A stretch of 64,000 nucleotides of DNA, taken from the NCBI RefSeq assembly GCF_000348725.1, contig NC_020813.1, forward strand, positions 186,001-250,000. Direction: 5' to 3'. Within the stretch, counting starts at the first letter, position 1. Each line of letters opens with the position of its first letter. A program made the position numbers and the translations under genes. This stretch comes from Pseudobdellovibrio exovorus JSS (GTDB taxonomy: Bacteria; Bdellovibrionota; Bdellovibrionia; Bdellovibrionales; Bdellovibrionaceae). Below are positions 1-64,000 of this stretch, piece after piece. Under the pieces are notes generated by a model. That model did no database searches. It saw nothing but the letters and a program-made list of their open reading frames with translations, and was not told the origin of the DNA.

Positions 1-350
1 AGAATTTTTTCTTGAGCTATTGAAAAACTTTTTTGGCTGAGTTCATCCAAAGCTAAAAGGGCTTTTTCGGACTCATCATTTTTTTCATAAATCTGAACAA
101 GGCGCCACAAAGACTCATCGTTAATAGGATCAAAGCGATTTCCTGCGCTTTGGCTTAGGCGAATATACAGAGGCAAGGCTGTTTCATAATTTTGAGCGGC
201 AAACAGCGCTTCTGCATTTTCAAAAGTTTGACGTCTTTCTGACGATACTGAGTTCGGCACAGTGAATACTTCAGAAGTGGACGTGCACGACGAAACCAGC
301 AATAGGGATGCAGAGCAGATCAGTAGAAGTTTAAATAGACGACTTGGCAT
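1..350 (-). CDS. Lipoprotein with TPR-like repeats, 3' part beyond window
   Basis: An open frame starts at the ATG at 348-350 on the minus strand and runs off the left edge, giving 116 visible codons. The N-terminus is a lipoprotein signal: basic MPSR, a Leu/Ile-rich stretch, and a lipobox ending LVSSC at about residue 22. The mature part is helical, with a pattern typical of tetratricopeptide-like repeats (an ALFAAQNYETALPLY segment, then LWRLVQIYEKNDESEKALL). It therefore probably sits on a membrane and acts through protein-protein contacts; the partner is unknown. It lies 66 bases downstream of the two ArsA-like ATPase genes and may share their transcript. Function is not recognised. Confidence 0.7.
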   Translation of the reverse strand, partial: MPSRLFKLLLICSASLLLVSSCTSTSEVFTVPNSVSSERRQTFENAEALFAAQNYETALPLYIRLSQSAGNRFDPINDESLWRLVQIYEKNDESEKALLALDELSQKSFSIAQEKI

Positions 351-416
351 GCGATGTATTCTGTCTTAAGTCGCCAGATTTGTACACAGAAACGTCACTA
401 TGAATGTTACTATTAA

Positions 417-1463
417 CTAAAGGGATTGCAGGCTGTCGTAGGTTTGTTTTAAAGCGTCCACATCTTCACTTTTAAGCGAGCGTTCAGGGCATTTATAAAC
501 TTTAAGATTCTTCTTCATTTGCCCTAGATGAGCCGTTAAATCCTGTTCTATTTGAGCATAGTACTTTGCGATCTCTTTAAGATGATCTGACGTGATGGCT
601 GAGGTCTCTTGTGTCCAAACAGGGACGCGATTGATGACCACACTTGTCAGGCGATAGCCCTGTTTTAGAATTTCACGGCTGAGTTTTTGTGCCTCTACTA
701 GGCGAGAGCTATCCAAAGACGTCACCATGATAAATTCTGTGTCGGGTGACACCAATAGACGATGGCAATTCATAATATAAGACTCAAGAGGGCCTTGCCA
801 CTTTTGGATAGCTTGAAAGAATGCCGAAAGCTCTTTCATAAACTGAGAGCCAGTCATCATTTCAAGGGCTTTTATTACTTGAGTCGTTCCGACATTCATC
901 AATTTTTTGAAAACTCCACGTGAGTCATTGTCAGCAGCTTTTCGAAACCAACTGGCAACGCCTTCATTAAACAGCGCCGAAATTTTTTCAGGGGCCTTTA
1001 AGAAGCTCCACGTGTGTTGCGAGGGAGGTGTATCTAAAATCACCAGATCATATTCTTTAGAGGAAACAAAGCGGTACAGGCTGATCAAAGAGGTGAACTC
1101 TTGTGAGCCACTCAATCTACCCGAGAGCTGTTGATAAAGGCGGTTTTGCAGAATCTTTTCCACACTTTCGTGGGCTTCGCCAGAGGCATTTTTTAAAAAC
1201 CATTCGAAAGTTTTTTTGTGGTTGATCACACAAGACCACAGTTCACCTTTAGCTTTTGCAGGGAGTTTCACTTGCTCGATTTCACCATCCGTGCGTATTC
1301 CGAGCGCCTGTGCCAGCCTTTGCGAAGGGTCAATGGTCAAGACCAATATCTTTTTACCTTCGAAAGCAAGGCCTGTGGCCAAAGCCGCAGACATCGTGGT
1401 TTTTCCGACTCCACCAGAACCAATACAGATCAGAGTTTTTGTTTGCGGTCGTAATTGCATCAT
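417..1463 (-). CDS. ArsA/Get3-like anion-transporting ATPase family protein
   Basis: 348 aa P-loop ATPase of the ArsA/Get3/MinD class. The Walker A motif GSGGVGKT is at residues 15-22, a DP pair typical of ArsA/Get3 switch I is at 45-46 (TIDPSQRL), and a DTPPSQHT segment near residue 140 matches the DTAPTGHT switch II of Get3. The signature lysine of this class (GKGGVGKT) is replaced by Ser16. Its start overlaps the stop of the upstream ArsA-like gene as ATGA, so the two are translationally coupled and may form a heterodimer. The family moves or chaperones cargo using ATP; no arsenic genes are nearby, so an arsenite role is unlikely. MM at the start leaves two possible ATGs. Confidence 0.8.
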   Translation of the reverse strand: MMQLRPQTKTLICIGSGGVGKTTMSAALATGLAFEGKKILVLTIDPSQRLAQALGIRTDGEIEQVKLPAKAKGELWSCVINHKKTFEWFLKNASGEAHESVEKILQNRLYQQLSGRLSGSQEFTSLISLYRFVSSKEYDLVILDTPPSQHTWSFLKAPEKISALFNEGVASWFRKAADNDSRGVFKKLMNVGTTQVIKALEMMTGSQFMKELSAFFQAIQKWQGPLESYIMNCHRLLVSPDTEFIMVTSLDSSRLVEAQKLSREILKQGYRLTSVVINRVPVWTQETSAITSDHLKEIAKYYAQIEQDLTAHLGQMKKNLKVYKCPERSLKSEDVDALKQTYDSLQSL

Positions 1464-2317
1464 GTTGAAACCTCGATGTGTTCGGACAGTGCCTGTATTA
1501 GCACTTCTGAATTTAACTCAGGAATCAACGGAAGCTCTGTAAAACTGATCTTAGCTTTTTGCAGTTCTTTGCGAGCCCATGCTTCTTGCGTGATGATGTT
1601 TTCTAAAGTCTCTTGGGCCTCTGCGGAAAATTTAGAAAGCTCGCTTTCTGAAAGATTCCAAACTTTATTGAGGTACATACGCGCGTTCAGCCCAAATTCT
1701 TTTTTAAGCTGTTGATGTAGCTCAATGCTTTCGGTGATCGGCAGTTCTTCTGGCAAAGTGACAAGATGAATATGGGTGAACTCTGGGTTGTGTAAATACT
1801 TATCTATATTTTTAGATTGTTCACCCATCGGGCCGAAAGGAATAGCTTCGTTCATAGCGGACGGAGCTCGCAGTAGACTTAGAAAGTGCCCGCTGGCATG
1901 GGCATCCACTACAATTTCGTCATAGTTCATTGCCGGCCCATGTTGGCGAGGGGACGAGGTGAGTTTTCCTAAAATAGCTAGCTCTTGTAAACCCGGAGCC
2001 ACTTGGATCAGACTTTTTGAAACAGGGTTTTCAAAAAAGAGTTTATACAGGCTTTCGATCTTCAGTAGGTGTAAGGCATATTCACGTAAAGTGTCTTCGG
2101 GACGCCATTGGCTGATGTCTAAATGGGGCTTTTTCCAAGGGCGGGGTTTGTAAGAAATTTCCGGTAAACTCAGGAAGTCTTTGTAGAAAGAATGCTCAGT
2201 TAGTTCTGTCAGCAGAACCGAGGTGTTTTTCTTGCTGAAATGATAAGCTAAAGCGGCAGAAAATAGTGATTTTCCGACCCCTCCTTTGCCTGTCACCAAA
2301 TGCGCTCTTTTTACCAT
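1460..2317 (-). CDS. Second ArsA/Get3-like ATPase, partner of the downstream gene
   Basis: 285 aa, shorter than its neighbour. The Walker A motif GKGGVGKS at residues 10-17 keeps the signature lysine (Lys11) of deviant-Walker ATPases. A VVDAHASGHFLSLL segment corresponds to the switch II region of Get3. The DP pair seen in the partner's switch I is absent here. Together the pair looks asymmetric, each subunit keeping a different part of the canonical site. It is first in an operon with the second ATPase (4-base overlap) and perhaps the lipoprotein at the left edge. It is divergent from trigger factor, with about 60 bases between the two starts. Cargo is unknown. Confidence 0.78.
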   Translation of the reverse strand: MVKRAHLVTGKGGVGKSLFSAALAYHFSKKNTSVLLTELTEHSFYKDFLSLPEISYKPRPWKKPHLDISQWRPEDTLREYALHLLKIESLYKLFFENPVSKSLIQVAPGLQELAILGKLTSSPRQHGPAMNYDEIVVDAHASGHFLSLLRAPSAMNEAIPFGPMGEQSKNIDKYLHNPEFTHIHLVTLPEELPITESIELHQQLKKEFGLNARMYLNKVWNLSESELSKFSAEAQETLENIITQEAWARKELQKAKISFTELPLIPELNSEVLIQALSEHIEVST

Positions 2318-2380
2318 TGCCTTTGCCTAATTTTTCCTCTAATTTGCCTCTTTGTTAAAATAGCACGATAAGGAGAGACT

Positions 2381-3694
2381 GTGAAAGCTCAAATTCAAGT
2401 AACCGAAGGTCTACAAAGAAAACTTAATGTTGAAATCCCTGCCGAGGTGGTGGCGTCAGCATTTAACAAGGTTTATTCCGATATTCAAAGACAAGTTGAA
2501 ATCAAAGGTTTCCGTAAAGGTAAAGCTCCGATCGCAACAATCAAAACTATGTACAAAGATCGCGTTCAAGGTGATGTGGCTCAGGATTTAATTTCGTCAC
2601 ACTACCCACAAGCTTTAAAAGAGCAAAACGTGGATCCAATCAACTACCCAGAATTTGAATTTGAAGATCCAGCAGAAAGCAAAGATTTTTCATTTACAGC
2701 TATCTTTGATATCCGCCCAGAAGTTCAGTTGAAAAAATGGGAAGGTTTAGAAGTAGAAAAAGAAAAGTTCGTTTTAGACCAAAAACGCGTAGATCAAGTT
2801 TTAGATAATGTTCGTAATTCAAAAGCATCTTTTGAAGATGTACTTGAGCAACGTGCAGCTGCGATGGGTGATATTGCCGTTATCGACTTCGATGGTTTTG
2901 TTGATGGTAAAGCTTTAGAAAACGGCGCTGGTCGTGATCAACAGTTAGAACTAGGTTCTAAACAGTTTATCGAAGGTTATGAAGAAGGTGTAGTGGGAAT
3001 GAAAGTGGGCGAAACTCGCTCGATCAATTTAACTTTCCCGTCTCCGTATCATTCGGCTGAATTAGCTGGTAAACCAGTTGAGTTCAAAGTGACTTTAAAA
3101 GGTTTGAAAAAGAAAGTGGTTCCAGAAATCACTGACGAATTGTTAAAAGAAATCGGTTCAAACCAAACTAAAGCTGAATTCATCAAAACAATCGAAACAG
3201 ACATTGAACAATCTGAAAAGAAACGCATCGAAGATGGTTTCAAAAATAGATTGTTGAAAAAATTAGTGGAAGCTAATCCAGTTGATGTTCCAGCATCATT
3301 GATGAAAGACCAAAAAGCAGCGTTGATTGAAGACTTCAAAAAACGTATGTCTGATCAAGGTATGCAACAAGCTGAATTCGAAAGCTACGTAGCTAAATGG
3401 GATTCTGATTTTGCTAAAACAGCAAACGAAATGATCCAATCTAGCTTCTTGATCGACAAATTAGCTGCGGATAACGATTTACTTTGCAAACGTGAAGACA
3501 TCGAAGCGCGCTTCGACGAGTACGCAAAACAAACAGGAATCGAACTTGATCGTATCCGTGAGTGGTATTCTAAGCCAGAACAAATGAGCCGTCTGAGCTA
3601 CATGATCACTGAAGAAAAAGTGGTTAAGTTCTTAACTGATAAAACTAAAGTTAAAGAAGTAGACGCTAAAGACCTAAAAGAAGACCAAAACTAA
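2381..3694 (+). CDS. tig: Trigger factor, ribosome-associated chaperone
   Basis: 437 aa, the usual length of trigger factor. The N-terminal ribosome-binding domain carries the signature loop GFRKGKAP at residues 43-50, the same position as in E. coli. A PPIase (FKBP-type) domain follows at about 150-240 (VIDFDGFVDGK...GSKQFIEGYEEGVVGMKVGE), then the helical chaperone arms. It binds the ribosome exit tunnel and shields nascent chains. The start is a GTG, chosen because an AAGGAGA ribosome site lies 5-11 bases upstream. Trigger factor is often followed by clpP and clpX; here the next gene is convergent and overlaps its 3' end by 4 bases. Confidence 0.96.
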   Translation: MKAQIQVTEGLQRKLNVEIPAEVVASAFNKVYSDIQRQVEIKGFRKGKAPIATIKTMYKDRVQGDVAQDLISSHYPQALKEQNVDPINYPEFEFEDPAESKDFSFTAIFDIRPEVQLKKWEGLEVEKEKFVLDQKRVDQVLDNVRNSKASFEDVLEQRAAAMGDIAVIDFDGFVDGKALENGAGRDQQLELGSKQFIEGYEEGVVGMKVGETRSINLTFPSPYHSAELAGKPVEFKVTLKGLKKKVVPEITDELLKEIGSNQTKAEFIKTIETDIEQSEKKRIEDGFKNRLLKKLVEANPVDVPASLMKDQKAALIEDFKKRMSDQGMQQAEFESYVAKWDSDFAKTANEMIQSSFLIDKLAADNDLLCKREDIEARFDEYAKQTGIELDRIREWYSKPEQMSRLSYMITEEKVVKFLTDKTKVKEVDAKDLKEDQN

Positions 3695-5073
3695 TTGGTC
3701 TTCAGATCCTTGATGGTTTTCCAAGCCTGTAAATACGAGAAGGCTTGGAAGGCCTGATAGTCCGACTTAAATAATTTTTCTTTTTCAGTTAAGTCAGATT
3801 CTTTCTTCCCACCAATTTCTTGCCACCATGCCACAGCAGAACTGCCAGATGAACCACCAGACTGTTCATCCTGTTTTTCTTTTTCACCTTTTAAGTGACC
3901 ACTGATATCACGTTCACGCGATACGGAGCCTGTACGAATAGATTTAGCGAAAAGTTCTGCATCCACATCTTGAATTTCAATATCCGGTGTGATGCCTTCT
4001 GATTGGATGGAAACACCGCTTGGGGTGTAATAGCGTGCAACTGTTAACTTCAAACCGCTGCCATCACTTAAGCGGATAGCCGACTGCACAGAGCCTTTGC
4101 CGAAACTGCGTTCACCCACCACCACAGCACGTTTGTTGTCCTGTAGTGCTCCGGCTACGATCTCACTGGCGCTGGCCGAGTAACCATTCATCAAAATTAC
4201 GATAGGCACATCAGCAAACGGAGCATTCTTACTGGCACTGACCACTTCTTTATTTTTCGGATCACGTCCGATTGTGCTGACGATTACACCTTCGTTTAAG
4301 AATAAATCGCTGACTTTTACGGCCTGATCTAAAAGTCCACCCGGATTGCGTCGTAGATCCAATAAGATCCCTTGGATATTTTTGTTCTTCTTTTTGTAAT
4401 CCGTTAGAGTTTTTTGTAAGTCACTTGAGGTATTTTCAATAAAGCTCGTGATCTTCACATACAAATAACCATGGCCTAAATCAGTTGATTTAACCGAGCG
4501 GATTTTCACGCGGCCGCGGGTGATCACGATATCCATCGGTTTGTCTAAATTATCACGCACGATAGACAAAGTGATCTTTTCACCATTCTTTCCTTTAAGT
4601 GCAGAAGAGGCCTCAACTAAGCTGTAGCCTTTAGTGGATTGACCATTGATCGCCACGATTTTATCGCCGGGTTTAATACCTGCATTCCATGCCGGAGTGT
4701 CTTCAATAGGAGAAATAATAGTTAATACGTTATTTTGAATTGAGATTTCAATACCGATCCCACCGAATTCACCAGCTGTTTCAGATTCAAAGTCTTTGTA
4801 GGCATCTGGTGGCATATAGCTTGTATGGGGATCAAGCTCACGTAACATTCCCTTGATGGCACCCGTGACTAATTTTTTAGTATCGACTTCATCAACGTAG
4901 TACTGTTGGATTAAAGCTAAAATACGGCTGAAGTTTTGAAGTTCAGCATAGCGATCTTCAGCCATTGTCCAAACTGGTTTTCCCCCAAGAAAGACAACGG
5001 CAACAAGAACAAATAAAAGAGTGTGACGAAGATATTTTTTGTTTGCGGGTTTTTTGTTCACGCGAGTCTCCAT
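3691..5073 (-). CDS. S41 C-terminal processing peptidase (CtpA/Prc type)
   Basis: 460 aa. An N-terminal membrane segment at about residues 18-30 anchors the protein with its bulk in the periplasm. A PDZ domain covers roughly 105-185 (GIGIEISIQNN...GIKPGDKIVAINGQS), followed by the S41 protease core. The catalytic pair is probably Ser301 in SASASEI and Lys326 in FGKGSVQ, with the 25-residue spacing known from E. coli Prc. A Ser/Gly-rich linker and a helical tail end the protein. These proteases trim periplasmic proteins, often cell-wall hydrolases. It is the last gene of the ftsE-ftsX-EnvC-like run, with 5 bases between it and the EnvC-like gene, which suggests a target in the division machinery. 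Confidence 0.92.
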   Translation of the reverse strand: METRVNKKPANKKYLRHTLLFVLVAVVFLGGKPVWTMAEDRYAELQNFSRILALIQQYYVDEVDTKKLVTGAIKGMLRELDPHTSYMPPDAYKDFESETAGEFGGIGIEISIQNNVLTIISPIEDTPAWNAGIKPGDKIVAINGQSTKGYSLVEASSALKGKNGEKITLSIVRDNLDKPMDIVITRGRVKIRSVKSTDLGHGYLYVKITSFIENTSSDLQKTLTDYKKKNKNIQGILLDLRRNPGGLLDQAVKVSDLFLNEGVIVSTIGRDPKNKEVVSASKNAPFADVPIVILMNGYSASASEIVAGALQDNKRAVVVGERSFGKGSVQSAIRLSDGSGLKLTVARYYTPSGVSIQSEGITPDIEIQDVDAELFAKSIRTGSVSRERDISGHLKGEKEKQDEQSGGSSGSSAVAWWQEIGGKKESDLTEKEKLFKSDYQAFQAFSYLQAWKTIKDLKTN

Positions 5074-5078
5074 TAATT

Positions 5079-5984
5079 TTATTTTTTACGTTCAGTGAAC
5101 CATCCACTCGGGTTGATCGGATTATCAAAATGCCTCAACTCGAAGTAGAACTCTGTGCGAGCGGCTTTGGCGATGGCTTCGCCCTGTGCTACGGAATCAC
5201 CTACTGATTTTTTGATGTCGGCAACGGCCGAGTAAACCGAATAGTAGTTATCGTCATGCTGTACTATTAAAGTTTTGCCCCAGTGGGGAAGTACGTCACT
5301 AAAAATTACTTTTCCTAGACCGATTGCGCGCACAGCTTGATTGCGTGCGCTGTTATAAACAACTCCACGACTGAATGTATAATATAAATTTGTAGGATCA
5401 CTGGTAGCACCATAGTCGACTTTCAGATATCCCTCTAAAGGTCGAGTCAATTTGCCTTTATGTAGAAGTAAAGATTCTGTCTTTGATCTTTGCAAAGATT
5501 CGATACGAATTTGTTCTAAAGTGAAAAATTCATCCTGCTGTTTTTGAAGTTGTTCTATACTGCTGCTGAACTGATCTTCTGTATCTTGCAAATTCTTTTT
5601 CGACATTTTCAAAATACTGAGTGTTCGATGGTACTCACTAAAAATTTTAGAATCATATTCGCTGAGCTTTTTTAAAATACGCAGATTACGTTCTACACGG
5701 TTAAAATCAGGATCGAGCAAAAACTCAGCCCATTCTGATCTTTGTAAGGACTGCGAAGCTCGAATGCGTTGGGAGATTAGAATTTTACGACGATTGAGTT
5801 TTTTTTCTATATCGGTAATACGAGATTTAAGCTCTTCAATTTCAATTGCAAGTTGAGCCTTGTTTTCAAGTGTTTGACTGATTTGGGATTCAATACCTTT
5901 TAAATAAATCACATCTTCTTCGGCAACAGACCATGCCGATACAGAAAACATCAAAATAGAAAAAGCTACGATCAAGTTATTCAT
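5079..5984 (-). CDS. EnvC-like murein hydrolase activator with degenerate LytM domain
   Basis: 301 aa. A signal peptide (about residues 1-20, ending SAWSVA) is followed by a long coiled coil (about 25-165) and a C-terminal M23/LytM fold (about 180-300). The metal ligands of active M23 enzymes are missing: the HxxxD position reads SRGVVY, and the HxH position reads FYFELRH instead of HLHFE. This is the same kind of loss as in E. coli EnvC, which activates amidases rather than cutting wall itself. It overlaps ftsX by 8 bases, and in E. coli EnvC is recruited by FtsEX through its coiled coil. The placement strongly supports an FtsEX-EnvC division module. Confidence 0.87.
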   Translation of the reverse strand: MNNLIVAFSILMFSVSAWSVAEEDVIYLKGIESQISQTLENKAQLAIEIEELKSRITDIEKKLNRRKILISQRIRASQSLQRSEWAEFLLDPDFNRVERNLRILKKLSEYDSKIFSEYHRTLSILKMSKKNLQDTEDQFSSSIEQLQKQQDEFFTLEQIRIESLQRSKTESLLLHKGKLTRPLEGYLKVDYGATSDPTNLYYTFSRGVVYNSARNQAVRAIGLGKVIFSDVLPHWGKTLIVQHDDNYYSVYSAVADIKKSVGDSVAQGEAIAKAARTEFYFELRHFDNPINPSGWFTERKK

Positions 5985-6900
5985 TCGTTAGTTGATTGTG
6001 TCGATCTACCGATTTTTGTACGGTGAAATAGATATGAGCGAAAATAAATAAAAATAAGATCGCGGTTAAAGATGCAGATTCGGCAAAAGATAAGAAGCGT
6101 AGGCTATCAACTAAAAGAGGTGATAGATCTGATTTTGCCAGTTGGTCTTTACAAAAGATAAAAAGGCCTAAGCTCAAAATAAAGGCTGTAAATAGGCTGA
6201 TGGAAATAAAAACAAAAATATCCTGTAGGAATTGACGATAGATAGTCCACCGTGTGGCCCCAAGTAAACTGTAGATTTCAATTTCTGACTTAGAATCTTC
6301 GATATAGATTTTAAGCATTAATGAAATTAAATAGCTGATGCTAAGTAGAATAACCACAAAAGAAAACAATCCAGACATTCTTAATATTTGATCTAAGCGG
6401 GCGAACTTTTTCATATTCGCTGCGCCGAAGTGAACCTCTTCGACCAGATGATTTTTTTGTATACTAAAACGAGGCTCTTGCATAACTGCTTTTCGAATGG
6501 CTTCAAAAGCTGCTTCACGATCATTTAAGGAAAGATCAGCATCTATGTCGACTTCGATACTTTCAGGAACAAGATCTAAAAGCTCATCATCCGCAAGCAG
6601 TCCTGCCGAGAAGTCCTTTAATGAACTTTGAAATGTTTTTGCCGCAGCGACGCGATCTATCACCTCAACTGATTTGACGTGAGGTTGGGATTTTAAAAAA
6701 TCAGAAAGCTGACTTTTTTGTTCAGCACTGACGTGAGTTTGTAGGTACATCACCATTTTATTGGCCTGTTGCCATGCGGTCAGAACGCCTGTGAGGTTCT
6801 TATAGAAAAGTAGCCCAGAAATTAAAAGCAGCAAAGATAAGCTGATCACAAAAAACAGAGTGGCTTTCATCGTCGTCGTTTTCATAGTCGTAGCGGTCAT
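5977..6900 (-). CDS. ftsX: Cell division permease FtsX
   Basis: 307 aa. It has the FtsX layout: one N-terminal membrane segment (about 12-32), a periplasmic domain to about residue 170, then three membrane segments in the C-terminal half. It transmits ATP hydrolysis by FtsE across the membrane to the EnvC-like activator. The segment SEIEIYSLLGATRWTIYRQF after the second membrane span is typical of the FtsX/MacB permease family. Its start overlaps the stop of ftsE by ATGA, and its 3' end overlaps the EnvC-like gene. Confidence 0.92.
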   Translation of the reverse strand: MTATTMKTTTMKATLFFVISLSLLLLISGLLFYKNLTGVLTAWQQANKMVMYLQTHVSAEQKSQLSDFLKSQPHVKSVEVIDRVAAAKTFQSSLKDFSAGLLADDELLDLVPESIEVDIDADLSLNDREAAFEAIRKAVMQEPRFSIQKNHLVEEVHFGAANMKKFARLDQILRMSGLFSFVVILLSISYLISLMLKIYIEDSKSEIEIYSLLGATRWTIYRQFLQDIFVFISISLFTAFILSLGLFIFCKDQLAKSDLSPLLVDSLRFLSFAESASLTAILFLFIFAHIYFTVQKSVDRHNQLTNE

Positions 6901-7562
6901 AGAAGCACGTCTCCGACAAGTTGGCCTTTATCTAATTTCAACACACGACAACCACTGTGATTAATCAGGCGATAATCATGGGTGGCGATGATGAAGGTAG
7001 CCCCATTTTTTGAAAAATCAAAAAAGAGCTTCATAATCACGTTGCTCAAGTCAGGATCTAAATTGCCTGTGGGTTCATCGGCGATGACGATCATGGGATC
7101 GTGTACGAGGGCGCGCGCGATGGCCACACGCTGTTGTTCTCCGCCAGAAAGAAAGTCAGGGTATTGATGTTGTACACTTTCGAGTCCCACACGTTGTAAA
7201 AGATCTTGCACCTTTTTTTCGCGAGTGGCTTTATCAACACCTAGAATAATTAAGGGCAGCTCGACATTTTGAAAAACTGTTTTTGTTTTCAGAAGTTTGT
7301 AGTTCTGTAATACGAAGCCGATCTTACGGCGTAAAAAAGGAATCTGGCCGCGTTTCACTTGGGCAAGGTTGTGTCCCATCACACTGACCTCACCTGAACT
7401 GAGAGGTTCGTAGGCTGAAATGAGCTTAAAGAGGCTGGTCTTTCCGGCTCCGCTAGGACCGATCAGAAATACGAATTCGCCCTTTTGAATGCTGAAATTA
7501 ATATCACGCAGACTGTGTCGGTCTGACCCATAGGTTTTGTACACATGCTTGAAGTCTATCAC
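6897..7562 (-). CDS. ftsE: Cell division ATP-binding protein FtsE
   Basis: 221 aa ABC ATPase of standard FtsE length. Walker A is GPSGAGKT at residues 35-42, the Q-loop region reads [11 protein letters not shown], the signature is [15 protein letters not shown], and Walker B is [13 protein letters not shown]. It powers FtsX at the septum. The start is a GTG (MIDFKH...); an ATG two bases upstream is out of frame. No clear Shine-Dalgarno was seen. It may be co-transcribed with the 81-aa gene upstream. Confidence 0.94.
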
Positions 7563-7629
7563 ATGACTAGTGTGAAGTTTTTTTGTTCACTCGTGTAGGC
7601 TAGATTTGCATTAAATCAGGGACAATCCG

Positions 7630-7875
7630 CTACATTTGTTTGTAAGCCCAATCAATCACTGTCTGATGTAGCTGCATGAGGGCTTTTTTTCTTTGGGAGT
7701 CCGTTTGGTAATTGGTGATTTTTTCGTAAGCTAATTTAAAGGTTTTGTGGACGCGTCCATTCTTAAAAACACGGCTGATGAGCTGCCTCTTTTCAGGGCC
7801 CCAATCTTCAGTTTGCACATGCACCTGTGATCCATTGATGTACAGGTCAGTATTTTCACCAGCGACAGATTTCAT
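7630..7875 (-). CDS. Small conserved-looking protein of unknown function
   Basis: 81 aa, no signal peptide and no membrane segment. The first half looks like a beta hairpin (DLYINGSQVHVQTEDWG), the middle is basic (KRQLISRVFKNGRVHKTFK), and the C-terminus is helical (ALMQLHQTVIDWAYKQM). I do not recognise the family. It is 67 bases upstream of ftsE on the same strand and divergent from the DUF481 gene, so it may lead the division operon. The ATG start gives a compact protein with normal composition, which favours a real gene. Confidence 0.6.
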   Translation of the reverse strand: MKSVAGENTDLYINGSQVHVQTEDWGPEKRQLISRVFKNGRVHKTFKLAYEKITNYQTDSQRKKALMQLHQTVIDWAYKQM

Positions 7876-8004
7876 GCCGCTAACTTACGTTAAGTCGGCA
7901 GATGCACAATTCTTACTGCGAAGCATTAGGACTAAAGAATTAAACCTTGAACCTGTCGGGATCTAACTGAATCATTTCATATGTTTACAAAGAAAGGATT
8001 GTTG

Positions 8005-8745
8005 ATGAAGTTGCTAGCTCTATTGGTCTTAAGTATGGGAATAACAGTGGCTCAAGCTCAGGTGGCGCAGGTAGATGCTCCTGAAAAGGCACATAAATGG
8101 AAAGGTGAAACTGAGGCCAGCTCGGTAGTCGTGAGTGGTAATACCAGCACGGAAACATACGGTGCGAAAACAGCGAACGTGTACACTTTATCTGAAACAG
8201 ATTTGGCGCGTATTTTCGGTAAGTACATGCGCAGCACTTCTGGTGGAACAGAACAAAACAACTCATGGGAAGCGGGTTTGCGCTACGAAAAAATCTTCAC
8301 GAAAGATCTTTTCAGTGGTTTCGTACAACACAAAGCGGAACATGACCCCTACAATGGAATTTTCATTCAAAGAGACTCCAGCGATGTGGGTGTGAAATAT
8401 ATTTTCACTAAATCTGAGAACTTCGATTGGTTTGGTGAGCTCGGTTATCGTTATACAAAATTGTATGATGCTACAGGCGAAAGTTATATCAACTACGCAC
8501 GTATCTATACCCAATCCGATTTTAAAGTGACGGCGACAACACAAGCTAAGTTGTGGTTTGAGTACTTACCTAATTTGAAAACATCAAATGCTGATCTTTA
8601 CAACGCAGAGGCCTCTATTTCAGTTATGATTTCAGAGATGTTCTCGTTAAAAACAGCATATTTGGTGAACTACAATGAGTCCACTTTGTCGCCATTGAAA
8701 AAAATGTCGTCAACATGGACAACTGCACTAGTTGCAAAATACTAA
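8005..8745 (+). CDS. DUF481 family outer-membrane protein
   Basis: 246 aa from the ATG at 8005, which has AAAGGA 8 bases upstream. An in-frame ATG at 7981 would place a poor stretch in front of the signal peptide and lacks a ribosome site. The signal peptide is MKLLALLVLSMGITVAQAQ. The mature part is made of alternating amphipathic strands (WKGETEASSVVVSGNTSTET, FDWFGELGYRYTKLYD), ends in an aromatic-Lys-Tyr strand (ALVAKY), and matches the DUF481/YdiY pattern of outer-membrane barrels. The transported substrate is unknown. mscL follows 31 bases later, so both may respond to envelope or osmotic conditions. Confidence 0.83.
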   Translation: MKLLALLVLSMGITVAQAQVAQVDAPEKAHKWKGETEASSVVVSGNTSTETYGAKTANVYTLSETDLARIFGKYMRSTSGGTEQNNSWEAGLRYEKIFTKDLFSGFVQHKAEHDPYNGIFIQRDSSDVGVKYIFTKSENFDWFGELGYRYTKLYDATGESYINYARIYTQSDFKVTATTQAKLWFEYLPNLKTSNADLYNAEASISVMISEMFSLKTAYLVNYNESTLSPLKKMSSTWTTALVAKY

Positions 8746-8776
8746 AATTTAAAAAATTAAAAATAAGGAGAACAAA

Positions 8777-9127
8777 ATGTTAGGAGAATTTAAAACATTT
8801 ATTGCTAAAGGTAACGTACTAGATCTAGCAGTTGGTGTTATCATCGGTGGAGCTTTCGGTAAAATCGTAAACTCAATGGTAAACGATATCATCATGCCAT
8901 TAATCGGTTTGTTATTACGTGGTGTGAACGTAGCGGGTCAGTTCATTGCTTTGGATGGCGAACAATACCCATCAATTGAAGCGGCAACAAAAGAAGGCGT
9001 CGGCGTATTGGCTTACGGAAGCTTTATTCAAAACACGATTGATTTCTTGATCATCGCTTTTGTGCTTTTCATCATTGTGAAGCAAGCTAATCGTGTAAAA
9101 GGAACTCCAGTAGAAGAAAAAAAATAG
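8777..9127 (+). CDS. mscL: Large-conductance mechanosensitive channel MscL
   Basis: 116 aa. The N-terminal amphipathic helix and TM1 (FIAKGNVLDLAVGVIIGGAF) and TM2 (FLIIAFVLFIIVKQANR) match MscL closely, with a periplasmic loop between. It opens under membrane tension to release solutes during hypo-osmotic shock. The periplasmic loop (about 45-80) is somewhat charged, and the C-terminal helix is short. A good AAGGAG site precedes the ATG. A strong terminator follows. Confidence 0.95.
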   Translation: MLGEFKTFIAKGNVLDLAVGVIIGGAFGKIVNSMVNDIIMPLIGLLLRGVNVAGQFIALDGEQYPSIEAATKEGVGVLAYGSFIQNTIDFLIIAFVLFIIVKQANRVKGTPVEEKK

Positions 9128-9159
9128 TCTTCTGATTTGAGATTCTGTTTAACAACAAT

Positions 9160-9188
9160 AAAAAAGGCAGCACAAAGCTGCCTTTTTT
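9160..9188 (+). terminator. Intrinsic terminator after mscL
   Basis: GGCAGC / GCTGCC stem extended by an A-tract and a T-tract on either side, with a short ACAAA loop and a run of six T. The symmetric A/T flanks mean it can also serve the convergent gene that ends at 9214. Confidence 0.88.
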
Positions 9189-9213
9189 ATTTGTATCTAA
9201 ATCAGAGATAAAT

Positions 9214-9603
9214 TTAGAGTTCCGCCTCTATTGCGGGAATCTTATCTGAAAAGCAACCGCCCACCTGTTGTATTTGACTCCAGTAGCGGGTGACTTTGTA
9301 AGGATAAAGGCGATCACTCATGCCATCCGATCCTTTGCCATTGAGGATCAGCTCTTGTAAAACGCGTCCATCCGCATCCACTAAAGAGAAAGCCCCTGTA
9401 TTACGAATTTGAAATGAAATGGCAGACGAAAGACGCTGCCGAGGCTTGCGTCCTAAGGAAGGTGTTTCTGTTAACAGAGACTGCTGTTGAAAGTTATAGG
9501 TTGTGACCGCAAAAGGTTCGGTAAAAATACATTTTAAACTTTGAAAGTCAGCGGTATTTCCAACAGGATTCATAAACATCAAAGATAAAAGGAGTTTTGT
9601 CAT
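9214..9603 (-). CDS. Hypothetical secreted protein
   Basis: 129 aa with a short hydrophobic N-terminus (MTKLLLSLMFMNPVGNTA) that could be a weak signal peptide. The mature part contains two cysteines (SLKCIF and VGGCFS) that could form a disulfide. The rest looks like beta strands (AISFQIRNTGAFSLVDADGR). I do not recognise a family. It is convergent with mscL and shares its terminator. The 206 bases upstream to the next gene hold only its promoter region and a GTCTTAAGAC palindrome near 9665. Confidence 0.55.
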   Translation of the reverse strand: MTKLLLSLMFMNPVGNTADFQSLKCIFTEPFAVTTYNFQQQSLLTETPSLGRKPRQRLSSAISFQIRNTGAFSLVDADGRVLQELILNGKGSDGMSDRLYPYKVTRYWSQIQQVGGCFSDKIPAIEAEL

Positions 9604-9809
9604 AGGGATCTATTGTCGGTGGTTCAGCACTAGGTCTTCAAGTCTAAGGTGCAGTTCCGCGTCGTCTTAAGACAGAGGTCGCGTCCAGAAAACTACAACT
9701 CGCAGGTTTTCCCTCAAAACGTCTCATTTTAAGTCGTAAAATAACTGTATACCAGAGACAAATTTGGTCTCTTTTTTGCTCGATGATAAGATGAAAAGGG
9801 GAGAGTGAT

Positions 9810-11417
9810 ATGAAAGTGATTTCAGTATCCAGCTTTTTTACATTTGTATGTTTTATATTAGTCAGTTTTCAAATTGAGACAGTGAAGGCTCAGACTGAAA
9901 GTCGCGCAGAGTGTCGTGTCAGAGCTACTCAGCGCTATACGACACAAGCACAAAATGACTGTAATAGACGAACGCCGCGCCCAAGCGGAGAGGCTCTACA
10001 AAGTTGCATAAACACAGCACTTGATCAGTATGTAAATGACGAATGTTCAGATATTAACTCTAATTCTGGGGACTGTCGCTCGCTACGTAATGCCTATGAT
10101 ACAGCGGTGAATAAAACGATTGAAGCTTGTTCCTATTTAAATGTAGGTTCTGTTCAACAATGTCAGCAAAAGGCTGCGGCTTGTGCTTCCGGCTCAACGA
10201 ATGTGACGAATACTTTTCAAAATGAAAATAGTATCGGTAATTTAATGGTTTCCGTGATGCAAATGCGTATGGCTGCCAGTGGAAATCAAGCCGCAGACGC
10301 AAGTAGCTGCTTGTCTCTTGAAGATGATGAAAAAGCGGCGCGCGAAAAAGATCGTATTGACGAAAAGATTTCCCGCTTACGTCGTGAAATCACAGAAGAT
10401 AAAGAAAAAGCCGGCAAAGCCGATAATGATCTAAACAAAAAACGTCGCGAAGTTGAAGAAAAAATGGCGAAGTTAGAAGAAGAGGCCAATAAAGCAAAAG
10501 TGCAACGTCAAACACGTACACAAGAGCAAGCGAATAACTTACAAAAGAAAATTTTAGATGCAGAAAAGAAGCGTCGCCAAAACTCGAATACCATTGCTGA
10601 AAAGCAAATTCAAATTGCGGACTTGTCATTTGGTCACCAAGAGATCAACTTGCAATTTGATCCATCGCGTGTGCAGACAGCCTGTGACGAGCGCATTAAC
10701 AAATTGAAAACTGAAAAAATGACCACAACTGATAAAAATGGGAATAAGACCACAAGAACTCTGACAAATGCGCAGGCCGCTCAGATGAAAAAATATCTTC
10801 AAGAAGAGCAATCGAACTGTATTAAAGAGAAAGCCTTAGAGCAGCAAGCGAAAGTAAAAGGTTTAGTGAATGCTAAACGCAAGCTTGAAATGGAGATTGA
10901 CGAGCTGAATGCTTCGAATGCAGATGAGGCGAAAGCAATTGAAAGTGAAACAAAGAATCTTCAAGCTCTGCAAGGAATTGCGGATGGTGAAGAAGCTAAA
11001 GAGCTAGAAATTAAGCTATCAAAATTGAACTCTTTAAATCTTTCAGTAACGGATATGGAACAGTATGTGGTTAGCCAGAAAGAGACGATCGACGAGCGCA
11101 TTAAAAATCGCGAAAACGAAATCAATGAACTGACGCTTCAGAAAAACAATGTGCGTGCTCGTTACAGCCGTGTTTCTTCAACAGTTGAGGGAAGTGCCAT
11201 CGCCGCTAGAAATTTTGTTGGTCAGTGTTGTGCCAGTCCATTGAGTTCCTCACGTAGAACAACGACAAGTAGCCGATCTAGCAGCTCAAACTCAAATTAT
11301 GCTACGGCACAAGTTCCTGGTATGGAAGCAAGTTGCAGTCGAATCACGACAGATTACGATGTGCGCTCTAATTCGGGTGGTTCGATGAATCGTGGAAGTA
11401 CGGGCACAGGCCGCTAA
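9810..11417 (+). CDS. Secreted coiled-coil protein of unknown function
   Basis: 535 aa, ATG preceded by GGGGAGAG. The signal peptide (about residues 1-27, ending VKA) is followed by a cysteine-rich N-terminal domain (several Cys in a SRAECRVRATQR...NDCNRR pattern, to about residue 130), then long charged coiled coils (about 165-265 and 335-455), and a Ser/Thr-rich low-complexity tail. A CC pair (VGQCCASP) precedes the tail. The layout fits a periplasmic or surface structural protein; no enzyme motif is present. It is a single-gene unit, with a terminator 30 bases downstream. Confidence 0.7.
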   Translation: MKVISVSSFFTFVCFILVSFQIETVKAQTESRAECRVRATQRYTTQAQNDCNRRTPRPSGEALQSCINTALDQYVNDECSDINSNSGDCRSLRNAYDTAVNKTIEACSYLNVGSVQQCQQKAAACASGSTNVTNTFQNENSIGNLMVSVMQMRMAASGNQAADASSCLSLEDDEKAAREKDRIDEKISRLRREITEDKEKAGKADNDLNKKRREVEEKMAKLEEEANKAKVQRQTRTQEQANNLQKKILDAEKKRRQNSNTIAEKQIQIADLSFGHQEINLQFDPSRVQTACDERINKLKTEKMTTTDKNGNKTTRTLTNAQAAQMKKYLQEEQSNCIKEKALEQQAKVKGLVNAKRKLEMEIDELNASNADEAKAIESETKNLQALQGIADGEEAKELEIKLSKLNSLNLSVTDMEQYVVSQKETIDERIKNRENEINELTLQKNNVRARYSRVSSTVEGSAIAARNFVGQCCASPLSSSRRTTTSSRSSSSNSNYATAQVPGMEASCSRITTDYDVRSNSGGSMNRGSTGTGR

Positions 11418-11448
11418 TCCAATAAACGAAACTTAAAGTTCGAACACA

Positions 11449-11484
11449 AAAAAAGACCGCATCCTAAAAGGAGCGGTCTTTTTA
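11449..11484 (+). terminator. Intrinsic terminator
   Basis: GACCGC (11455-11460) pairs with GCGGTC (11473-11478), extended by A/T pairs to about 11 bp, followed by a T-run. It ends the coiled-coil gene and can also serve the convergent PilZ-like gene. Confidence 0.88.
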
Positions 11485-11536
11485 TTTTAAAATTTAAAAT
11501 TTACAAATATCAGGAGTCAGAAGATAAGGGGAACAA

Positions 11537-11926
11537 CTATCCGGTAGGAAGTAGATCCATCAAGCATTCGCGCCAGTATTCAGGGGAATCTGTGCTGTAG
11601 TCCACAGCGACTAAGTAACCCTCTTTACCAATAAACTTAACACGGGCCACCTGTCCTGAAATCTCTAAATCCATTTCGTGAATATTAAAGAAAACATTTT
11701 TCCCGATTAGTTGATCAATACTCAAATTACTGCGCAATTCTTTTGAAACAAAGTCATCACGTTTAAAATGTAAAAGTATACCGGATGCGGATGCTTCGAC
11801 AATTTTTCCGTACTTGGCTAATTTCTGTAAGCTATCGGCAGAAGAAAAATTATCAAGGGTAAGTTGAGCCAAGTCCTTATTCATCGACTTGCGTGGCGCT
11901 GCTCTATATTTACGTTGTGCACTCAT
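11537..11926 (-). CDS. PilZ-like domain protein
   Basis: 129 aa, no signal peptide. A basic N-terminus (RKYRAAPRKS) precedes a beta-rich domain with ASASGILLHF, which resembles the D/N-x-S-x-x-G motif of PilZ domains, and later strands GQVARVKFIGKEGYLVAVDY. PilZ domains bind cyclic-di-GMP, which controls predation and motility in Bdellovibrio. The first arginines are not in the strict RxxxR spacing directly before the domain, so c-di-GMP binding is not certain. The gene stands alone, with about 160 bases to the next gene. Confidence 0.62.
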   Translation of the reverse strand: MSAQRKYRAAPRKSMNKDLAQLTLDNFSSADSLQKLAKYGKIVEASASGILLHFKRDDFVSKELRSNLSIDQLIGKNVFFNIHEMDLEISGQVARVKFIGKEGYLVAVDYSTDSPEYWRECLMDLLPTG

Positions 11927-12086
11927 TTTTAGGCTCCTTTAAAACAAACTTTACTCTTTGGATCAGAGCCTTCGCTGAGCGAGGACAAGATCCGCATACT
12001 TAACTCATCGGATGACCTAGACCAAAGTTTATAATCTAAAATGATAAATTGAGCGAAATTTAGCTGAAATCGAATTTAAAAGTGAA

Positions 12087-12701
12087 TCAGCGGAAGTACA
12101 AACTGTAGAGGGCCTCTTCATGTGAAAAAATAAACCCCTGATTTAGACAAAAGTCTAAAGTCTTCGCGGATTTCAGCCGAAACCCAAAAATCTGATTCTC
12201 ATAATGAGAACTCCACTGCGTACAGGTTAAATCCGAAACCAAAAGAGGTATTGCCGTCGCATCTAAAAAAGATTTTAAGCCGGCCTCTTTGGCAACCCAG
12301 AGGTGCTCAGGATGGTCCGTGGCTTCAGCGAATTCTTCCGAAGTGCAAACGCGCTTCAGTACATCCACTGAAATTCGACGTACTTCTTCCACATCAAATC
12401 CGTGGGGTTTTTCTGAGTAACTGAATCCACCTACGCGGCGGCAGTGGGAAATCGAAAAAAAACCACGGCTGGCCTGTGGAATCCAATTCAAGTCAGCAAG
12501 TAGAGCTAATTGCTCCCGCGAAAAATGCACAGAAAACTTCGAAGCTAAAAATCCGCGAATCTCGCTGCGGTAATTCGGGTTTGCGGAACTCCACTCGGGA
12601 TTCAGTACAAGGCGCATCTTGGGATCGATAGACTGTTGAATAAATAAAATTTTAGATTGAAGCGAGGCGGGATTAGAAGTTGCCGCGTTATCAACAGCCA
12701 T
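12087..12701 (-). CDS. 4'-phosphopantetheinyl transferase superfamily protein
   Basis: 204 aa. The superfamily motifs are visible in order: FSISHC (82-87), GFDVEE (101-106, with the Mg-binding Asp103 and Glu105), and W-VAKEA (135-140, the WxxKEA motif). The enzyme moves the phosphopantetheine arm of CoA to a serine on a carrier protein. Length is near the Sfp/EntD type rather than the short AcpS, though the C-terminal half is brief. It is the last gene of the dnaX-recR-mglA-nadA run, 2 bases after nadA. Confidence 0.82.
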   Translation of the reverse strand: MAVDNAATSNPASLQSKILFIQQSIDPKMRLVLNPEWSSANPNYRSEIRGFLASKFSVHFSREQLALLADLNWIPQASRGFFSISHCRRVGGFSYSEKPHGFDVEEVRRISVDVLKRVCTSEEFAEATDHPEHLWVAKEAGLKSFLDATAIPLLVSDLTCTQWSSHYENQIFGFRLKSAKTLDFCLNQGFIFSHEEALYSLYFR

Positions 12702-12703
12702 CG

Positions 12704-13681
12704 TTAGCCCTTGAACTCATCTGGCCATGTGACAGGTTGACCCGAGGTGATCTTCATCATGCGATCCAACGACACGGAAGCTTTCAGGCGTAGGTCTTCA
12801 GGTAAAGTCACTTCCGGTTGAAATGTTTCCAGCGCACGTTTGATCTTTTCCAACGTATTTAACTTCATAAAAGGGCAGTCATTGCACATACAGTTTTCAT
12901 CAACAACCGGAGCTTGAATCAACTCCACATCAGGGCGAGATTTACGCATTTGATGAAAAATTCCTGTCTCTGTTGCCACGATAAATTTCTTCGCCGAATT
13001 GTTAGTGACTTCATCGAGTAGTTTAGAAGTAGAACCAATCACCGAAGCGTATTTTAAAATTTCGTCGTCACACTCAGGATGGGCAATCACGACCGCATCA
13101 GGATGTTCTTCGATAAGCTTAGCTAAGCGCTGGGCATTGAACAGGATATGAACCTGACAGGCCCCCGGCCATAGAATGAATTCACGTCCGAGCTTTTTAC
13201 TCAGCCATTTACCCAAGTGCTGATCGGGGCCAAATAAAATTCTACGATCTTTGGGAATGCTTTCAATGATCTGCGCGGCATTGCTTGAGGTGATGATCAC
13301 ATCTGAAATGGATTTCACTTCAGCGCTGGAATTAATGTAAGTCGCGCAAAGAGCATCGGGATATTTTAAACGCCATTCACGGTACTTTTCAAACGGAGCC
13401 CCTTCGACAAGCGAGCAACCTGCGCCAAGATCAGGAACCAGCACTGTTTTTTCAGGATTTAAAATTTTCACGCTTTCGGCCATAAAGACAACGCCTGCCA
13501 GAAGAATATTCTTCTGAGGCACCTGTTGGCCGATTTTAGCTAAGAAAAAACTATCACCCACGTGATCGGCCACATCTTGGATTTCGCCGTCTTCGTAGTA
13601 GTGGGCCAATAGGGCCACATCTTTTTCGGTTTTGAGCTTTTTAATGTCTGCCATTAACGCGGCAGCGTTGGCTGTCGACAT
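12704..13681 (-). CDS. nadA: Quinolinate synthase A
   Basis: 325 aa. It makes quinolinate from iminoaspartate and dihydroxyacetone phosphate with a 4Fe-4S cluster. Conserved parts include LLAHYYEDGEIQDVADHVGD near the N-terminus, VPDLGAGCSLVEGAPF (cluster Cys), WPGACQVH (second cluster Cys) and ENCMCNDCPFM (third cluster Cys region). Its start codon shares one base with the stop of mglA, so translation is coupled. nadB and nadC are not in the window. Confidence 0.95.
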   Translation of the reverse strand: MSTANAAALMADIKKLKTEKDVALLAHYYEDGEIQDVADHVGDSFFLAKIGQQVPQKNILLAGVVFMAESVKILNPEKTVLVPDLGAGCSLVEGAPFEKYREWRLKYPDALCATYINSSAEVKSISDVIITSSNAAQIIESIPKDRRILFGPDQHLGKWLSKKLGREFILWPGACQVHILFNAQRLAKLIEEHPDAVVIAHPECDDEILKYASVIGSTSKLLDEVTNNSAKKFIVATETGIFHQMRKSRPDVELIQAPVVDENCMCNDCPFMKLNTLEKIKRALETFQPEVTLPEDLRLKASVSLDRMMKITSGQPVTWPDEFKG

Positions 13682-14274
13682 TAAACCGCCGTTCCGCCTT
13701 TTAAGATTTGAATAATGTTTTTAGATACCAATTTAAAGCTTTCCAATACGCCCTTACCTTCAAAAGCCGAAGCTTCGACTTCTTGTGCATTGTAATGATT
13801 TAAATGTTGGCGCAATTCCTTAATTGGCAAGGCGTTGGGAAGATCTCTTTTGTTGTATTGGATAACTAAAGGCACTTCGCGGATGTTATAACCCTGTTGT
13901 TCAAGGTTCTTTTCGAGGTTTTTCATCGAAGCGATGTTTTCCTCTAGGCGGTCAGCCTGCGAGTCGGCAACAAAGATGACTCCATCGAGGCCTTTTAAAA
14001 TCAGTTTACGGGAAGCATCGTAGATCACCTGACCGGGAACTGTGTACAAATGAAAGCGAGTTTGAAAACCGCGAATTTCACCGACTTCCAAAGGCAGAAA
14101 ATCGAAAAATAAAGTTCTTTCGATTTCTGTATTCAACGCCACCAGCTTGGATTTTTGATCCTGTGCGAGCGATTGGTAAACCCACTGAATGTTCGTCGTT
14201 TTGCCACCTAATGAAGGGCCATAGTAGACGATCTTGCAGTGAATTTCTTTGGCGTTGTGATTAATAAAAGACAT
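13681..14274 (-). CDS. mglA: MglA-type Ras-like polarity GTPase
   Basis: 197 aa. The P-loop GPSLGGKTTN is at about residues 19-28, the switch II segment TVPGQV near 78-83 carries the TVPGQ typical of MglA, and QYNKRDLPNA is the NKxD guanine-binding motif. In Myxococcus MglA sets the leading pole; in Bdellovibrio bacteriovorus an MglA homologue affects pili and prey invasion. No mglB GAP gene is adjacent: the neighbours are recR (13 bases upstream) and nadA (1-base overlap). Confidence 0.93.
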   Translation of the reverse strand: MSFINHNAKEIHCKIVYYGPSLGGKTTNIQWVYQSLAQDQKSKLVALNTEIERTLFFDFLPLEVGEIRGFQTRFHLYTVPGQVIYDASRKLILKGLDGVIFVADSQADRLEENIASMKNLEKNLEQQGYNIREVPLVIQYNKRDLPNALPIKELRQHLNHYNAQEVEASAFEGKGVLESFKLVSKNIIQILKGGTAV

Positions 14275-14287
14275 TTATCTGTAATCC

Positions 14288-14902
14288 TTATAGCTCGATA
14301 CGATTTTCGAGTGCGCGTCCCATGGTGCGGTCGTCGATAAAGTCGATATCAGAACCCATTGGAATACCATGAGCAATACGTGAAAGCTTCACGCCTTTAC
14401 CCTGTAGAACTTTAGTTAAGTATAAAGCCGTGGTGTCGCCCTCTAAGTCCGCATCAAAAGCGAAGATGACCTCTTTGATCGTAGGACGAGTTCCTGCGAT
14501 GCCCTCTTCAATTTTATTTAGAAGCTCTTGAACTTTTAAATCTTTTGCCGTGATTCCCTCTAGCGGAGAGATCACTCCGTGCAGAACATGGTAGCGCCCA
14601 CGAAAAGCACCTGAAGATTCAATACGAGAAATATCCGAAGGCTCTTCAACTAGACACAAAATATCACTGTGACGATGACTGTCTTCACAGTACTTGCAAA
14701 CAGTGCGATCCGTGTAGTTGAAACAATCTGTGCACGTGTGGACTTCGGCCTGTACACGCATCAGAGCTTCGCTCAATTGCGTAGGATAGGAATCCTTAGA
14801 CTTCAGAACGTAGTAAGCCAAACGCTGAGCGGTCTTAGGACCAATCCCAGGCAGGCGGCTTAACTCGTGCACTAATTTTTCTAAAGCAGGTATGTGTAAC
14901 AA
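14288..14902 (-). CDS. recR: Recombination mediator RecR
   Basis: 204 aa. A helix-hairpin-helix (LSRLPGIGPKTAQRLAYYVL, about 15-34), a C4 zinc finger (CTDCFNYTDRTVCKYC, about 57-72), and a Toprim domain starting LCLVEEPSDI are all present. With RecF/RecO it loads RecA at gaps. It follows the YbaB-type gene by one base, the usual dnaX-ybaB-recR order. Confidence 0.96.
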   Translation of the reverse strand: MLHIPALEKLVHELSRLPGIGPKTAQRLAYYVLKSKDSYPTQLSEALMRVQAEVHTCTDCFNYTDRTVCKYCEDSHRHSDILCLVEEPSDISRIESSGAFRGRYHVLHGVISPLEGITAKDLKVQELLNKIEEGIAGTRPTIKEVIFAFDADLEGDTTALYLTKVLQGKGVKLSRIAHGIPMGSDIDFIDDRTMGRALENRIEL

Positions 14903-14903
14903 A

Positions 14904-15224
14904 CTAGAATCCTGGTAAGCTCATGCCGCCAGTGATTTTAGACATCTCTTGGCTTGAAGTGTCTTTCGCTGTTTTTAAAGCGTCGTTCAAAGCCGAGATC
15001 ACCATGTCTTGTAACATTTCCGCGTCACCAGCTTTTAGAACTTCAGGATCGATTGTTAAAGATAAAATTTTGTTTTCTCCGTTAACAGTAGCTTTAACAG
15101 CTCCGCCACCGGAAGTGCCGTTGAATTCACGAGTGGCTAATTCTTCTTGCAGCTTTTTCATTTTCATCTGCATTTGATTGGCTTGCTTCATTAAACCAGC
15201 CATTCCGCCCATCATACCTTTCAT
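14904..15224 (-). CDS. ybaB: YbaB/EbfC family nucleoid-associated protein
   Basis: 106 aa. It has a glycine/methionine-rich N-terminus (MKGMMGGMAGLMKQANQMQM), a helix with LQEELATREF, the GGGAVKATVNGENKILSLTI core and a C-terminal helix, all matching YbaB. It binds DNA as a dimer. It sits between dnaX and recR as in most bacteria, 23 bases after dnaX. Confidence 0.95.
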   Translation of the reverse strand: MKGMMGGMAGLMKQANQMQMKMKKLQEELATREFNGTSGGGAVKATVNGENKILSLTIDPEVLKAGDAEMLQDMVISALNDALKTAKDTSSQEMSKITGGMSLPGF

Positions 15225-15247
15225 GTGAAACTCCTTTTAGATCAGAG

Positions 15248-16915
15248 TCAGTGATGACCCTTTTTGACAATTTTAATTTCGCTTTTAAAAACTTCTTTTG
15301 CTTTCTGCACGCGCGGGTCACTTTGCAAGCGAGCTAGAAGTTCTTCTTCTGCTTGCGCTAGCTTCTTCGTTGCCAGTGTATGAGCACTGTCAGCGGTTGT
15401 GTTCGCACTGCTTTTCAGCACTTCGAAAGTGTAACCCTGCCCCAGAGCTGAATCAATAAATCCTTGAAGCTTTTGCTGCATCTCACTGGATTGCATCTGA
15501 GTGGCTAAAAAAGGTAAATTTTGCGGAGCTTGTAAGGTGATTTTAAGTTGCTTACAACCAAGGAATAAAAGATTTTCAATTTTTGCCGCAAAAAAAGCAT
15601 CCTGAGATTTTATGTTTTGTACCAGTTCCAGCCAGGTTTCCGCTGTTAAATCCTGAGGCGGAGCTTTCACTGCTGGTTGCACAGGTTTTGCGGTGGTTGG
15701 CGCTGCAACGGAATTTGGAGTAGATGCAGCGGGCTTTGTTGGCTGAGGAGCCGCAACCTCAGAGGGCTTTGGGCGATTCGCTCCCGCGGACGGGGCTTGG
15801 CCGAGTAATGTCTGCAGGTCCATAATACGAGGGGCTTGCGACATACGTAAAAGTGCCATCTCGAATACGATCTGTTGATCAGAGGCGCGGTTTAAATCCT
15901 GCGAAGCCTTGATCACCATATCAAAAAGTAAATGTAAATCAGAGTCGCTGATCGGCTGAACTTTTCCGATCAGAAGTTGAATCTCATCTTCAGGCAGATC
16001 AATTAAATCAGTGGCATTCGCATCCGCTTTTAACAACAAACTGTGACGTAAAAGCTTAGCCAAATCTTCAAAGAACAAACTTGGATTTTGTCCAGAGGTG
16101 CTGAGCTTTTCCAACGAGTCCACCAACTCGCGCGGTTGGCGATGCAAAAGATGATCAAAAACTTCGTAGACCAATGTGCGCGAGGTGAGGCCCAGCACAG
16201 TGCCAACTTCTGATTCAGTCAGCTGACCATTAGTGAAGCTGATCACCTGATCCAACAGACTTAAGCTGTCACGCATAGAACCATCACCTTGTTTGGCAAT
16301 CAGCCACAGGGCCGCCGCATCAGCTTGGATATTTTCTAATTCGCAAATCTTTTTTAGATATTCAGCAATTTGTTTTAAAGGAATACGACGGAAATCGAAG
16401 CGCTGACAACGAGACAAAATCGTCTGTGGAATCTTGTGCACTTCTGTTGTCGCTAAAATAAAAATCACGTGTGCAGGCGGCTCTTCTAATGTTTTAAGTA
16501 AAGCATTGAAAGCGCTGGTAGAAAGCATGTGCACTTCATCTATAATGAAGACTTTGTATTTTCCTGAAGACGGAGCAAACATCACGTTATCGCGTAAATC
16601 ACGGATAGCATCGACACCATTGTTGGAAGCTCCGTCGATTTCGATAACGTCAACGGCGCGGCCAGCTGAAATCTCTTGGCAGCTTTGACATGTGTTACAT
16701 GGAGTAAAATTCTGTGGATTTGTACAGCGCAAGATCTTAGCTAAGATGCGCGCTGAAGATGTCTTACCTGTTCCACGCAAGCCTGTAAAAAGCAAAGCAT
16801 GTGGCAGGCGATTGTGTTTTAAGGCATTGCTGATGGTTTGCGTGATATGATTTTGTCCGACCATTTGGTCGAAGGATTGCGGGCGATATTTTCTGGCAAT
16901 CACTTGATAAGACAA
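15248..16915 (-). CDS. dnaX: DNA polymerase III subunits gamma/tau
   Basis: 555 aa clamp-loader ATPase. Walker A is GLRGTGKT near residue 45, the zinc site is CTNPQNFTPCNTCQSC, the DEVH box is followed by MLSTSAFNALLKTLEEPP, and the SRC sensor reads LSRCQRFDF. After the AAA+ and collar domains comes a Pro/Ala-rich linker (about 375-425), then a tau-like C-terminal domain. The start is a TTG: AAGGAG lies 9 bases upstream, and the ATG nearer that site is followed at once by a stop. It heads the operon; the SRP RNA gene lies directly upstream on the same strand. Confidence 0.95.
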   Translation of the reverse strand: MSYQVIARKYRPQSFDQMVGQNHITQTISNALKHNRLPHALLFTGLRGTGKTSSARILAKILRCTNPQNFTPCNTCQSCQEISAGRAVDVIEIDGASNNGVDAIRDLRDNVMFAPSSGKYKVFIIDEVHMLSTSAFNALLKTLEEPPAHVIFILATTEVHKIPQTILSRCQRFDFRRIPLKQIAEYLKKICELENIQADAAALWLIAKQGDGSMRDSLSLLDQVISFTNGQLTESEVGTVLGLTSRTLVYEVFDHLLHRQPRELVDSLEKLSTSGQNPSLFFEDLAKLLRHSLLLKADANATDLIDLPEDEIQLLIGKVQPISDSDLHLLFDMVIKASQDLNRASDQQIVFEMALLRMSQAPRIMDLQTLLGQAPSAGANRPKPSEVAAPQPTKPAASTPNSVAAPTTAKPVQPAVKAPPQDLTAETWLELVQNIKSQDAFFAAKIENLLFLGCKQLKITLQAPQNLPFLATQMQSSEMQQKLQGFIDSALGQGYTFEVLKSSANTTADSAHTLATKKLAQAEEELLARLQSDPRVQKAKEVFKSEIKIVKKGHH

Positions 16916-16947
16916 AGTTCACATCTCCTTAATAAAGAACAAAATAA

Positions 16948-17045
16948 GCGGCTGGGCACCCCATATCGCAAAGCCTACTAAACGCCGTTGCTTCCTTCCG
17001 GACCTAGCGGATTCAATAGCAAGTCAATCGTATGGACCCAGCCAT
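16948..17045 (-). ncRNA. ffs: Signal recognition particle RNA, small bacterial type (4.5S)
   Basis: On the minus strand the conserved SRP domain IV loop AGGTCCGGAAGGAAGCA is read near 16989-17005. The ends pair: GGCTGGG (17043-17037) with CCCAGCC (16956-16950), making a rod of about 96 nt. This RNA binds Ffh and targets membrane proteins. It lies just upstream of dnaX, a common place for ffs. Ends are approximate. Confidence 0.93.
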
Positions 17046-17090
17046 CTTTGGGTTTAAACGATAGGGGGCTATGAATCAATAGTTATGGGA

Positions 17091-17142
17091 GGTAGGCCGT
17101 ACCTTTTCCGGCAATATATCACCGGATAAGGTACGGCCTACC
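17091..17142. repeat. Long near-perfect inverted repeat (21-bp arms)
   Basis: Arms 17091-17111 and 17122-17142 are inverted copies that differ at one position; the core is TAGGCCGTACCTT. The loop is 10 bases. There is no T-run on either side, so it is not a plain terminator. It lies between the SRP RNA gene (minus) and the lipoprotein gene (plus), upstream of both. It may be a REP-like repeat or a regulatory or structural hairpin. Confidence 0.85.
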
Positions 17143-17323
17143 TAAAAAGTGGGCGCAAAGAGTTCCTAGTATCAAAAAAATAGACGGTGTTTTTTAAGCA
17201 TAAATAAACAAAATCGGTAAAAGTGGGGTATGAATTTTATTCAGGTCGTATATATTGCATCTGGGACGTTTTTTGACCATTGGCCCTTTTTTTGGATATA
17301 AATCCGACGAAGGAGACTTTCTT

Positions 17324-18388
17324 ATGAAAAACCCATTATCTAAGGCCCTACTATGTGGTGTGCTGGCATCCACTTTTGTACTTTTAAACTGTCAAAAGCC
17401 GCCTGATCGCGGAGTCAAAGCCGAGATCACACCGAACGCAAAAACTTCCGGCGGACCGGCAGCTGTTGTAGCTGACTGTAGCCAAGAGGCCTTAACGGCT
17501 ATCTCTTCACGTGGCGAGATCTTAACTCAGATCAACGTGTTAGTAGAAGATAGCAAAAAAGAGGGTGGGTTAGATCAAGCCCAAAAACAACAATTACAAA
17601 ACTTAGTTACAGAATTGAATACTGCGACAGAAGCTGCTCGCGCCGCTATTCAAACACTAAAAGTAGGTAATGAATCAGCGAATGCTTGTAGTGAAAAAGA
17701 TGCGGCTGATCCTACGAAAGAAAAAGCAAAACACGTGATCGTGTCGATGCTAGAGCAAAATCGCCGCGTGGCCAGTGTGGTTCAAGGAATCACAGGTCAA
17801 TCGAATGTGATTTTAGATGCGGGTTCAACTGAAGGTGGAGCTCCTCAATTAGAAATGATCCAGAACGACACGGCATTAAGAACAAATGCAGTGGTATTAG
17901 CTGATGGCGCGGAAATGACTATCGCTAAAGAAGATTTAGCAACAGTTTTGAAAGACTCAGCTTCAAAAGATGGTGAATCTTTCATCGTGAATGCAGCTTT
18001 GCAAAGAACAGCGGCTCAGTATCAAGCGGCGGTAGCTGATAAAAACATCACAGCTTGTAAAGCGACTGTAGCAGCGGCGAACGCAGCAGTAGATACAACT
18101 TTAAAAGTGATGAATATCGAAGATTTAAAACAAGAAGGCGAACGTTCAGTTTTGAATGTTAACTTACAAGTTGGTGAAGAAGGTTTAGCAACTTTATCTT
18201 GTGTGATTGCAGATGCAGCGAAAGCGAATGCAGCACAAGAAGTGGTTCGCACTTTAGGTGACCTTGTTGAAAAGAAAGAAGCAGCAGCGACGTCTCCGGA
18301 AGCTGACGAAGCGGCTAACAACACGGCTGGTGGAAACGCAGACGCGGGTTCTGCTGGAGCTGGCTCTGGCGAACAACAAGGTTCGTAG
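17324..18388 (+). CDS. Alanine-rich lipoprotein of unknown function
   Basis: 354 aa from the ATG at 17324, which has GAAGGAG about 8 bases upstream; longer in-frame readings lack a ribosome site. The signal ends in the lipobox VLLNCQ, so the Cys at about residue 23 is lipidated. The mature protein is mostly Ala/Glu/Asp-rich helix with four or five spaced cysteines, and ends in a Gly/Ala/Ser-rich tail. I know no family. A terminator follows 40 bases downstream. Confidence 0.72.
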   Translation: MKNPLSKALLCGVLASTFVLLNCQKPPDRGVKAEITPNAKTSGGPAAVVADCSQEALTAISSRGEILTQINVLVEDSKKEGGLDQAQKQQLQNLVTELNTATEAARAAIQTLKVGNESANACSEKDAADPTKEKAKHVIVSMLEQNRRVASVVQGITGQSNVILDAGSTEGGAPQLEMIQNDTALRTNAVVLADGAEMTIAKEDLATVLKDSASKDGESFIVNAALQRTAAQYQAAVADKNITACKATVAAANAAVDTTLKVMNIEDLKQEGERSVLNVNLQVGEEGLATLSCVIADAAKANAAQEVVRTLGDLVEKKEAAATSPEADEAANNTAGGNADAGSAGAGSGEQQGS

Positions 18389-18430
18389 TTCTTAAGTCGT
18401 TCTTAAATCGAAACTAAATAGATTAATGGG

Positions 18431-18465
18431 AAAAAGGTGTTACGCAAGTAGCGCCTTTTTTTATT
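18431..18465 (+). terminator. Intrinsic terminator with GCAA tetraloop
   Basis: A 10-bp stem (AAGGTGTTAC with GTAGCGCCTT, two G-T pairs) is closed by the stable GCAA tetraloop and followed by seven T. It serves the lipoprotein gene; the A-run on the other side lets it also serve the convergent kinase gene, whose stop lies inside it. Confidence 0.9.
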
Positions 18466-19474
18466 TGAGCTTTTCTAAACTTTCAGTTTCTTCGGCCCAG
18501 TAAAGATAACTTCCATATTCAGGAAATAGGCGTGGGAAGCTTGGGTCGCTCCAGCGGTTCATAATCCACATGGCGTAGGTGATGATGCGGTAACCGCGCA
18601 GAAGTGGAATCAGGCTGAGCTGTTCATAGGGGAATTCGCGTAATTCGGAATAGCTGTCGATCAACCCTTGGAATTCGGGGCTGTCGATTTCTGTGCTGGG
18701 CATCAGCATCCAGAAATCCTGTACGGCAGGGCCATTGATCATATCGTCGAAATCCACCACGACAAAGTCTCCGGTAGAGTCTTCTAGGATGTTGCCTCGA
18801 TGCAAATCTCCATGCAGGCGAATGAAATCCTGATCAGACAGTTGAGCTAAGCGCTCGTCTAATTCTTCAAAAATACGCACCGCTGCGGCCTCGTAGCGTC
18901 CCACCACTTCAGGAGCAACTCGTGATAACAACTGATCTAGCTGATCCCACTTGCCGTCATTGCTGGGGCCGATAAAACTACGATGTTCGGCGATTTTCTG
19001 ACTGCCCACGTTGTGCAGTCGTGCCAGCCAGCGCCCGAGTTTTTTGAAATGACTCGGGGTGAGTTCTTGCACCATTCGTCCTCTGACTTTTTCGAAGAAG
19101 CTGTAATAAATGCCATCGACCATATCCACAGACGAGTTGTTCTTTAACGTGTAGGTGCTGGCAACTTCGATCCCTTCGGATTTCAGCTCTTGAATAAAGC
19201 GATGTTCATCTAAGATGGTTTCGCGGCTCCAGCGATTGGGTCGGTAGTACTTCGCTATAATAGAGTTATTTATAACGGAGTTGTGACTGATAGAGTTGCT
19301 GCTAGCTGAATTCTTATTGAGGGACATTTCATTTTCTAATTTGATATCGAAAACGCGATTTTCGTACGAGTTTAGCTGAATCAATTCGCCAGTGACGAAG
19401 AAGTTGTTCTGCTCGGCAGTGGCCAAAATCAGATTGGGATCAAGTTGATAGAAGTTCTGTGAATCTGTTTGCAC
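18461..19474 (-). CDS. srkA: SrkA/RdoA-type stress response Ser/Thr kinase
   Basis: 337 aa. The fold is the APH-like kinase of E. coli SrkA (YihE): LNSYENRVFDI near the N-terminus, the family's YRPNRWSRETILDEHRFIQEL segment, the catalytic loop HGDLHRGNIL (His, Asp, Asn), and the metal-binding VDFDD. SrkA phosphorylates proteins and counters envelope or oxidative stress. Unlike the E. coli protein, this one has about 25 extra residues rich in Asn and Ser between strands of the N-lobe (about residues 48-73). It is convergent with the lipoprotein gene. The 207 bases upstream to the next gene hold no other gene. Confidence 0.88.
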   Translation of the reverse strand: MQTDSQNFYQLDPNLILATAEQNNFFVTGELIQLNSYENRVFDIKLENEMSLNKNSASSNSISHNSVINNSIIAKYYRPNRWSRETILDEHRFIQELKSEGIEVASTYTLKNNSSVDMVDGIYYSFFEKVRGRMVQELTPSHFKKLGRWLARLHNVGSQKIAEHRSFIGPSNDGKWDQLDQLLSRVAPEVVGRYEAAAVRIFEELDERLAQLSDQDFIRLHGDLHRGNILEDSTGDFVVVDFDDMINGPAVQDFWMLMPSTEIDSPEFQGLIDSYSELREFPYEQLSLIPLLRGYRIITYAMWIMNRWSDPSFPRLFPEYGSYLYWAEETESLEKLK

Positions 19475-19681
19475 ACAGACAACCTAACTGAAAGATCGTT
19501 TTATGTCAGCTCACGCCGTTGTAATCTCTACAGCCCGCCAGACATTTTGCGGCTGAGGCCAGCTTGGCTCTGGTTTTTTAGGCACACCTGTTGCTTTAAG
19601 CACAAGAACGAATTGCATGATTTTAAAATTTTTGAACGTACTTTGAAATTAAAAAACCAATTTGAACGGGGGAGTAGTCAA

Positions 19682-20389
19682 ATGCAGAATTTCTTAAAAG
19701 TTTTTTTAGCAGTTATATCAGTAGGTTGTATGGCCAGTGCTCAATCTTTAGCGCTTTATCACGGTGACATGCAAACCTCTGATCGCGGCCGTGGTGGCCC
19801 CGGTCACGGTGGACATGGCGGACACGGTGGAGGTCATGGTGGCCCTAGGCCTGGACATGGCGGCGGTCATGGACCTGGTCCCGGCGTGCGCCCACCCACT
19901 CCTCCTCGCCCTCCGGTAGCGCCACGTCCTCCGACACCACCTCGTCCCCCTGTGGCTCCGCGTCCGCCAGTAGCACCGCGCCCACCGGCTCCACCTCCAC
20001 ATTATCCACCGAGCTATCCACCTTCTTATCCGCCACCATCATATTATGGTGAGCAAGTGAACATCAGCTTGTACCGCACAGTTGTGGGTAATGCCCGTGT
20101 TGATATCACTCCGTACATTGATATGTACCGCTATCGTGGTCGCACAGTTGAGCGTGTGATTGTGCGTGGATCTAGTCGTTACAATCCATACAACTCGTAC
20201 AGCATGGCTTTAGTGAACCTTATGGTGAATTCAACTGACTTCGGACAGTTGCGCTTCACAGGAGCTTACTCGCAAGAGCAGAGCTTCTACCTTCCGGCAC
20301 AGGTAGTGCTGGGTTACAATGCTCAAAACTTAAATATATTTGTGGCAGGTGACTTTAATTTAGAACAAGTGACGCTGGTTCTGCGTTAA
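19682..20389 (+). CDS. Secreted Gly/His-rich and PPRPPVAPR-repeat protein
   Basis: 235 aa from the ATG at 19682, with GGGGGAG 6-12 bases upstream; the longer open frame upstream is not coding. The signal peptide ends near ASAQS. Then come a Gly-His-rich stretch (GHGGHGGHGGGHGG pattern, about 35-65), a proline-rich stretch of repeated PPRPPVAPRP units (about 70-110), a Tyr/Pro stretch, and a beta-rich C-terminal domain (about 125-235, YRTVVGNARVDI...). The His repeats could bind metal, and the Pro repeats would form a stiff spacer through the wall. I cannot name the C-terminal domain. Confidence 0.75.
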   Translation: MQNFLKVFLAVISVGCMASAQSLALYHGDMQTSDRGRGGPGHGGHGGHGGGHGGPRPGHGGGHGPGPGVRPPTPPRPPVAPRPPTPPRPPVAPRPPVAPRPPAPPPHYPPSYPPSYPPPSYYGEQVNISLYRTVVGNARVDITPYIDMYRYRGRTVERVIVRGSSRYNPYNSYSMALVNLMVNSTDFGQLRFTGAYSQEQSFYLPAQVVLGYNAQNLNIFVAGDFNLEQVTLVLR

Positions 20390-20446
20390 TCTTCGGCGCT
20401 GACCGCGGCTACTACTTGTGGTCGCCTGAATTTTGTTGTCAAAGCT

Positions 20447-20482
20447 TCGGCCTCATGCAGACAATGGCATGAGGCCTTTTTA
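20447..20482 (+). terminator. Intrinsic terminator
   Basis: GGCCTCATGC pairs with GCATGAGGCC across a short AGACAATG loop, followed by five T. It separates the Gly/His-rich gene from the TIGR02147 gene that begins 12 bases later. Confidence 0.9.
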
Positions 20483-20493
20483 TTGGAGGGCAT

Positions 20494-21411
20494 GTGCAAA
20501 ATACAGAAACGCAGTTAAATCAAAAGCTAGAAAATTCAAACACTTCGAGTGCATTGCCGACTTTGTCAGAGTATATGGATTACCGCCTGTATCTGGCGGA
20601 TTTCTATCGTGCAAAGAAGAATATGACCCGCACTTCTGTGCGTCCTTACTCGTATGCGATTTTTTCTGCAGCGGCGGATATTAAGTCTCCGAACTATTTG
20701 AAAATGATCATCGAAGGAAAGCGCAATCTGTCGTTAGACATGGTGGCGAAGTTCGCAAAAGCGTGTTCGTTGAATAAAGCTCAAAGTGATGAATTAAAAC
20801 TTTTAGTGATGTTCAATCAAGCGGAAGATCCTGCTGATCGCAACTATGCTTTGAAGCAGTTATCTGAATTCCGTGTTGAGCAAAAATTGAAACTGGGTCA
20901 GTTAGATCGCCGTGTATTTGAAAAAGTACCGAACTGGATCGGCTGGATTATTTACGCCATGGTTGATCAAGAGGGCGTGAGTTTTGAAACGTCTCAATTG
21001 AAAGAACTTTTACGCGGTAAAGCTTCTGATAGCGAGATCAACGATGCTTTGGAAAATCTGTTGAAATCTGGCGAGCTGGTACGTGATGGCGCTGGAAAAA
21101 TCAGTAAAGGCAAACCAAGTGAAGCTCCAGAAGAAATTCCTGCGGCGTTGGTGCGTAAGTTACAAATGCAGTTGATGTACTTGGGTTTAGAGTCTTTGTA
21201 TCAAGATAGTGCCACTGAGCGCGAGTTCGGTTCGTTGACATTATCCCTGACCGCAAAAGAGTTCGAAGATATTAAGTTTAAATTGCGACAAATGCGCAAA
21301 GCCTTGCATAAAGATAATTCGATTGCGCGTATGTCTTCAAAAGGTGAACGCGTGTATCAGTTGAACCTTCAATTGTTCCCTGTGAGCAACGCGTCTAAAA
21401 AGCCCAACTGA
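20494..21411 (+). CDS. TIGR02147 family regulator-like protein
   Basis: 305 aa. It begins at a GTG with GGAGG 5 bases upstream; an overlapping ATG is out of frame. The N-terminal part has the family hallmarks: EYMDYRLYLADFYRAKK, then FSAAADIKSPNYLKMIIEGK, which is the helix-turn-helix-like part, then RNLSLDMVAKFAKACSLN. A DUF4423-like domain follows, ending in the usual LQLFPVS strand. These proteins are numerous in Bdellovibrio and Fibrobacter and are presumed transcription factors; targets are unknown. A partial relative lies at 22313-22891. Confidence 0.85.
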   Translation: MQNTETQLNQKLENSNTSSALPTLSEYMDYRLYLADFYRAKKNMTRTSVRPYSYAIFSAAADIKSPNYLKMIIEGKRNLSLDMVAKFAKACSLNKAQSDELKLLVMFNQAEDPADRNYALKQLSEFRVEQKLKLGQLDRRVFEKVPNWIGWIIYAMVDQEGVSFETSQLKELLRGKASDSEINDALENLLKSGELVRDGAGKISKGKPSEAPEEIPAALVRKLQMQLMYLGLESLYQDSATEREFGSLTLSLTAKEFEDIKFKLRQMRKALHKDNSIARMSSKGERVYQLNLQLFPVSNASKKPN

Positions 21412-21430
21412 GTCCTTCAGTTGGGACTCT
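21403..21430 (+). terminator. Stem-loop overlapping the stop codon, probable terminator
   Basis: CCCAACTGA (21403-21411) pairs with TCAGTTGGG (21417-21425), with a 5-base loop. The stem includes the TGA stop of the TIGR02147 gene. The tail is only weakly T-rich (ACTCTTTC), so termination may be partial. Confidence 0.65.
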
Positions 21431-21790
21431 TTCAGAGTCTTTGTTTGAGTCCTTTATTTCGTCCTGCCTAAAAAAATGTCGTGATCATTTCACAAAACCA
21501 CAAAAGTGAAATTCTAAAAAAAGTATACTTTTGACACTGGAAAACTCGGTGAGTTGTGGAAAACTCTGTGGGTTTGGTTGATAACTCCCTCTGAAAACAG
21601 TAAATTTTGTTGAGTAGAGGCCTTTTAAGCAGTGTCATGATATGTCGCGTCTATAGTTACAATTCATCTGACACCAGTGAAAATTTCTTCATAAAAATTC
21701 AAAAAAGTGAAATTGTCTGAAGTTTTTAGAGCAAAAACTCACTTGAAAGTGTGCTGAAAAAATTGACTTTAGATCGAAGTAAAAGAGGAT
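21431..21790. other. Noncoding AT-rich stretch with palindromes
   Basis: No open frame of note. It holds a 14-bp perfect palindrome AAAAGTATACTTTT (21519-21532), two copies of AAGTGAAATT (near 21505 and 21707), and repeated TTGTGGAAAACTC-like tracts near 21552. The AAGTG/CACTT motif returns near 22930 between two divergent genes, which makes a regulatory use possible. No RNA gene was recognised. Confidence 0.45.
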
Positions 21791-22237
21791 TTACTGTAAC
21801 AAAGATTCACTTTGTTGTTTAAGAGCGCGCAGCCTGTTGCAGGCACGGGTTGCCATTTCAAAATGCTTTTGGGCATCTTTCAAAAGCGCCGACTCTTTGT
21901 CCGGATTAATTTTAGGTAGGCGTAGGTTGCCCTCTTGGTCCGCATCGGGATGCTCTGGAGCATGTTTCCAGACAAAATCAGCGCGTGAAACAACCACGCA
22001 GTATTGCGCTTTGCAAATCATCTCTTTGCGCAAATAGGAACCACCATTGGCTGTGCGAGTGGTGTTGAGGTTTTTCAGATTCAGTGAGCTGGCTTCGATT
22101 TGCAGGCGCATATTATCGCGTGTACGGCAGGGGTCTTTGTCGACCCCTAAAGCCAACTTCTGCTTTTCCTCTGCAGAGGCTATCGCAGACAAGGCAGTCA
22201 TCAATAAAAATATCAGAACGGCAAAAGACGCCTTCAT
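21791..22237 (-). CDS. Hypothetical periplasmic protein
   Basis: 148 aa. A clear signal peptide (MKASFAVLIFLLMTALSAIASA) is followed by a mature part with four cysteines (DPCRTRD, MICKAQYC, TRACNRL) that could form two disulfides, and a helical C-terminus. The ATG has AAGGAGATT upstream. I do not recognise the family. It is monocistronic. Confidence 0.62.
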   Translation of the reverse strand: MKASFAVLIFLLMTALSAIASAEEKQKLALGVDKDPCRTRDNMRLQIEASSLNLKNLNTTRTANGGSYLRKEMICKAQYCVVVSRADFVWKHAPEHPDADQEGNLRLPKINPDKESALLKDAQKHFEMATRACNRLRALKQQSESLLQ

Positions 22238-22312
22238 GCAAAATCTCCTTTATAAAGATTAACATGCGGGCTTGCAGAAGCTGTTTGGACTTTGGGGCAG
22301 TTTTCTAAAAAC

Positions 22313-22891
22313 TTAGACCTTAGTTAGAGGGAAAAGTTGAATAGCTAAGGTGTAGACCTCAGCGCCATTGGGGTCTTCCATCATGGTCGCGACTTTTTTA
22401 CGCGTTCGCAGAAGTAAGCTTTTGACCTTGGCTAGATTTTTCCCGCTGGTGGGAATGGTGATAGCGCTGATCTCGCGCATTTCTAGGGGAACATTATCTA
22501 AAGAGTGGCCGGCAAGATCGAGGATCTGTTTGTGATAGTTACGAATAGCAACAGAAGGGATATCACAGGTAGTAGACACGGGTCGCGCCAGTCGTACCAT
22601 ACGTGAGTTTTCAATTTTCAAAAAGCCCATGCGGATCAGTCGCTGTAAAGCCTCTTCCGCCATTTCGCGGGTCAGATTTAAACGTTTTGCAATCCAGTCC
22701 GTATCGGCTTGATTCGATTTCAAGCGTGCTAAATTCAAAATAGCTAAATAATACCAATCAGAAACCAAGTAGAACTCATCCTCGTATAGATTCAAATAGG
22801 ACTCTTCTAAGCGCGAACTTTGTAAAACCTGTGTGACGATCTGATCTTTTTGTTCTTTCGAGAGCTTCAGAAGATTTAGAACGGCGGAGAC
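22313..22891 (-). pseudogene. TIGR02147 gene lacking its N-terminal part
   Basis: The open frame from 22891 to 22313 encodes the C-terminal two thirds of a TIGR02147 protein: LKLSKEQKDQIVTQVLQ, then EFYLVSDWYYLAILNL (the DUF4423-like core), ending VYTLAIQLFPLTKV, matching the end of the intact protein at 20494-21411. The HTH-like N-terminal part (about 90 residues) is missing. The frame is closed by a TAA at 22892-22894 with no ATG or GTG inside the upstream part; only a TTG at 22795 could start a 160-aa protein. A truncated gene is most likely. Confidence 0.65.
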
Positions 22892-22947
22892 TTAGTGAAT
22901 AATGGCGGCGGGTTAGCCGAAAAAATATCCTTTTCACTTTTGCAAAG

Positions 22948-23784
22948 TTGGATTCTTATTTACTATCGTGTCTGTCTTCTGTCTCTTGCCAGTTGGACTC
23001 TAGGCAGAGAGTTGTTCTGCAAAATATCTTAAATGGTTTACCCAGTGAAAGACTGAATCAGAACCTGATTCAGTTTTATTCGGAATCCAATTACCCCGGT
23101 TTTTTTGTTATCGACTCTGAAGTGAAAGTGGCGAAGACAGGAAGCACACCGGGAAGTCCGATTTATATCAATACAGATATGATCTACACGCTAGATCACA
23201 TCGGTTACAAAGTTCCAATTGGCATACCTGAAATTTTGGCCATCTTAATTCATGAATTGGGGCATCACTACGGATCTGAGTCCCATGAGTTCTTAGATTT
23301 ATTAGGCGTGCGTGTGGGGATGTTTATTTCTCAGCAGAGCTACATGACGGCGCCACTGCCATGGATGCGCGGATTTGGAATTTCGGCAATCAATACGTCT
23401 AATGATGTGACGACCTTCCCTGATGTGATGTTGTTTTTAGGTGACGAAGCGATCAATATCAGTGAGGAAGTAAAAAAGAGTGCGTTGTGTCTGTACCAGT
23501 TGTATTTCGGTGCCGAGACTGAAACCAGACGTCCCACAGGAATTTTTATGTACAATCTGCATTGGTCATTTGCCAAACAGCGTGGCGATTTGTCTTCAGA
23601 TCTGACGATGACGGCTTTGGTGACCTATAACTGTGAATATGGCCTGAGCTATAAGTCAGGACGACAAGAGCACTCTTTGATGGTGCGTCTGAAAGCAAGG
23701 CCCTCTAAAACCGGAGTGGGTTACAACGTGAAGCGTGTTATGGTCGAGCAAAAAGACGGAGCGACTTACACTCCCCGTCGCTAA
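22948..23784 (+). CDS. HExxH metalloprotease-like protein, N-terminus uncertain
   Basis: 278 aa if the TTG at 22948 is used. The motif HELGHHYGSESHE at about 102-114 fits a zinc metalloprotease (HExxH). Such proteins are usually exported, but here no signal peptide is seen and no Shine-Dalgarno precedes the TTG; the next in-frame ATG is near residue 78, inside the domain. The upstream sequence stays open only to 22903. The first residues (YLLSCLSSVSCQLDSRQ) look like the start of a mature domain. The gene may have lost its signal peptide together with the 5' end of the divergent TIGR02147 gene. Its 3' end overlaps a convergent gene by 4 bases. Confidence 0.6.
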   Translation: MDSYLLSCLSSVSCQLDSRQRVVLQNILNGLPSERLNQNLIQFYSESNYPGFFVIDSEVKVAKTGSTPGSPIYINTDMIYTLDHIGYKVPIGIPEILAILIHELGHHYGSESHEFLDLLGVRVGMFISQQSYMTAPLPWMRGFGISAINTSNDVTTFPDVMLFLGDEAINISEEVKKSALCLYQLYFGAETETRRPTGIFMYNLHWSFAKQRGDLSSDLTMTALVTYNCEYGLSYKSGRQEHSLMVRLKARPSKTGVGYNVKRVMVEQKDGATYTPRR

Positions 23785-24143
23785 GGAGCTTCGAACTCTT
23801 CCGAGAATTTTCGTCCCGGCCCAGATTGACCGCTACCAGTCCCTGAGGTGTGGCAGTTGTAAGCGGACACCCAGTGTGTACCCACCACAATGTCACCATT
23901 ACTTCCTGTATAAGCATAGGAAACATCGACTTTTTCAATGACATAATTGCCGTTGGCATCAGTGACGTATTCGCCATTTTTTACTTTACGAACATCATTT
24001 CGCTGAAGATAGATTTCGTCAGCTTTTGAATGGGAGCGTTTAATATAAGAAAGCGCTTTTTGATAAGTTTCATCTGGGGTACACAATTCAGCTGAAGCAT
24101 TTAATGAAGTGAATAACAAAAGTGAAAGAATTGCGAATTTCAT
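23781..24143 (-). CDS. Hypothetical secreted protein
   Basis: 120 aa from the ATG at 24141-24143, with AAAGGAG upstream; an extension upstream is possible but has no ribosome site. The signal peptide is MKFAILSLLLFTSLNASA. The mature domain has two cysteines and beta-strand character (DVSYAYTGSNGDIVVGTHWVSAY), ending in a Gly/Ser-rich segment and a charged tail. Family not recognised. It is convergent with the metalloprotease-like gene. Confidence 0.62.
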   Translation of the reverse strand: MKFAILSLLLFTSLNASAELCTPDETYQKALSYIKRSHSKADEIYLQRNDVRKVKNGEYVTDANGNYVIEKVDVSYAYTGSNGDIVVGTHWVSAYNCHTSGTGSGQSGPGRKFSEEFEAP

Positions 24144-24350
24144 ATTAAAGGACTCCTTTGCCGTACTCGGCACAATTTATTTCGGTTTAAGGCGGGGTGA
24201 ACTTGAGAACCAAAAGGGAAAACCCATCTAAAACGAATTTAGACCTATTAAATAGGATGGGAAAACCAATAAAAATGAGTTAGGATAAATGTTCGGCTGA
24301 AAAAGAGACAGTCGAGCATCCGTAAGGATGTCTTATTAAGTTTCATATGT

Positions 24351-24702
<352 letters not shown>

Positions 24703-24710
24703 ATCTTAGC

Positions 24711-24753
24711 AACCCTTATATTTGAATAGAAGAATAAGACAAATATAAGGGTT
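24711..24753. repeat. Inverted repeat just after ssrA
   Basis: Perfect 14-bp arms AACCCTTATATTTG (24711-24724) and its complement (24740-24753), with a 15-base spacer. A third CCTTATATTT lies near 24774, and a variant CCTTGTATTTA at 30917-30927 near the other end of the element. It could be the tmRNA terminator, integrase arm-type binding sites, or both. Confidence 0.75.
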
Positions 24754-24840
24754 TCCCTTTAAAAATAAGAAATTCCTTATATTTATTAGTAATTTAGACC
24801 ATAAATCAGCAACTTGCAAGAGGCTTATTTTTAAACCCCG

Positions 24841-24874
24841 TGAGGACCAAATGATAGACCGACTTGAGGACCAA
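24841..24874. promoter_or_regulatory. Direct repeats upstream of the XRE gene
   Basis: TGAGGACCAA occurs at 24841-24850 and again at 24865-24874, a 24-base period, about 55-90 bases before the XRE start. Likely operator or integrase accessory sites; untested. Confidence 0.45.
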
Positions 24875-24929
24875 CTAATTACTTATTAAATTTGTAGTAA
24901 ATTTAACGGCATTTTGCTATGTATTCCTT

Positions 24930-25289
24930 ATGAGCCAAAGAACAAAAGAGCCTCTTCTTACCAAAGAGGGGCAAGTGTTAAAAACTCTCCGTCGAAAACA
25001 TAAACTGACTTTAAAGGAAGTGTCTCAAAGAACAGGACTATCGGACACGATGGTTTCCTTCATTGAGAACGGACGGACTGACCTTCCTAAAAACAACGAC
25101 ACTTTAGACAAGTTATTAAGGGTCTATGGGGGCATTTCAAGAAAGTATTTTTATGAACTCGTTCGAGACTTCAAAGAAGACGACAACGACCTTCACTACC
25201 TTGGTAAGGTGCTTGGAAACTTGACTCCTGAGGACCTCAAATTCGTCCGACAAATCGTAGACGTACGATTGAGGGGACCCAAAAAATGA
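24930..25289 (+). CDS. XRE-family transcriptional regulator of the mobile element
   Basis: 119 aa. An HTH_3/XRE domain spans about residues 15-75 (LKTLRRKHKLTLKEVSQRTG, then LSDTMVSFIENGRTDLP), with a helical C-terminal part. It overlaps the integrase gene by 4 bases (ATGA), so the two are made together. In ICEBs1-type elements an XRE repressor of this kind (ImmR) controls excision. No Shine-Dalgarno was seen before the ATG. Confidence 0.85.
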   Translation: MSQRTKEPLLTKEGQVLKTLRRKHKLTLKEVSQRTGLSDTMVSFIENGRTDLPKNNDTLDKLLRVYGGISRKYFYELVRDFKEDDNDLHYLGKVLGNLTPEDLKFVRQIVDVRLRGPKK

Positions 25290-26509
25290 GCGAAGAAAAA
25301 ACGGATAAAAAGCCAAGAAACAAAAAAGATCCGAGCCTTGTTGAAAATGGCATCTATCAAGTTGGTCCAAATCTCTACGATGTCAAAGTCAGGAAAAGAA
25401 TCAAGGAGGACCCGAAGGGTGCAGGTGTTCAACACACAAAAGCAAAACGCAATGTACGCTTTTTGACTGAAGCCCGAAAAATCAGAAATCAGTTTGTCCA
25501 CGAGTTGGAACTGAAAGAGCAAGAACACCTGAATGGCGACTACACTTGGAAAGAAGCAAAAGAAAAATATTTTGAAGAACGCTACAAGCAAGTAAGCCAA
25601 GACCAAACTCTTAAAGAAAAAATAGGCGACAAGACTTTTTCCAATCAAAAAGTGACCGTTGAGAAGCACACCGAGACTTGGGACTCAATGCGGCTGTCGG
25701 ATTTCAAGCAAGAATTTATCCGAAATGACTTGGCAGAAAAATTAAGAGGCTATCCTAAATCAACGGTGAAAAGTATTTTGAAACACATTCGTGCAGTTTT
25801 TGAATATCACTACAACAAGCAAATAACTCCACTCACCCACAACCCATGCAAAGGAATTCATCCGTGGGGTGCCGACAATCGTGAACAGGTGGATGACATT
25901 CCTAAAATGAGCATGGAAGAAGTTTCAAAACTTCTTACTCATACAGCGGCAACTAACTCCGAATGGCACTCGATTTTTTACTGTGCCTATCATACGGGAA
26001 TGCGTTCGGGGGAATTGTGGGCGTGGAAGTGGGAAGACATTGATGCAGACTTTAAAATCATTCGATTGAGAAGGTCCTACTGCTTTCAATCAAAAAAAGA
26101 AAAGACGCCGAAGAACAAACACGCCCGAAGTATTCCGATTAACAAATCATTGAGACGCCATCTTATGAATTTAAAAATTCAAGCAGACTCGTCCTATGTG
26201 TTGCCTCATTTGCCAATGTGGCGAGATGGGAAAATCGCAATAGTCTTAAGAGGATTTCAGAAAGAACTTAAAATTACGGAGACTTCTTTTCATTCTATCA
26301 GGGCTTCACACATTACGCATATGCTACTGAAAGGCATTTCATCTCAGGCGTTGCAGGAAACCGTCGGACACGCCGACTACCGAACGATGGCGAGATATGT
26401 GCGAGACTTGGATAGGGAACGAGCGATTAAGAATATTACTGATGTTCTCGATGATGACATTGAGGCGAAAATCATTCCGTTCAATCCGAAAAAAGAAGAC
26501 GTGGGTTAG
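25286..26509 (+). CDS. Tyrosine recombinase / integrase
   Basis: 407 aa. An N-terminal arm-binding part (to about 125), a core-binding SAM-like domain (about 130-190), and the catalytic domain are present. Catalytic residues are visible: Arg240 (HTGMRSGELW), Lys278 (KNKHARSIPI), His336 and Arg339 (HSIR), His362 (VGHADY) and the nucleophile Tyr371 (YVRD). It should integrate and excise the element at ssrA. Length and layout are those of phage/ICE integrases. Confidence 0.94.
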   Translation: MSEEKTDKKPRNKKDPSLVENGIYQVGPNLYDVKVRKRIKEDPKGAGVQHTKAKRNVRFLTEARKIRNQFVHELELKEQEHLNGDYTWKEAKEKYFEERYKQVSQDQTLKEKIGDKTFSNQKVTVEKHTETWDSMRLSDFKQEFIRNDLAEKLRGYPKSTVKSILKHIRAVFEYHYNKQITPLTHNPCKGIHPWGADNREQVDDIPKMSMEEVSKLLTHTAATNSEWHSIFYCAYHTGMRSGELWAWKWEDIDADFKIIRLRRSYCFQSKKEKTPKNKHARSIPINKSLRRHLMNLKIQADSSYVLPHLPMWRDGKIAIVLRGFQKELKITETSFHSIRASHITHMLLKGISSQALQETVGHADYRTMARYVRDLDRERAIKNITDVLDDDIEAKIIPFNPKKEDVG

Positions 26510-26545
26510 CATTGATGTTTCTATCGAGATATTTTGAGGAGTTTT

Positions 26546-27100
26546 ATGCCAAGTAATGAAAAGTTTGAACAGCAAAACTTTATTTTAAAAGACGGAGAAT
26601 CTTACGAAGACTGTGATTTTCACTCCATCGATTTTTCAGAGTTTTCATTAAAAAACTGTCTGTTTGTTGATTGCACTTTTCTTCAATGCAACTTGGCGAA
26701 CATAGAACCTACATCTGGCTCGATTCGTAATTGTGTTTTTAAGAATTCAAACTTGATTGGAATTAATTGGTGCGTACTTAAGAATTTTAGCCGTCCACGA
26801 TTTGAGTCGTGTAAGTTAAACTATTCTGTGTTTCAAAATCTTAGACTGGATAATAGTGTTTTCATTGAGTGCAGTCTCGTGGAAGTTGATTTTACTGGAT
26901 GCGATTTAAGTAAATCAGACTTTTCTCATTCAAATTTTGCAGGTGCAAATCTAAATGGAGCCAATTTGACTGGCTCTGATTTTCGGTCAAGCAAAGACTA
27001 TGTTTTCGATATTCGCACGACAAAAATTAAGGGTTCAAAATTCTCATTTCCGTATGTGGCGTCACTTATTACCGCCCTCGGTGCAGAAGTAGATATGTGA
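26546..27100 (+). CDS. Pentapeptide-repeat protein, Qnr-like layout
   Basis: 184 aa from the ATG at 26546, with GAGGA 5 bases upstream. Repeats of the A(D/N)LXX type run through most of the length: DFSEFSLKNCLFVDCTFLQC in the first half and GCDLSKSDFSHSNFAGANLN GANLTGSDF in the second, split by a non-repeat segment (about 65-90). It ends with a KFSFPYVASLITALG-type C-terminal helix, as seen in Qnr/MfpA-like proteins. Such right-handed quadrilateral helices mimic DNA and can protect gyrase. It is 33 bases before a GyrI-like gene. Not all pentapeptide proteins act on gyrase, so this is inference. Confidence 0.85.
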   Translation: MPSNEKFEQQNFILKDGESYEDCDFHSIDFSEFSLKNCLFVDCTFLQCNLANIEPTSGSIRNCVFKNSNLIGINWCVLKNFSRPRFESCKLNYSVFQNLRLDNSVFIECSLVEVDFTGCDLSKSDFSHSNFAGANLNGANLTGSDFRSSKDYVFDIRTTKIKGSKFSFPYVASLITALGAEVDM

Positions 27101-27133
27101 AGCGATTTAGATAAAATGTTAAGAGGGAACGAA

Positions 27134-27616
27134 ATGAATATAGAGCCAAAGATTGAAATTATTAAAGAAAAAAAGTTAGTTGGAAACCGTCATTCCATCA
27201 GCGTTGCTCGATACGAGGTCGGGCCTCTTTGGAAAGTATTTTCTCCAAGGCGAAAAGAAATAGAAAACACTGTTTCTAACGATTTGATTTCCATGTCTAT
27301 CTATAATGCAGAATACTTTTTGAAGTTTGACCCAACAACATTTTTTGAAAAATGGGCGACTGCTGAAGTTACAAACTTTGACAAAGTACCAAGCGGGATG
27401 GAGACATTCATTTTGCCAGGTGGTCTCTATGCGATTTTTTCCTATAAGGGTTCAAGTACAGACCTTCGAATTTTTGACTACATTTTTAAGACTTGGTTGC
27501 CCCAGTCTGAGTATCAACTGGACGACAGACCTCATTTTGAAATCTTGGGTGCCAAATACAGAAACAATGATCCAAATAGCGAAGAAGAAATTTTTATCCC
27601 CGTAAAGAAAAGATAG
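27134..27616 (+). CDS. GyrI-like / AraC effector-binding domain protein
   Basis: 160 aa from the ATG at 27134, with AAGAGGG upstream. The second half has the GyrI-like pattern: ETFILPGGLYAIFSYKGSS, then IFDYIFKTWLPQSEYQ, and a final EEEIFIPVK strand. The fold binds small molecules or, in SbmC/GyrI of E. coli, affects DNA gyrase. There is no HTH part, so it is a stand-alone domain. The pairing with a pentapeptide-repeat gene suggests a shared role around gyrase or drug response. Confidence 0.78.
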   Translation: MNIEPKIEIIKEKKLVGNRHSISVARYEVGPLWKVFSPRRKEIENTVSNDLISMSIYNAEYFLKFDPTTFFEKWATAEVTNFDKVPSGMETFILPGGLYAIFSYKGSSTDLRIFDYIFKTWLPQSEYQLDDRPHFEILGAKYRNNDPNSEEEIFIPVKKR

Positions 27617-27621
27617 CATAA

Positions 27622-27648
27622 AAGAGTCCTCCGTTAGGAGGACTTGTC
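27622..27648. terminator. Bidirectional hairpin between convergent genes
   Basis: GTCCTCC pairs with GGAGGAC across a GTTA loop. On the minus strand it is followed by a T-rich CTCTTTTA tail. It lies between the GyrI-like gene and the convergent small membrane gene. A near-copy of the loop and stem (CGTTAGGAGG) recurs at 27911-27937. Confidence 0.75.
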
Positions 27649-27894
27649 AAAAAAGTCGGTGTCAATATCATCTGCATTTTTGAAAATCTGTATGACCTTT
27701 TCACCCTCTTCGGGCTTGTGATAGGAAGCCGTCTTCTCATTATTGCGAACAATAATTTTACTTGTTTTGACCTCCGCAAGTTTCACTAAAAACCATTGGC
27801 TGATACCCAACTTTAAAAGTGAAATTACCGAGACCATAATCGCAATATGCCAAGATGTGTCCGATACTTTTTGAATGATAAATTCCCAATTCAT
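27634..27894 (-). CDS. Small single-span membrane protein
   Basis: 86 aa. One likely membrane segment at about residues 14-38 (WHIAIMVSVISLLKLGISQWFLV), followed by a charged cytoplasmic or periplasmic tail. AAAGGAGG precedes the ATG closely. No family recognised. It is transcribed against the integrase operon together with the 60-aa gene upstream and may be an entry-exclusion or accessory protein of the element, but nothing in the sequence proves this. Confidence 0.6.
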   Translation of the reverse strand: MNWEFIIQKVSDTSWHIAIMVSVISLLKLGISQWFLVKLAEVKTSKIIVRNNEKTASYHKPEEGEKVIQIFKNADDIDTDFFDKSS

Positions 27895-27910
27895 AAAATA
27901 ACCTCCTTTA

Positions 27911-27937
27911 AAAAAGAAGCCCCCGTTAGGAGGCTTT
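27911..27937 (-). terminator. Intrinsic terminator on the minus strand
   Basis: Reading the minus strand, AAGCCTCC pairs with GGGGGCTT around a TAAC loop and is followed by CTTTTTT. It ends the 60-aa gene and lies just before the ribosome site of the 86-aa gene, so the two minus genes are probably only partly co-transcribed. Confidence 0.82.
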
Positions 27938-28108
27938 CTTGCGTGAGTCCATCACGGCTTTAACAAAGTTCGGATGAAGACTAATGCCAGTCGTATGATT
28001 AACATACACAAGCAAGTTGCCATTTTTTGTTTTAGATACCTTGAGTGGTTTCATAAAAACAAACTCGGTCTGAACTTCCAATTTTTTCTGCTCTTGCACT
28101 TTTTTCAT
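27926..28108 (-). CDS. Small basic protein of unknown function
   Basis: 60 aa, rich in Lys (start MKKVQEQKKLEVQTEFVF). The middle looks like beta strands (NGNLLVYVNHTTGISLHP) and the end is helical and basic. A GAAAGGGG site precedes the ATG. Possibly DNA-binding, judged only by charge. It has its own terminator. Confidence 0.5.
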   Translation of the reverse strand: MKKVQEQKKLEVQTEFVFMKPLKVSKTKNGNLLVYVNHTTGISLHPNFVKAVMDSRKKAS

Positions 28109-28645
28109 AAAAACCCCTTTCTAAAAAGCTTTTATCAGTTTGTGGTTCGTTGCCTTTCGCAGGAAATAGAGGCAACAACCCAGCAAAACCAAGCCCCGCC
28201 GTGATGAAATAAAAAACAAAATTTAAATGACTGGGCTAAATCCAATGACAACAAGAAGTGTTGGCGTGATTTGAGCAGTAAGGAATATCCATTCACTGAA
28301 GAACAAAAGGGGCTTAATCAGTTAAAGGGGTTAAAAAATGAGGGAGCAAAAATTAAAGTTCTTATTTTTGTTAGTATGAAGTCCATCAGTTAGGAAAGCC
28401 AAAAAGATGATAAGCATTTGATTTGTTTTAAGAATATCCTTGGCGGTTTCCCGAATTGCCCCAAGCAATTCGGGAAATAAATGAAGGAGTATCTTCGCTA
28501 TTACTATTAGCGAAGATTTATAGAGGGAAAAGGGAAGAAAATAAAAAAATCTAAAAAATAATCGCAAAAAATCAATTTTAGAAAAATCCGTACCTATTTA
28601 CTCATCAGTGGGACGCACCACCAAACAATTAACAAAGGAGTAAAT
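28109..28645. other. Noncoding region, candidate replication or transfer origin
   Basis: More than 500 bases without a convincing gene, between divergent operons of the element. It contains two strong hairpins in tandem at 28447-28477 and 28491-28517 and an AT-rich tract running to the next operon. Placement upstream of the replication/transfer genes fits an oriT or double-strand origin. Confidence 0.5.
28447..28517. repeat. Two tandem perfect hairpins
   Basis: Hairpin 1: TTTCCCGAATTGC (28447-28459) with its complement (28465-28477), 5-base loop. Hairpin 2: ATCTTCGCTA (28491-28500) with its complement (28508-28517), 7-base loop. Neither is followed by a T-run on the plus strand, so they are not ordinary terminators. 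Such paired hairpins are typical of origins nicked by Rep/relaxase proteins. Confidence 0.8.
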
Positions 28646-28912
28646 ATGCGTATTTTAAGAATTGCCATCGTGGCGAGAACAACCGTTAAAGACCAAGACG
28701 GAAAATATAGTGCGAACTATATTGAAAATGAAGAGGTCAAAAAAGTGGATGGAAGCATCCACGCACAACAAGTTTTGAAAAAGATTAAATCACTTGTTGA
28801 ATTGCCTTTAGGGGAAGTTGAAGCCGAGGTCAGACCCTACGCCTTCAAGGGCGAAAAAGGCGAAGTGATTGCGGGCGAAACAATCATCAAACTTTTGCCT
28901 CCTAGAAAGTAA
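28646..28912 (+). CDS. Small protein at the HelP position of the transfer block
   Basis: 88 aa, with AAAGGAG before the ATG. It is mostly beta strand (RILRIAIVARTTVKDQDGKY, GEVEAEVRPYAFKGEKGEVI) and ends KLLPPRK. I cannot assign a family by motif. In ICEBs1 and Tn916 the gene before the coupling protein encodes HelP, a DUF961 helicase processivity factor; in filamentous phages the same kind of small beta protein is a single-strand DNA-binding protein. Its place 9 bases before the ATPase gene suggests one of these roles. Confidence 0.62.
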   Translation: MRILRIAIVARTTVKDQDGKYSANYIENEEVKKVDGSIHAQQVLKKIKSLVELPLGEVEAEVRPYAFKGEKGEVIAGETIIKLLPPRK

Positions 28913-28921
28913 AGGTGATTT

Positions 28922-29932
28922 ATGGACACATTACTTTCAATAGTGATGGCTGTAATAGCGGGGCTAGTTTTTCTAGCCCTTGCCCTATGGCTATACACTT
29001 CAAATAAAAAAAATCGAAAAATCAAAGACGCTCTTTTTCAGTTAGGAATGGGCTATAAGCGGTTCAACACTGACGGAGTTAATCAAACGCCTCAAGAGAT
29101 AGATTTTAAAAATAGAAAAAAAGAATTAACTTTTAAAAAGTTCAATTATGGATTTTCCACGCTGGATTTTTACAAAAAACAGCAAGCCATCGAGGAATTA
29201 TTCGGCGTTGAGATTGTTGATTTTGAACGGGTCAATCAATTCAAAGTCATTGGAAGAAAAGCCGATTTTAAAAGCCCCGTCACCAAAGAACCAAAAGAAA
29301 GAACCGATGTCCTTATTGGTTTTGATGGTATCAAAAAACATTCTTTTGATGAAAACAGAAGTGCATTCATTTTTGCCCCGTCGGGAACAGGGAAAACACA
29401 TTTTTTAAAAAACGGACCTATCAAGCAGTTGAAAAAGATGGGTGCTAAAATTCATATCATTACATCCAAAAAATCCGATTTTGAAAATGCTTACTCTTAT
29501 CATAACCCGAAAGACCTAGAGCATTTTAAACAGATATTAAAAGACACCGAGGAGGAGCGACTTCAATGGGAAGAAATAGGATTTAGAAACAAAAAACACA
29601 TCGTTTTTGTTTTTGATGAAGTTCAAGAGGCAAATGACGATAAAGAAATAACCAGCGTAATTAAATCTTGGGTGAGAGTCGGCAGAAGTCAAAACATCTG
29701 GGTCATCTTGGCGAGCCAATCGGGAACGGTCGCCTCTTTAAGAAACATCGAGGTCAATCTTATCCCGATAAAAATTGCCGTGAGATACACGGAGTCTGTG
29801 GCGTTTGCCGAAACGATTTTTACGCCTGAACTTGCCTTTAAAAGTCATCACATCAAGCAACCGATGGGATACGGCTACATCAAGACCTCAAGTTATGTCG
29901 GCGGCAAAGTGAGGTTCTACTATGAGCCGTAA
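28922..29932 (+). CDS. FtsK/TcpA-like coupling ATPase with N-terminal membrane anchor
   Basis: 336 aa. One membrane segment at about residues 5-26, a linker, then a P-loop ATPase domain: Walker A FAPSGTGKT (151-159), Walker B IVFVFDEVQE (Asp232, Glu233), and WVRVGRSQNIWVILASQS (about 250-267), the RGR...ASQ pattern of FtsK/TcpA/TraB motors. It should pump DNA through the membrane or bring it to a secretion channel. It is shorter than ConQ of ICEBs1 and lacks the second membrane segment. Zot/pI proteins of filamentous phages have the P-loop at the very N-terminus, which does not fit. It overlaps the next gene by 11 bases. Confidence 0.78.
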   Translation: MDTLLSIVMAVIAGLVFLALALWLYTSNKKNRKIKDALFQLGMGYKRFNTDGVNQTPQEIDFKNRKKELTFKKFNYGFSTLDFYKKQQAIEELFGVEIVDFERVNQFKVIGRKADFKSPVTKEPKERTDVLIGFDGIKKHSFDENRSAFIFAPSGTGKTHFLKNGPIKQLKKMGAKIHIITSKKSDFENAYSYHNPKDLEHFKQILKDTEEERLQWEEIGFRNKKHIVFVFDEVQEANDDKEITSVIKSWVRVGRSQNIWVILASQSGTVASLRNIEVNLIPIKIAVRYTESVAFAETIFTPELAFKSHHIKQPMGYGYIKTSSYVGGKVRFYYEP

Positions 29933-30683
29933 AGATTTTGAAATCGTATCACCGCCTAAAATTGACTGGCTGGCGATAATGATAAAACGCCAACGAAAGA
30001 CATTTATCCAAGCCCATCAAGATTTTGAGGACAAGGTCTGGGATAGAATCGGAAAGATTTTTTTACAAAAAGAACAGCAAGAGCATTTTAAGTTTGCCCG
30101 TTTTTTCTCATCAAAAAAGATGGGTTTGTATTGGAAGAACGACCCGTCAGAAATCTATGGGCAGTTAAAAGGTTTTTATTGGTCGCAAGAAGGTGCATTT
30201 GGTCCCGTGAAAGAACTTATCAACTTTTTGAATGAGTATGGAGCAGAGTTCAAAATTACGACTCTACACATCCGTGTCGATTACAAATACACGGGACTTT
30301 TGCCATTCAAAAAACTGCCGTTTCAAAACTTTAGCAAGGGAACCGAAGAAGTCCCGATCCGTCGGAAACTGAACGGTAAGAACAAGCAGTACAAAATTTT
30401 TAATTCAGTTTTTGAACTGACCTTATACGACAAGTCCCAAGAAATAAGGGACAATAAAAAAGAGTCTTTTTATCCGAAGCAATACACTGATGAGCAAATC
30501 TACCGCATGGAGTTGAAACTGAAAAAAGAGGTAGCGATGGATTTCTTGCTTGAAGAAGTCGAAACTTCAAAAGCAAAACTTCAAGCCTTCTATCTCAAGC
30601 ATGAACCCGAACGACAGAACGCCATTTTAAGAAAATTATTTTTTATGGAGGAATTAAAAAATGACGAAAACACAGCAGATTAA
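29922..30683 (+). CDS. Rep_trans-type replication initiator / MobT-like relaxase
   Basis: 253 aa. It shows the scattered motifs of the Rep_trans family (PF02486; phage RstA/gpII, ICE NicK, MobT): LHIRVDYKYTG (about 115-124), FELTLYDKSQEIRD (about 164-177), and YRMELKLKK (194-202). The family nicks one strand at an origin with an active tyrosine and starts rolling-circle replication or transfer. The catalytic Tyr cannot be named with certainty. Translation is coupled to the ATPase gene, as in the ConQ-NicK pair of ICEBs1. A pure plasmid- or phage-type Rep is the alternative. Confidence 0.74.
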   Translation: MSRKDFEIVSPPKIDWLAIMIKRQRKTFIQAHQDFEDKVWDRIGKIFLQKEQQEHFKFARFFSSKKMGLYWKNDPSEIYGQLKGFYWSQEGAFGPVKELINFLNEYGAEFKITTLHIRVDYKYTGLLPFKKLPFQNFSKGTEEVPIRRKLNGKNKQYKIFNSVFELTLYDKSQEIRDNKKESFYPKQYTDEQIYRMELKLKKEVAMDFLLEEVETSKAKLQAFYLKHEPERQNAILRKLFFMEELKNDENTAD

Positions 30684-30858
30684 AATTTTAGAGGACTTTG
30701 TCCGTCAGTTGCCACGATACGAAAAGTATCTTTTAAAAAATGGCATTGAGAAAACCATGCGGGAATACCTGAACCTGACACGGGAGCAAATCACCGCCGA
30801 TTTTTGTGAATTAAAAGCAGAGTGTAAGCGTGTAGTGCGTGGAGATGGAGACATCTAG
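30661..30858 (+). CDS. Small helical protein overlapping the initiator gene
   Basis: 65 aa, overlapping the initiator by 23 bases and preceded by TGGAGG inside that gene. Mostly helical and charged (KILEDFVRQLPRYEKYLLKN, LTREQITADFCELKAECKRV). No family recognised. Its coupling to the initiator suggests an accessory role in replication or transfer. Confidence 0.6.
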   Translation: MTKTQQIKILEDFVRQLPRYEKYLLKNGIEKTMREYLNLTREQITADFCELKAECKRVVRGDGDI

Positions 30859-31187
30859 GAATTGGGTTCAATTTCAGAAAGTTTCCCGACAAAAGTCTTA
30901 TATTAACTCCGAAAAACCTTGTATTTATCTTGCGTGAGGAGCGGGTGAGAACCTAAAATCGAAATATCTAGTGGTTTCAGGTAGTTATTTTTGAGTTCCC
31001 ACCTCCACCATTTAACTCCAAATTTGAAATTGACTAGTAATTTCAAATATTTACAGAGTCGAATTTTTGTGAGATTATTTTTTCTCACTTTTGGGTTGTT
31101 GATTCTATTCGGAAATTTCACGCGATTTCATAAACAAAAAATATATGAAACGGTCGGTTTTTCGGATCAAAAACGGCGAGGAGGAAA
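30859..31187. other. Intergenic region with the putative right end of the element
   Basis: No convincing gene. It holds an integrase arm-like CCTTGTATTTA (30917-30927), the CCTCCACCA copy (31002-31010), and a 9-bp inverted repeat TTTGAAATT / AATTTCAAA (about 31023-31048). A ribosome site GAGGAGG for the HAD gene is at its end. Confidence 0.5.
30995..31010 (+). other. Candidate attR: degenerate copy of the tmRNA 3' end
   Basis: GTTCCC-ACCTCCACCA at 30995-31010 resembles the last bases of tmRNA, GATTCCCGGCGCCTCCACCA. The last nine bases are identical and TTCCC is kept, but GGCG is reduced to A. The match is short, so it is only a candidate. It would give an element of about 6.3 kb (24703-31010). 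Confidence 0.45.
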
Positions 31188-31781
31188 ATGAAATTCAAAT
31201 TTATTCTTTCAGATTTGGATGGAGTGATTCGCCATTATCCACTCGAACGAAATTCGAAAATCGAAAAGAAATATAATTTGCCAGAAGGATCTATTTTGAA
31301 GACCGCGTTTGAAAAGGAAAACCTCAACAAAGCTGTCTGCGGAAAATTGAGTGATGAAGAGTGGCGACAAACTATCGAAACTGCTCTCGCGAAGCTATGC
31401 GATTCAAAAACGGCAAAACTCGCTATGGAAGAATGGAATGATTTTTCTGGAATCGTTGATCAGGAATATTTGGATTTTGTAAGAGACAAATTTACTGATG
31501 TTCCAGTCGTAATTCTTACTAATGGCACAACGCGATTAAAGAGTGACTTAACTAAGCTTGGAATCGAAAACTATTTTTTTAGAATCTTTAATTCCGCTGA
31601 TGTAGGCTATTGCAAGCCGGACAAGAAAATCTTTGAACATATTTTGGCAGAGTTGAAATGTAAGCCGAACGAAATTTTGTTCGTTGACGATTCACTCTCA
31701 CATGTTGAGTCCGCTGGTACGCTCGGACTTAAAACTCACCATTACAAATCGCTGAGTGATTTCAAATCTGCATTCGTCTAA
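31188..31781 (+). CDS. HAD-family hydrolase (subfamily IA phosphatase)
   Basis: 197 aa, ATG with GAGGAGG upstream. HAD motifs in order: motif I SDLDGVI (Asp nucleophile near residue 9), motif II VVILTNGT, motif III CKPDKKIFEHIL, motif IV LFVDDS. The cap is a small helical insert. It hydrolyses a phosphate ester of unknown kind. It lies just outside the candidate att site and upstream of the restriction operon, and is transcribed alone. Confidence 0.85.
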   Translation: MKFKFILSDLDGVIRHYPLERNSKIEKKYNLPEGSILKTAFEKENLNKAVCGKLSDEEWRQTIETALAKLCDSKTAKLAMEEWNDFSGIVDQEYLDFVRDKFTDVPVVILTNGTTRLKSDLTKLGIENYFFRIFNSADVGYCKPDKKIFEHILAELKCKPNEILFVDDSLSHVESAGTLGLKTHHYKSLSDFKSAFV

Positions 31782-31817
31782 GTATTTTGCTACATACTTA
31801 GTAAATATTTAGTTTGC

Positions 31818-31877
31818 GGTATCCGTGGCCCGCGATTTGGATACCAGACTAAAAGTCGTGATTACCTTTTGGTATCC
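31818..31877. promoter_or_regulatory. GGTATCC repeats upstream of the restriction operon
   Basis: GGTATCC (31818-31824) and its complement GGATACC (31839-31845) form an inverted pair; a third GGTATCC lies at 31871-31877. They are about 170-230 bases before the HTH gene that leads the operon. A binding site for a regulator is plausible. Confidence 0.45.
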
Positions 31878-32049
31878 ACCTACGCTAAGTGTATGATTTT
31901 GTTGGGGTGGCGTCATATCCACCAAGTTTCCCTACGCTTTATAAAGCTGACTCAACTGTTGGCATAGATGTCTATTCCTAGTTATTGCTTGTCACTGTTT
32001 GTTAAATAACCAATAATTTAAACGACATATACAACTAAGATGACTCATC

Positions 32050-32256
32050 ATGGAGACGATCGTGAATTTAGAAATCACGGATAGATGGCTATCTGTCCAA
32101 GAGATAGCGCAGTATTTAGGAATTTCAAAAGAGACAGTTTATCGTTGGCTAGAAAATAAGAAAATCCCAGCCCATAAAATTGGAAAACAGTGGAAGTTTA
32201 AAGTCCAAGAGGTCGATCAGTGGATTTTTACTGGTGAGGCTGAGGATAAACTATGA
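32050..32256 (+). CDS. Excisionase-type helix-turn-helix protein
   Basis: 68 aa, made almost wholly of a HTH_17 (MerR-like/excisionase) domain: WLSVQEIAQYLGISKETVYR WLENKKIPAHKIGKQWKF. Its stop overlaps hsdR by ATGA. Proteins of this type often lead type I restriction operons and may control them, or may derive from a recombination directionality factor. Confidence 0.85.
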   Translation: METIVNLEITDRWLSVQEIAQYLGISKETVYRWLENKKIPAHKIGKQWKFKVQEVDQWIFTGEAEDKL

Positions 32257-34769
32257 GTCGTAACGAAGCTAAAACTAGAAAAGAACTTGTAGATCCAAAA
32301 CTAAAAAACGCAGGGTGGTTAGATCACGATTGGCAAGTGGACCCTGAATACAAAATCACAGCTGGACGAATTCATTTTGATGGAAAATCCGCGACTCGGA
32401 CTAAACCTGTGTATGCTGACTACCTTCTTCGATATTCGTCATCTTTGGCAATAGCGGTTGTCGAGGTAAAAGCTGAAGAGAAACACTATCTTGAAGGAGA
32501 AAGACAGGCTAAAGATTACGCGCGAAAACTTGGTCTATGGTTTGCTTATTCAACAAATGGTCACGAAATTGAATTTTTTAATTTAAAAGCAGGTACTCAA
32601 ACTAAGGTTGATCAATTTCACGGGCCAGAAGAGCTGTGGCAAATGTATTTAAAAGAGTCAGGTTTAGATCAATCACCAGAAAAGCAAAAAGCACTTATTC
32701 AGGACTACTATGACGAGTCTGGCATTGGCCAAAGAAGGAAGCCGCGATATTACCAAGAAAAAGCGGTGAACAAGGCGCTTGAAGCTATACTTGGCGGAAG
32801 AAATCGCGTGCTGATCACAATGGCGACGGGAACAGGGAAAACCTTCACCTCTATCCAGCTTGTTTACAAGCTTTGGAAAGCTAAAGAGAAAAAAAAGATC
32901 CTTTTTATTGTGGATAGAAACCTGTTAGCCGATCAAGCCTTTGCCGACTTCGATGCGGCTATGGATAAAGATGCCTGCTACCGTTTAAAACCGGAAGAAA
33001 AAGAATGGCCCCTAGGACGAGATCTTTATTTTGGGATCTATCAAAGTCTTGTTGGAGCGGACGATGACGAAGAAGCTGGTAAAAAAGGGAAACCTGATCG
33101 CTTTAAAGAATTTCCACCGGATTATTTCGACTTAATCGTTATTGATGAAGCCCACAGGGGGGCTCGTCGTAGTCAGGATGGAAAAGAAACCAGTTCATGG
33201 TTTAAGCTTCTTGAATACTTTAAGTCAGCGACTCAGGTTGGTTTAACTGCGACTCCTAAGCGGGATGAATCGAATGATACCTATGCTCACTTTAAAGAGC
33301 CGGTAGTCGTGTATTCATTGAAAGATGGTATTCAAGATGGATACTTGGCGCCGTATATCATAAAGCGGGTCACCTCTAACATAGATGCTTTAGGATATCG
33401 TCCAGATCGAACAGACATTGTGGATGTAAGAGGTAAAAAATTAGAAATTAAGGACTATCTGACACCAGACTTTGAAAGACAACTTTCTATTCCGCAAAGA
33501 ACGCGGGCCTTTGCCTATCATTTATTACGTCATCTGTTTTCTACTGACCCCCTAGGAAAGACGCTTGTATTTTGTTTAAATCAAGAACACGCCTTAGATA
33601 TGGCGAAATACTGCCGAGAAGCTTTTGCACAGTATAAAATAAAATATGGTCTGACGGACTATAAAGGTGATTATGCCGTTAGAATTACGGGTGATGACAA
33701 AGACAACGATGGGAAATATCCGGATTTAGAAAAATATAAAAACCTAGATTCATATCAACCGATTATTGTCACCACCTCTAAGCTTTTAACTACGGGTGTA
33801 GATGTTAAAAATATCAAGAATGTTGTTATCTTTAGAAATGTTGGCTCAATGGTTGAGTTTAAACAAATTATTGGTCGCGGCACACGCACTTACGAGCCGC
33901 AAGATCGAACCAAAGAAAAACTGGGCTTTTTTATTTTGGAATATGCGAATTACTCGACCCAGCTTTTTAATGATCCCGAGTGGGATGACGAAGCGCAGGA
34001 CTTTATTGATGAAGGCGCCCTAATTGTTGAAAAACCAGAGGCAGAAGAAACTGACATTTCAGAGGCGCCAGTTCCAGTTACAGAGAAAGAGAAGGAAGAA
34101 GAAGGTGTTGATGAAGGCTCTGGAGTTTACATCGAGCCTGAACCTGAAGTTATTAATCATATCAAATATCGCATGAGTGAAGACTTCCTTTCGGGAAGAA
34201 TAGTCATGGCCGCTGAGTCCATTGCCTTAACAGGGCCCGATGGAAAACCCATGAGCACAGATGAGTTTATTTTATATCAGTCAAATATATTGAAAGATCA
34301 GTTCAACTCTTTGGCCGATTTAAATTTAATCTGGAAAGATCAAAAGAAGCGAAAAGAGTTTCAAGAATCAGTTAATGACTTAGGAATTAATTTAGGGGCT
34401 TTAACTCAGATCTTTTTTGAAAAACATAAAATGCGAAGCGTAGATACGCTCGATATTTTAGTAAATCTTCTTTTTGGCGAAAACTACATTACAAAAGAAG
34501 AGCGTATTGAAAAAGCAAAAAAACTGCATCCTGAGGTCTTTCATTTTAACGATCTCAAAAAGGATGCCTTTTTATCGGATTTATTGAAAATTTATACAGA
34601 GATGGAATATCATCCATTAAATTTTTCAAAAGAACTTTGGCAAGTTCCACAAATGAAAAAATATGGCGAATTTCAAGGGGTTCGTGAGATTTTTGGTGGC
34701 ACAGACGGTATTAAACAATTTGTCGAAGACATTCAGTTAGCTCTTTACGACGAAAGAGTTGTGGCATGA
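32253..34769 (+). CDS. hsdR: Type I restriction endonuclease subunit R
   Basis: 838 aa, the length of EcoEI-like R subunits. The N-terminal nuclease domain has Asp56 (YADYLL), Glu71 and Lys73 (EVKAE) as the PD-(D/E)xK core, and the QxxxY motif Q85-Y89. The DEAD/DEAH motor has ATGTGKT (191-197), VIDEAHRGARR, GLTATPK, and IIGRGTRTYE. A helical C-terminal domain binds the methylase core. It translocates and cuts unmethylated DNA. An acidic linker (about 600-640) is notable. Overlaps with both neighbours are 4 bases. Confidence 0.96.
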   Translation: MSRNEAKTRKELVDPKLKNAGWLDHDWQVDPEYKITAGRIHFDGKSATRTKPVYADYLLRYSSSLAIAVVEVKAEEKHYLEGERQAKDYARKLGLWFAYSTNGHEIEFFNLKAGTQTKVDQFHGPEELWQMYLKESGLDQSPEKQKALIQDYYDESGIGQRRKPRYYQEKAVNKALEAILGGRNRVLITMATGTGKTFTSIQLVYKLWKAKEKKKILFIVDRNLLADQAFADFDAAMDKDACYRLKPEEKEWPLGRDLYFGIYQSLVGADDDEEAGKKGKPDRFKEFPPDYFDLIVIDEAHRGARRSQDGKETSSWFKLLEYFKSATQVGLTATPKRDESNDTYAHFKEPVVVYSLKDGIQDGYLAPYIIKRVTSNIDALGYRPDRTDIVDVRGKKLEIKDYLTPDFERQLSIPQRTRAFAYHLLRHLFSTDPLGKTLVFCLNQEHALDMAKYCREAFAQYKIKYGLTDYKGDYAVRITGDDKDNDGKYPDLEKYKNLDSYQPIIVTTSKLLTTGVDVKNIKNVVIFRNVGSMVEFKQIIGRGTRTYEPQDRTKEKLGFFILEYANYSTQLFNDPEWDDEAQDFIDEGALIVEKPEAEETDISEAPVPVTEKEKEEEGVDEGSGVYIEPEPEVINHIKYRMSEDFLSGRIVMAAESIALTGPDGKPMSTDEFILYQSNILKDQFNSLADLNLIWKDQKKRKEFQESVNDLGINLGALTQIFFEKHKMRSVDTLDILVNLLFGENYITKEERIEKAKKLHPEVFHFNDLKKDAFLSDLLKIYTEMEYHPLNFSKELWQVPQMKKYGEFQGVREIFGGTDGIKQFVEDIQLALYDERVVA

Positions 34770-35386
34770 TGAACGATAATGAATATTTAAACATCATGAC
34801 CTTTGGAGTTCCTACAGGGACAATTAAAGTTGAATCTCATCCAAATGAGATTATAGATGTGGCCCCTGAGATTATCGCCAAGATCAAAGCACGGTTAAAC
34901 AATAAAACTTTAGATGAGGTTTATGACCTGACCGATCGAGTTTTTGATGAGGTCTCTTTAATGCGCGAAAAAAATAAACTTAAAAAGATCTTTGCTTCAA
35001 AAACTGAGCTTCAAGATGTTTTTTCAAGCATTAAGTCGATTAAGTCAGCACGCGAAGAGATGAATTTTAATGAGGTCAACCGTGAATTGCTATCGCAGTA
35101 CTCCTTCAGCTTTTCTTCAGAGAAGACGGTGGACGAGTATGATTTTTACCGCTATTTTCTTTTTGATGAAAAGCTGAATTTAAAATCAAAACGAGTTGAG
35201 CAAGTAAGAAATCAAAGTGAATTTTCTATTTTGTATGAGGACTATCTTGCAAATCACTTTGAGCCTATAAAAATGACGAAAGAAGCGATTTATATGAGCT
35301 CCAGCCTTTTGACTCTGTTTAAACAGAGAACCCTAGTAAGTCGTTTGGATGAGTTTCTGGGTATTTTTTACGGAGCAGAGATATGA
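34766..35386 (+). CDS. Unknown protein inside the type I restriction operon
   Basis: 206 aa, linked by ATGA overlaps to hsdR before and hsdS after, so it is an integral member of the operon. It is predicted helical and charged, with no membrane segment or known motif. Residues 25-110 look like a coiled helical bundle (IIAKIKARLNNKTLDEVYDL), and the C-terminus has YMSSSLLTLFKQRTLVSRLD. It could be an antirestriction-control or assembly factor, or a partner of the R subunit. No database family comes to mind. Confidence 0.75.
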   Translation: MMNDNEYLNIMTFGVPTGTIKVESHPNEIIDVAPEIIAKIKARLNNKTLDEVYDLTDRVFDEVSLMREKNKLKKIFASKTELQDVFSSIKSIKSAREEMNFNEVNRELLSQYSFSFSSEKTVDEYDFYRYFLFDEKLNLKSKRVEQVRNQSEFSILYEDYLANHFEPIKMTKEAIYMSSSLLTLFKQRTLVSRLDEFLGIFYGAEI

Positions 35387-36831
35387 GTAAGTTGAATATT
35401 CCGGAGAGCTGGGCGGAGAGTACTCTTGAGTTTGCCGGCACATGGGGTAGTGGAGGAACACCATTAAAATCAAAAAAAGAGTTTTATGGTGGAGAGATTA
35501 ATTGGCTTAAGACAGGTGATCTAAATAATGGGTTCGTTGTAGAGGTTCCCGATAGAATCACTGAGCTTGGTTTAGAGGATATTGGTGGAAGACTATATCC
35601 GTTAAAAACGATAATTATGGCTATGTATGGTGCTACTATTGGGAAGCTAGGCATACTTGATATAGAGGTAGCTGTAAATCAGGCTTGTGCTTGTTGTACG
35701 ACATACGAACAAATATATTACAAATATTTATTTTTTTGGTTAATGGCTTACAGAAAAGAATATATTGCACTAGGACAAGGTGGAGCGCAGCCAAATATTT
35801 CTCGCTCCGTAATTTATGAGCAGCCATTTGCAATGCCTCCTAGGCAAGAGCAAGAGCGCATAGTCCAAAAAATCGAATCCTGTTTTGAAAAGATTGATGC
35901 GACTGAGGCGAATCTTAAAAAAATCGAAACGCTGTTAGAAAAACACAGGGAATCAGCGCTTGCGAAAGCTTTTCGTGGGGAGCTTGTGGAGCAAGATCCG
36001 AATGATGAATCAATAAGTGTACTTCTGGAAAGAATAAGAGAAAAAAAAGAGAAAAATTTAAAAGCTAAACAGGAGTTTCAGCCTATTGCAGATGGGGAAA
36101 AACCTTATGAGCTTCCTAATGGATGGGAATGGGTTAAGCTCGGGGAAATTTCTAAGCAAATTCAATACGGTTTTACTGCCTCTGCGTCAAAAAAAGGCAC
36201 ACATAAATTTTTACGAATTACAGATATTACTACAGAAGGTGTAAACTGGAATAATGTTCCATATTGTACTCCATCGAAAGAAGATGCGGCTAAGTTAGAG
36301 CTTGTTGTCGGGGATATTCTGTTTGCCAGAACAGGAGGAACGGTCGGAAAAAGTTTTTTAATAAAAGAAGATGTTAAAAACAGTGTGTTTGCATCGTATT
36401 TAATAAAAGTTCGGTTAAATCAAAAAATTGTTCTGCCTGAACTTTTAAGTATTTATTTTACTTCTCCAGCATATTGGAATTTTGTTACAGGGAGTCAGCG
36501 TGGTGCAGCTCAACCAAATATAAATGGAACAACGCTGTCAAATCTTTTTATTCCTTTACCTCCAATTAAAGAACAATTTCGTCTTATCAAAGAATATAAA
36601 CATATATTGGAAAAGATAGATTTGTTAAAAAATAATTTAAAATTAAAATCTTCTATACTTGTTCAACAAAAAGAATCCATCCTTCAAAAAGCCTTCGAGG
36701 GTCGCCTAGTTCCTCAAATACCATCGGAAGGAACGGGCCATGAATTACTCGCCAAAATTTTGGCCGAGAAAGAAAAAGCAATTCCGAAAGCTGCGAAGAC
36801 TAAGACGGCCCCACGAAAAAAGAAGAAGTAG
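35383..36831 (+). CDS. hsdS: Type I restriction specificity subunit S
   Basis: 482 aa with two target-recognition domains (about 1-150 and 235-390), each followed by a conserved helix (QEQERIVQKIESCFEKID and KEQFRLIKEYKHILEKIDLL) that sets spacing. The repeated ALAKAFRGELVEQDP and ILQKAFEGRLVPQIP segments close each half. A basic tail ends KTAPRKKKK. The two domains decide the bipartite DNA target, which cannot be read from sequence. The first domain is noticeably AT-rich in its DNA, as is usual for exchanged recognition domains. Confidence 0.95.
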   Translation: MSKLNIPESWAESTLEFAGTWGSGGTPLKSKKEFYGGEINWLKTGDLNNGFVVEVPDRITELGLEDIGGRLYPLKTIIMAMYGATIGKLGILDIEVAVNQACACCTTYEQIYYKYLFFWLMAYRKEYIALGQGGAQPNISRSVIYEQPFAMPPRQEQERIVQKIESCFEKIDATEANLKKIETLLEKHRESALAKAFRGELVEQDPNDESISVLLERIREKKEKNLKAKQEFQPIADGEKPYELPNGWEWVKLGEISKQIQYGFTASASKKGTHKFLRITDITTEGVNWNNVPYCTPSKEDAAKLELVVGDILFARTGGTVGKSFLIKEDVKNSVFASYLIKVRLNQKIVLPELLSIYFTSPAYWNFVTGSQRGAAQPNINGTTLSNLFIPLPPIKEQFRLIKEYKHILEKIDLLKNNLKLKSSILVQQKESILQKAFEGRLVPQIPSEGTGHELLAKILAEKEKAIPKAAKTKTAPRKKKK

Positions 36832-36834
36832 CAG

Positions 36835-37878
36835 ATGAAAATAAAAGATAACGAAATTCTGATTTATAATACGGATGATGGAAAAGTGCAGCTCGAGATC
36901 AAATTAGATCACGAAGGCCAGACGATTTGGTTGACTCAGAATCAGATCGCCGAGCTTTTTGATGTCAGCTTAAAAACCGTGAACGAGCATTTACAGAATA
37001 TCTATGGCGAAGGGGAGCTGCTTGAAAATGCAACTATCCGGAATTTCCGGATAGTTCGACAAGAGGGGTCGCGCAATGTAGAGCGTGAGCTAAGTCATTA
37101 TAATCTCAGGGCTATTTTGGCCGTAGGATATCGTGTCCGCTCTGAGCGAGGGACTCAGTTTAGAAAATGGGCAAGCGAGAGTTTGAACGAATACCTCGTT
37201 AAAGGCTTTGTGATGAATGATAAGCGTCTTAAAAATCCTGGAGGGTGGGATTATTTTGACGAGCTTATCGAGCGCATTAAAGACATTAGGGCCAGCGAAA
37301 AAAGGTTCTATCAAAAGGTGCGCGATCTTATTAAAGAAACCAGTACAGACTACGATAAAGATGCGCCGCAAACCCGCGAGTTTTTTGCCACGATTCAAAA
37401 TCGATTGCTTTTTGCGCAAACGGGAAAAACAGCGGCAGAGCTTATAATAGAGCGGGCTGACGGCAGTAAGCCGAATATGGGACTGACGACCTTTGACGGT
37501 GAAGTGGTCCGCAAAAAAGACATTGATATCGCCAAGAATTATCTTACAGAAGAGGAAGTCAAAGAGCTGAATAGTTTAGTGAACATGTTCTTAGACTTTG
37601 CTGACGACCGAGCTAGGCAGCGTAAAGCGATCACTTTGGCTGAATGGGTAGAGCAAACAGAGCAGTTTTTAAAATTCTACAACCGAGATGTGTTACAAAA
37701 TGCTGGTAAAAAATCCCAACATCAAATGTTAGAACACGCGCAGAAACAATATGAGTTATTTGAAAAAAATAGAAAAGAAGCTCAAGACGCTCTGTCAGAA
37801 GAAGAGCACCTGCAAGAGCTTGAAAGCACTTTAAAAGAAATTGAACAAAAAGCGGGAAAAAAACATGGGAAAAAGTGA
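36835..37878 (+). CDS. RhuM family protein
   Basis: 347 aa. The N-terminal part has the RhuM/KilA-N-associated pattern QTIWLTQNQIAELFDVSLKT VNEHLQNIY, a winged HTH-like unit, then FRIVRQEGSRNVERELSHYN LRAILAVGYRVRS. The C-terminal half is helical. RhuM proteins are often found inside type I restriction operons, and the role is unclear. Three bases separate it from hsdS, and hsdM starts inside its end. Confidence 0.88.
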   Translation: MKIKDNEILIYNTDDGKVQLEIKLDHEGQTIWLTQNQIAELFDVSLKTVNEHLQNIYGEGELLENATIRNFRIVRQEGSRNVERELSHYNLRAILAVGYRVRSERGTQFRKWASESLNEYLVKGFVMNDKRLKNPGGWDYFDELIERIKDIRASEKRFYQKVRDLIKETSTDYDKDAPQTREFFATIQNRLLFAQTGKTAAELIIERADGSKPNMGLTTFDGEVVRKKDIDIAKNYLTEEEVKELNSLVNMFLDFADDRARQRKAITLAEWVEQTEQFLKFYNRDVLQNAGKKSQHQMLEHAQKQYELFEKNRKEAQDALSEEEHLQELESTLKEIEQKAGKKHGKK

Positions 37879-39310
37879 TTTAGACAATATTATTAAAAAA
37901 TGCTGTGACATTCTAAGAACAGACGACGGAATCAGTGGTGCAGTTCATTATACTGAGGTTCTTTCTTGGCTTCTTTATCTTAAGTTTTTTGATGACAAAG
38001 AAAAAGAGCGTAAAGACATGATGGAAATAGAAGGGGAAAAATATACTCCTCTTCTTGCAAAAAAATACCAATGGGGTCAATGGGCACAAAATAAATCAGG
38101 ACTTACTGGAAAAGAACTGATTGGCTTTATTAATGACGATCTTTTCCCGTATCTGTCTAGCCTTAAAGGGCAAAAAGAGGGTGACCCCCGTGACATAATC
38201 GCCGCGATATTTTCTAACTCTGTAAACAGAGTGAATAGTGGGTATCTACTGAGGGATGTGATTTCAGAGATCCAAAAAATTCACTTTGATATCAGTGACG
38301 AGATTTTTACGTTGTCCCATGTGTATGAAGGTCTTTTAAAAGAGATGCAGGAGGGCGGAGGAAATAATGGCGAGTTTTATACACCACGTTCTCTTGTTCG
38401 TTCTATGGCAAAACTTCTTGATCTTAAAATCGGTGAAACAGTTTATGACCCTGCCTGCGGGACAGGGGGATTTTTGGCCGAGGCCCATCATCAAATGAAA
38501 GATCAGGCGACAACCCCTGATAAAAGAAGAATTTTAAATTATAAGACATTTTATGGACAAGAAAAGACGCCTCTTCCTTTTGTATTATGTTTGATGAATC
38601 TAACGCTACATGGACTGGATTACCCTAGAATTGTTAAGGGAAATACGCTGGGCCGTGATATTAGAACCATTGAAGACCACGAAAAGCACAACGTAATTTT
38701 GGCTAATCCCCCTTTTGGTGGTAAAGAGCAACGAATGATTCAAGCGAACTTTCCGATTGAGTCAAACGCCACAGAGATTTTATTTTTACAGCATATAGAA
38801 AAGATGCTTAAGGTTAATGGACGAGCAGCTGTTATTATTCCTGAAGGGGTTCTATTTCAAACAAATGCAGCCTATTTAAACTTTAAAAAGAAACTTCTTG
38901 AAGAGTGTAATCTTCACTCTGTGGTCAGTTTGCCAGCTGGGGTCTTCCTGCCGTATTCGGCTGTAAAAACATCTGTCATTTTCTTTGATAAGACGAAACG
39001 AACCAAAGATGTGTGGTTCTACGAACTACCATTGCTGGATGACAAAAAGCTGACTAAAAAGAATGGTATCACTGACAAGCATTTTGAAGAGCTTTTAAAA
39101 GCTTTTAAAAAGCGTAAAGAATCAGAAAGAAGTTGGCTTGTTCCTGTCGAGAAAATTTTAGAAGCTCAGACCAATTTATCTGCTTCTCATTATAATCCGC
39201 ACGGAGTCGAGTCTGAAGAACTTCTTGAACCCGAACAATACGCAGAAGAGATAAAAGTGCTTTTGCAGGAATCGCTTGCAAATATTGAGGAGCTTTTGAA
39301 AGAGGTTTAA
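37865..39310 (+). CDS. hsdM: Type I restriction N6-adenine methyltransferase subunit M
   Basis: 481 aa from the ATG at 37865, inside the end of rhuM; an earlier in-frame ATG at 37841 would add eight residues. It has the helical N-terminal domain (DLDNIIKKCCDILRTDDGI), motif I DPACGTGGF, and the catalytic motif IV NPPFGG. With HsdS it methylates the target and forms the core of the restriction complex. The gene order R, unknown, S, rhuM, M is unusual in having M last. Confidence 0.95.
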   Translation: MGKSDLDNIIKKCCDILRTDDGISGAVHYTEVLSWLLYLKFFDDKEKERKDMMEIEGEKYTPLLAKKYQWGQWAQNKSGLTGKELIGFINDDLFPYLSSLKGQKEGDPRDIIAAIFSNSVNRVNSGYLLRDVISEIQKIHFDISDEIFTLSHVYEGLLKEMQEGGGNNGEFYTPRSLVRSMAKLLDLKIGETVYDPACGTGGFLAEAHHQMKDQATTPDKRRILNYKTFYGQEKTPLPFVLCLMNLTLHGLDYPRIVKGNTLGRDIRTIEDHEKHNVILANPPFGGKEQRMIQANFPIESNATEILFLQHIEKMLKVNGRAAVIIPEGVLFQTNAAYLNFKKKLLEECNLHSVVSLPAGVFLPYSAVKTSVIFFDKTKRTKDVWFYELPLLDDKKLTKKNGITDKHFEELLKAFKKRKESERSWLVPVEKILEAQTNLSASHYNPHGVESEELLEPEQYAEEIKVLLQESLANIEELLKEV

Positions 39311-39314
39311 GAAG

Positions 39315-39335
39315 TGACCGTTAGTTTAACGGTCA
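39315..39335 (+). terminator. Stem-loop at the end of the restriction operon
   Basis: TGACCGTTA pairs with TAACGGTCA, 9 bp with a 3-base loop, 5 bases after the hsdM stop. The tail (AACTAATCC) is not T-rich, so it may be a 3' stabiliser or shared with the convergent gene. Confidence 0.6.
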
Positions 39336-39337
39336 AA

Positions 39338-39757
39338 CTAATCCTTTCTCAGCAAAATCTTCTTCGCTTCTTTAAATTCATCCGCGGATAAAACGTTATC
39401 GTTGTCGCGATCGAATTTTTTGAAAATTTTGTATTTGCCTTCAAAGAATTCACTGGCTGAAACGCGACCATCGTTATTTGCATCTAAACCTTGGCAGATA
39501 TGTTTTTGATAACAATCTTGAACGGCAAGATCCGTGGCATTGGGTTTTAGCATCGAGCCGTAAATGTTTCCCACTTCGACCATGTACTCTTGAAATGTCA
39601 CATGACCATCGCCATTCGGGTCATAACCGCGCGGCGCGGTCAGCTCATTTGCAGAATAGTGTGTAGACCCTTTTGTGTGCGTTTCTGTGATGGACTCGCA
39701 AGACGACAAGTTTAGAAAAGCAGCTGCAAGTAAACTAAATAACAGAGTATGTTTCAT
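39338..39757 (-). CDS. EF-hand calcium-binding lipoprotein
   Basis: 139 aa. The lipobox LNLSSC ends the signal (Cys at about 20). Three EF-hand loops follow: DPNGDGHVTFQE (about 46-57), DANNDGRVSASE (about 92-103), and DRDNDNVLSADE (about 116-127). Each has Asp at 1, Asp/Asn at 3 and 5, and Glu at 12, so Ca2+ binding is likely. Two Cys lie between the first and second loops (DCYQKHIC). It is probably anchored in the outer or inner membrane facing the periplasm. Its role is unknown. Confidence 0.85.
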   Translation of the reverse strand: MKHTLLFSLLAAAFLNLSSCESITETHTKGSTHYSANELTAPRGYDPNGDGHVTFQEYMVEVGNIYGSMLKPNATDLAVQDCYQKHICQGLDANNDGRVSASEFFEGKYKIFKKFDRDNDNVLSADEFKEAKKILLRKD

Positions 39758-39856
39758 CGCGACCTCTTCGGTTAAAAAAAGAGGCTAACAAGGCTTTCGT
39801 TTTGAGTCAAAAGCCCTATACACCCTAAGCTTAAATTTAAGGGCCTCCTATTTTTT

Positions 39857-40210
39857 TCAGCTCCGACTCGATTTCTTTTGCAAGGTGAAGGTTCTTTCTT
39901 TTGAAAAGTGATCAACCACAAATCCAGAAAGACAAAAGAGGATAACAGCTAAACTGAGAGCATTCGGAAAAGGCTTCAAAGTTAATCCATAACCAATCAT
40001 GGCAAAAATTCCAACAGCAACAAGTGCCTAAAGTGTTTTGGGACAATCGCTGATGAATTTATCTGTACGTGCTTTTTTTTGATTGTACGAACTCAATCGG
40101 ATTTTTTGGTAGGCCTCTTGATAAGTGACAATTCTTTTCGGATTTGTGATAAGCAGAGTTCCTCCGACAGAAGCGTAGACTAGGCCAACGAGAATAAGCG
40201 GGATGGTCAT
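39857..40210 (-). pseudogene. Membrane protein gene interrupted by an in-frame amber codon
   Basis: The reading frame starts at 40210 (MTIPLILVGLVYASVGGTLL) and runs 60 codons to a TAG at 40028-40030. The same frame continues without shift for 56 more codons (ALVAVGIFAMIGYGLTLKP, then LSLAVILFCLSGFVVDHF) to a TGA at 39857-39859. Both halves carry membrane segments, so the whole looks like one three-span protein cut by a nonsense change. The second half has an ATG (MIGYG) but no clear ribosome site. The family is not known. Confidence 0.65.
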
Positions 40211-40305
40211 TGATTTTGCGTAAGGGGTTTCTTGAGCTGTATGCTAAGTTATTGTATTTACTGATCTATATCATGCAATAACTAAATTATATACATTAAA
40301 AATCA

Positions 40306-40372
40306 TTAAATACTCATATATTGGTATTTATATGAATTATACGGCTATAATTATCTATATATGAGTATTTAA
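40306..40372. promoter_or_regulatory. 16-bp inverted repeat, candidate HipB operator
   Basis: TTAAATACTCATATAT (40306-40321) and its exact complement (40357-40372) lie 85-150 bases upstream of hipB in a very AT-rich region; further CATATAT/ATATATG copies lie near 40433. HipB proteins bind inverted repeats before their own operon, and the 51-base spacing of the arms fits cooperative binding of two dimers. Confidence 0.7.
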
Positions 40373-40455
40373 TACATATGTAATAATTAACTTTATATGG
40401 GTAATTATAAGCAAAATATGGCATTATATTACCATATATGATAATATAATAGAGT

Positions 40456-40815
40456 ATGAATAATTGGAATGATGAAAGCACCTATAGACTGTTGAAGCTG
40501 ATCGGCGAAGCGGTGAAAACTCGGCGTTTGCAAAAGAATATTTCCCAGGCAGAACTATCCAAACTGAGCGGCATTTCCTTGAATTCAATTACGCGTTTCG
40601 AAACGGGTAAAGGAAACATCACCCTTTACAGTTTGATCAATATTTTAAAAGTGCTCGATATGACAGAGGCATTAGAATCTGTATTCTCTGTTAATCGGAT
40701 AACACCGAGTTTGCTAGCAAAGGCTGTTAGAAAAAATAATGTGCAACAAAGGGTTCGTCGCACTAAAGGAAAATCCACCCGAGGACCATGGCTATGGGAA
40801 GAAGATAAGAAATGA
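40456..40815 (+). CDS. hipB: HipB-like antitoxin, XRE regulator
   Basis: 119 aa. An XRE domain (about 12-75: IGEAVKTRRLQKNISQAELS, then LSGISLNSITRFETGKGNIT) is followed by a basic tail ending RGPWLWEEDKK. It overlaps hipA by ATGA. HipB represses the operon and neutralises HipA. The C-terminal Trp-containing tail resembles that of HipB, which plugs the toxin. Confidence 0.88.
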   Translation: MNNWNDESTYRLLKLIGEAVKTRRLQKNISQAELSKLSGISLNSITRFETGKGNITLYSLINILKVLDMTEALESVFSVNRITPSLLAKAVRKNNVQQRVRRTKGKSTRGPWLWEEDKK

Positions 40816-42164
40816 GTTTAGCTGTAACGAACGTTGCTGAAGTTTATTTGTGGGGTTCTTTAATTGGATATGTAAGTTGGAGTTCTGAAAGAGAAATCGG
40901 ATCTTTTGAGTATGACGAAGAGTTTTTAAAAAGTTCGATTGAACCAGCTCCTTTAAAGATGCCAAATAAAATAGGGGTGTATGAATTTATTGAGTTATCA
41001 AAAGAAACATTCAAAGGTCTGCCAGGAATGTTGGCTGATTCACTGCCAGATAAGTTCGGCAACTCTTTGATCAATGTCTGGTTGGCAAAACAGGGAAGGG
41101 ACGTCGACAGTTTTCATTCTGTGGAAAGACTTTGCTATATCGGATCAAGAGGTATGGGAGCCTTGGAATTCAAACCCAGCAGTTATGTGGCCAGAAAAAG
41201 TAATGTGCCTATTGATGTCCATGAAATGGTTGAGCTGGCTTCAAGCATTTTATCCGACAGGGGCAATGTAAAAGAAAATCTGAACTCAAAAGATGATAAA
41301 AAAAGAAAAGAAGCTTTAACAAATTTATTGGTCATTGGTACTTCGGCAGGCGGTGCACGGGCCAAATGTATAATTGCATACAATGAAAAAACTGGCGAAG
41401 TCAGATCGGGTCAATTGGCGACTGACAAAGAGTTTACCTACTGGCTGCTAAAGTTAGATGGAGTTTCTGATAACAAAGACAAAGAATTAAACGATCCGAA
41501 AGGCTATGGGCGTATTGAGTATGCTTATTACTTGATGGCGAAGGCCTGTGGGATTGATATGAGCGAATGCCGGTTATATGAGGAAAACGACAGAGCTCAT
41601 TTTATGACAAAAAGATTCGACCGCTTAGATGGTGGTGAAAAGCTGCATATGCAATCGCTGTGTGGGATTGCCCATTTTGATTTTAATATCGCAGGTGCGT
41701 ACAGCTACGAACAGGCCTTAGAGGTGATTCGGGAAGTCGTGTCGGACAACAAATTACAAGCTCTTGAACAACAATATAAAAGAGCAGTATTTAATGTTAT
41801 AGGCAGAAATCAAGACGATCACACGAAGAACATCGCATTTTTAATGAATAAGCAGGGGGAATGGAAACTTTCGCCAGCCTTTGATATGAGTTACAGTTAC
41901 AATCCTTCTGGTGAATGGACCAACCAACATCAGATGAGAATCAATGGAAAAAGAGACAAATTTACAGAGGAAGATCTGCTGGAGCTTTCGAAAAAAGCCG
42001 ATTTGACCAACGATAAAGCACTTAAGATTATAGAAAACATCACGGATGTTTTTAAACGCTGGGATCAATATGCTGAACAGGCCAAAGTATCCAAAAAATT
42101 TCAAGACGATATTAGACTTAATTTAAGAACGGATCTGTACAAAAAGAAAAAAGCTGGGAAGTAG
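40812..42164 (+). CDS. hipA: HipA-type Ser/Thr kinase toxin
   Basis: 450 aa. It has the HipA N-terminal domain (to about 110, including GLPGMLADSLPDKFGNSLI), the phosphate-binding loop VIGTSAGGARAKCIIAY near 180, and the catalytic NVIGRNQDDHTKNIAFL and metal-binding LSPAFDMSYSYN motifs of the kinase domain. HipA of E. coli phosphorylates glutamyl-tRNA synthetase and causes persistence. All expected motifs are intact, so it is probably active. It comes from a hipBA unit with its own operator. Confidence 0.92.
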   Translation: MSLAVTNVAEVYLWGSLIGYVSWSSEREIGSFEYDEEFLKSSIEPAPLKMPNKIGVYEFIELSKETFKGLPGMLADSLPDKFGNSLINVWLAKQGRDVDSFHSVERLCYIGSRGMGALEFKPSSYVARKSNVPIDVHEMVELASSILSDRGNVKENLNSKDDKKRKEALTNLLVIGTSAGGARAKCIIAYNEKTGEVRSGQLATDKEFTYWLLKLDGVSDNKDKELNDPKGYGRIEYAYYLMAKACGIDMSECRLYEENDRAHFMTKRFDRLDGGEKLHMQSLCGIAHFDFNIAGAYSYEQALEVIREVVSDNKLQALEQQYKRAVFNVIGRNQDDHTKNIAFLMNKQGEWKLSPAFDMSYSYNPSGEWTNQHQMRINGKRDKFTEEDLLELSKKADLTNDKALKIIENITDVFKRWDQYAEQAKVSKKFQDDIRLNLRTDLYKKKKAGK

Positions 42165-42189
42165 AAGAGCCCAATAAATTACAGGTCTT

Positions 42190-42330
42190 TCACAATCCTC
42201 CTGCAGGAACAAAAAACTCTTCAAAGTCTTTTTTGATATCCGACAACTTTTTTCGTAGAAACTGCAACTGTTGATAAAACTGTTTGCCTTTCACCCGCTA
42301 TTCGTCAGATAGTTTTAAGTATTGGATATT
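42190..42330 (-). pseudogene. 3' remnant of a DUF6279-like lipoprotein gene
   Basis: The minus-strand reading matches the end of the intact gene at 45265-46119: YLKLSDE, an amber TAG (42298-42300) where the intact copy has Gln, then KQFYQQL, then FLRKKLSDIKKDFEEFFVPA and a short end. About nine residues (ICDSSTQQL region) are deleted. No upstream part of the gene is seen. It marks a past duplication or recombination around 42.2-45.3 kb. Confidence 0.85.
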
Positions 42331-42394
42331 ATAGTAGTGGCGTCATGTCACCACTTAAACACGATGAGATACAACCAGTGGATTCAAATACAAA

Positions 42395-43090
42395 ATGAAT
42401 AAAATTCCGCCCGAAACACATAAGTCAAAACACATTAATTGGCTTCGTGCCGCAGTATTGGGTGCCAACGATGGAATCGTATCCACAGCTAGTTTAATTG
42501 TGGGAGTTGCGTCTGCTAACTCTTCTCAGCAAAGTGTTCTGTTGGCTGGAATAGCGGGATTAGTAGCTGGAGCCATGTCGATGGCAGCCGGAGAATACGT
42601 TTCGGTAAGCTCGCAAGCAGATACAGAAAGTGCTGATTTAATAAAAGAGCAGAAAGAAATAGCTGCTAATCCTGAGTATGAGCGCATGGAGCTTGCTCAG
42701 ATCTATGTTCAGCGTGGACTTGACCTTGAATTGGCAACCAAAGTTTCTGAGCAGCTAATGGCACACGATGCTTTGGGAAGTCATGCTAGGGACGAGCTAG
42801 GAATAACTGAAGTCATGAGTGCTAAACCCATTCAGGCCGCTTTGGCTTCTGCCGGAGCCTTTTCTGTGGGAGCGGCGCTGCCATTACTTCTTATTTTAAT
42901 TTCCTCCCGTGAAATCTTAATCCCTCTTGTGTCAGGGGGATCGATAGTTTTTCTTGTTGTACTTGGCATTCTTGCGGCTTGGGTAGGAGGCGCCAACATA
43001 TGGAAGGGTGCTTTTCGAGTCGCTTTATGGGGAGCCTTAGCAATGGCACTTACGGCAGGTGTGGGCACTCTATTCGGAGCATCAGTTTAA
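42395..43090 (+). CDS. VIT1/CCC1 family iron-manganese transporter
   Basis: 231 aa. The N-terminal pattern WLRAAVLGANDGIVSTASLI and AGAMSMAAGEYVSVSSQADT ES match the VIT family, with the cytosolic helical segment between spans 2 and 3 (about 85-145) and three spans in the C-terminal half. Such proteins move Fe2+ or Mn2+ out of the cytoplasm. There is no fused ferritin-like domain. No strong ribosome site was seen. Confidence 0.9.
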   Translation: MNKIPPETHKSKHINWLRAAVLGANDGIVSTASLIVGVASANSSQQSVLLAGIAGLVAGAMSMAAGEYVSVSSQADTESADLIKEQKEIAANPEYERMELAQIYVQRGLDLELATKVSEQLMAHDALGSHARDELGITEVMSAKPIQAALASAGAFSVGAALPLLLILISSREILIPLVSGGSIVFLVVLGILAAWVGGANIWKGAFRVALWGALAMALTAGVGTLFGASV

Positions 43091-43149
43091 AAGTTGAACT
43101 TCTTGTTGATAATCGCACAAGGTGGGTTACCAGAAAAAAAGCACCCGAT

Positions 43150-44034
43150 TTAAAGTTTACTTTCTACACGAATTAAATGAGCATCTTTTGCTGGCGAAGA
43201 GCCGAAGTGGCGCGAGTATTCACGATTGAATTGTGAGGCACTTTCATATCCAACTTGAAAAGCGGCTTCTCGAACCGATAATCCTTGGTGAACTAATATC
43301 TTTCGAGCTTCGAGAAGTCGGAGCTCTTTCTGATATTGAATAGGACTTAAACCAGTGACTCGTTTAAATTGTCGATGAAATGTTGTCCAAGCCATTCCGG
43401 ATTTTTCGGCAATTTGCCGTACATCTAGGGTTCGCCAATAGTTCTCGCGAATCCATTGAATCGCCCTGTGAATTTGAGACTGTGGTCCGGTTTCAAACGA
43501 CGCAAGTTTAAGGCGCTGACCTTGCGGGCCAATCAAAATGCGATAAAGAATCTCTCGCTCATAAACAGAAGCCAAAGCGGGAATGTCTTCAGGGGTTTCA
43601 AGCAATCGCAATAGGCGTACCCATGCGCTGACAAACTCTTCAGTCGCACGAGTCGCAAAAATAGCTTGTGAGTCTTCACTTCTTTGAATTCGTCTGGAGT
43701 TATCCTCAAGTAAACTGCGCAGCAGCTGTTTGTTTATCTTTAATCCCAATGACAAATACGCTTGACCGTTTTCTGCCTGATCGACTTTGCCAGTGGCGGG
43801 TACTTGGGTCGGGATAACATAGTACGAGGGCCCTTCAGCCTTTACCGTGGACTCGCCAAAAGAAATTGTCTTTCGACCAAAAACTGTGAATCCGATCATC
43901 GGCTCGTACACTGCTGCAAGCTGATGTTGAGGGATTTCGCCTTTTGTAATCATAACTCTGGCCAAAGCGGTTTGCTTCGGCCAAACAGGGGAGTGCTTTG
44001 TCAAGCGAGCGATCTCAGAGAGCAGGTCTTTCAT
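43150..44034 (-). CDS. AraC-family transcriptional regulator
   Basis: 294 aa from the ATG at 44034; a TTG at 44052 is possible but lies in what looks like a -10 box (TATAAT), so the mRNA may be leaderless. The N-terminal part is the AraC_N sensor domain (SEIARLTKHSPVWP, then VYEPMIGFTVFGRKTISF). The C-terminal part has two HTHs (DVRQIAEKSGMAWTTFHRQF and VREAAFQVGYESASQFNREY). It is divergent from an SDR gene and likely controls it and itself. Confidence 0.9.
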   Translation of the reverse strand: MKDLLSEIARLTKHSPVWPKQTALARVMITKGEIPQHQLAAVYEPMIGFTVFGRKTISFGESTVKAEGPSYYVIPTQVPATGKVDQAENGQAYLSLGLKINKQLLRSLLEDNSRRIQRSEDSQAIFATRATEEFVSAWVRLLRLLETPEDIPALASVYEREILYRILIGPQGQRLKLASFETGPQSQIHRAIQWIRENYWRTLDVRQIAEKSGMAWTTFHRQFKRVTGLSPIQYQKELRLLEARKILVHQGLSVREAAFQVGYESASQFNREYSRHFGSSPAKDAHLIRVESKL

Positions 44035-44058
44035 GGGTTTATTATAATACAAAAGGTA

Positions 44059-44119
44059 TTTTTAGGCTATATTCGTTTTAAATTTAATAGAATAAATAAA
44101 TATAATGGAATTTTTAGGC
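44059..44119. promoter_or_regulatory. Direct repeats between the AraC and SDR genes
   Basis: TTTTTAGGC at 44059-44067 and 44111-44119, 52 bases apart or about five turns of DNA, flanked by similar A/T bases. AraC proteins bind direct repeats, so these are good operator candidates for the divergent promoters. Confidence 0.55.
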
Positions 44120-44206
44120 AATAATAAGAAACGGCCGGATCTAGGTTTTTTCTTAAAAAACGTCGAATCTATGGCTGCAGCAATGCTTTAAAAAAGGAGA
44201 TTTAAT

Positions 44207-44965
44207 ATGAAAATCGCAATTGTAACAGGTGGCAGTAACGGAATTGGTAGATCGACGGCTCTAGAATTAGGTAAGCGTGGTATCGGGGTAATTCTGACTT
44301 ACAATAAATATGCTGATCGTGCCCAAGAAGTTGTTAAAAAAATCGAACAAGAAAATAAAGGTATACGTGCGGTGGCATTGAAGTTAGATCTCGCGCAAAG
44401 CGAAAGCTTCAGTCTATTCGTGGAAAATGTGAAAAAAGTTTTGCACGAAATATGGGGCCGAACAACTTTCAATTATCTGGTTAACAATGGTGGAGTGGGT
44501 GGTCCTTGCTTGATATCGGAAATGTCTGACGAATACTTCGATACAATTATGAAAACAAATTATAGAGGCCCTGTCTTTCTAACAAAACAACTTCTTGAAT
44601 TCATGGAGGACGGAGGCTCGATTGTGAACACGACAAGTTCTTCAAAAAGTCAGTCTTTCCCCGGATACTCGGTCTATGGCTCTTTGAAAGCGGCGTTATC
44701 CGTTTGGACTCGCTATGCTGCTAAGGAACTGGCGCCACGTCGGATTCGCGTCAATGCGGTATCTCCGGGTCCTACTCATACGAACTTCGGTGATGGAGTT
44801 ATGGATAAACATCCAGAGTTTCTGAAACCTTTAGCTGAACAAACAGCTTTGGGTCGCATAGGCTCGCCAGACGATTTAGGAAAAGTGATTGTCAGTATTC
44901 TTTCGGATGATTTTGCTTGGATGACAGCTCAAGATGTTGAAGTTTCTGGCGGTCACCTGCTTTAG
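44207..44965 (+). CDS. Short-chain dehydrogenase/reductase
   Basis: 252 aa. The cofactor motif TGGSNGIG is at residues 7-14, NNGG at the NNAG position, the catalytic Ser in the TTSSSKS stretch, and YGSLK as the YxxxK motif. The PG motif reads VSPGPTHTNF. The substrate is unknown. AAAGGAG precedes the ATG. It is divergent from an AraC regulator, a pairing common for inducible SDRs. Confidence 0.92.
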   Translation: MKIAIVTGGSNGIGRSTALELGKRGIGVILTYNKYADRAQEVVKKIEQENKGIRAVALKLDLAQSESFSLFVENVKKVLHEIWGRTTFNYLVNNGGVGGPCLISEMSDEYFDTIMKTNYRGPVFLTKQLLEFMEDGGSIVNTTSSSKSQSFPGYSVYGSLKAALSVWTRYAAKELAPRRIRVNAVSPGPTHTNFGDGVMDKHPEFLKPLAEQTALGRIGSPDDLGKVIVSILSDDFAWMTAQDVEVSGGHLL

Positions 44966-45012
44966 ATCTTTAAAGTCCAAAAACTCCCCTAAACTCACCT
45001 CGAGGAGGCCTT

Positions 45013-45239
45013 ATGCAAATACCAAAAAATACAGTTTGTATCATGTTCGATAAAGAGGCCGAACAGGCCGCTCAGTTTTACGCAAAAACTTTTCCGAATA
45101 GCTCTGTAGGAACTGTTCACAAAGCTCCGGCGGATTATCCATCGGGAAAGCGGGGGATGCTGTGACTCGCGTTTTTAAAGTCATGATGAAAATGAAAAAA
45201 ATTGATGTGACGGCTATTGAAGCGGCTGCCCGTGGGTAA
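45013..45239 (+). pseudogene. PhnB/VOC-like gene with internal deletion
   Basis: The first 48 codons (CIMFDKEAEQAAQFYAKTFP) match the start of PhnB/VOC proteins; the reading then hits a TGA (45162-45164). In another frame just after it, VTRVFKVMMKMKKIDVTAIE and the end AAARG match the C-terminus of the same family. Some 80-100 residues between are missing and the frame is shifted. GAGGAGG still stands before the ATG. A dead remnant. Confidence 0.8.
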
Positions 45240-45264
45240 TAGCCGTCTGTGAAGGCTGGGGGAT

Positions 45265-46119
45265 TTAGTTCCCCCGCGCCGGAACAAAAAACTCTTCAAA
45301 GTCTTTTTTAATGTCCGACAGTTTCTTACGTAAAAAATGCAGCTGTTGCGTCGAAGAATCGCAGATCAGCTGTTGATAAAATTTTTCATTTTGTAACCGC
45401 TGTTCATCAGATAATTTTAAGTACTCGGCCGACTGGTAATTGCGCCAGCTCTGAACGAAATCCACAATGAAATTTTTGAAAGCTTCCGGATTGTCACCGA
45501 GCTGTTTTGTTTTTTCGTAATTGGCTTTCTTGTTTTTTAATCTTTCCGCAAACGGAAACGGATTCGCTTTCATATGGGCGCGAACAGCGTTTTCTTGCTG
45601 GGATGTCAGGTTGCCAAGGAAGACTTTAAGATTATCTAAAGTTCTTTTCAGGCGGCGATCGTGAAGATCGTCAGGCTTTTTCAGCTTTTGTTCATCTTCT
45701 TTGATATCTTGGGCCACTTTGTCGATGAAATACTTGATCTGTTTTTCACTTAAGCTATCAGTCAAGGTTTTAATGTGGCTGGCGCTTAAGGCAGGAATAT
45801 TCGCAAATAAAGTTCCCGCGTCCTCACGGATTTTATCAGCGGCTTTGCAATCGAGCTTGTTTTGATCATTTACGTTAGCCAACAATTGATCAGCCTTATC
45901 AAACAACTTGGGAATTTCGCGATCGTTATTTTCGTAGGCCTCGTGTAAGAACACCTTCAACTGTTTTTCGACTTGGGTTTTCTGCGCACTGTTCAGATCG
46001 AAATAGTCATCGGCCCGCCAGCTAGCAGCCGTATCGGCAAAGCGAAAGGCCATCCGCTGCTGGGTGCAACTGGCGATGATAAATGCAAAACTGAGTGTGA
46101 AGAAAATCTTACCGCTCAT
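45265..46119 (-). CDS. DUF6279-like lipoprotein
   Basis: 284 aa. The lipobox FIIASC ends the signal at about Cys18. The mature part has WRADDYFDLNSAQKTQVEKQ L, the hallmark of DUF6279, and is otherwise all helix. Function of the family is unknown; related proteins are lipid-anchored in the periplasm. A broken copy of its 3' end lies at 42190-42330. Confidence 0.82.
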   Translation of the reverse strand: MSGKIFFTLSFAFIIASCTQQRMAFRFADTAASWRADDYFDLNSAQKTQVEKQLKVFLHEAYENNDREIPKLFDKADQLLANVNDQNKLDCKAADKIREDAGTLFANIPALSASHIKTLTDSLSEKQIKYFIDKVAQDIKEDEQKLKKPDDLHDRRLKRTLDNLKVFLGNLTSQQENAVRAHMKANPFPFAERLKNKKANYEKTKQLGDNPEAFKNFIVDFVQSWRNYQSAEYLKLSDEQRLQNEKFYQQLICDSSTQQLHFLRKKLSDIKKDFEEFFVPARGN

Positions 46120-46266
46120 AAACTTATTATGCGGTCCAAGTTGGTGAAAATCTAGATTTGAATGATCTATCAGGGCCTGAAATTCACTGAATAGGTGTCA
46201 ACGCCCCAATATGCCTCGTGTCTGGTAATTCTGGAATCATTCAAGCCTGTTTAGAAGACTTAAGCC

Positions 46267-46300
46267 AAGCCCATTGCGTGATGTGCAATGGGCTTTTCTA
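46267..46300. terminator. Stem-loop near the end of the catalase gene
   Basis: AAGCCCATTGC (46267-46277) pairs with GCAATGGGCTT (46285-46295), 11 bp. A short T-run follows on the plus strand. It lies between the catalase gene and the DUF6279 gene, both minus strand, and probably stops catalase transcripts. Confidence 0.7.
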
Positions 46301-46322
46301 TAAATGTTTACATAAAAATTTT

Positions 46323-47855
46323 TTAAACAGGCAACGCCGCAGGACTGCCCAGTGCGGGATCATCTTTTTTAGATCCCAGCGCACGTGCTAAATCCAAACC
46401 TAAGGCCTTGGCAACTCCGGCTCCGTATTTCGGGTCGGCGGCATGGCAGTTGCGAATATGACGGAATTTAATAAATTCTTCTGCATCACCCATAGCGCGG
46501 GCTGTGTTTTCAAAAAGCACCTGTTGTTGTTCTGGTTTCATCAATTGAAACAACTTAGCAGGCTGTTCGAAGTAATTCGAGTCATCATCATGGAAGTTCC
46601 AGTGATCGCCATTGCCTGTGATTTTCATCGGTGGCTCTTTGAACTCGGATTGCTCTTGCCACTGCTTAAAACTGTTCGGTTCGTAGTGCGGAGTTCCGCC
46701 GTAATTACCATCGACACGCCCTTGTCCATCGCGATGATTGCTGTTCACAGGACAGCGAGCCGCATTGACAGGAATTTGGTGATGGTTCACACCAAGGCGA
46801 TAGCGTTGAGCATCACTGTACGCAAACAATCTGGCCTGTAACATTTTATCAGGGCTGACACTGATACCTGGAACTAAATTGTTCGGAGCAAAGGCGCTTT
46901 GTTCAACGTCGGCGTGGAAATTTTCAGGATTGCGGTTCAGCTCGACGATTCCCACCTCGATAAGCGGATAATCTTTTTTGTACCAAACTTTTGTCAAATC
47001 AAATGGATGTAAGCGATATTTGTCCGCATCTGTTTCTGGCATCACCTGAATCGACATTTTCCACTTCGGATAGTCTTTGCGTTCGATGGCATCGAAAAGA
47101 TCACGTTGATGGCTTTCACGATCTTTGCCGACCAGTGTTTCTGCTTCTTGATCTGTCAGATTTTGAATTCCTTGTAGAGTTTGAAAGTGCATCTTGACCC
47201 AAAAACGTTCGTTGTTGCTGTTGATAAAGCTGTACGTGTGCGAGCTAAAGCCGTGCATGTGGCGATAGCTTTTCGGAATTCCACGATCACTCATCACAAT
47301 AGTCACTTGATGAAGAGCTTCTGGCAAAAGTGTCCAGAAGTCCCAGTTGTTTGTGGCACTTCTTAAGTTGGTTTTTGGATCGCGTTTGACGGCTTTGTTA
47401 AGATCAGGAAATTTTCTGGGATCACGCACAAAGAACACCGGAGTGTTATTGCCCACCATGTCCCAGTTGCCTTCTTCTGTATAGAATTTTAAAGCAAATC
47501 CACGGATATCGCGCTCGGCATCTGCGGCTCCGCGTTCGCCGGCAACAGTTGTGAAGCGGGCGAACATTTCAGTTTTTTTTCCTACTTGTGAAAAGATCTT
47601 AGCTTTACTGTACTTAGTAATATCGTTGGTCACTGTAAAGGTTCCGAAGGCTCCAGAACCTTTGGCGTGCATACGGCGCTCGGGAATATTTTCACGATTC
47701 AGGTTGGCTAATTTTTCTAAGAGCCAAACATCTTGCATCAACAGTGGTCCACGCGCTCCTGCGGTCATACTGTTTTGGTTATCAGCTACGGGTGCACCGA
47801 AGGCTGTGGTTAGACGACTGAAAGGACATTTTGATTTTTTATCTGAATCACTCAT
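46323..47855 (-). CDS. katA: Monofunctional haem catalase
   Basis: 510 aa, small-subunit class. The distal His is in [13 protein letters not shown], the Asn in [13 protein letters not shown], and the haem-ligand Tyr in [34 protein letters not shown] is a catalase hallmark. It breaks down hydrogen peroxide in the cytoplasm. It has a short acidic/Ala-rich end. GAGGAAT precedes the ATG, and no OxyR-like gene is adjacent. Confidence 0.96.
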
Positions 47856-48030
47856 GATTCCTCCTTATTTAAAAATGTTCAAAATAAATGCATATTTATT
47901 TATACTGGCGTGAATTTAAATAGCCAAGACAATAGAGCGCGTCGTTCGCTTCACCGACGTCGTCATCAGGGGATCGAACATGCGATCGAAAATAGTTTTA
48001 AAAAAATTTTAACAATTTACTTCCTGCGAA

Positions 48031-48267
48031 ATGAAATTCACTCTTGCTGCTGACTTAGTTTTTAATTCTGACTAGGCTGTTGCTGATGGTGATCTAGTGG
48101 CTCTTCATATTCATTCAAAATTAAATGAAAAAGACTTGGGCCGTGCGATTGTCGATATCTTCCGTGTTGAAAATGAAAAAATCGTCGAGCACTTCGATGT
48201 GATCCAATCCGTTCCCGCAAAAACAGTAAACGGGAACACGATGTTTGATGGTAACTCGACTAAATAA
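48031..48267 (+). pseudogene. SnoaL-like / NTF2-like gene remnant
   Basis: From 48076 the frame reads AVADGDLVALHIHSKLNEKD, then IVDIFRVENEKIVEHFDVIQ and ends NTMFDGNSTK, a clear tail of the SnoaL-like family. Upstream in the same frame an ATG at 48031 leads to only 14 codons before a TAG (48073-48075). The N-terminal half of the fold is missing. It is a decayed gene rather than a short functional one. Together with sparse sequence upstream it fills the 430 bases between catalase and the nitronate monooxygenase gene. Confidence 0.72.
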
Positions 48268-48289
48268 ATCGTCGGGATAAACAATCTAT

Positions 48290-49384
48290 TTAAGTATCCC
48301 CAATAACGTCATGAGCCTCTTCCCAAATTCTCAGGGTTAACTCTTCAGCCGAGATCAAATCTCGGCGTAGATTTTGCCCGCACCACAACGATATAAAATC
48401 CCCAGAGCCCTTTTGCTCGGTGGCAGATTTCAGAGGAGCCAGAGCCTTGCCTGCAAAAGGGAACGGAGGCGCTAGGGGTGATATTGCACCCAGCTCACGG
48501 ATGAGTCTGTTGACGACACCACGTGCAGGTTTTCCTGAAAAAAGATTAGTGAGCACCGTTTCTTCGCTGGCCGAGGACATCAGCACAGATCTGTAGGCGG
48601 CAGAAATTTTAGATTCGTTTGTCAGTAAGTAGGCTGTACCGATTTGAACAGCTGCCGCCCCTAACGCAAAAGCAGCGGCGACGCCGCGTCCGTCAGCGAT
48701 ACCTCCAGCAGCAATGACGGGAACACTGACACGATCAACAATTTGTGGAAGTAGAGCCATGGTGCCCACTTGGCTTGAAAGATCATCGCTTAAAAACATG
48801 CCGCGATGGCCTCCGGCCTCAAGCCCCTGAGCGATGATCGCGTCACAGCCATTTTTTTCTAACCAGATAGCTTCATTCAAAGTCGTAGCCGATGAAAGTA
48901 TTTTACAGCCTACAGTTTTCAAACGCTCCACAAGATGGGCGTGGGGCAGTCCAAAATGGAAGCTGACCACTTCTGGTTGTAGTTCTTCTAACAGAGCACA
49001 GATATTTTCATCGAAAGGTTTGCGTTCAACAAAGGGAGCTTGAAAAGCAGGATCCGTCTTCGGGTCTAAATTAAATTCTTGATAGTAATTGGCAAGGGCT
49101 TGTTGCCACACTTTTTCTTGCGACTCGGACATGCCGAGTGTTGGATGACAGAAAAAATTAAGATTTAAGGGCTTGTCGGGGCAAGCATCGCGGAATGCGT
49201 GAACCTCATCTCGGATTTGTTGTTCATTCAATAGGGCACAGGCAATTGAGCCCAGTCCTCCAGCATGAGCGACTGCGATCGCCATCGCCGAGTCGGCGAC
49301 TCCAGCCATCGGAGCTAAGATCAAAGGGACATTTAATTTCAGCATCTCATTGAAAAGCAGATTACTTTTTGAGTGGATAAACAT
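48290..49384 (-). CDS. Nitronate monooxygenase family protein
   Basis: 364 aa TIM barrel. PLILAPMAGVADSAMAIAVA HAGGLGSIACA at the start, the DAIIAQGLEAGGHRG motif in the middle, and VPVIAAGGIADGRGVAAAFA LGAAAVQIGT at the FMN-binding part all match the 2-nitropropane dioxygenase family. It oxidises alkyl nitronates with FMN. It is divergent from the DoxX-like gene. Confidence 0.93.
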   Translation of the reverse strand: MFIHSKSNLLFNEMLKLNVPLILAPMAGVADSAMAIAVAHAGGLGSIACALLNEQQIRDEVHAFRDACPDKPLNLNFFCHPTLGMSESQEKVWQQALANYYQEFNLDPKTDPAFQAPFVERKPFDENICALLEELQPEVVSFHFGLPHAHLVERLKTVGCKILSSATTLNEAIWLEKNGCDAIIAQGLEAGGHRGMFLSDDLSSQVGTMALLPQIVDRVSVPVIAAGGIADGRGVAAAFALGAAAVQIGTAYLLTNESKISAAYRSVLMSSASEETVLTNLFSGKPARGVVNRLIRELGAISPLAPPFPFAGKALAPLKSATEQKGSGDFISLWCGQNLRRDLISAEELTLRIWEEAHDVIGDT

Positions 49385-49507
49385 ATATGGACTCCGCTGC
49401 TTTAAATTAGTCCTTAAAGTAAGGTCTGTAAATAGATACAGACCAATATTTCGTTAGCCCTCAATAAACGGATAGTGTAAAAAAGAGGAAAGCATATCGG
49501 AGGCTTT

Positions 49508-49942
49508 ATGAACCACAGTGAACTGTCCACAGCGCAGAGGATTTTTAAAACTATCTTGGGGTTCTTCCTTTTATTTGCAGGTATCGGACACATGACATGG
49601 GCGCGCGCTGAGTTTTTAGCTCAGGTGCCGATATGGGTGATGATCGATGGGGATTTAGTCGTCCTTTTATCCGGAGCCGTTGAAATCTTATTAGGGTCCA
49701 TGCTGTTATTGAAACGCACAAAAGTTGAATATGTGGGATATTTAACCGCTTTGTTTTTTATCGCCATATTCCCAGGGAATATTTCTCAATATGTGAATGG
49801 CATCGACGCCTTTGGCTTAGATACAGATCGTGCGCGGTTTATTCGCCTGTTCTTCCAGCCAGTCTTGATTTTGTGGGCGCTGTGGAGCTGTGGGGCTATA
49901 ATGAAGTGGTGCAAGCGCGAAGTGGTGACAAAAAAAGTATAA
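49508..49942 (+). CDS. DoxX-like membrane protein
   Basis: 144 aa with four membrane segments (about 12-28, 48-68, 75-92 and 115-132). The first span carries LLFAGIGHMTWARAEFLAQV, the DoxX-like pattern, and GNISQYVNG lies after the third. DoxX-like proteins have been tied to redox functions, but none is certain here. The ATG has GGAGG upstream. It forms a run with the carboxypeptidase gene (12-base gap). Confidence 0.78.
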   Translation: MNHSELSTAQRIFKTILGFFLLFAGIGHMTWARAEFLAQVPIWVMIDGDLVVLLSGAVEILLGSMLLLKRTKVEYVGYLTALFFIAIFPGNISQYVNGIDAFGLDTDRARFIRLFFQPVLILWALWSCGAIMKWCKREVVTKKV

Positions 49943-49954
49943 GGGATTAAATAA

Positions 49955-50863
49955 ATGACGACACAAAAGCTAACCCCGTGGGGCCCAGAAGAAAAAGCCG
50001 AATGGTTGAAGCAGCAGACGATTAAACGCTCTTACCACGATGATGTTTTGACACAAATTGAAAAGCTAAAAGCGGATAACAGTTTGGATGTCATTCAATA
50101 CGGAGCACTTTCGTATAATCCTGAACGCTATCCTCTGTACATGGTGAAGTCGCGCCACTTTGATCCGAATAAAAAAACAATTCTGATCACCGGAGGTGTG
50201 CATGGTTATGAAACCAGCGGTGTTCATGGAGCTTTAGCCTTTATGCAAGATGAAGTGAAAAAATACGCTCAGGACTTTAACTTTGTCTGCTTCCCGTGTG
50301 TGAGTCCTTGGGGTTACGAAACAATCAATCGTTGGAATCCATCGGCGATTGATCCGAATCGCTCGTTTCGTCCGGACAGCCCAGCAGAAGAGTGCCGTTT
50401 TTTTCTAGAGGCCGCTAACTCGTTAAAAGTAAATTATCTGGCCCACTTTGATTTGCACGAAACCACAGACACCGACAACACGATCTTTCGCCCGATGTTG
50501 GCAAAGAGGGATGGAAAACCTGAAGAGGATCTTTCTGAAATTCCGGATGGCTTCTATCTTGTCGGCGATACGGCGAATCCACAGCCCGAGTTTCAAAAGG
50601 CGATTATTGATCGGGTACGAAAAGTAACTCATATTGCTCAAGCCGACAAAGATGGCAACTTGATAGGAGACCGCGCAGTGCAAGAGGGTGTGGTTAATTA
50701 TGATAAAAAGAAATTATTTTTATGCGGTGGGTTTTCAAATGCTCCGTATATCACGACAACTGAAGTTTATCCAGACAGTCCACGGGCTACAGATGCAATT
50801 TGTATTTTAGCTCAGGTCGAAGCTCTTAAGGGCGGTTTAGATTTTCTACTTCAACAAAGATAA
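49955..50863 (+). CDS. M14 family metallocarboxypeptidase
   Basis: 302 aa, no signal peptide. GGVHGYETSGVHG holds the zinc-binding HxxE, DPNRSF carries the substrate-binding Arg, and the third zinc His is in FDLHETTD. The rest, including DAICILAQVEAL, follows the M14 fold. It may trim peptides or murein peptides in the cytoplasm. Zinc ligands are intact. Confidence 0.88.
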   Translation: MTTQKLTPWGPEEKAEWLKQQTIKRSYHDDVLTQIEKLKADNSLDVIQYGALSYNPERYPLYMVKSRHFDPNKKTILITGGVHGYETSGVHGALAFMQDEVKKYAQDFNFVCFPCVSPWGYETINRWNPSAIDPNRSFRPDSPAEECRFFLEAANSLKVNYLAHFDLHETTDTDNTIFRPMLAKRDGKPEEDLSEIPDGFYLVGDTANPQPEFQKAIIDRVRKVTHIAQADKDGNLIGDRAVQEGVVNYDKKKLFLCGGFSNAPYITTTEVYPDSPRATDAICILAQVEALKGGLDFLLQQR

Positions 50864-50885
50864 ACTCTTGCGGCATACTCATTCT

Positions 50886-51521
50886 ATGAAACAAAAAATA
50901 GCGATACTAGGTGCTTTAATTGGGTGGTTTGCCGTCATTGGTCAGTATTGGATTATGATTGAAAATCCGGTAGCGCGGGATGGGACTACCTTATCTTACT
51001 TTGAAATCACCATTCGCTTTTTCAGTTATTTTACCATGTTAACGAATACCCTAGTGGCCTTGGTGTTAACGGCCCATGCTGTGACCTCTTCCAAGCTTTC
51101 ATTCTTTCGTATGCAAGGAATGGCCACGGCAGTCTCGGTTTACATTTTGATTGTGGCGTTGGTGTATCAGTTGGTTTTGCGCCAGACGTGGTCACCGACC
51201 GGACTTCAGCGAGTAGTAGATGAGCTTTTGCATTCCGTGATGCCAGTGTTCTTTTTAGTATTCTGGTTCAAGTACGCGGCGAAGCCAGCTCTTCGGTGGT
51301 CACAGATTCCGAAGTGGTTAATCTTTCCATTTGTCTATATGATTTGTGTGCTCGTGCGTGGTTTGCTGTCGGGTTTCTATCCCTACTTTTTTATTGATGC
51401 CACGAAATTGCCAGTAGTGAGTCTGGTGATCAACATTGCTGTTTTGATCAGTTTGTTTGCCGTGTTCGGATTACTATTTGTTTTTATTTCAAAACAAATA
51501 GGGGATAGATTAAAAAATTAA
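50886..51521 (+). CDS. Pr6Pr family integral membrane protein
   Basis: 211 aa from the ATG at 50886; an in-frame TTG at 50868 is less likely. Six membrane segments, with FEITIRFFSYFTMLTNTLVA in the second as the Pr6Pr hallmark. The role of the family is not established. It follows the carboxypeptidase gene and may share its transcript. The 320 bases after its stop are AT-rich and hold no gene. Confidence 0.85.
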   Translation: MKQKIAILGALIGWFAVIGQYWIMIENPVARDGTTLSYFEITIRFFSYFTMLTNTLVALVLTAHAVTSSKLSFFRMQGMATAVSVYILIVALVYQLVLRQTWSPTGLQRVVDELLHSVMPVFFLVFWFKYAAKPALRWSQIPKWLIFPFVYMICVLVRGLLSGFYPYFFIDATKLPVVSLVINIAVLISLFAVFGLLFVFISKQIGDRLKN

Positions 51522-51843
51522 CCTTTAATTTTGCAACGTGCCAACTCGACCAACGCAGTGATTTTAAGCAAATAGACAAATACATTTCTGCCCCATTTAA
51601 ACAAATATTTGGGGCGTTAATCCTAAAAATAAATTCTAAAATGACTCCTAAAATAAATTAAAAAATCTATATCTAGAGCCTTCTTTAAGTTTTTCATTTG
51701 GAAAATCAAAATTTAAAAAATTAAACGCGCATGCTAAGACCTGTTGGTCATCTATTTGCATTTTCAGCTCTTTAGATAGATTTCAAAGAAATTTGGAACA
51801 TAGGGAAATGTATGCAAACAAAAAGAAACACAAAGGAGAATGT

Positions 51844-52281
51844 ATGAAAAAAAATCAAAACTCAAAGAAGTTAGCTATGGCCGTTCTAGCATTAGCTTCA
51901 ATGGTAGGAATGACTGCCTGCTCAAATAGTGGAGCCCGCGACAACACCATGGTACGTCAGTATAATGATCCAGCAGTCGATCACGACTACCATCACGTGC
52001 ATCCGACCACCCATTCTGCAACTTATCACAATCGCAATGTGACAGCTCAGGATCAAGGTGCTTCCGAAGCTGATATCCGAACAACACAGAGTATTCGTCA
52101 ACGTATCATCAACCAAGACAGTCTTTCTTTCGCAGCTAAGAATGTAAAAGTGATTACGATTGATGGTGAAGTCATTCTAAAAGGGCCAGTTGAAAATATG
52201 GCTGAAAGAAACAGAATTGAATCTATTGCCAAAGATGTCGCGGGTCGTACACGTGTGAAAAATGAAATCACGATAAAATAG
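51844..52281 (+). CDS. BON-domain lipoprotein
   Basis: 145 aa from the ATG at 51844, with AAAGGAG upstream. The signal has the lipobox GMTACS. A His-rich linker (DHDYHHVHPTTHSATYHN) precedes a BON domain (about 80-145: TTQSIRQRIINQDSLSFAAK, then VKVITIDGEVILKGPVENMA). BON domains bind membranes or polymers and occur in osmotic-shock proteins such as OsmY. A paralogue is at 52976. Confidence 0.88.
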   Translation: MKKNQNSKKLAMAVLALASMVGMTACSNSGARDNTMVRQYNDPAVDHDYHHVHPTTHSATYHNRNVTAQDQGASEADIRTTQSIRQRIINQDSLSFAAKNVKVITIDGEVILKGPVENMAERNRIESIAKDVAGRTRVKNEITIK

Positions 52282-52323
52282 AAACAACCAAACAGTTTTA
52301 AACAAATAGGTAAGGAGACCACA

Positions 52324-52908
52324 ATGGCAAAAAAATTAGAACAAGATGACAAAAAAGCAGTATTTGGAATTTATCCCAGCCGCTCGGCTTTAGAAGCCGG
52401 AGTGAATCGCTTGAAAGCCGATGGATTTTTCAGTGCAGATATCTCGGTTTTAATGCCGAATAAAGAGGGATCGCAGAAGTTTGCACATGACAATTCAACA
52501 AAAGCTCCAGAAGGAGCCACTACCGGAGCTGGGGCCGGCTTAGTTGTCGGCGGCGCGCTGGGCTGGTTAGTGGGAATAGGTTCTTTAGCCATTCCAGGTG
52601 TTGGCCCATTGATCGCAGCAGGTCCTATCGTGGCTCTGTTAGCAGGTGCTGGAACGGGAGCCGCTGTGGGTGGTATCGCCGGAGGCTTAGTCGGTTTTGG
52701 TATTCCCGAATACGAAGCCAAACGCTATGCCGGATATATTAATGATGGTGGAATTCTTTTATCAGTTCATACCAGCAATGCGGATGAAATCAAAAAAGCT
52801 AAAATGATTTTAGAGCAAACAGGCGCTACGGATATTTCAACAAATGATGAAGTGAACAATAAAAGCGTAAAAGAAACCAGAGCTGAAAAAGATAGAACAC
52901 GCGTTTAA
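52324..52908 (+). CDS. Stress protein with glycine-zipper core
   Basis: 194 aa. The N-terminus (VFGIYPSRSALEAGVNRLKA DGF) matches the ferredoxin-like YflT/general stress domain. A long Gly/Ala-rich zone (about 60-125) with GxxxG repeats forms two membrane-inserting helices. The C-terminal part (YINDGGILLSVHTSNADEIK KAKMILEQTG) is a second ferredoxin-like half. It is transcribed between two BON genes, with AAGGAG before the ATG. Confidence 0.82.
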   Translation: MAKKLEQDDKKAVFGIYPSRSALEAGVNRLKADGFFSADISVLMPNKEGSQKFAHDNSTKAPEGATTGAGAGLVVGGALGWLVGIGSLAIPGVGPLIAAGPIVALLAGAGTGAAVGGIAGGLVGFGIPEYEAKRYAGYINDGGILLSVHTSNADEIKKAKMILEQTGATDISTNDEVNNKSVKETRAEKDRTRV

Positions 52909-52975
52909 AAGTTAAAAACACAAAGAAGCGGATCTTTATTCTTGATAAAAACCGACGTTTACAAAGGAGTTTTCA

Positions 52976-53392
52976 ATGAAAAGAAATCAAAAATCCGTTG
53001 TTTCTGTATTAGTTGTGATAATGGCCGCGTTACTTTTTTTTATTTCGTGTGAAAGAAAAGACGTAGCAAATACAATCCCAAGTGTCATCAGTGACACCGA
53101 CAGTGGCTATGAGACCACAAACATCAATAATGTCAACGCGAACCAAGGAACGATGACTCAGATTCAAGACACCTCTGCTCAGGATGATAGAATCACGCAA
53201 AGTATTCGTCAGCAGATAGCAAGTCAGAACACCTCTGCATTTACTCAAGATGTCAGTGTGAGCACTACAAATGGTATGGTTGTCTTAAGAGGCTCAGTGA
53301 AGACAATGGATGAAAAAAACAGGATTGAAGGTATCGCCAGAGGCGTTGCTGGTACAAATAGAGTTATCAGTGAGATAACTGTGGCAAGATGA
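52976..53392 (+). CDS. BON-domain lipoprotein, second copy
   Basis: 138 aa, AAAGGAG before the ATG. The signal has the lipobox LFFISC. A Asn/Thr-rich linker is followed by a BON domain (ITQSIRQQIASQNTSAFTQD, then VSTTNGMVVLRGSVKTMDEK), closely like that at 51844. Both proteins would be lipid-anchored in the periplasm. A terminator follows. Confidence 0.88.
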   Translation: MKRNQKSVVSVLVVIMAALLFFISCERKDVANTIPSVISDTDSGYETTNINNVNANQGTMTQIQDTSAQDDRITQSIRQQIASQNTSAFTQDVSVSTTNGMVVLRGSVKTMDEKNRIEGIARGVAGTNRVISEITVAR

Positions 53393-53412
53393 AAAAGTAT
53401 AGAGCCGGATTT

Positions 53413-53437
53413 GGGGTAGAAATACCCCTGATTTTTT
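53413..53437 (+). terminator. Intrinsic terminator
   Basis: GGGGTA (53413-53418) pairs with TACCCC (53423-53428) across GAAA, followed by TGATTTTTT. It ends the BON / stress / BON cluster. Confidence 0.8.
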
Positions 53438-53668
53438 GTGAAGAATTTATATGGTGAGTATGAATTTTTATTCGCATCAGAATAATTTTTTTTAACTCTA
53501 CAGGTGATGGCGAACCTAGCTTCTTTGAGTGATGTTATTTCAACAAATTTTTTTAACATAAAAAAATCAATTCATAATTAGGATATAGTGGACATGTGTT
53601 GTTGTACTCCATGGATCAATGTGCGACTAATCAGTGCCCTAAACATGAGGAACCATTAACGGCCGCAT

Positions 53669-56047
53669 GTGAAAGTCAAAATGAAAAAAATGAATTTTAA
53701 AAAAATATTTGAAAACTTTCCCGGATCAATTGCCGTGTTAAGCGGAAGAGATTTAATATTTCAATATGCTAATGATGAGTTTAAAAACATGTATGGAAAT
53801 AGAAAGCTTGTCGGGAAAACATTTAAAGATGCCTTCCCAGAGTGTATTGAACAAGGATTGGAAATAAAATTAAAAAAAGTTTTTTTGACAGGTAAAAAAT
53901 TTTCAGAAAAAGAATCTATTGTAAAAATAGTTGATCCAACTGGTGTAAATTCGACATCTCGTTATTACAATTACTCATGTTCACGTATAGAAGATGAAAA
54001 TGGGAATTCTCAAAGTATATTTCTTCATTCTGCCGATGTAACAAAAAGTGTGCAAGATCGGGAAAAAATGAAAAAGTATATGCAGGAGCTGTCGCATACA
54101 CAAAATCTTTTGACTGAGGCTTTGAACGTTGGAAAGCTAGGGTTTTGTGAATGGCGTTACCAGTCAGGTATCACTTTTAGTGATCACTTAGTAAAACAGT
54201 GGAATATTCCCAAACAGACAATGTCTGTTGAAGAAACCTTAAGATATTTGCCGAATGAGGATCGTCGAAAGTTGAGTGCTGAGCTTTGGAAAATCGAAGA
54301 CAGTGGGAAGCAAATATCCTGTGAATTTAAATTTAAGCATCCGATCACCCAGCAACTGATATGGGTGGCTGCTGAAGGAGAGCCAACTTTTGATCAGGAA
54401 GGACGTTTAATCCGAATCTTTGGAACAGCATTGGATATCACTAAAAGAAAATGTGTAGAAATTAAATTGTCAGAAGCCAGTGAACGCCTGCAAAAAGCGG
54501 TGTCGGTTGCGAAAGTAGGTTTTTTTACTTGGGATATCCAAACGGATACCATTACTTATAATGAACAAATGCGCGAAAGTTTAGGTCTTATCAAGCCGGT
54601 ACTGAATTATGCAGATTGCTATGCTTGTATCATACCAGAAGATCTTCCTAAGATTGATGTAGAAGTTCAGGCTGCGCTACGTGGTAACCGGAACTTCCAT
54701 CTTCCTTTTCGAGTTATACGACCTTTGGATAAAAAGACGGTGTGGATTGATGTGCAGGCGGAAGTGACTTGTGATTTATCAGGAAACCCTATACGTCTTT
54801 TTGGTACCACAGTGGATATCACAACACAAAAGGTATTCGAGAAAAAGCTACAAGAAGCTCGTATAGAAGCAGATAAAGCAAATAGTGCAAAAAGTGCGTT
54901 TTTAGCGAACATGAGTCATGAAATTCGAACTCCTCTTGGAGCGATTATGGGATTTTCTCAGGTCCTTACAAACGAAAAAAATAACGCAGATGAAACGCAA
55001 CGACTGGTTTCGGTTATTAGTAAAAACTCAGCACATCTTTTGCAAATTATTGATGATATTTTGGATATCTCGAAAGTGGAAGCCGGAAAAATGCTGATAG
55101 AACATATTGAATTTTCTTTACCGGAACTGATTATGGATATCCAGACAGCCATGGAGTTTAAAGCCAAACATAAAGGCATAGATTTTAGATTAAAAATTCC
55201 TACCTTGATACCCAACTTGATTATTTCGGACCCTACGCGGATACGTCAGATTCTGATTAATGTGATTGGTAATGGAATTAAATTTACCGAACGAGGTTAT
55301 GTTGAATTAACAGTTACTTTCAAAGATTCATATCTTGAGTTTTTAGTGTCAGATACAGGTTGTGGACTTTCCCAACCTCAGGCTAAAAAACTTTTCAAAG
55401 CTTTTACTCAGGCGGATATATCGACAACGCGGAAGTTCGGAGGAACAGGCCTTGGGTTGATTCTGACTCGTAAAATTTCAGAAGCTATGGGAGGGACATT
55501 TAAACTCCAGCAAAGTACTTTAAATAAAGGGAGTCAATTTGTTGCTACGATAAAAGTAGATTTGCCAGTCCAAGCAAAAATGATTTATGGTAAGGCTTTA
55601 AAGTTTGTTTCTCATCCAACATCACCTCATTCGACAGAGGGTATTCTTAAAGATATGAAGATACTTGTGGTGGAGGACTCTGAAGACAATCAAGAGTTGT
55701 TTCAGTTATTGCTGGAACGCGCAGGTGCTTCAGTAGATATAGCCTGCAATGGCCTTGAGGGTGTTGAAAAGGCTTTGGGGAAAAAATTCGATGTGGTTTT
55801 AATGGACGTACAGATGCCAGAAATGGATGGGCACGAAGCTACACAAAAATTACGCGAAATGAATTATAAAACACCGATTGTGGCACTGACTGCCCATGCG
55901 ATGAAAGAAGAACGTGAACGAGCGCGACTTTCGGGATTTAGCGATTATTTGACTAAACCTGTACTACGCGCTCAATTGATTGAAATGGTAGCGAAGTTCC
56001 GCCCTTCAAAAGGAAAAACAGAAATAGCGCAACTTTCTTTGTTATAA
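53669..56047 (+). CDS. Hybrid sensor histidine kinase with PAS domains
   Basis: 792 aa, no membrane segment, so cytosolic. Three PAS domains (about 10-130, 150-265 and 275-390), then HisKA with the phospho-acceptor in ANMSHEIRTPLGAI (near 420), HATPase_c with N-box DPTRIRQILINVIGNGIKFT, DTGCGLS and GGTGLGLI, and a receiver domain (about 660-775) with the acceptor Asp in VVLMDVQMPEMDG. It probably phosphorylates itself and passes the signal through a separate Hpt protein. Start is unsure: GTG at 53669 or ATGs at 53681 and 53690. No response regulator is adjacent. Confidence 0.93.
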   Translation: MKVKMKKMNFKKIFENFPGSIAVLSGRDLIFQYANDEFKNMYGNRKLVGKTFKDAFPECIEQGLEIKLKKVFLTGKKFSEKESIVKIVDPTGVNSTSRYYNYSCSRIEDENGNSQSIFLHSADVTKSVQDREKMKKYMQELSHTQNLLTEALNVGKLGFCEWRYQSGITFSDHLVKQWNIPKQTMSVEETLRYLPNEDRRKLSAELWKIEDSGKQISCEFKFKHPITQQLIWVAAEGEPTFDQEGRLIRIFGTALDITKRKCVEIKLSEASERLQKAVSVAKVGFFTWDIQTDTITYNEQMRESLGLIKPVLNYADCYACIIPEDLPKIDVEVQAALRGNRNFHLPFRVIRPLDKKTVWIDVQAEVTCDLSGNPIRLFGTTVDITTQKVFEKKLQEARIEADKANSAKSAFLANMSHEIRTPLGAIMGFSQVLTNEKNNADETQRLVSVISKNSAHLLQIIDDILDISKVEAGKMLIEHIEFSLPELIMDIQTAMEFKAKHKGIDFRLKIPTLIPNLIISDPTRIRQILINVIGNGIKFTERGYVELTVTFKDSYLEFLVSDTGCGLSQPQAKKLFKAFTQADISTTRKFGGTGLGLILTRKISEAMGGTFKLQQSTLNKGSQFVATIKVDLPVQAKMIYGKALKFVSHPTSPHSTEGILKDMKILVVEDSEDNQELFQLLLERAGASVDIACNGLEGVEKALGKKFDVVLMDVQMPEMDGHEATQKLREMNYKTPIVALTAHAMKEERERARLSGFSDYLTKPVLRAQLIEMVAKFRPSKGKTEIAQLSLL

Positions 56048-56186
56048 TCACCTATTAAAGAACAAGATGGATCGATATAAGTTAGGGATAAATTCGATAG
56101 AGGGTTTGGCCTAATATTTGCCTCTATATGACGTATTATTCTTTTTTTTTAAATAAGAAGGAAATATGCCACAAGGAGGAAGTTCA

Positions 56187-57311
56187 ATGAAACGAAATAA
56201 TAAAAAAGTAATCCGTTATGCTGTGGTGGGTATCGGTCATATTGCCCAAGTGGCGATGATTCCGGCATTCCGTCACGCTCAAGAAAACTCTTCCTTGGTG
56301 GCCTTCGTTACTGGAGACATTAAAAAATCTCAGAAAGTCGCAAACGAACATCACCCTGTCACCATCTGTGGCTATGACGAGTACGAGGCGCTACTGGCCT
56401 CTGGTGCAATTGATGCCGTCTACATCGCGTTACCGAATCATATGCATTATGAGTACACAGCCATGGCTTTGAAGGCAGGTATTCATGTCCTGTGTGAAAA
56501 GCCATTTACTTTAGAGGCCAAACAATCTGAACGTCTGATTCAACTATCTGAAAAGTATGGTGCAAAGCTCATGGTGGCCTATCGCTTACATTTCGATCCA
56601 GCCAATTTGAAAGTAGTCGAATATATCAAAGATCGAAAGCTAGGGGAATTGAAGTATTTTACCTCTAGTTTTTCCTTTAAAATTGAAAATTCTGAAAACA
56701 TCCGTCTGCAAAAAAATACAGGTGGTGGTCCTATATGGGATATTGGGATCTACTGTATCAATGCCGCGAGGATGATGTTTCGTGAAGAGCCCACAGAGGT
56801 TTTCGCTTTTGCAGGAGGACAAGGTATGACGAAACTATTTGCCGAAGTTCCTGAAGCGATGACAGTCAGCATGCGTTTTTCAAAAGATCGCTTTGCCACA
56901 TTTACATGTAGTTTTAACACAGAAGCGATTAGTATGTTCGATCTGGTTGGGACGAAAGGACGTGTGCGTTTAGAAGGTGCCTACGAATACGCAGGGAAGC
57001 GTGAACTGTCTTTAATTGTAGACGAAAAGGAAACGAAAAAAACGTTTCCGAAGATGGATCAGTTTGCTCCCGAACTGTTATACTTTTCAGAATGTATTCT
57101 AAAAAACAAAAAACCAGAACCATCAGGCCTTGAAGGCTTGGCTGATGTCAGAATTATCGAGGCCATTTTGCGCTCGGCTGAACAGAAAAAAGCAGTTTCA
57201 CTCAGAGAAAAGCCGATGCTAGAAAAAAAGAAAAAGATAGATCCCAAACAAGCAAAAAGAAAGCCGAGTATAACTTCACCGAAGACACACGGAGTTCAGG
57301 CCCCTCACTAA
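56187..57311 (+). CDS. Gfo/Idh/MocA family oxidoreductase
   Basis: 374 aa from the ATG at 56187, with AAGGAGGA about 10 bases upstream; an ATG at 56166 lacks a site. The Rossmann motif reads [18 protein letters not shown], and [14 protein letters not shown] has the conserved [23 protein letters not shown] carries the usual D-x-G-x-Y substrate part. A basic tail ends the protein. It acts on a sugar or polyol with NAD(P). No sugar operon is adjacent. Confidence 0.9.
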
Positions 57312-59047
57312 ACCAGCTCTTCAGCGAAAATCTTTTCTGTGATTTTCCAATATTTGTCCTGCTTTCGTGCAATCACGAAGGCAGGCAATCTGAAAAGTTT
57401 CTGATATTTTAAAACATCCGCTATACTAGTGAACTCTGATGCAAGTTCTGGCAAACGTAAATGAGAACGTAAAAAGTTAATATTAAATTTTTTGATAGCA
57501 GTGGGATTATTAAAGAAAAAGGCCTCACTCACATAGCGAGCATCAAAGTCGTAGTAGCGTACTTCCAAATAACTATTGGAGTTTTTATCTACGCGCTCTT
57601 CAAAGGTGACACGATCCGGAGTCAACACATGGGCATTCTTGGATAATCGGGCTTGTTTCAATTTCGCATCGGCATTGACTAAAACGGCCTTACACTTTTC
57701 ACACTCACGCGCCGTGATGTCATTTTCACAACCACAGGCATGACAAAGTTTTAAACGGAAGCGAAAACCGCAGGGCTTATATTCAAAAGTGTGGGCATCC
57801 TGAGTGGCTCCGCGGCACTTTCTGCCGAAGTGCTCATATACAGTTCCCTCATCGTCGGCGTATCCCCAGAAGTCATTGTGAAATCCGCAGGCAGGGCAGG
57901 GAACCACCACAGGGACAGTATCTTTTCTAGGCCGTCGATCACTGATTTCTGGAGCAAAAATATCATGTCCGATTCCAGTATAATCCAGCACATAACAGTC
58001 TTTTTTATCTTCTGAAAGACGAAGTCCACGTCCCACTATTTGTTGATACAAACTATTCGACTCTGTTGGGCGCAGGATGGCGATCACATCTACATGGGGA
58101 GCATCAAAGCCCGTAGTCAGAACTGAAACGTTGACCAGATATTTGAATTTCTTTTCTTTGAAGTCATTCACAATGCGATCACGTTCACTGATATCCGTAT
58201 CCCCTAAAACCACACGGGAATCCTGCGGTGGTAAATGTGACATGATCTCTTCGGCGTGTTTCACTGTGCTGCTGAAAATCATGACGCCTTTGCGATTGTA
58301 GCGCTCGGTGATGTCGATAATATTTTTGATGATCAGCGGAGTCAGATGCTTTTGACTTTTTAAAACCTCTTCCACTTCTGCGGTGGTATAAGCCCGATCT
58401 TTTTCAGTGAGTTCAGAAAAATCATAACTAGTAACAGGAATATCCACTTTAACTGGGGTTGTTAGAAACTTATTCTTGATCATGTACGACAGGGGTAATT
58501 CATATACACACTGTTTGAAAAAGCGCTTCTTGTCTGTTTTCAGTTCCCCTGTGTGGGAAAATTCGTAAATCCAACCGAGCCCTAGGCGATAGGGAGTCGC
58601 AGTTAAACCTAAAATACAAAGATCAGGATTGCGTTCGCGCAGTTTACTGATGACTCCTTGATATTGGGTATCACTGTCTTCGGCAACGCGGTGGCATTCA
58701 TCGATGACAAGCAGTGAAAAGTTATCGAAGAACTCATCGGGAGCACGAGCCACAGATTGCACACTCCCGAAAATAGCTTTTTGATTCCAATCTTTTTTGC
58801 CTAAGCTGGCTGAAAAAATCCCTGCAGAAAGGCCATAGCTTTTATACTTTTCGTAGTTTTGTTCGACCAGCTCTTTGACATGGGCTAAAACCAGAACGCG
58901 CCCTTTGGCGATGCGAGCCAGCTCTGCGATCACTAAACTTTTTCCAGCTCCGGTCGGTAAAACAATAACAGCCGGATCTTTTCTAACTTGAAAAAATCGA
59001 ATGACGTTATTGACAGCTTGCTGTTGGTAATCGCGAAGTTGGTACAC
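57308..59047 (-). CDS. radD: RadD-type DNA helicase-like repair ATPase
   Basis: 579 aa, close to E. coli RadD (YejH) along its length. [16 protein letters not shown], Walker [37 protein letters not shown], and [32 protein letters not shown] all match. Zinc-type cysteines follow ([26 protein letters not shown]). RadD works with RecA in double-strand break and template-switch repair. It is convergent with the oxidoreductase gene, overlapping by 4 bases. Confidence 0.94.
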
Positions 59048-59110
59048 GCAAGAATAATAGTCTATCCGGCCAGCTTCCTCAACCCTTTCGCGACAAGGTC
59101 ATTGTAAAGC

Positions 59111-59590
59111 TTAGTGATGATGAGCTTTTGATTCCGTCTTCGGCTCAGCACCTGATTTTGCTGCCTCTTCTGACTTAAAAGGTTTTAGTGGCAATTTGTA
59201 CTGGGCCTCCATTTGAGCCTGTACTCCTTCACGTTTTGCTTTTAAAAATAAAATTCCCGTGCGTGGGGTTTTATTGCCCTTAGCTAAGCAATGAAAATGA
59301 TTGTTTCCCATCACATTACATTGAAGCTGAGTGGTCTTTTTGCCAGAAGTGATACGCGCTTGAATTTCAGAGTCTTTAATCGTGGGATTTTTGAAATTCA
59401 TATCTAAAAGGAAAATATGAAAGGAACCATCTTTATCAGGAATCACTTCCGTATGAAAGCTGGCAGGCATTTGTATGTGGCCACCATGGGGACCTTCTTG
59501 ATCTTCTCCGTGAGCTAAAGATTGAGTTCCTGTTAGCACCACACTTGCGAAAAAAGCCAAAACTAACGATAGATTTTTTAAAAAAGACAT
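59111..59590 (-). CDS. His-rich secreted protein, possible metal binder
   Basis: 159 aa. The signal peptide ends near TQSLAHG. The mature protein begins HGEDQEGPHGGHIQMPASFH, with several His, and ends KAHHH. The middle is beta-rich with two Cys. A copper or nickel role is possible, given the His pattern and a PCu(A)C/SCO pair 3 kb away, but there is no proof. No family recognised. Confidence 0.6.
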   Translation of the reverse strand: MSFLKNLSLVLAFFASVVLTGTQSLAHGEDQEGPHGGHIQMPASFHTEVIPDKDGSFHIFLLDMNFKNPTIKDSEIQARITSGKKTTQLQCNVMGNNHFHCLAKGNKTPRTGILFLKAKREGVQAQMEAQYKLPLKPFKSEEAAKSGAEPKTESKAHHH

Positions 59591-59649
59591 AAAGTCCCCC
59601 TATAGGCTATTACGTAGGTTATAAGATATTTGTGACAGAACACATAAAA

Positions 59650-61455
59650 TTATTTCGAACTGTCTTCTGTATCCTCGGGATTTAACACCACGGCTTCACG
59701 TTTCGGTTCGACCAACGGAGTCGGCTTCGGTAAATTGCTGTGCATAAAGCCGCGACCAGATTCGGCATTGCCATTCGAGATTTCAGCTTCAAAGCGTTCA
59801 CGATCACGGCGGCGGATATCTTCGGCGACAGCTAAGATCTCGTCCTCAGGAACTTCCGCTACGCGCAGAGCCTCTTGCCCAAAGACTAAGGCTGATTCGA
59901 AAAGTTCGCGCACGTGGAAGTCGACTCCGGCGAGGGCCAATTCGCGGGCGTGAATACGATCGTAAGCACGCACCAAAATTTTGGCTTCAGGGAATTCGTG
60001 TTTAACCAGCTCGACGATTTTATTCGCTACTTTGGGATCATCTACACAGACGGCGATCAGGCCGGCTTTTTCAGCCCCCGAGGCGCGTAGGACATCTAGG
60101 CGTGTTCCATCGCCATAGTAAATTTGAAAACCAAAATTGCGCGCGTTGCGGATACGTTCGGCATCACTGTCGATGATCGTCACGCTGATATCGCGGGCGA
60201 GCAATAACTGACTGGCCACTTGCCCGAATCGTCCGAATCCAATCACCAAAGTGCAGCCAGAGAGATCTTGCGGTAGATCGACTCCTTCTAGCGACAATGT
60301 CGGTTTTGGCATAAATCGTTTCATCAAAATCACCACAATCGGCGTTAACACCATAGAGAGCACCACGATGGTGGTCATATTGGCATTCACTTCTTGATTG
60401 ATAACTCCGGCCTGAGCGGCAGCGGCATAGAGGACGAAAGCGAACTCACCACCTTGAGCCATCAAGATCGCGCGGTCCAAGGACTCACTGTGCGAGCTTC
60501 CCATAAAGCGCGCGACTAAATAAATGCAAAGTGCTTTTCCGATCATCATGGCAAGAACACCCGCCACAATCAGAGGGATGTTATTACTGACGACATTCAA
60601 ATCTAAAGACATACCCACACCGATAAAGAACAGTCCTAATAAAATTCCACGGAAGGGTTCAATATCGGCTTCGATTTGATGACGGAAAGAGGATTCGGAA
60701 AGTAAGACTCCGGCTAAGAAGGCGCCCATCGCCATGGAAAGACCACTGACTTGCATTAAAAGTGCAGTCCCTAAAACCACAAGCAGAGCTGCCGCTGTTA
60801 GAACTTCTCTTGCGCGGGCGCGTGCGAGCATACGAAAAAAAGGATTCAGTAACCAAATCCCTGCGGCGATAACTCCGGCCATAGCGGCGATGGCGATAAA
60901 GATGCCATCCCAGTGTATGCCGTTCGATGTGTGTTGTGGGGAAAGAAAGGCCACGAGCGCGAGTAGTGGCACGATGAGCAGGTCTTCAAATAACAAAATA
61001 GAAACCATTTTCTGGCCGTGTGACATTCCGATTTCACCTTTTTCGGCTAAAATCTGAAACACGATAGCTGTGGAGGTCAGAACAAAACCCATTCCGCTGA
61101 TAAACGACACCACAGGGGAAAATCCAAAAGCCATTCCGATCAAAGTCAGCGCCGCCGTACAAACGGCGATTTGAGCTGAGCCTAGGCCAAAGATATCTTT
61201 GCGCATGCTCCATAGATGTGACGGCTGCATCTCTAATCCGATGACGAACAGGAACATCACCACACCGAGTTCGGCCACATGCAAGATGGCACTGGGATTA
61301 TCAAAAAGCCGCAATCCAAAAGGACCGATGATAAGTCCGGCAGCAAGGTATCCTAAAACGGAACCTAAACCGATACGTTTGAAAAAAGGCACAGCGATAA
61401 CGGCTGCACCCAACAGGGTGACGACTTGAACGAGTTCATGTGAATTGTTGGCCAT
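59650..61455 (-). CDS. CPA2 monovalent cation:proton antiporter with TrkA_N domain
   Basis: 601 aa from the ATG at 61455. The N-terminal half (to about 385) has 12 or so membrane segments, with LGVVMFLFVIGLEMQPSHLW and FLAGVLLSESSFRHQIEADI EPFRG typical of KefB/KefC. The C-terminal half is a TrkA_N Rossmann domain (VIGFGRFGQVASQLLLARDI) that binds nucleotide. KefB-type proteins release K+ under electrophile stress. No KefG/KefF partner is adjacent. No ribosome site was seen at this ATG. Confidence 0.92.
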   Translation of the reverse strand: MANNSHELVQVVTLLGAAVIAVPFFKRIGLGSVLGYLAAGLIIGPFGLRLFDNPSAILHVAELGVVMFLFVIGLEMQPSHLWSMRKDIFGLGSAQIAVCTAALTLIGMAFGFSPVVSFISGMGFVLTSTAIVFQILAEKGEIGMSHGQKMVSILLFEDLLIVPLLALVAFLSPQHTSNGIHWDGIFIAIAAMAGVIAAGIWLLNPFFRMLARARAREVLTAAALLVVLGTALLMQVSGLSMAMGAFLAGVLLSESSFRHQIEADIEPFRGILLGLFFIGVGMSLDLNVVSNNIPLIVAGVLAMMIGKALCIYLVARFMGSSHSESLDRAILMAQGGEFAFVLYAAAAQAGVINQEVNANMTTIVVLSMVLTPIVVILMKRFMPKPTLSLEGVDLPQDLSGCTLVIGFGRFGQVASQLLLARDISVTIIDSDAERIRNARNFGFQIYYGDGTRLDVLRASGAEKAGLIAVCVDDPKVANKIVELVKHEFPEAKILVRAYDRIHARELALAGVDFHVRELFESALVFGQEALRVAEVPEDEILAVAEDIRRRDRERFEAEISNGNAESGRGFMHSNLPKPTPLVEPKREAVVLNPEDTEDSSK

Positions 61456-61646
61456 AAAATAGATGGTAGTCAGTCGATTATACCTTTGGCAAGACACGGA
61501 TAAATTGGTTTCCTATATCTGGACGGAAAAGATAAAATATCACCTTGGGTTGTAATCTTAGGTTCCTATCGAAATTAGAGCGAAATTTTTGCCTTTAGAG
61601 GCAATTCAGTTGTGAATTTTGACTGAAGCCTGTACAAATTCAAAGC

Positions 61647-62882
61647 ATGAAATTTGAAAAATACCCCTTAGCACCTGAGTTGCAGCAGAATCTGATTGAT
61701 AACGGCTATTTCCGTACAACCGATATTCAGTATAAGGCCATTCCAGCCATTATGAATGGTGAGGATGTCTTAGCTATCGCTCAAACAGGCAGTGGTAAAA
61801 CGGCGGCTTTTGCAATTCCGATCATCAATCATATTCATAATACGAAAACTAATCGCAGCAGTAATTGGGTCAGTTGTCTGATCATGGTGCCAACACGTGA
61901 GTTGGCGAAACAAATCGGTGAGGTTTTTGCGAAACTCTGTAAACATACGCGTGCTTCCAGCTACGCCATCTATGGTGGAGTCGAGCAGGATGCACAGATC
62001 AATCAATTAGATGGCGGCGTTGATATCGTGATTGCAACTCCGGGGCGTATGTTTGATTTAATCAGCCAAAGAAAACTCAACATCAGCAGTGTCAGCATCT
62101 TGGTTCTAGATGAAGCCGATCATATGTTGGATTTAGGTTTCATTGAGGATATCGAAAATGTGAAAAGAATATTGCGTCAACGACATCAGACGCTCTTCTT
62201 TTCCGCGACGATAAATCCCCGTATTAAAAAGTTAGCTTACTCGCAGATCAGCTCGAATGCTTTGCGTATTCAAGTGTCTCCGGAAAATATGGTTTCTAAA
62301 AATGTGACCCACTCGGTAGTTAAAGTCGAAATGGATCAAAAGCGTCACTTACTTGTGAACTTTATCAAGGCAAACCCTGAAGCGAAATGTATTATCTTCG
62401 TGCGCACACAGGTGCGTGCCGAACGTGTTCTAGCTCATTTGGCTAAAAATGACATCACAGCGGTGAGCATTCACGGTGGGATGGAGCAAACCGAGCGAGA
62501 AAAGAATTTAGAATCTTTTAGAAATCAACCTATTGGATGGTTAATTGCAACAGATGTGACCGCGCGGGGAATTGATCTACCAACGATTTCTCATGTTATT
62601 AACTACGATCTTCCTGACGAGCCTGAAAACTACGTCCATCGCATTGGACGGACAGGGCGCGGTTTTGCCAAAGGGGACGCGATATCATTTTATAGCTTTG
62701 AAGAGCGCGAAAAGTTAGCGGCTATTGAAGAGTTTATTGCAACGCCGATCAATCAACTCAAAGTTCATAAAGAACACTTAGAAGAAGCTATTAAGATTGA
62801 TGACAGTTTTTCGATAGCAGATATGATTGCTGCAGAAGAGGCCTTGATGGGGCCTCCTCGCAAAAAGAAAAAGAAGAAATAA
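61647..62882 (+). CDS. DEAD-box RNA helicase, RhlE-like
   Basis: 411 aa. Q-motif FEKYPLAPELQQNL..TDIQYKAIPAI, motif I AQTGSGKT, II DEAD, III SAT, and VI HRIGRTGR are all present. The C-terminus is short, ending in a Lys-rich tail (PPRKKKKKK), typical of RhlE-like enzymes. It unwinds RNA during ribosome assembly or decay. It is divergent from the antiporter gene; the promoter lies in the 190 bases between. Confidence 0.94.
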   Translation: MKFEKYPLAPELQQNLIDNGYFRTTDIQYKAIPAIMNGEDVLAIAQTGSGKTAAFAIPIINHIHNTKTNRSSNWVSCLIMVPTRELAKQIGEVFAKLCKHTRASSYAIYGGVEQDAQINQLDGGVDIVIATPGRMFDLISQRKLNISSVSILVLDEADHMLDLGFIEDIENVKRILRQRHQTLFFSATINPRIKKLAYSQISSNALRIQVSPENMVSKNVTHSVVKVEMDQKRHLLVNFIKANPEAKCIIFVRTQVRAERVLAHLAKNDITAVSIHGGMEQTEREKNLESFRNQPIGWLIATDVTARGIDLPTISHVINYDLPDEPENYVHRIGRTGRGFAKGDAISFYSFEEREKLAAIEEFIATPINQLKVHKEHLEEAIKIDDSFSIADMIAAEEALMGPPRKKKKKK

Positions 62883-62886
62883 TTAT

Positions 62887-63372
62887 CTAGTGATGAGCGT
62901 GAGGATTTTTCTGTTCGGGCTTCTTGTCGCGTGCTTTAAGCTCGAATGGTAAAGAAAACTGCTTGTCGCCGTTTTTGAAAACCACGTTTAGAGTTTCACC
63001 TTCTTTGAACTCTTTATTTGCGTCAAACAACATGATGTGATTTCCACCGGGTTTCAACTCGAATGAGCCCCCTTTTTTAACGACAAAGCTATCCACTTTT
63101 TTCATTTTCATCATGCCATCTTCAGAAACAGTTTCGTGTAACTCAACCGCTTTGAAGCCATCTAAGCTGACAATGGCAATCGTGATATCGTCTTTACCTG
63201 TGTTTTTAAATGTACCATAGCCGGCTGTGGCTCTAGACCCTTGTAAGGGTTTGTAAATATAGGCCCCTTCAACCGTGATAGGATTGGCGTCAGCTTTAGC
63301 TGTCGTTTTCGCAGTGGCTATTTTTGTGTTGAGCAAAAGCAAAGGTAACAGCATATAGATGGCGGTTTTCAT
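62887..63372 (-). CDS. PCu(A)C-type periplasmic copper chaperone
   Basis: 161 aa. The signal peptide ends near TKIATA. The mature domain has the PCu(A)C pattern: ELHETVSEDGMMKMKKVDSF, then FELKPGGNHIMLFD, which supplies His and Met copper ligands (H-x10-M and HxM). The tail is His-rich (PHAHH). It hands copper to the CuA site of cytochrome oxidase, usually with SCO. It overlaps the SCO gene by ATGA and is convergent with the helicase gene. Confidence 0.92.
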   Translation of the reverse strand: MKTAIYMLLPLLLLNTKIATAKTTAKADANPITVEGAYIYKPLQGSRATAGYGTFKNTGKDDITIAIVSLDGFKAVELHETVSEDGMMKMKKVDSFVVKKGGSFELKPGGNHIMLFDANKEFKEGETLNVVFKNGDKQFSLPFELKARDKKPEQKNPHAHH

Positions 63373-63965
63373 AGGTTCTCCTTAATAGTTTCGATAATAG
63401 ATTCTGAAGAGCGGGGACTTTGGATTGTGTGAATCACAATGCCTTTTTTATTTAAAAAATAAAGCTTATCGGTGTGAGCAATCGAATATCCCAAATAGGA
63501 TTTTTCATTTTCTTCCACCATATAGCTAGCTTGGAATAATGAAACTGTCTTATCAATTTGTTCACGCGAAGAACCACTCAGCCCTAGAAATGTAGGAAAA
63601 AACTGGGCGGCATAGTTGGCGACATCATCTGGTAAGTCGTTATCGCGATCGACACTGAGGAATAACAACTGAACTTTTTCTAGCTCGGCAGGAGTGAGAT
63701 TTTTAAAGGCATAACCGGCATAGCTTAAGGCCATCGGGCAGATATCAGGACATTTTGCATAGCCAATATAAAGCAGATTCAGATCTTTCGCCTGTTCCGA
63801 AAATTTCCAGTCTTGGTTGCGATAGGTCAGGTCAAAGTCGCCACCGATGGCTGGTGTGTAGTTGATGTAGAAAATAAAGCCACCGATGACCAGACTGAAA
63901 ACAAGGGCTGTGATACTGAGGACTTTTAAAAAGACAGAGAGGGGGGATTTCTTCGTTTGTGTCAC
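63369..63965 (-). CDS. SCO1/SenC family copper-binding protein
   Basis: 198 aa if the GTG at 63965 is used. One membrane segment (about 14-32) then a thioredoxin-like domain with CPDIC (CxxxC, about residue 73) and a later His (SIAHTDKLYFL), the three copper ligands of SCO. It assembles the CuA centre of cytochrome c oxidase. The frame stays open to the right edge, so the start could lie further upstream. In another frame a TGA at 63962-63964 may end an upstream gene, overlapping this start as GTGA. Confidence 0.9.
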   Translation of the reverse strand: MTQTKKSPLSVFLKVLSITALVFSLVIGGFIFYINYTPAIGGDFDLTYRNQDWKFSEQAKDLNLLYIGYAKCPDICPMALSYAGYAFKNLTPAELEKVQLLFLSVDRDNDLPDDVANYAAQFFPTFLGLSGSSREQIDKTVSLFQASYMVEENEKSYLGYSIAHTDKLYFLNKKGIVIHTIQSPRSSESIIETIKENL

Positions 63966-64000
63966 AGGGTAAGAGTAGTCGGATTTAAGGACCTCTTCAA

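What the first reader, a model, noticed from the sequence alone, without database searches (positions are those of the whole stretch)
22795..22960. Two divergent genes that both seem to have lost their 5' ends
On the minus side a TIGR02147 gene lacks its HTH-like part and is closed by a stop at 22892-22894. On the plus side an HExxH protein has no signal peptide, no ribosome site and only a TTG start. The two broken ends face each other across less than 60 bases, which suggests a single deletion that removed both starts and the promoter region.
Basis: partly seen in the sequence, partly recalled or inferred. Interest (0 to 1): 0.5.

Follow-up and report, generated by a model that had tools for sequence, protein, structure and literature searches.

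The report
Broken gene pair, half flipped
In a predatory bacterium, two neighbouring genes that point the same way in nearly all the relatives examined appear to have been broken when part of the first was flipped against the second, leaving both without their beginnings; this looks like ordinary gene decay, though it points to a little-studied gene pair.

Summary
A TIGR02147/DUF4423 fragment (minus, 22316-22882) and an HExxH protein (plus, 22883-23784) are both truncated at one shared point, 22882/22883, with no filler. The zincin homology runs 65 bases upstream of the TTG, first in another frame (GGDLVNNGGGLAEK, 22883-22924). The stop at 22892-22894 is merely the complement of a zincin Leu codon.

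The proposed cause does not hold. In 29 of 29 loci from relatives the TIGR02147 gene is on the same strand as the zincin gene, in 27 directly upstream and touching it. The fragment is sister to the operon partners of three same-genus genomes. A plain deletion cannot turn such a pair head to head. An inversion inside the operon can, with loss of the HTH part and signal peptide (neither found elsewhere). One distant locus (L116) does have an intact divergent pair.

The zincin remnant evolves about twice as fast as intact orthologues and breaks 14 of 55 invariant positions; the TIGR fragment evolves normally. Both frames stay open, so the break is probably recent or partly tolerated.

Along the way: TIGR02147 genes often overlap a downstream secreted zincin-like gene, a pair I did not find described.

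The parts
22316..22882 (-). C-terminal remnant of a TIGR02147/DUF4423 regulator gene (N-terminal HTH part missing); its own stop codon is 22313-22315
   Evidence: 92 bits to TIGR02147 positions 90-271/272; 51% to same-genus partners from residue 4 on; tree place
22882..22883 (.). Rearrangement junction: end of regulator homology (minus) against start of zincin homology (plus), no filler
   Evidence: Match limits
22892..22894 (-). TAA that closes the minus frame; it is the antisense of a zincin Leu codon (TTA)
   Evidence: Sequence and frames
22883..22924 (+). Relic of the zincin's first mature residues, GGDLVNNGGGLAEK, out of frame with the rest
   Evidence: Frame read; profile hit 27.9 bits, E 8.1e-8
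22919..22926 (+). A-rich stretch in which the zincin reading frame slips by one base
   Evidence: Frames against orthologues
22924..23784 (+). Rest of the secreted zincin-like gene (HExxH), open to its stop; no signal peptide
   Evidence: Matches to 28 of 99 genomes, own included; alignment; model pLDDT 86.0
22948..22950 (+). TTG, first start codon in the zincin frame, no ribosome site before it
23251..23268 (+). HELGHH motif (zinc site), intact
   Evidence: Invariant columns of alignment A1

Best explanation
The locus is a broken two-gene operon. In relatives, a TIGR02147 regulator gene (HTH plus DUF4423) is followed on the same strand, touching or overlapping, by a gene for a secreted zincin-like protein (signal peptide, then GGD.VNNGGG, then HExxH). 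Here the regulator's C-terminal part has been inverted. Its cut edge (about codon 59 of the L002 orthologue) is fused head to head to the first mature codons of the zincin. The regulator's HTH and start, and the zincin's start and signal peptide, are gone. Shown: co-directional order in relatives, opposite order here, abutting homologies, missing pieces not detected elsewhere, a further frame slip. Inferred: that the event was an inversion inside the operon followed or accompanied by loss of the ends, that it is fairly recent, and that the products no longer do their job (no HTH part, no export).
For: Same-strand order in 29 of 29 fetched loci, 27 directly upstream; 15 of 17 loci in named genomes, six of them the same contigs as before. 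Window fragment sister to the same-genus partners L002, L006, L007. Homologies abut at 22882/22883. HTH part not found in the window or, except as paralogues, in the whole genome. Zincin remnant breaks 14 of 55 invariant columns against 0-4 of 55-59 in intact ones; path length 3.59 against 1.79-1.87.
Against: The second breakpoint is not recognisable: no HTH part or signal peptide beside the fragment, no repeats at the segment's ends. L116 shows that a divergent pair can exist. Both frames are free of stops, and the zincin keeps its zinc ligands and is predicted to fold, so loss of function is not proved. The TIGR fragment evolves at the normal rate.
Confidence: 0.62

Rival explanations
1. One reading: the two genes were divergent and one deletion removed both starts and the shared promoter.
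For: Head-to-head layout with a single clean junction. One distant genome has a divergent full-length TIGR02147 gene beside this zincin (L116).
Against: 0 of 29 loci are divergent; all four same-genus genomes with the orthologue (G004, G005, G008, G012) are co-directional; the fragment belongs with the co-directional partners, while the L116 regulator is remote (branch 3.94).
Confidence: 0.08
2. Inverted duplication, then deletion: a second copy of the regulator lay divergently upstream of the intact pair, and one deletion ran from inside that copy, through the original regulator, into the zincin gene.
For: It gives the same junction and needs no second breakpoint beside the fragment. TIGR02147 is a highly paralogous family.
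Against: No second copy of this subfamily is known in the own genome and only one partner-type copy was seen in each of the three closest genomes; it takes more steps.
Confidence: 0.17
3. The short forms are still used: an HTH-less DUF4423 protein and a leaderless cytosolic zincin, from new starts.
For: Both frames open; neutral drift would leave the zincin frame open in 8% of runs at 12% change and 0.75% at 20%; TIGR fragment at normal rate; zinc site kept; model pLDDT 86.0; a promoter-like match spans the junction, but the number of matches is at chance level.
Against: No ribosome site, only TTG, first mature helix cut by that start; frame slip; 14 of 55 invariant positions broken; no ATG near either new end.
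Confidence: 0.1
4. Assembly or sequencing artefact.
For: Only one assembly was seen; the frame slip lies in a run of A.
Against: Single closed contig; no repeats at the ends that could misjoin; the missing HTH part is absent from the whole genome, which a mere misjoin would not explain.
Confidence: 0.03

Closest known systems
TIGR02147 (NCBIfam Fsuc_second) / Pfam DUF4423
   Same: The fragment is a clear C-terminal half of this family (92 and 150.9 bits)
   Different: The N-terminal HTH third is missing and the gene is inverted against its partner
Zinc peptidases of deuterolysin type (PDB 1eb6, 1g12, 1ge6)
   Same: HExxH; best structural matches of the intact orthologue's residues 28-174, Z 8.8-8.9
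   Different: No sequence match to any PDB chain or family; extra C-terminal beta domain; Foldseek found no match at E <= 0.001
Pseudogenes made by local inversion with loss of ends (general knowledge)
   Same: Two truncated neighbours meeting head to head at one junction
   Different: The second breakpoint is not recognisable here

Membership tests
TIGR02147 | Score over the curated cut-off (50 bits) | tested here: met
   92 bits
TIGR02147 | Full-length match including the N-terminal HTH part | tested here: not met
   Profile positions 90-271 of 272 only; HTH part absent from the window
TIGR02147 - secreted zincin pair (as seen in relatives) | Co-directional, touching or overlapping genes | tested here: not met
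   Window: opposite strands; relatives: same strand in 29 of 29
Peptidase_M48 (PF01435) | Score over the gathering cut-off (20.3) | tested here: not met
   13.8 bits for the window protein; 5 of 16 members match weakly, best E 0.036
Deuterolysin-type zincins | Shared fold of the zincin domain | tested here: inconclusive
   Z 8.8-8.9 for three chains, other rows 7.4 or less; no Foldseek hit at E <= 0.001
Pseudogene pair | No expression or function of the remnants | not testable with these tools
   Needs transcript and protein data

The most novel reading that the evidence does not exclude
The broken pair is one instance of an undescribed two-gene system in Bdellovibrionota: many paralogous, overlapping pairs of a TIGR02147/DUF4423 regulator and its own secreted zincin-like (sometimes degenerate-zincin) protein with a GxGG start, where each regulator serves its own effector. 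This window is then a natural double knock-out of one pair, in which the effector decayed before the inversion removed the regulator's HTH part.
Probability: 0.35. Interest if true: 0.55.

Novelty: new member of a known kind. Interest (0 to 1): 0.3.

Why it matters
By itself it is gene decay in a predatory bacterium, but it corrects the mechanism: the evidence is against a simple deletion of a shared promoter. The comparison it forced shows that TIGR02147 regulators, a large paralogous family with almost no literature in the library searched (0 papers for TIGR02147; 1 for DUF4423, a table entry), often sit in overlapping pairs with secreted zincin-like proteins. If these pairs are functional units they would give predatory bacteria a repertoire of regulated secreted enzymes that can be tested pair by pair.

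Tried and rejected
A chimera in which the FlgC-like gene (21791-22237) took over the zincin's signal peptide: rejected, because the relative L039 has its own signal peptide on the same kind of protein.

The orphan HTH gene at genome position 107871 as the missing regulator half: rejected; it has its own start and continues past the break point as a 127-residue frame.

The full TIGR02147 gene at 20494-21411 as a source of the fragment: rejected; it is full length and remote (branch 3.18).

Shared gene neighbourhood with relatives: nine longer stretches share with the window's vicinity only the pair itself; the few other weak hits lie far off in the window. The second breakpoint could therefore not be placed from gene order. 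Repeats at the segment's ends: none. The divergent DUF neighbour in the own genome: no match at E <= 10 (the tool warns that an empty answer alone proves little).

Naming the zincin by sequence: no family over cut-off, no PDB sequence at E <= 10, no Foldseek hit at E <= 0.001. The C-terminal beta part aligns only at middling Z (7.4 or less), which that tool says may be a common arrangement.

Papers: searches for TIGR02147, DUF4423 (36), Bdellovibrio exovorus with inversion (30), alone (32), with pseudogene (50), exovorus with A11Q (51), and a mixed query (57) listed nothing whose title or abstract start describes this locus. I saw passages of PMC12546842 and PMC7137782; the rest I saw as listings only. 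The species (B. exovorus JSS) is inferred: genome size 2,657,893 against 2.66 Mb in PMC7137782; no call names the window's genome.

Rows not counted: 2 of the 31 non-own matches had no locus and were not examined for gene order. The intact set holds 12 of the 29 loci, picked by me as near orthologues; the TIGR counts use the same 12. The two trees hold 24 relatives and the window each. One search looked at 13 TIGR loci; L091 is the L025 gene and was dropped.

Full report
What is there. On the minus strand the frame 22316-22891 is a TIGR02147/DUF4423 protein that begins at profile position 90 of 272 (92 bits; DUF4423 150.9 bits). On the plus strand is an HELGHH protein whose first start codon is TTG 22948.

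Where the homologies end. The best matches of the minus frame in other genomes start at residue 4, base 22882 (G005 and G008 cover 4-191 and 4-192 of 192 at 51%; one search likewise). The plus protein's homology does not start at the TTG. Its best matches begin at residue 4 or 5 of the frame that opens at 22903, and a different plus frame encodes GGDLVNNGGGLAEK at 22883-22924, which intact orthologues carry right after the signal peptide. A profile of that region finds it at 27.9 bits, E 8.1e-8. So the homologies meet at 22882/22883. The stop that closes the minus frame is the complement of a zincin Leu codon. The zincin homology changes frame once, in the A-rich stretch at about 22919-22926.

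The order in relatives. The zincin was found in 28 of 99 genomes searched, the window's own included. In the 29 loci fetched from relatives a TIGR02147 gene is on the same strand in all 29: directly upstream and touching or overlapping in 27, upstream with one more zincin frame between in L026, and downstream in L021. A further conserved gene, divergent from the pair, precedes it in 16 of 29. In named genomes (17 loci) 15 have the regulator directly upstream on the same strand; L116 has a full-length but remote TIGR02147 gene in divergent position, and L119 is more complex. In a tree of 55 TIGR02147 proteins the window fragment is sister to the partners in L002, L006 and L007, all same genus (SH-aLRT 93). 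It is therefore the upstream partner, now pointing the other way.

The event. A deletion cannot reverse a gene. An inversion with one cut inside the regulator (about codon 59 of the L002 gene) and one at the zincin's signal-peptide/mature boundary gives the observed head-to-head junction; the other ends must then have been lost. The regulator's HTH part is not in the window. A search of the whole genome with an HTH-part alignment (A3) finds only paralogues and one chance-level match. No signal-peptide match lies beside the fragment. Left of 22313 lie 75 bases before the FlgC-like gene, whose relative has its own signal peptide. No repeats lie at the segment's ends. The second breakpoint is thus unknown, and the inversion is an inference from orientation. 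An inverted duplication followed by deletion would give the same picture and is kept as a rival.

State of the remnants. Among 12 intact orthologues the zincin has 55 invariant columns from N8 on. The window copy breaks 14 of them, against 0 to 4 of 55-59 when each intact one is tested against the others; for the TIGR fragment it is 5 of 37 against 0 to 4 of 37-41. The zincin remnant lacks the IPIPILPIPD segment and the PWYK tail. Its mean path to nine outgroup sequences is 3.59, against 1.79, 1.84 and 1.87 for L002, L006 and L007; for the TIGR fragment it is 2.26 against 2.08, 2.03 and 2.10. Yet both frames are stop-free. In a simulation of neutral drift the zincin frame stays open in 8% of runs at 12% amino-acid change and 0.75% at 20%. 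I read this as a zincin that diverged as a coding gene and was broken late; the normal rate of the TIGR fragment agrees with a late break. Remnants still in use are not excluded: the window zincin keeps its HELGHH site and is predicted with pLDDT 86.0 and pTM 0.83.

What the zincin is. The intact orthologue L105 was modelled at pLDDT 84.0. No family is over cut-off and no PDB sequence matches. Foldseek found nothing at E <= 0.001. A second alignment places deuterolysin-type zinc peptidases first for residues 28-174 (Z 8.8-8.9). I call it zincin-like and leave its family open.

A wider pattern. Twelve further TIGR02147 loci in relatives and three of the window genome's own (34214, 1212703, 1583016) are followed by an abutting, co-directional gene with a hydrophobic N-terminus and a GxGG-type motif: 15 of the 16 loci examined. 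An HE-containing zincin-like motif is seen in 14 of those 15: 11 by pattern, and L071, L081 and L090; L085 is cut by its contig end. The 16th, own gene 206566 (window 20494), has none, nor has own gene 102761. The sample was chosen by similarity to the window fragment or by being in this genome, so it is not a census. Searches of the paper library found nothing on TIGR02147 and one table entry for DUF4423.

Verdict. The single-deletion reading is replaced by inversion within a conserved operon with loss of both 5' ends. It is an ordinary kind of decay, of modest interest, with a possibly interesting gene pair behind it.

Noticed in passing
L098, L099, L101 (own genome 34214, 1212703, 1583016) and relatives' loci L071-L096: TIGR02147 genes followed by an abutting secreted gene with a GxGG motif after the signal peptide and an HExxH or HExxY/HExxR type helix; looks like a general two-gene unit.
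   Followed up: partly
window 24351-24702 and 24930-26509: tmRNA gene (Rfam 179.1 bits; missed by ARAGORN) followed by an HTH gene and a phage-type integrase: a likely integrated element at the tmRNA gene. No second copy of the tmRNA 3' end was found in the window.
   Followed up: partly
window 21791-22237 (-): FlgC-like protein with a signal peptide (53.9 bits to FlgC, below its cut-off 102.1); relative L039 also has a signal peptide. Possibly an exported FlgC paralogue.
   Followed up: partly
G000 107871-108179 (L102): A stand-alone 127-residue HTH half of TIGR02147 directly followed by an unrelated co-directional gene.
   Followed up: no
L116 (named record): The one locus with a full-length, remote TIGR02147 gene divergent from the zincin gene.
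   Followed up: no
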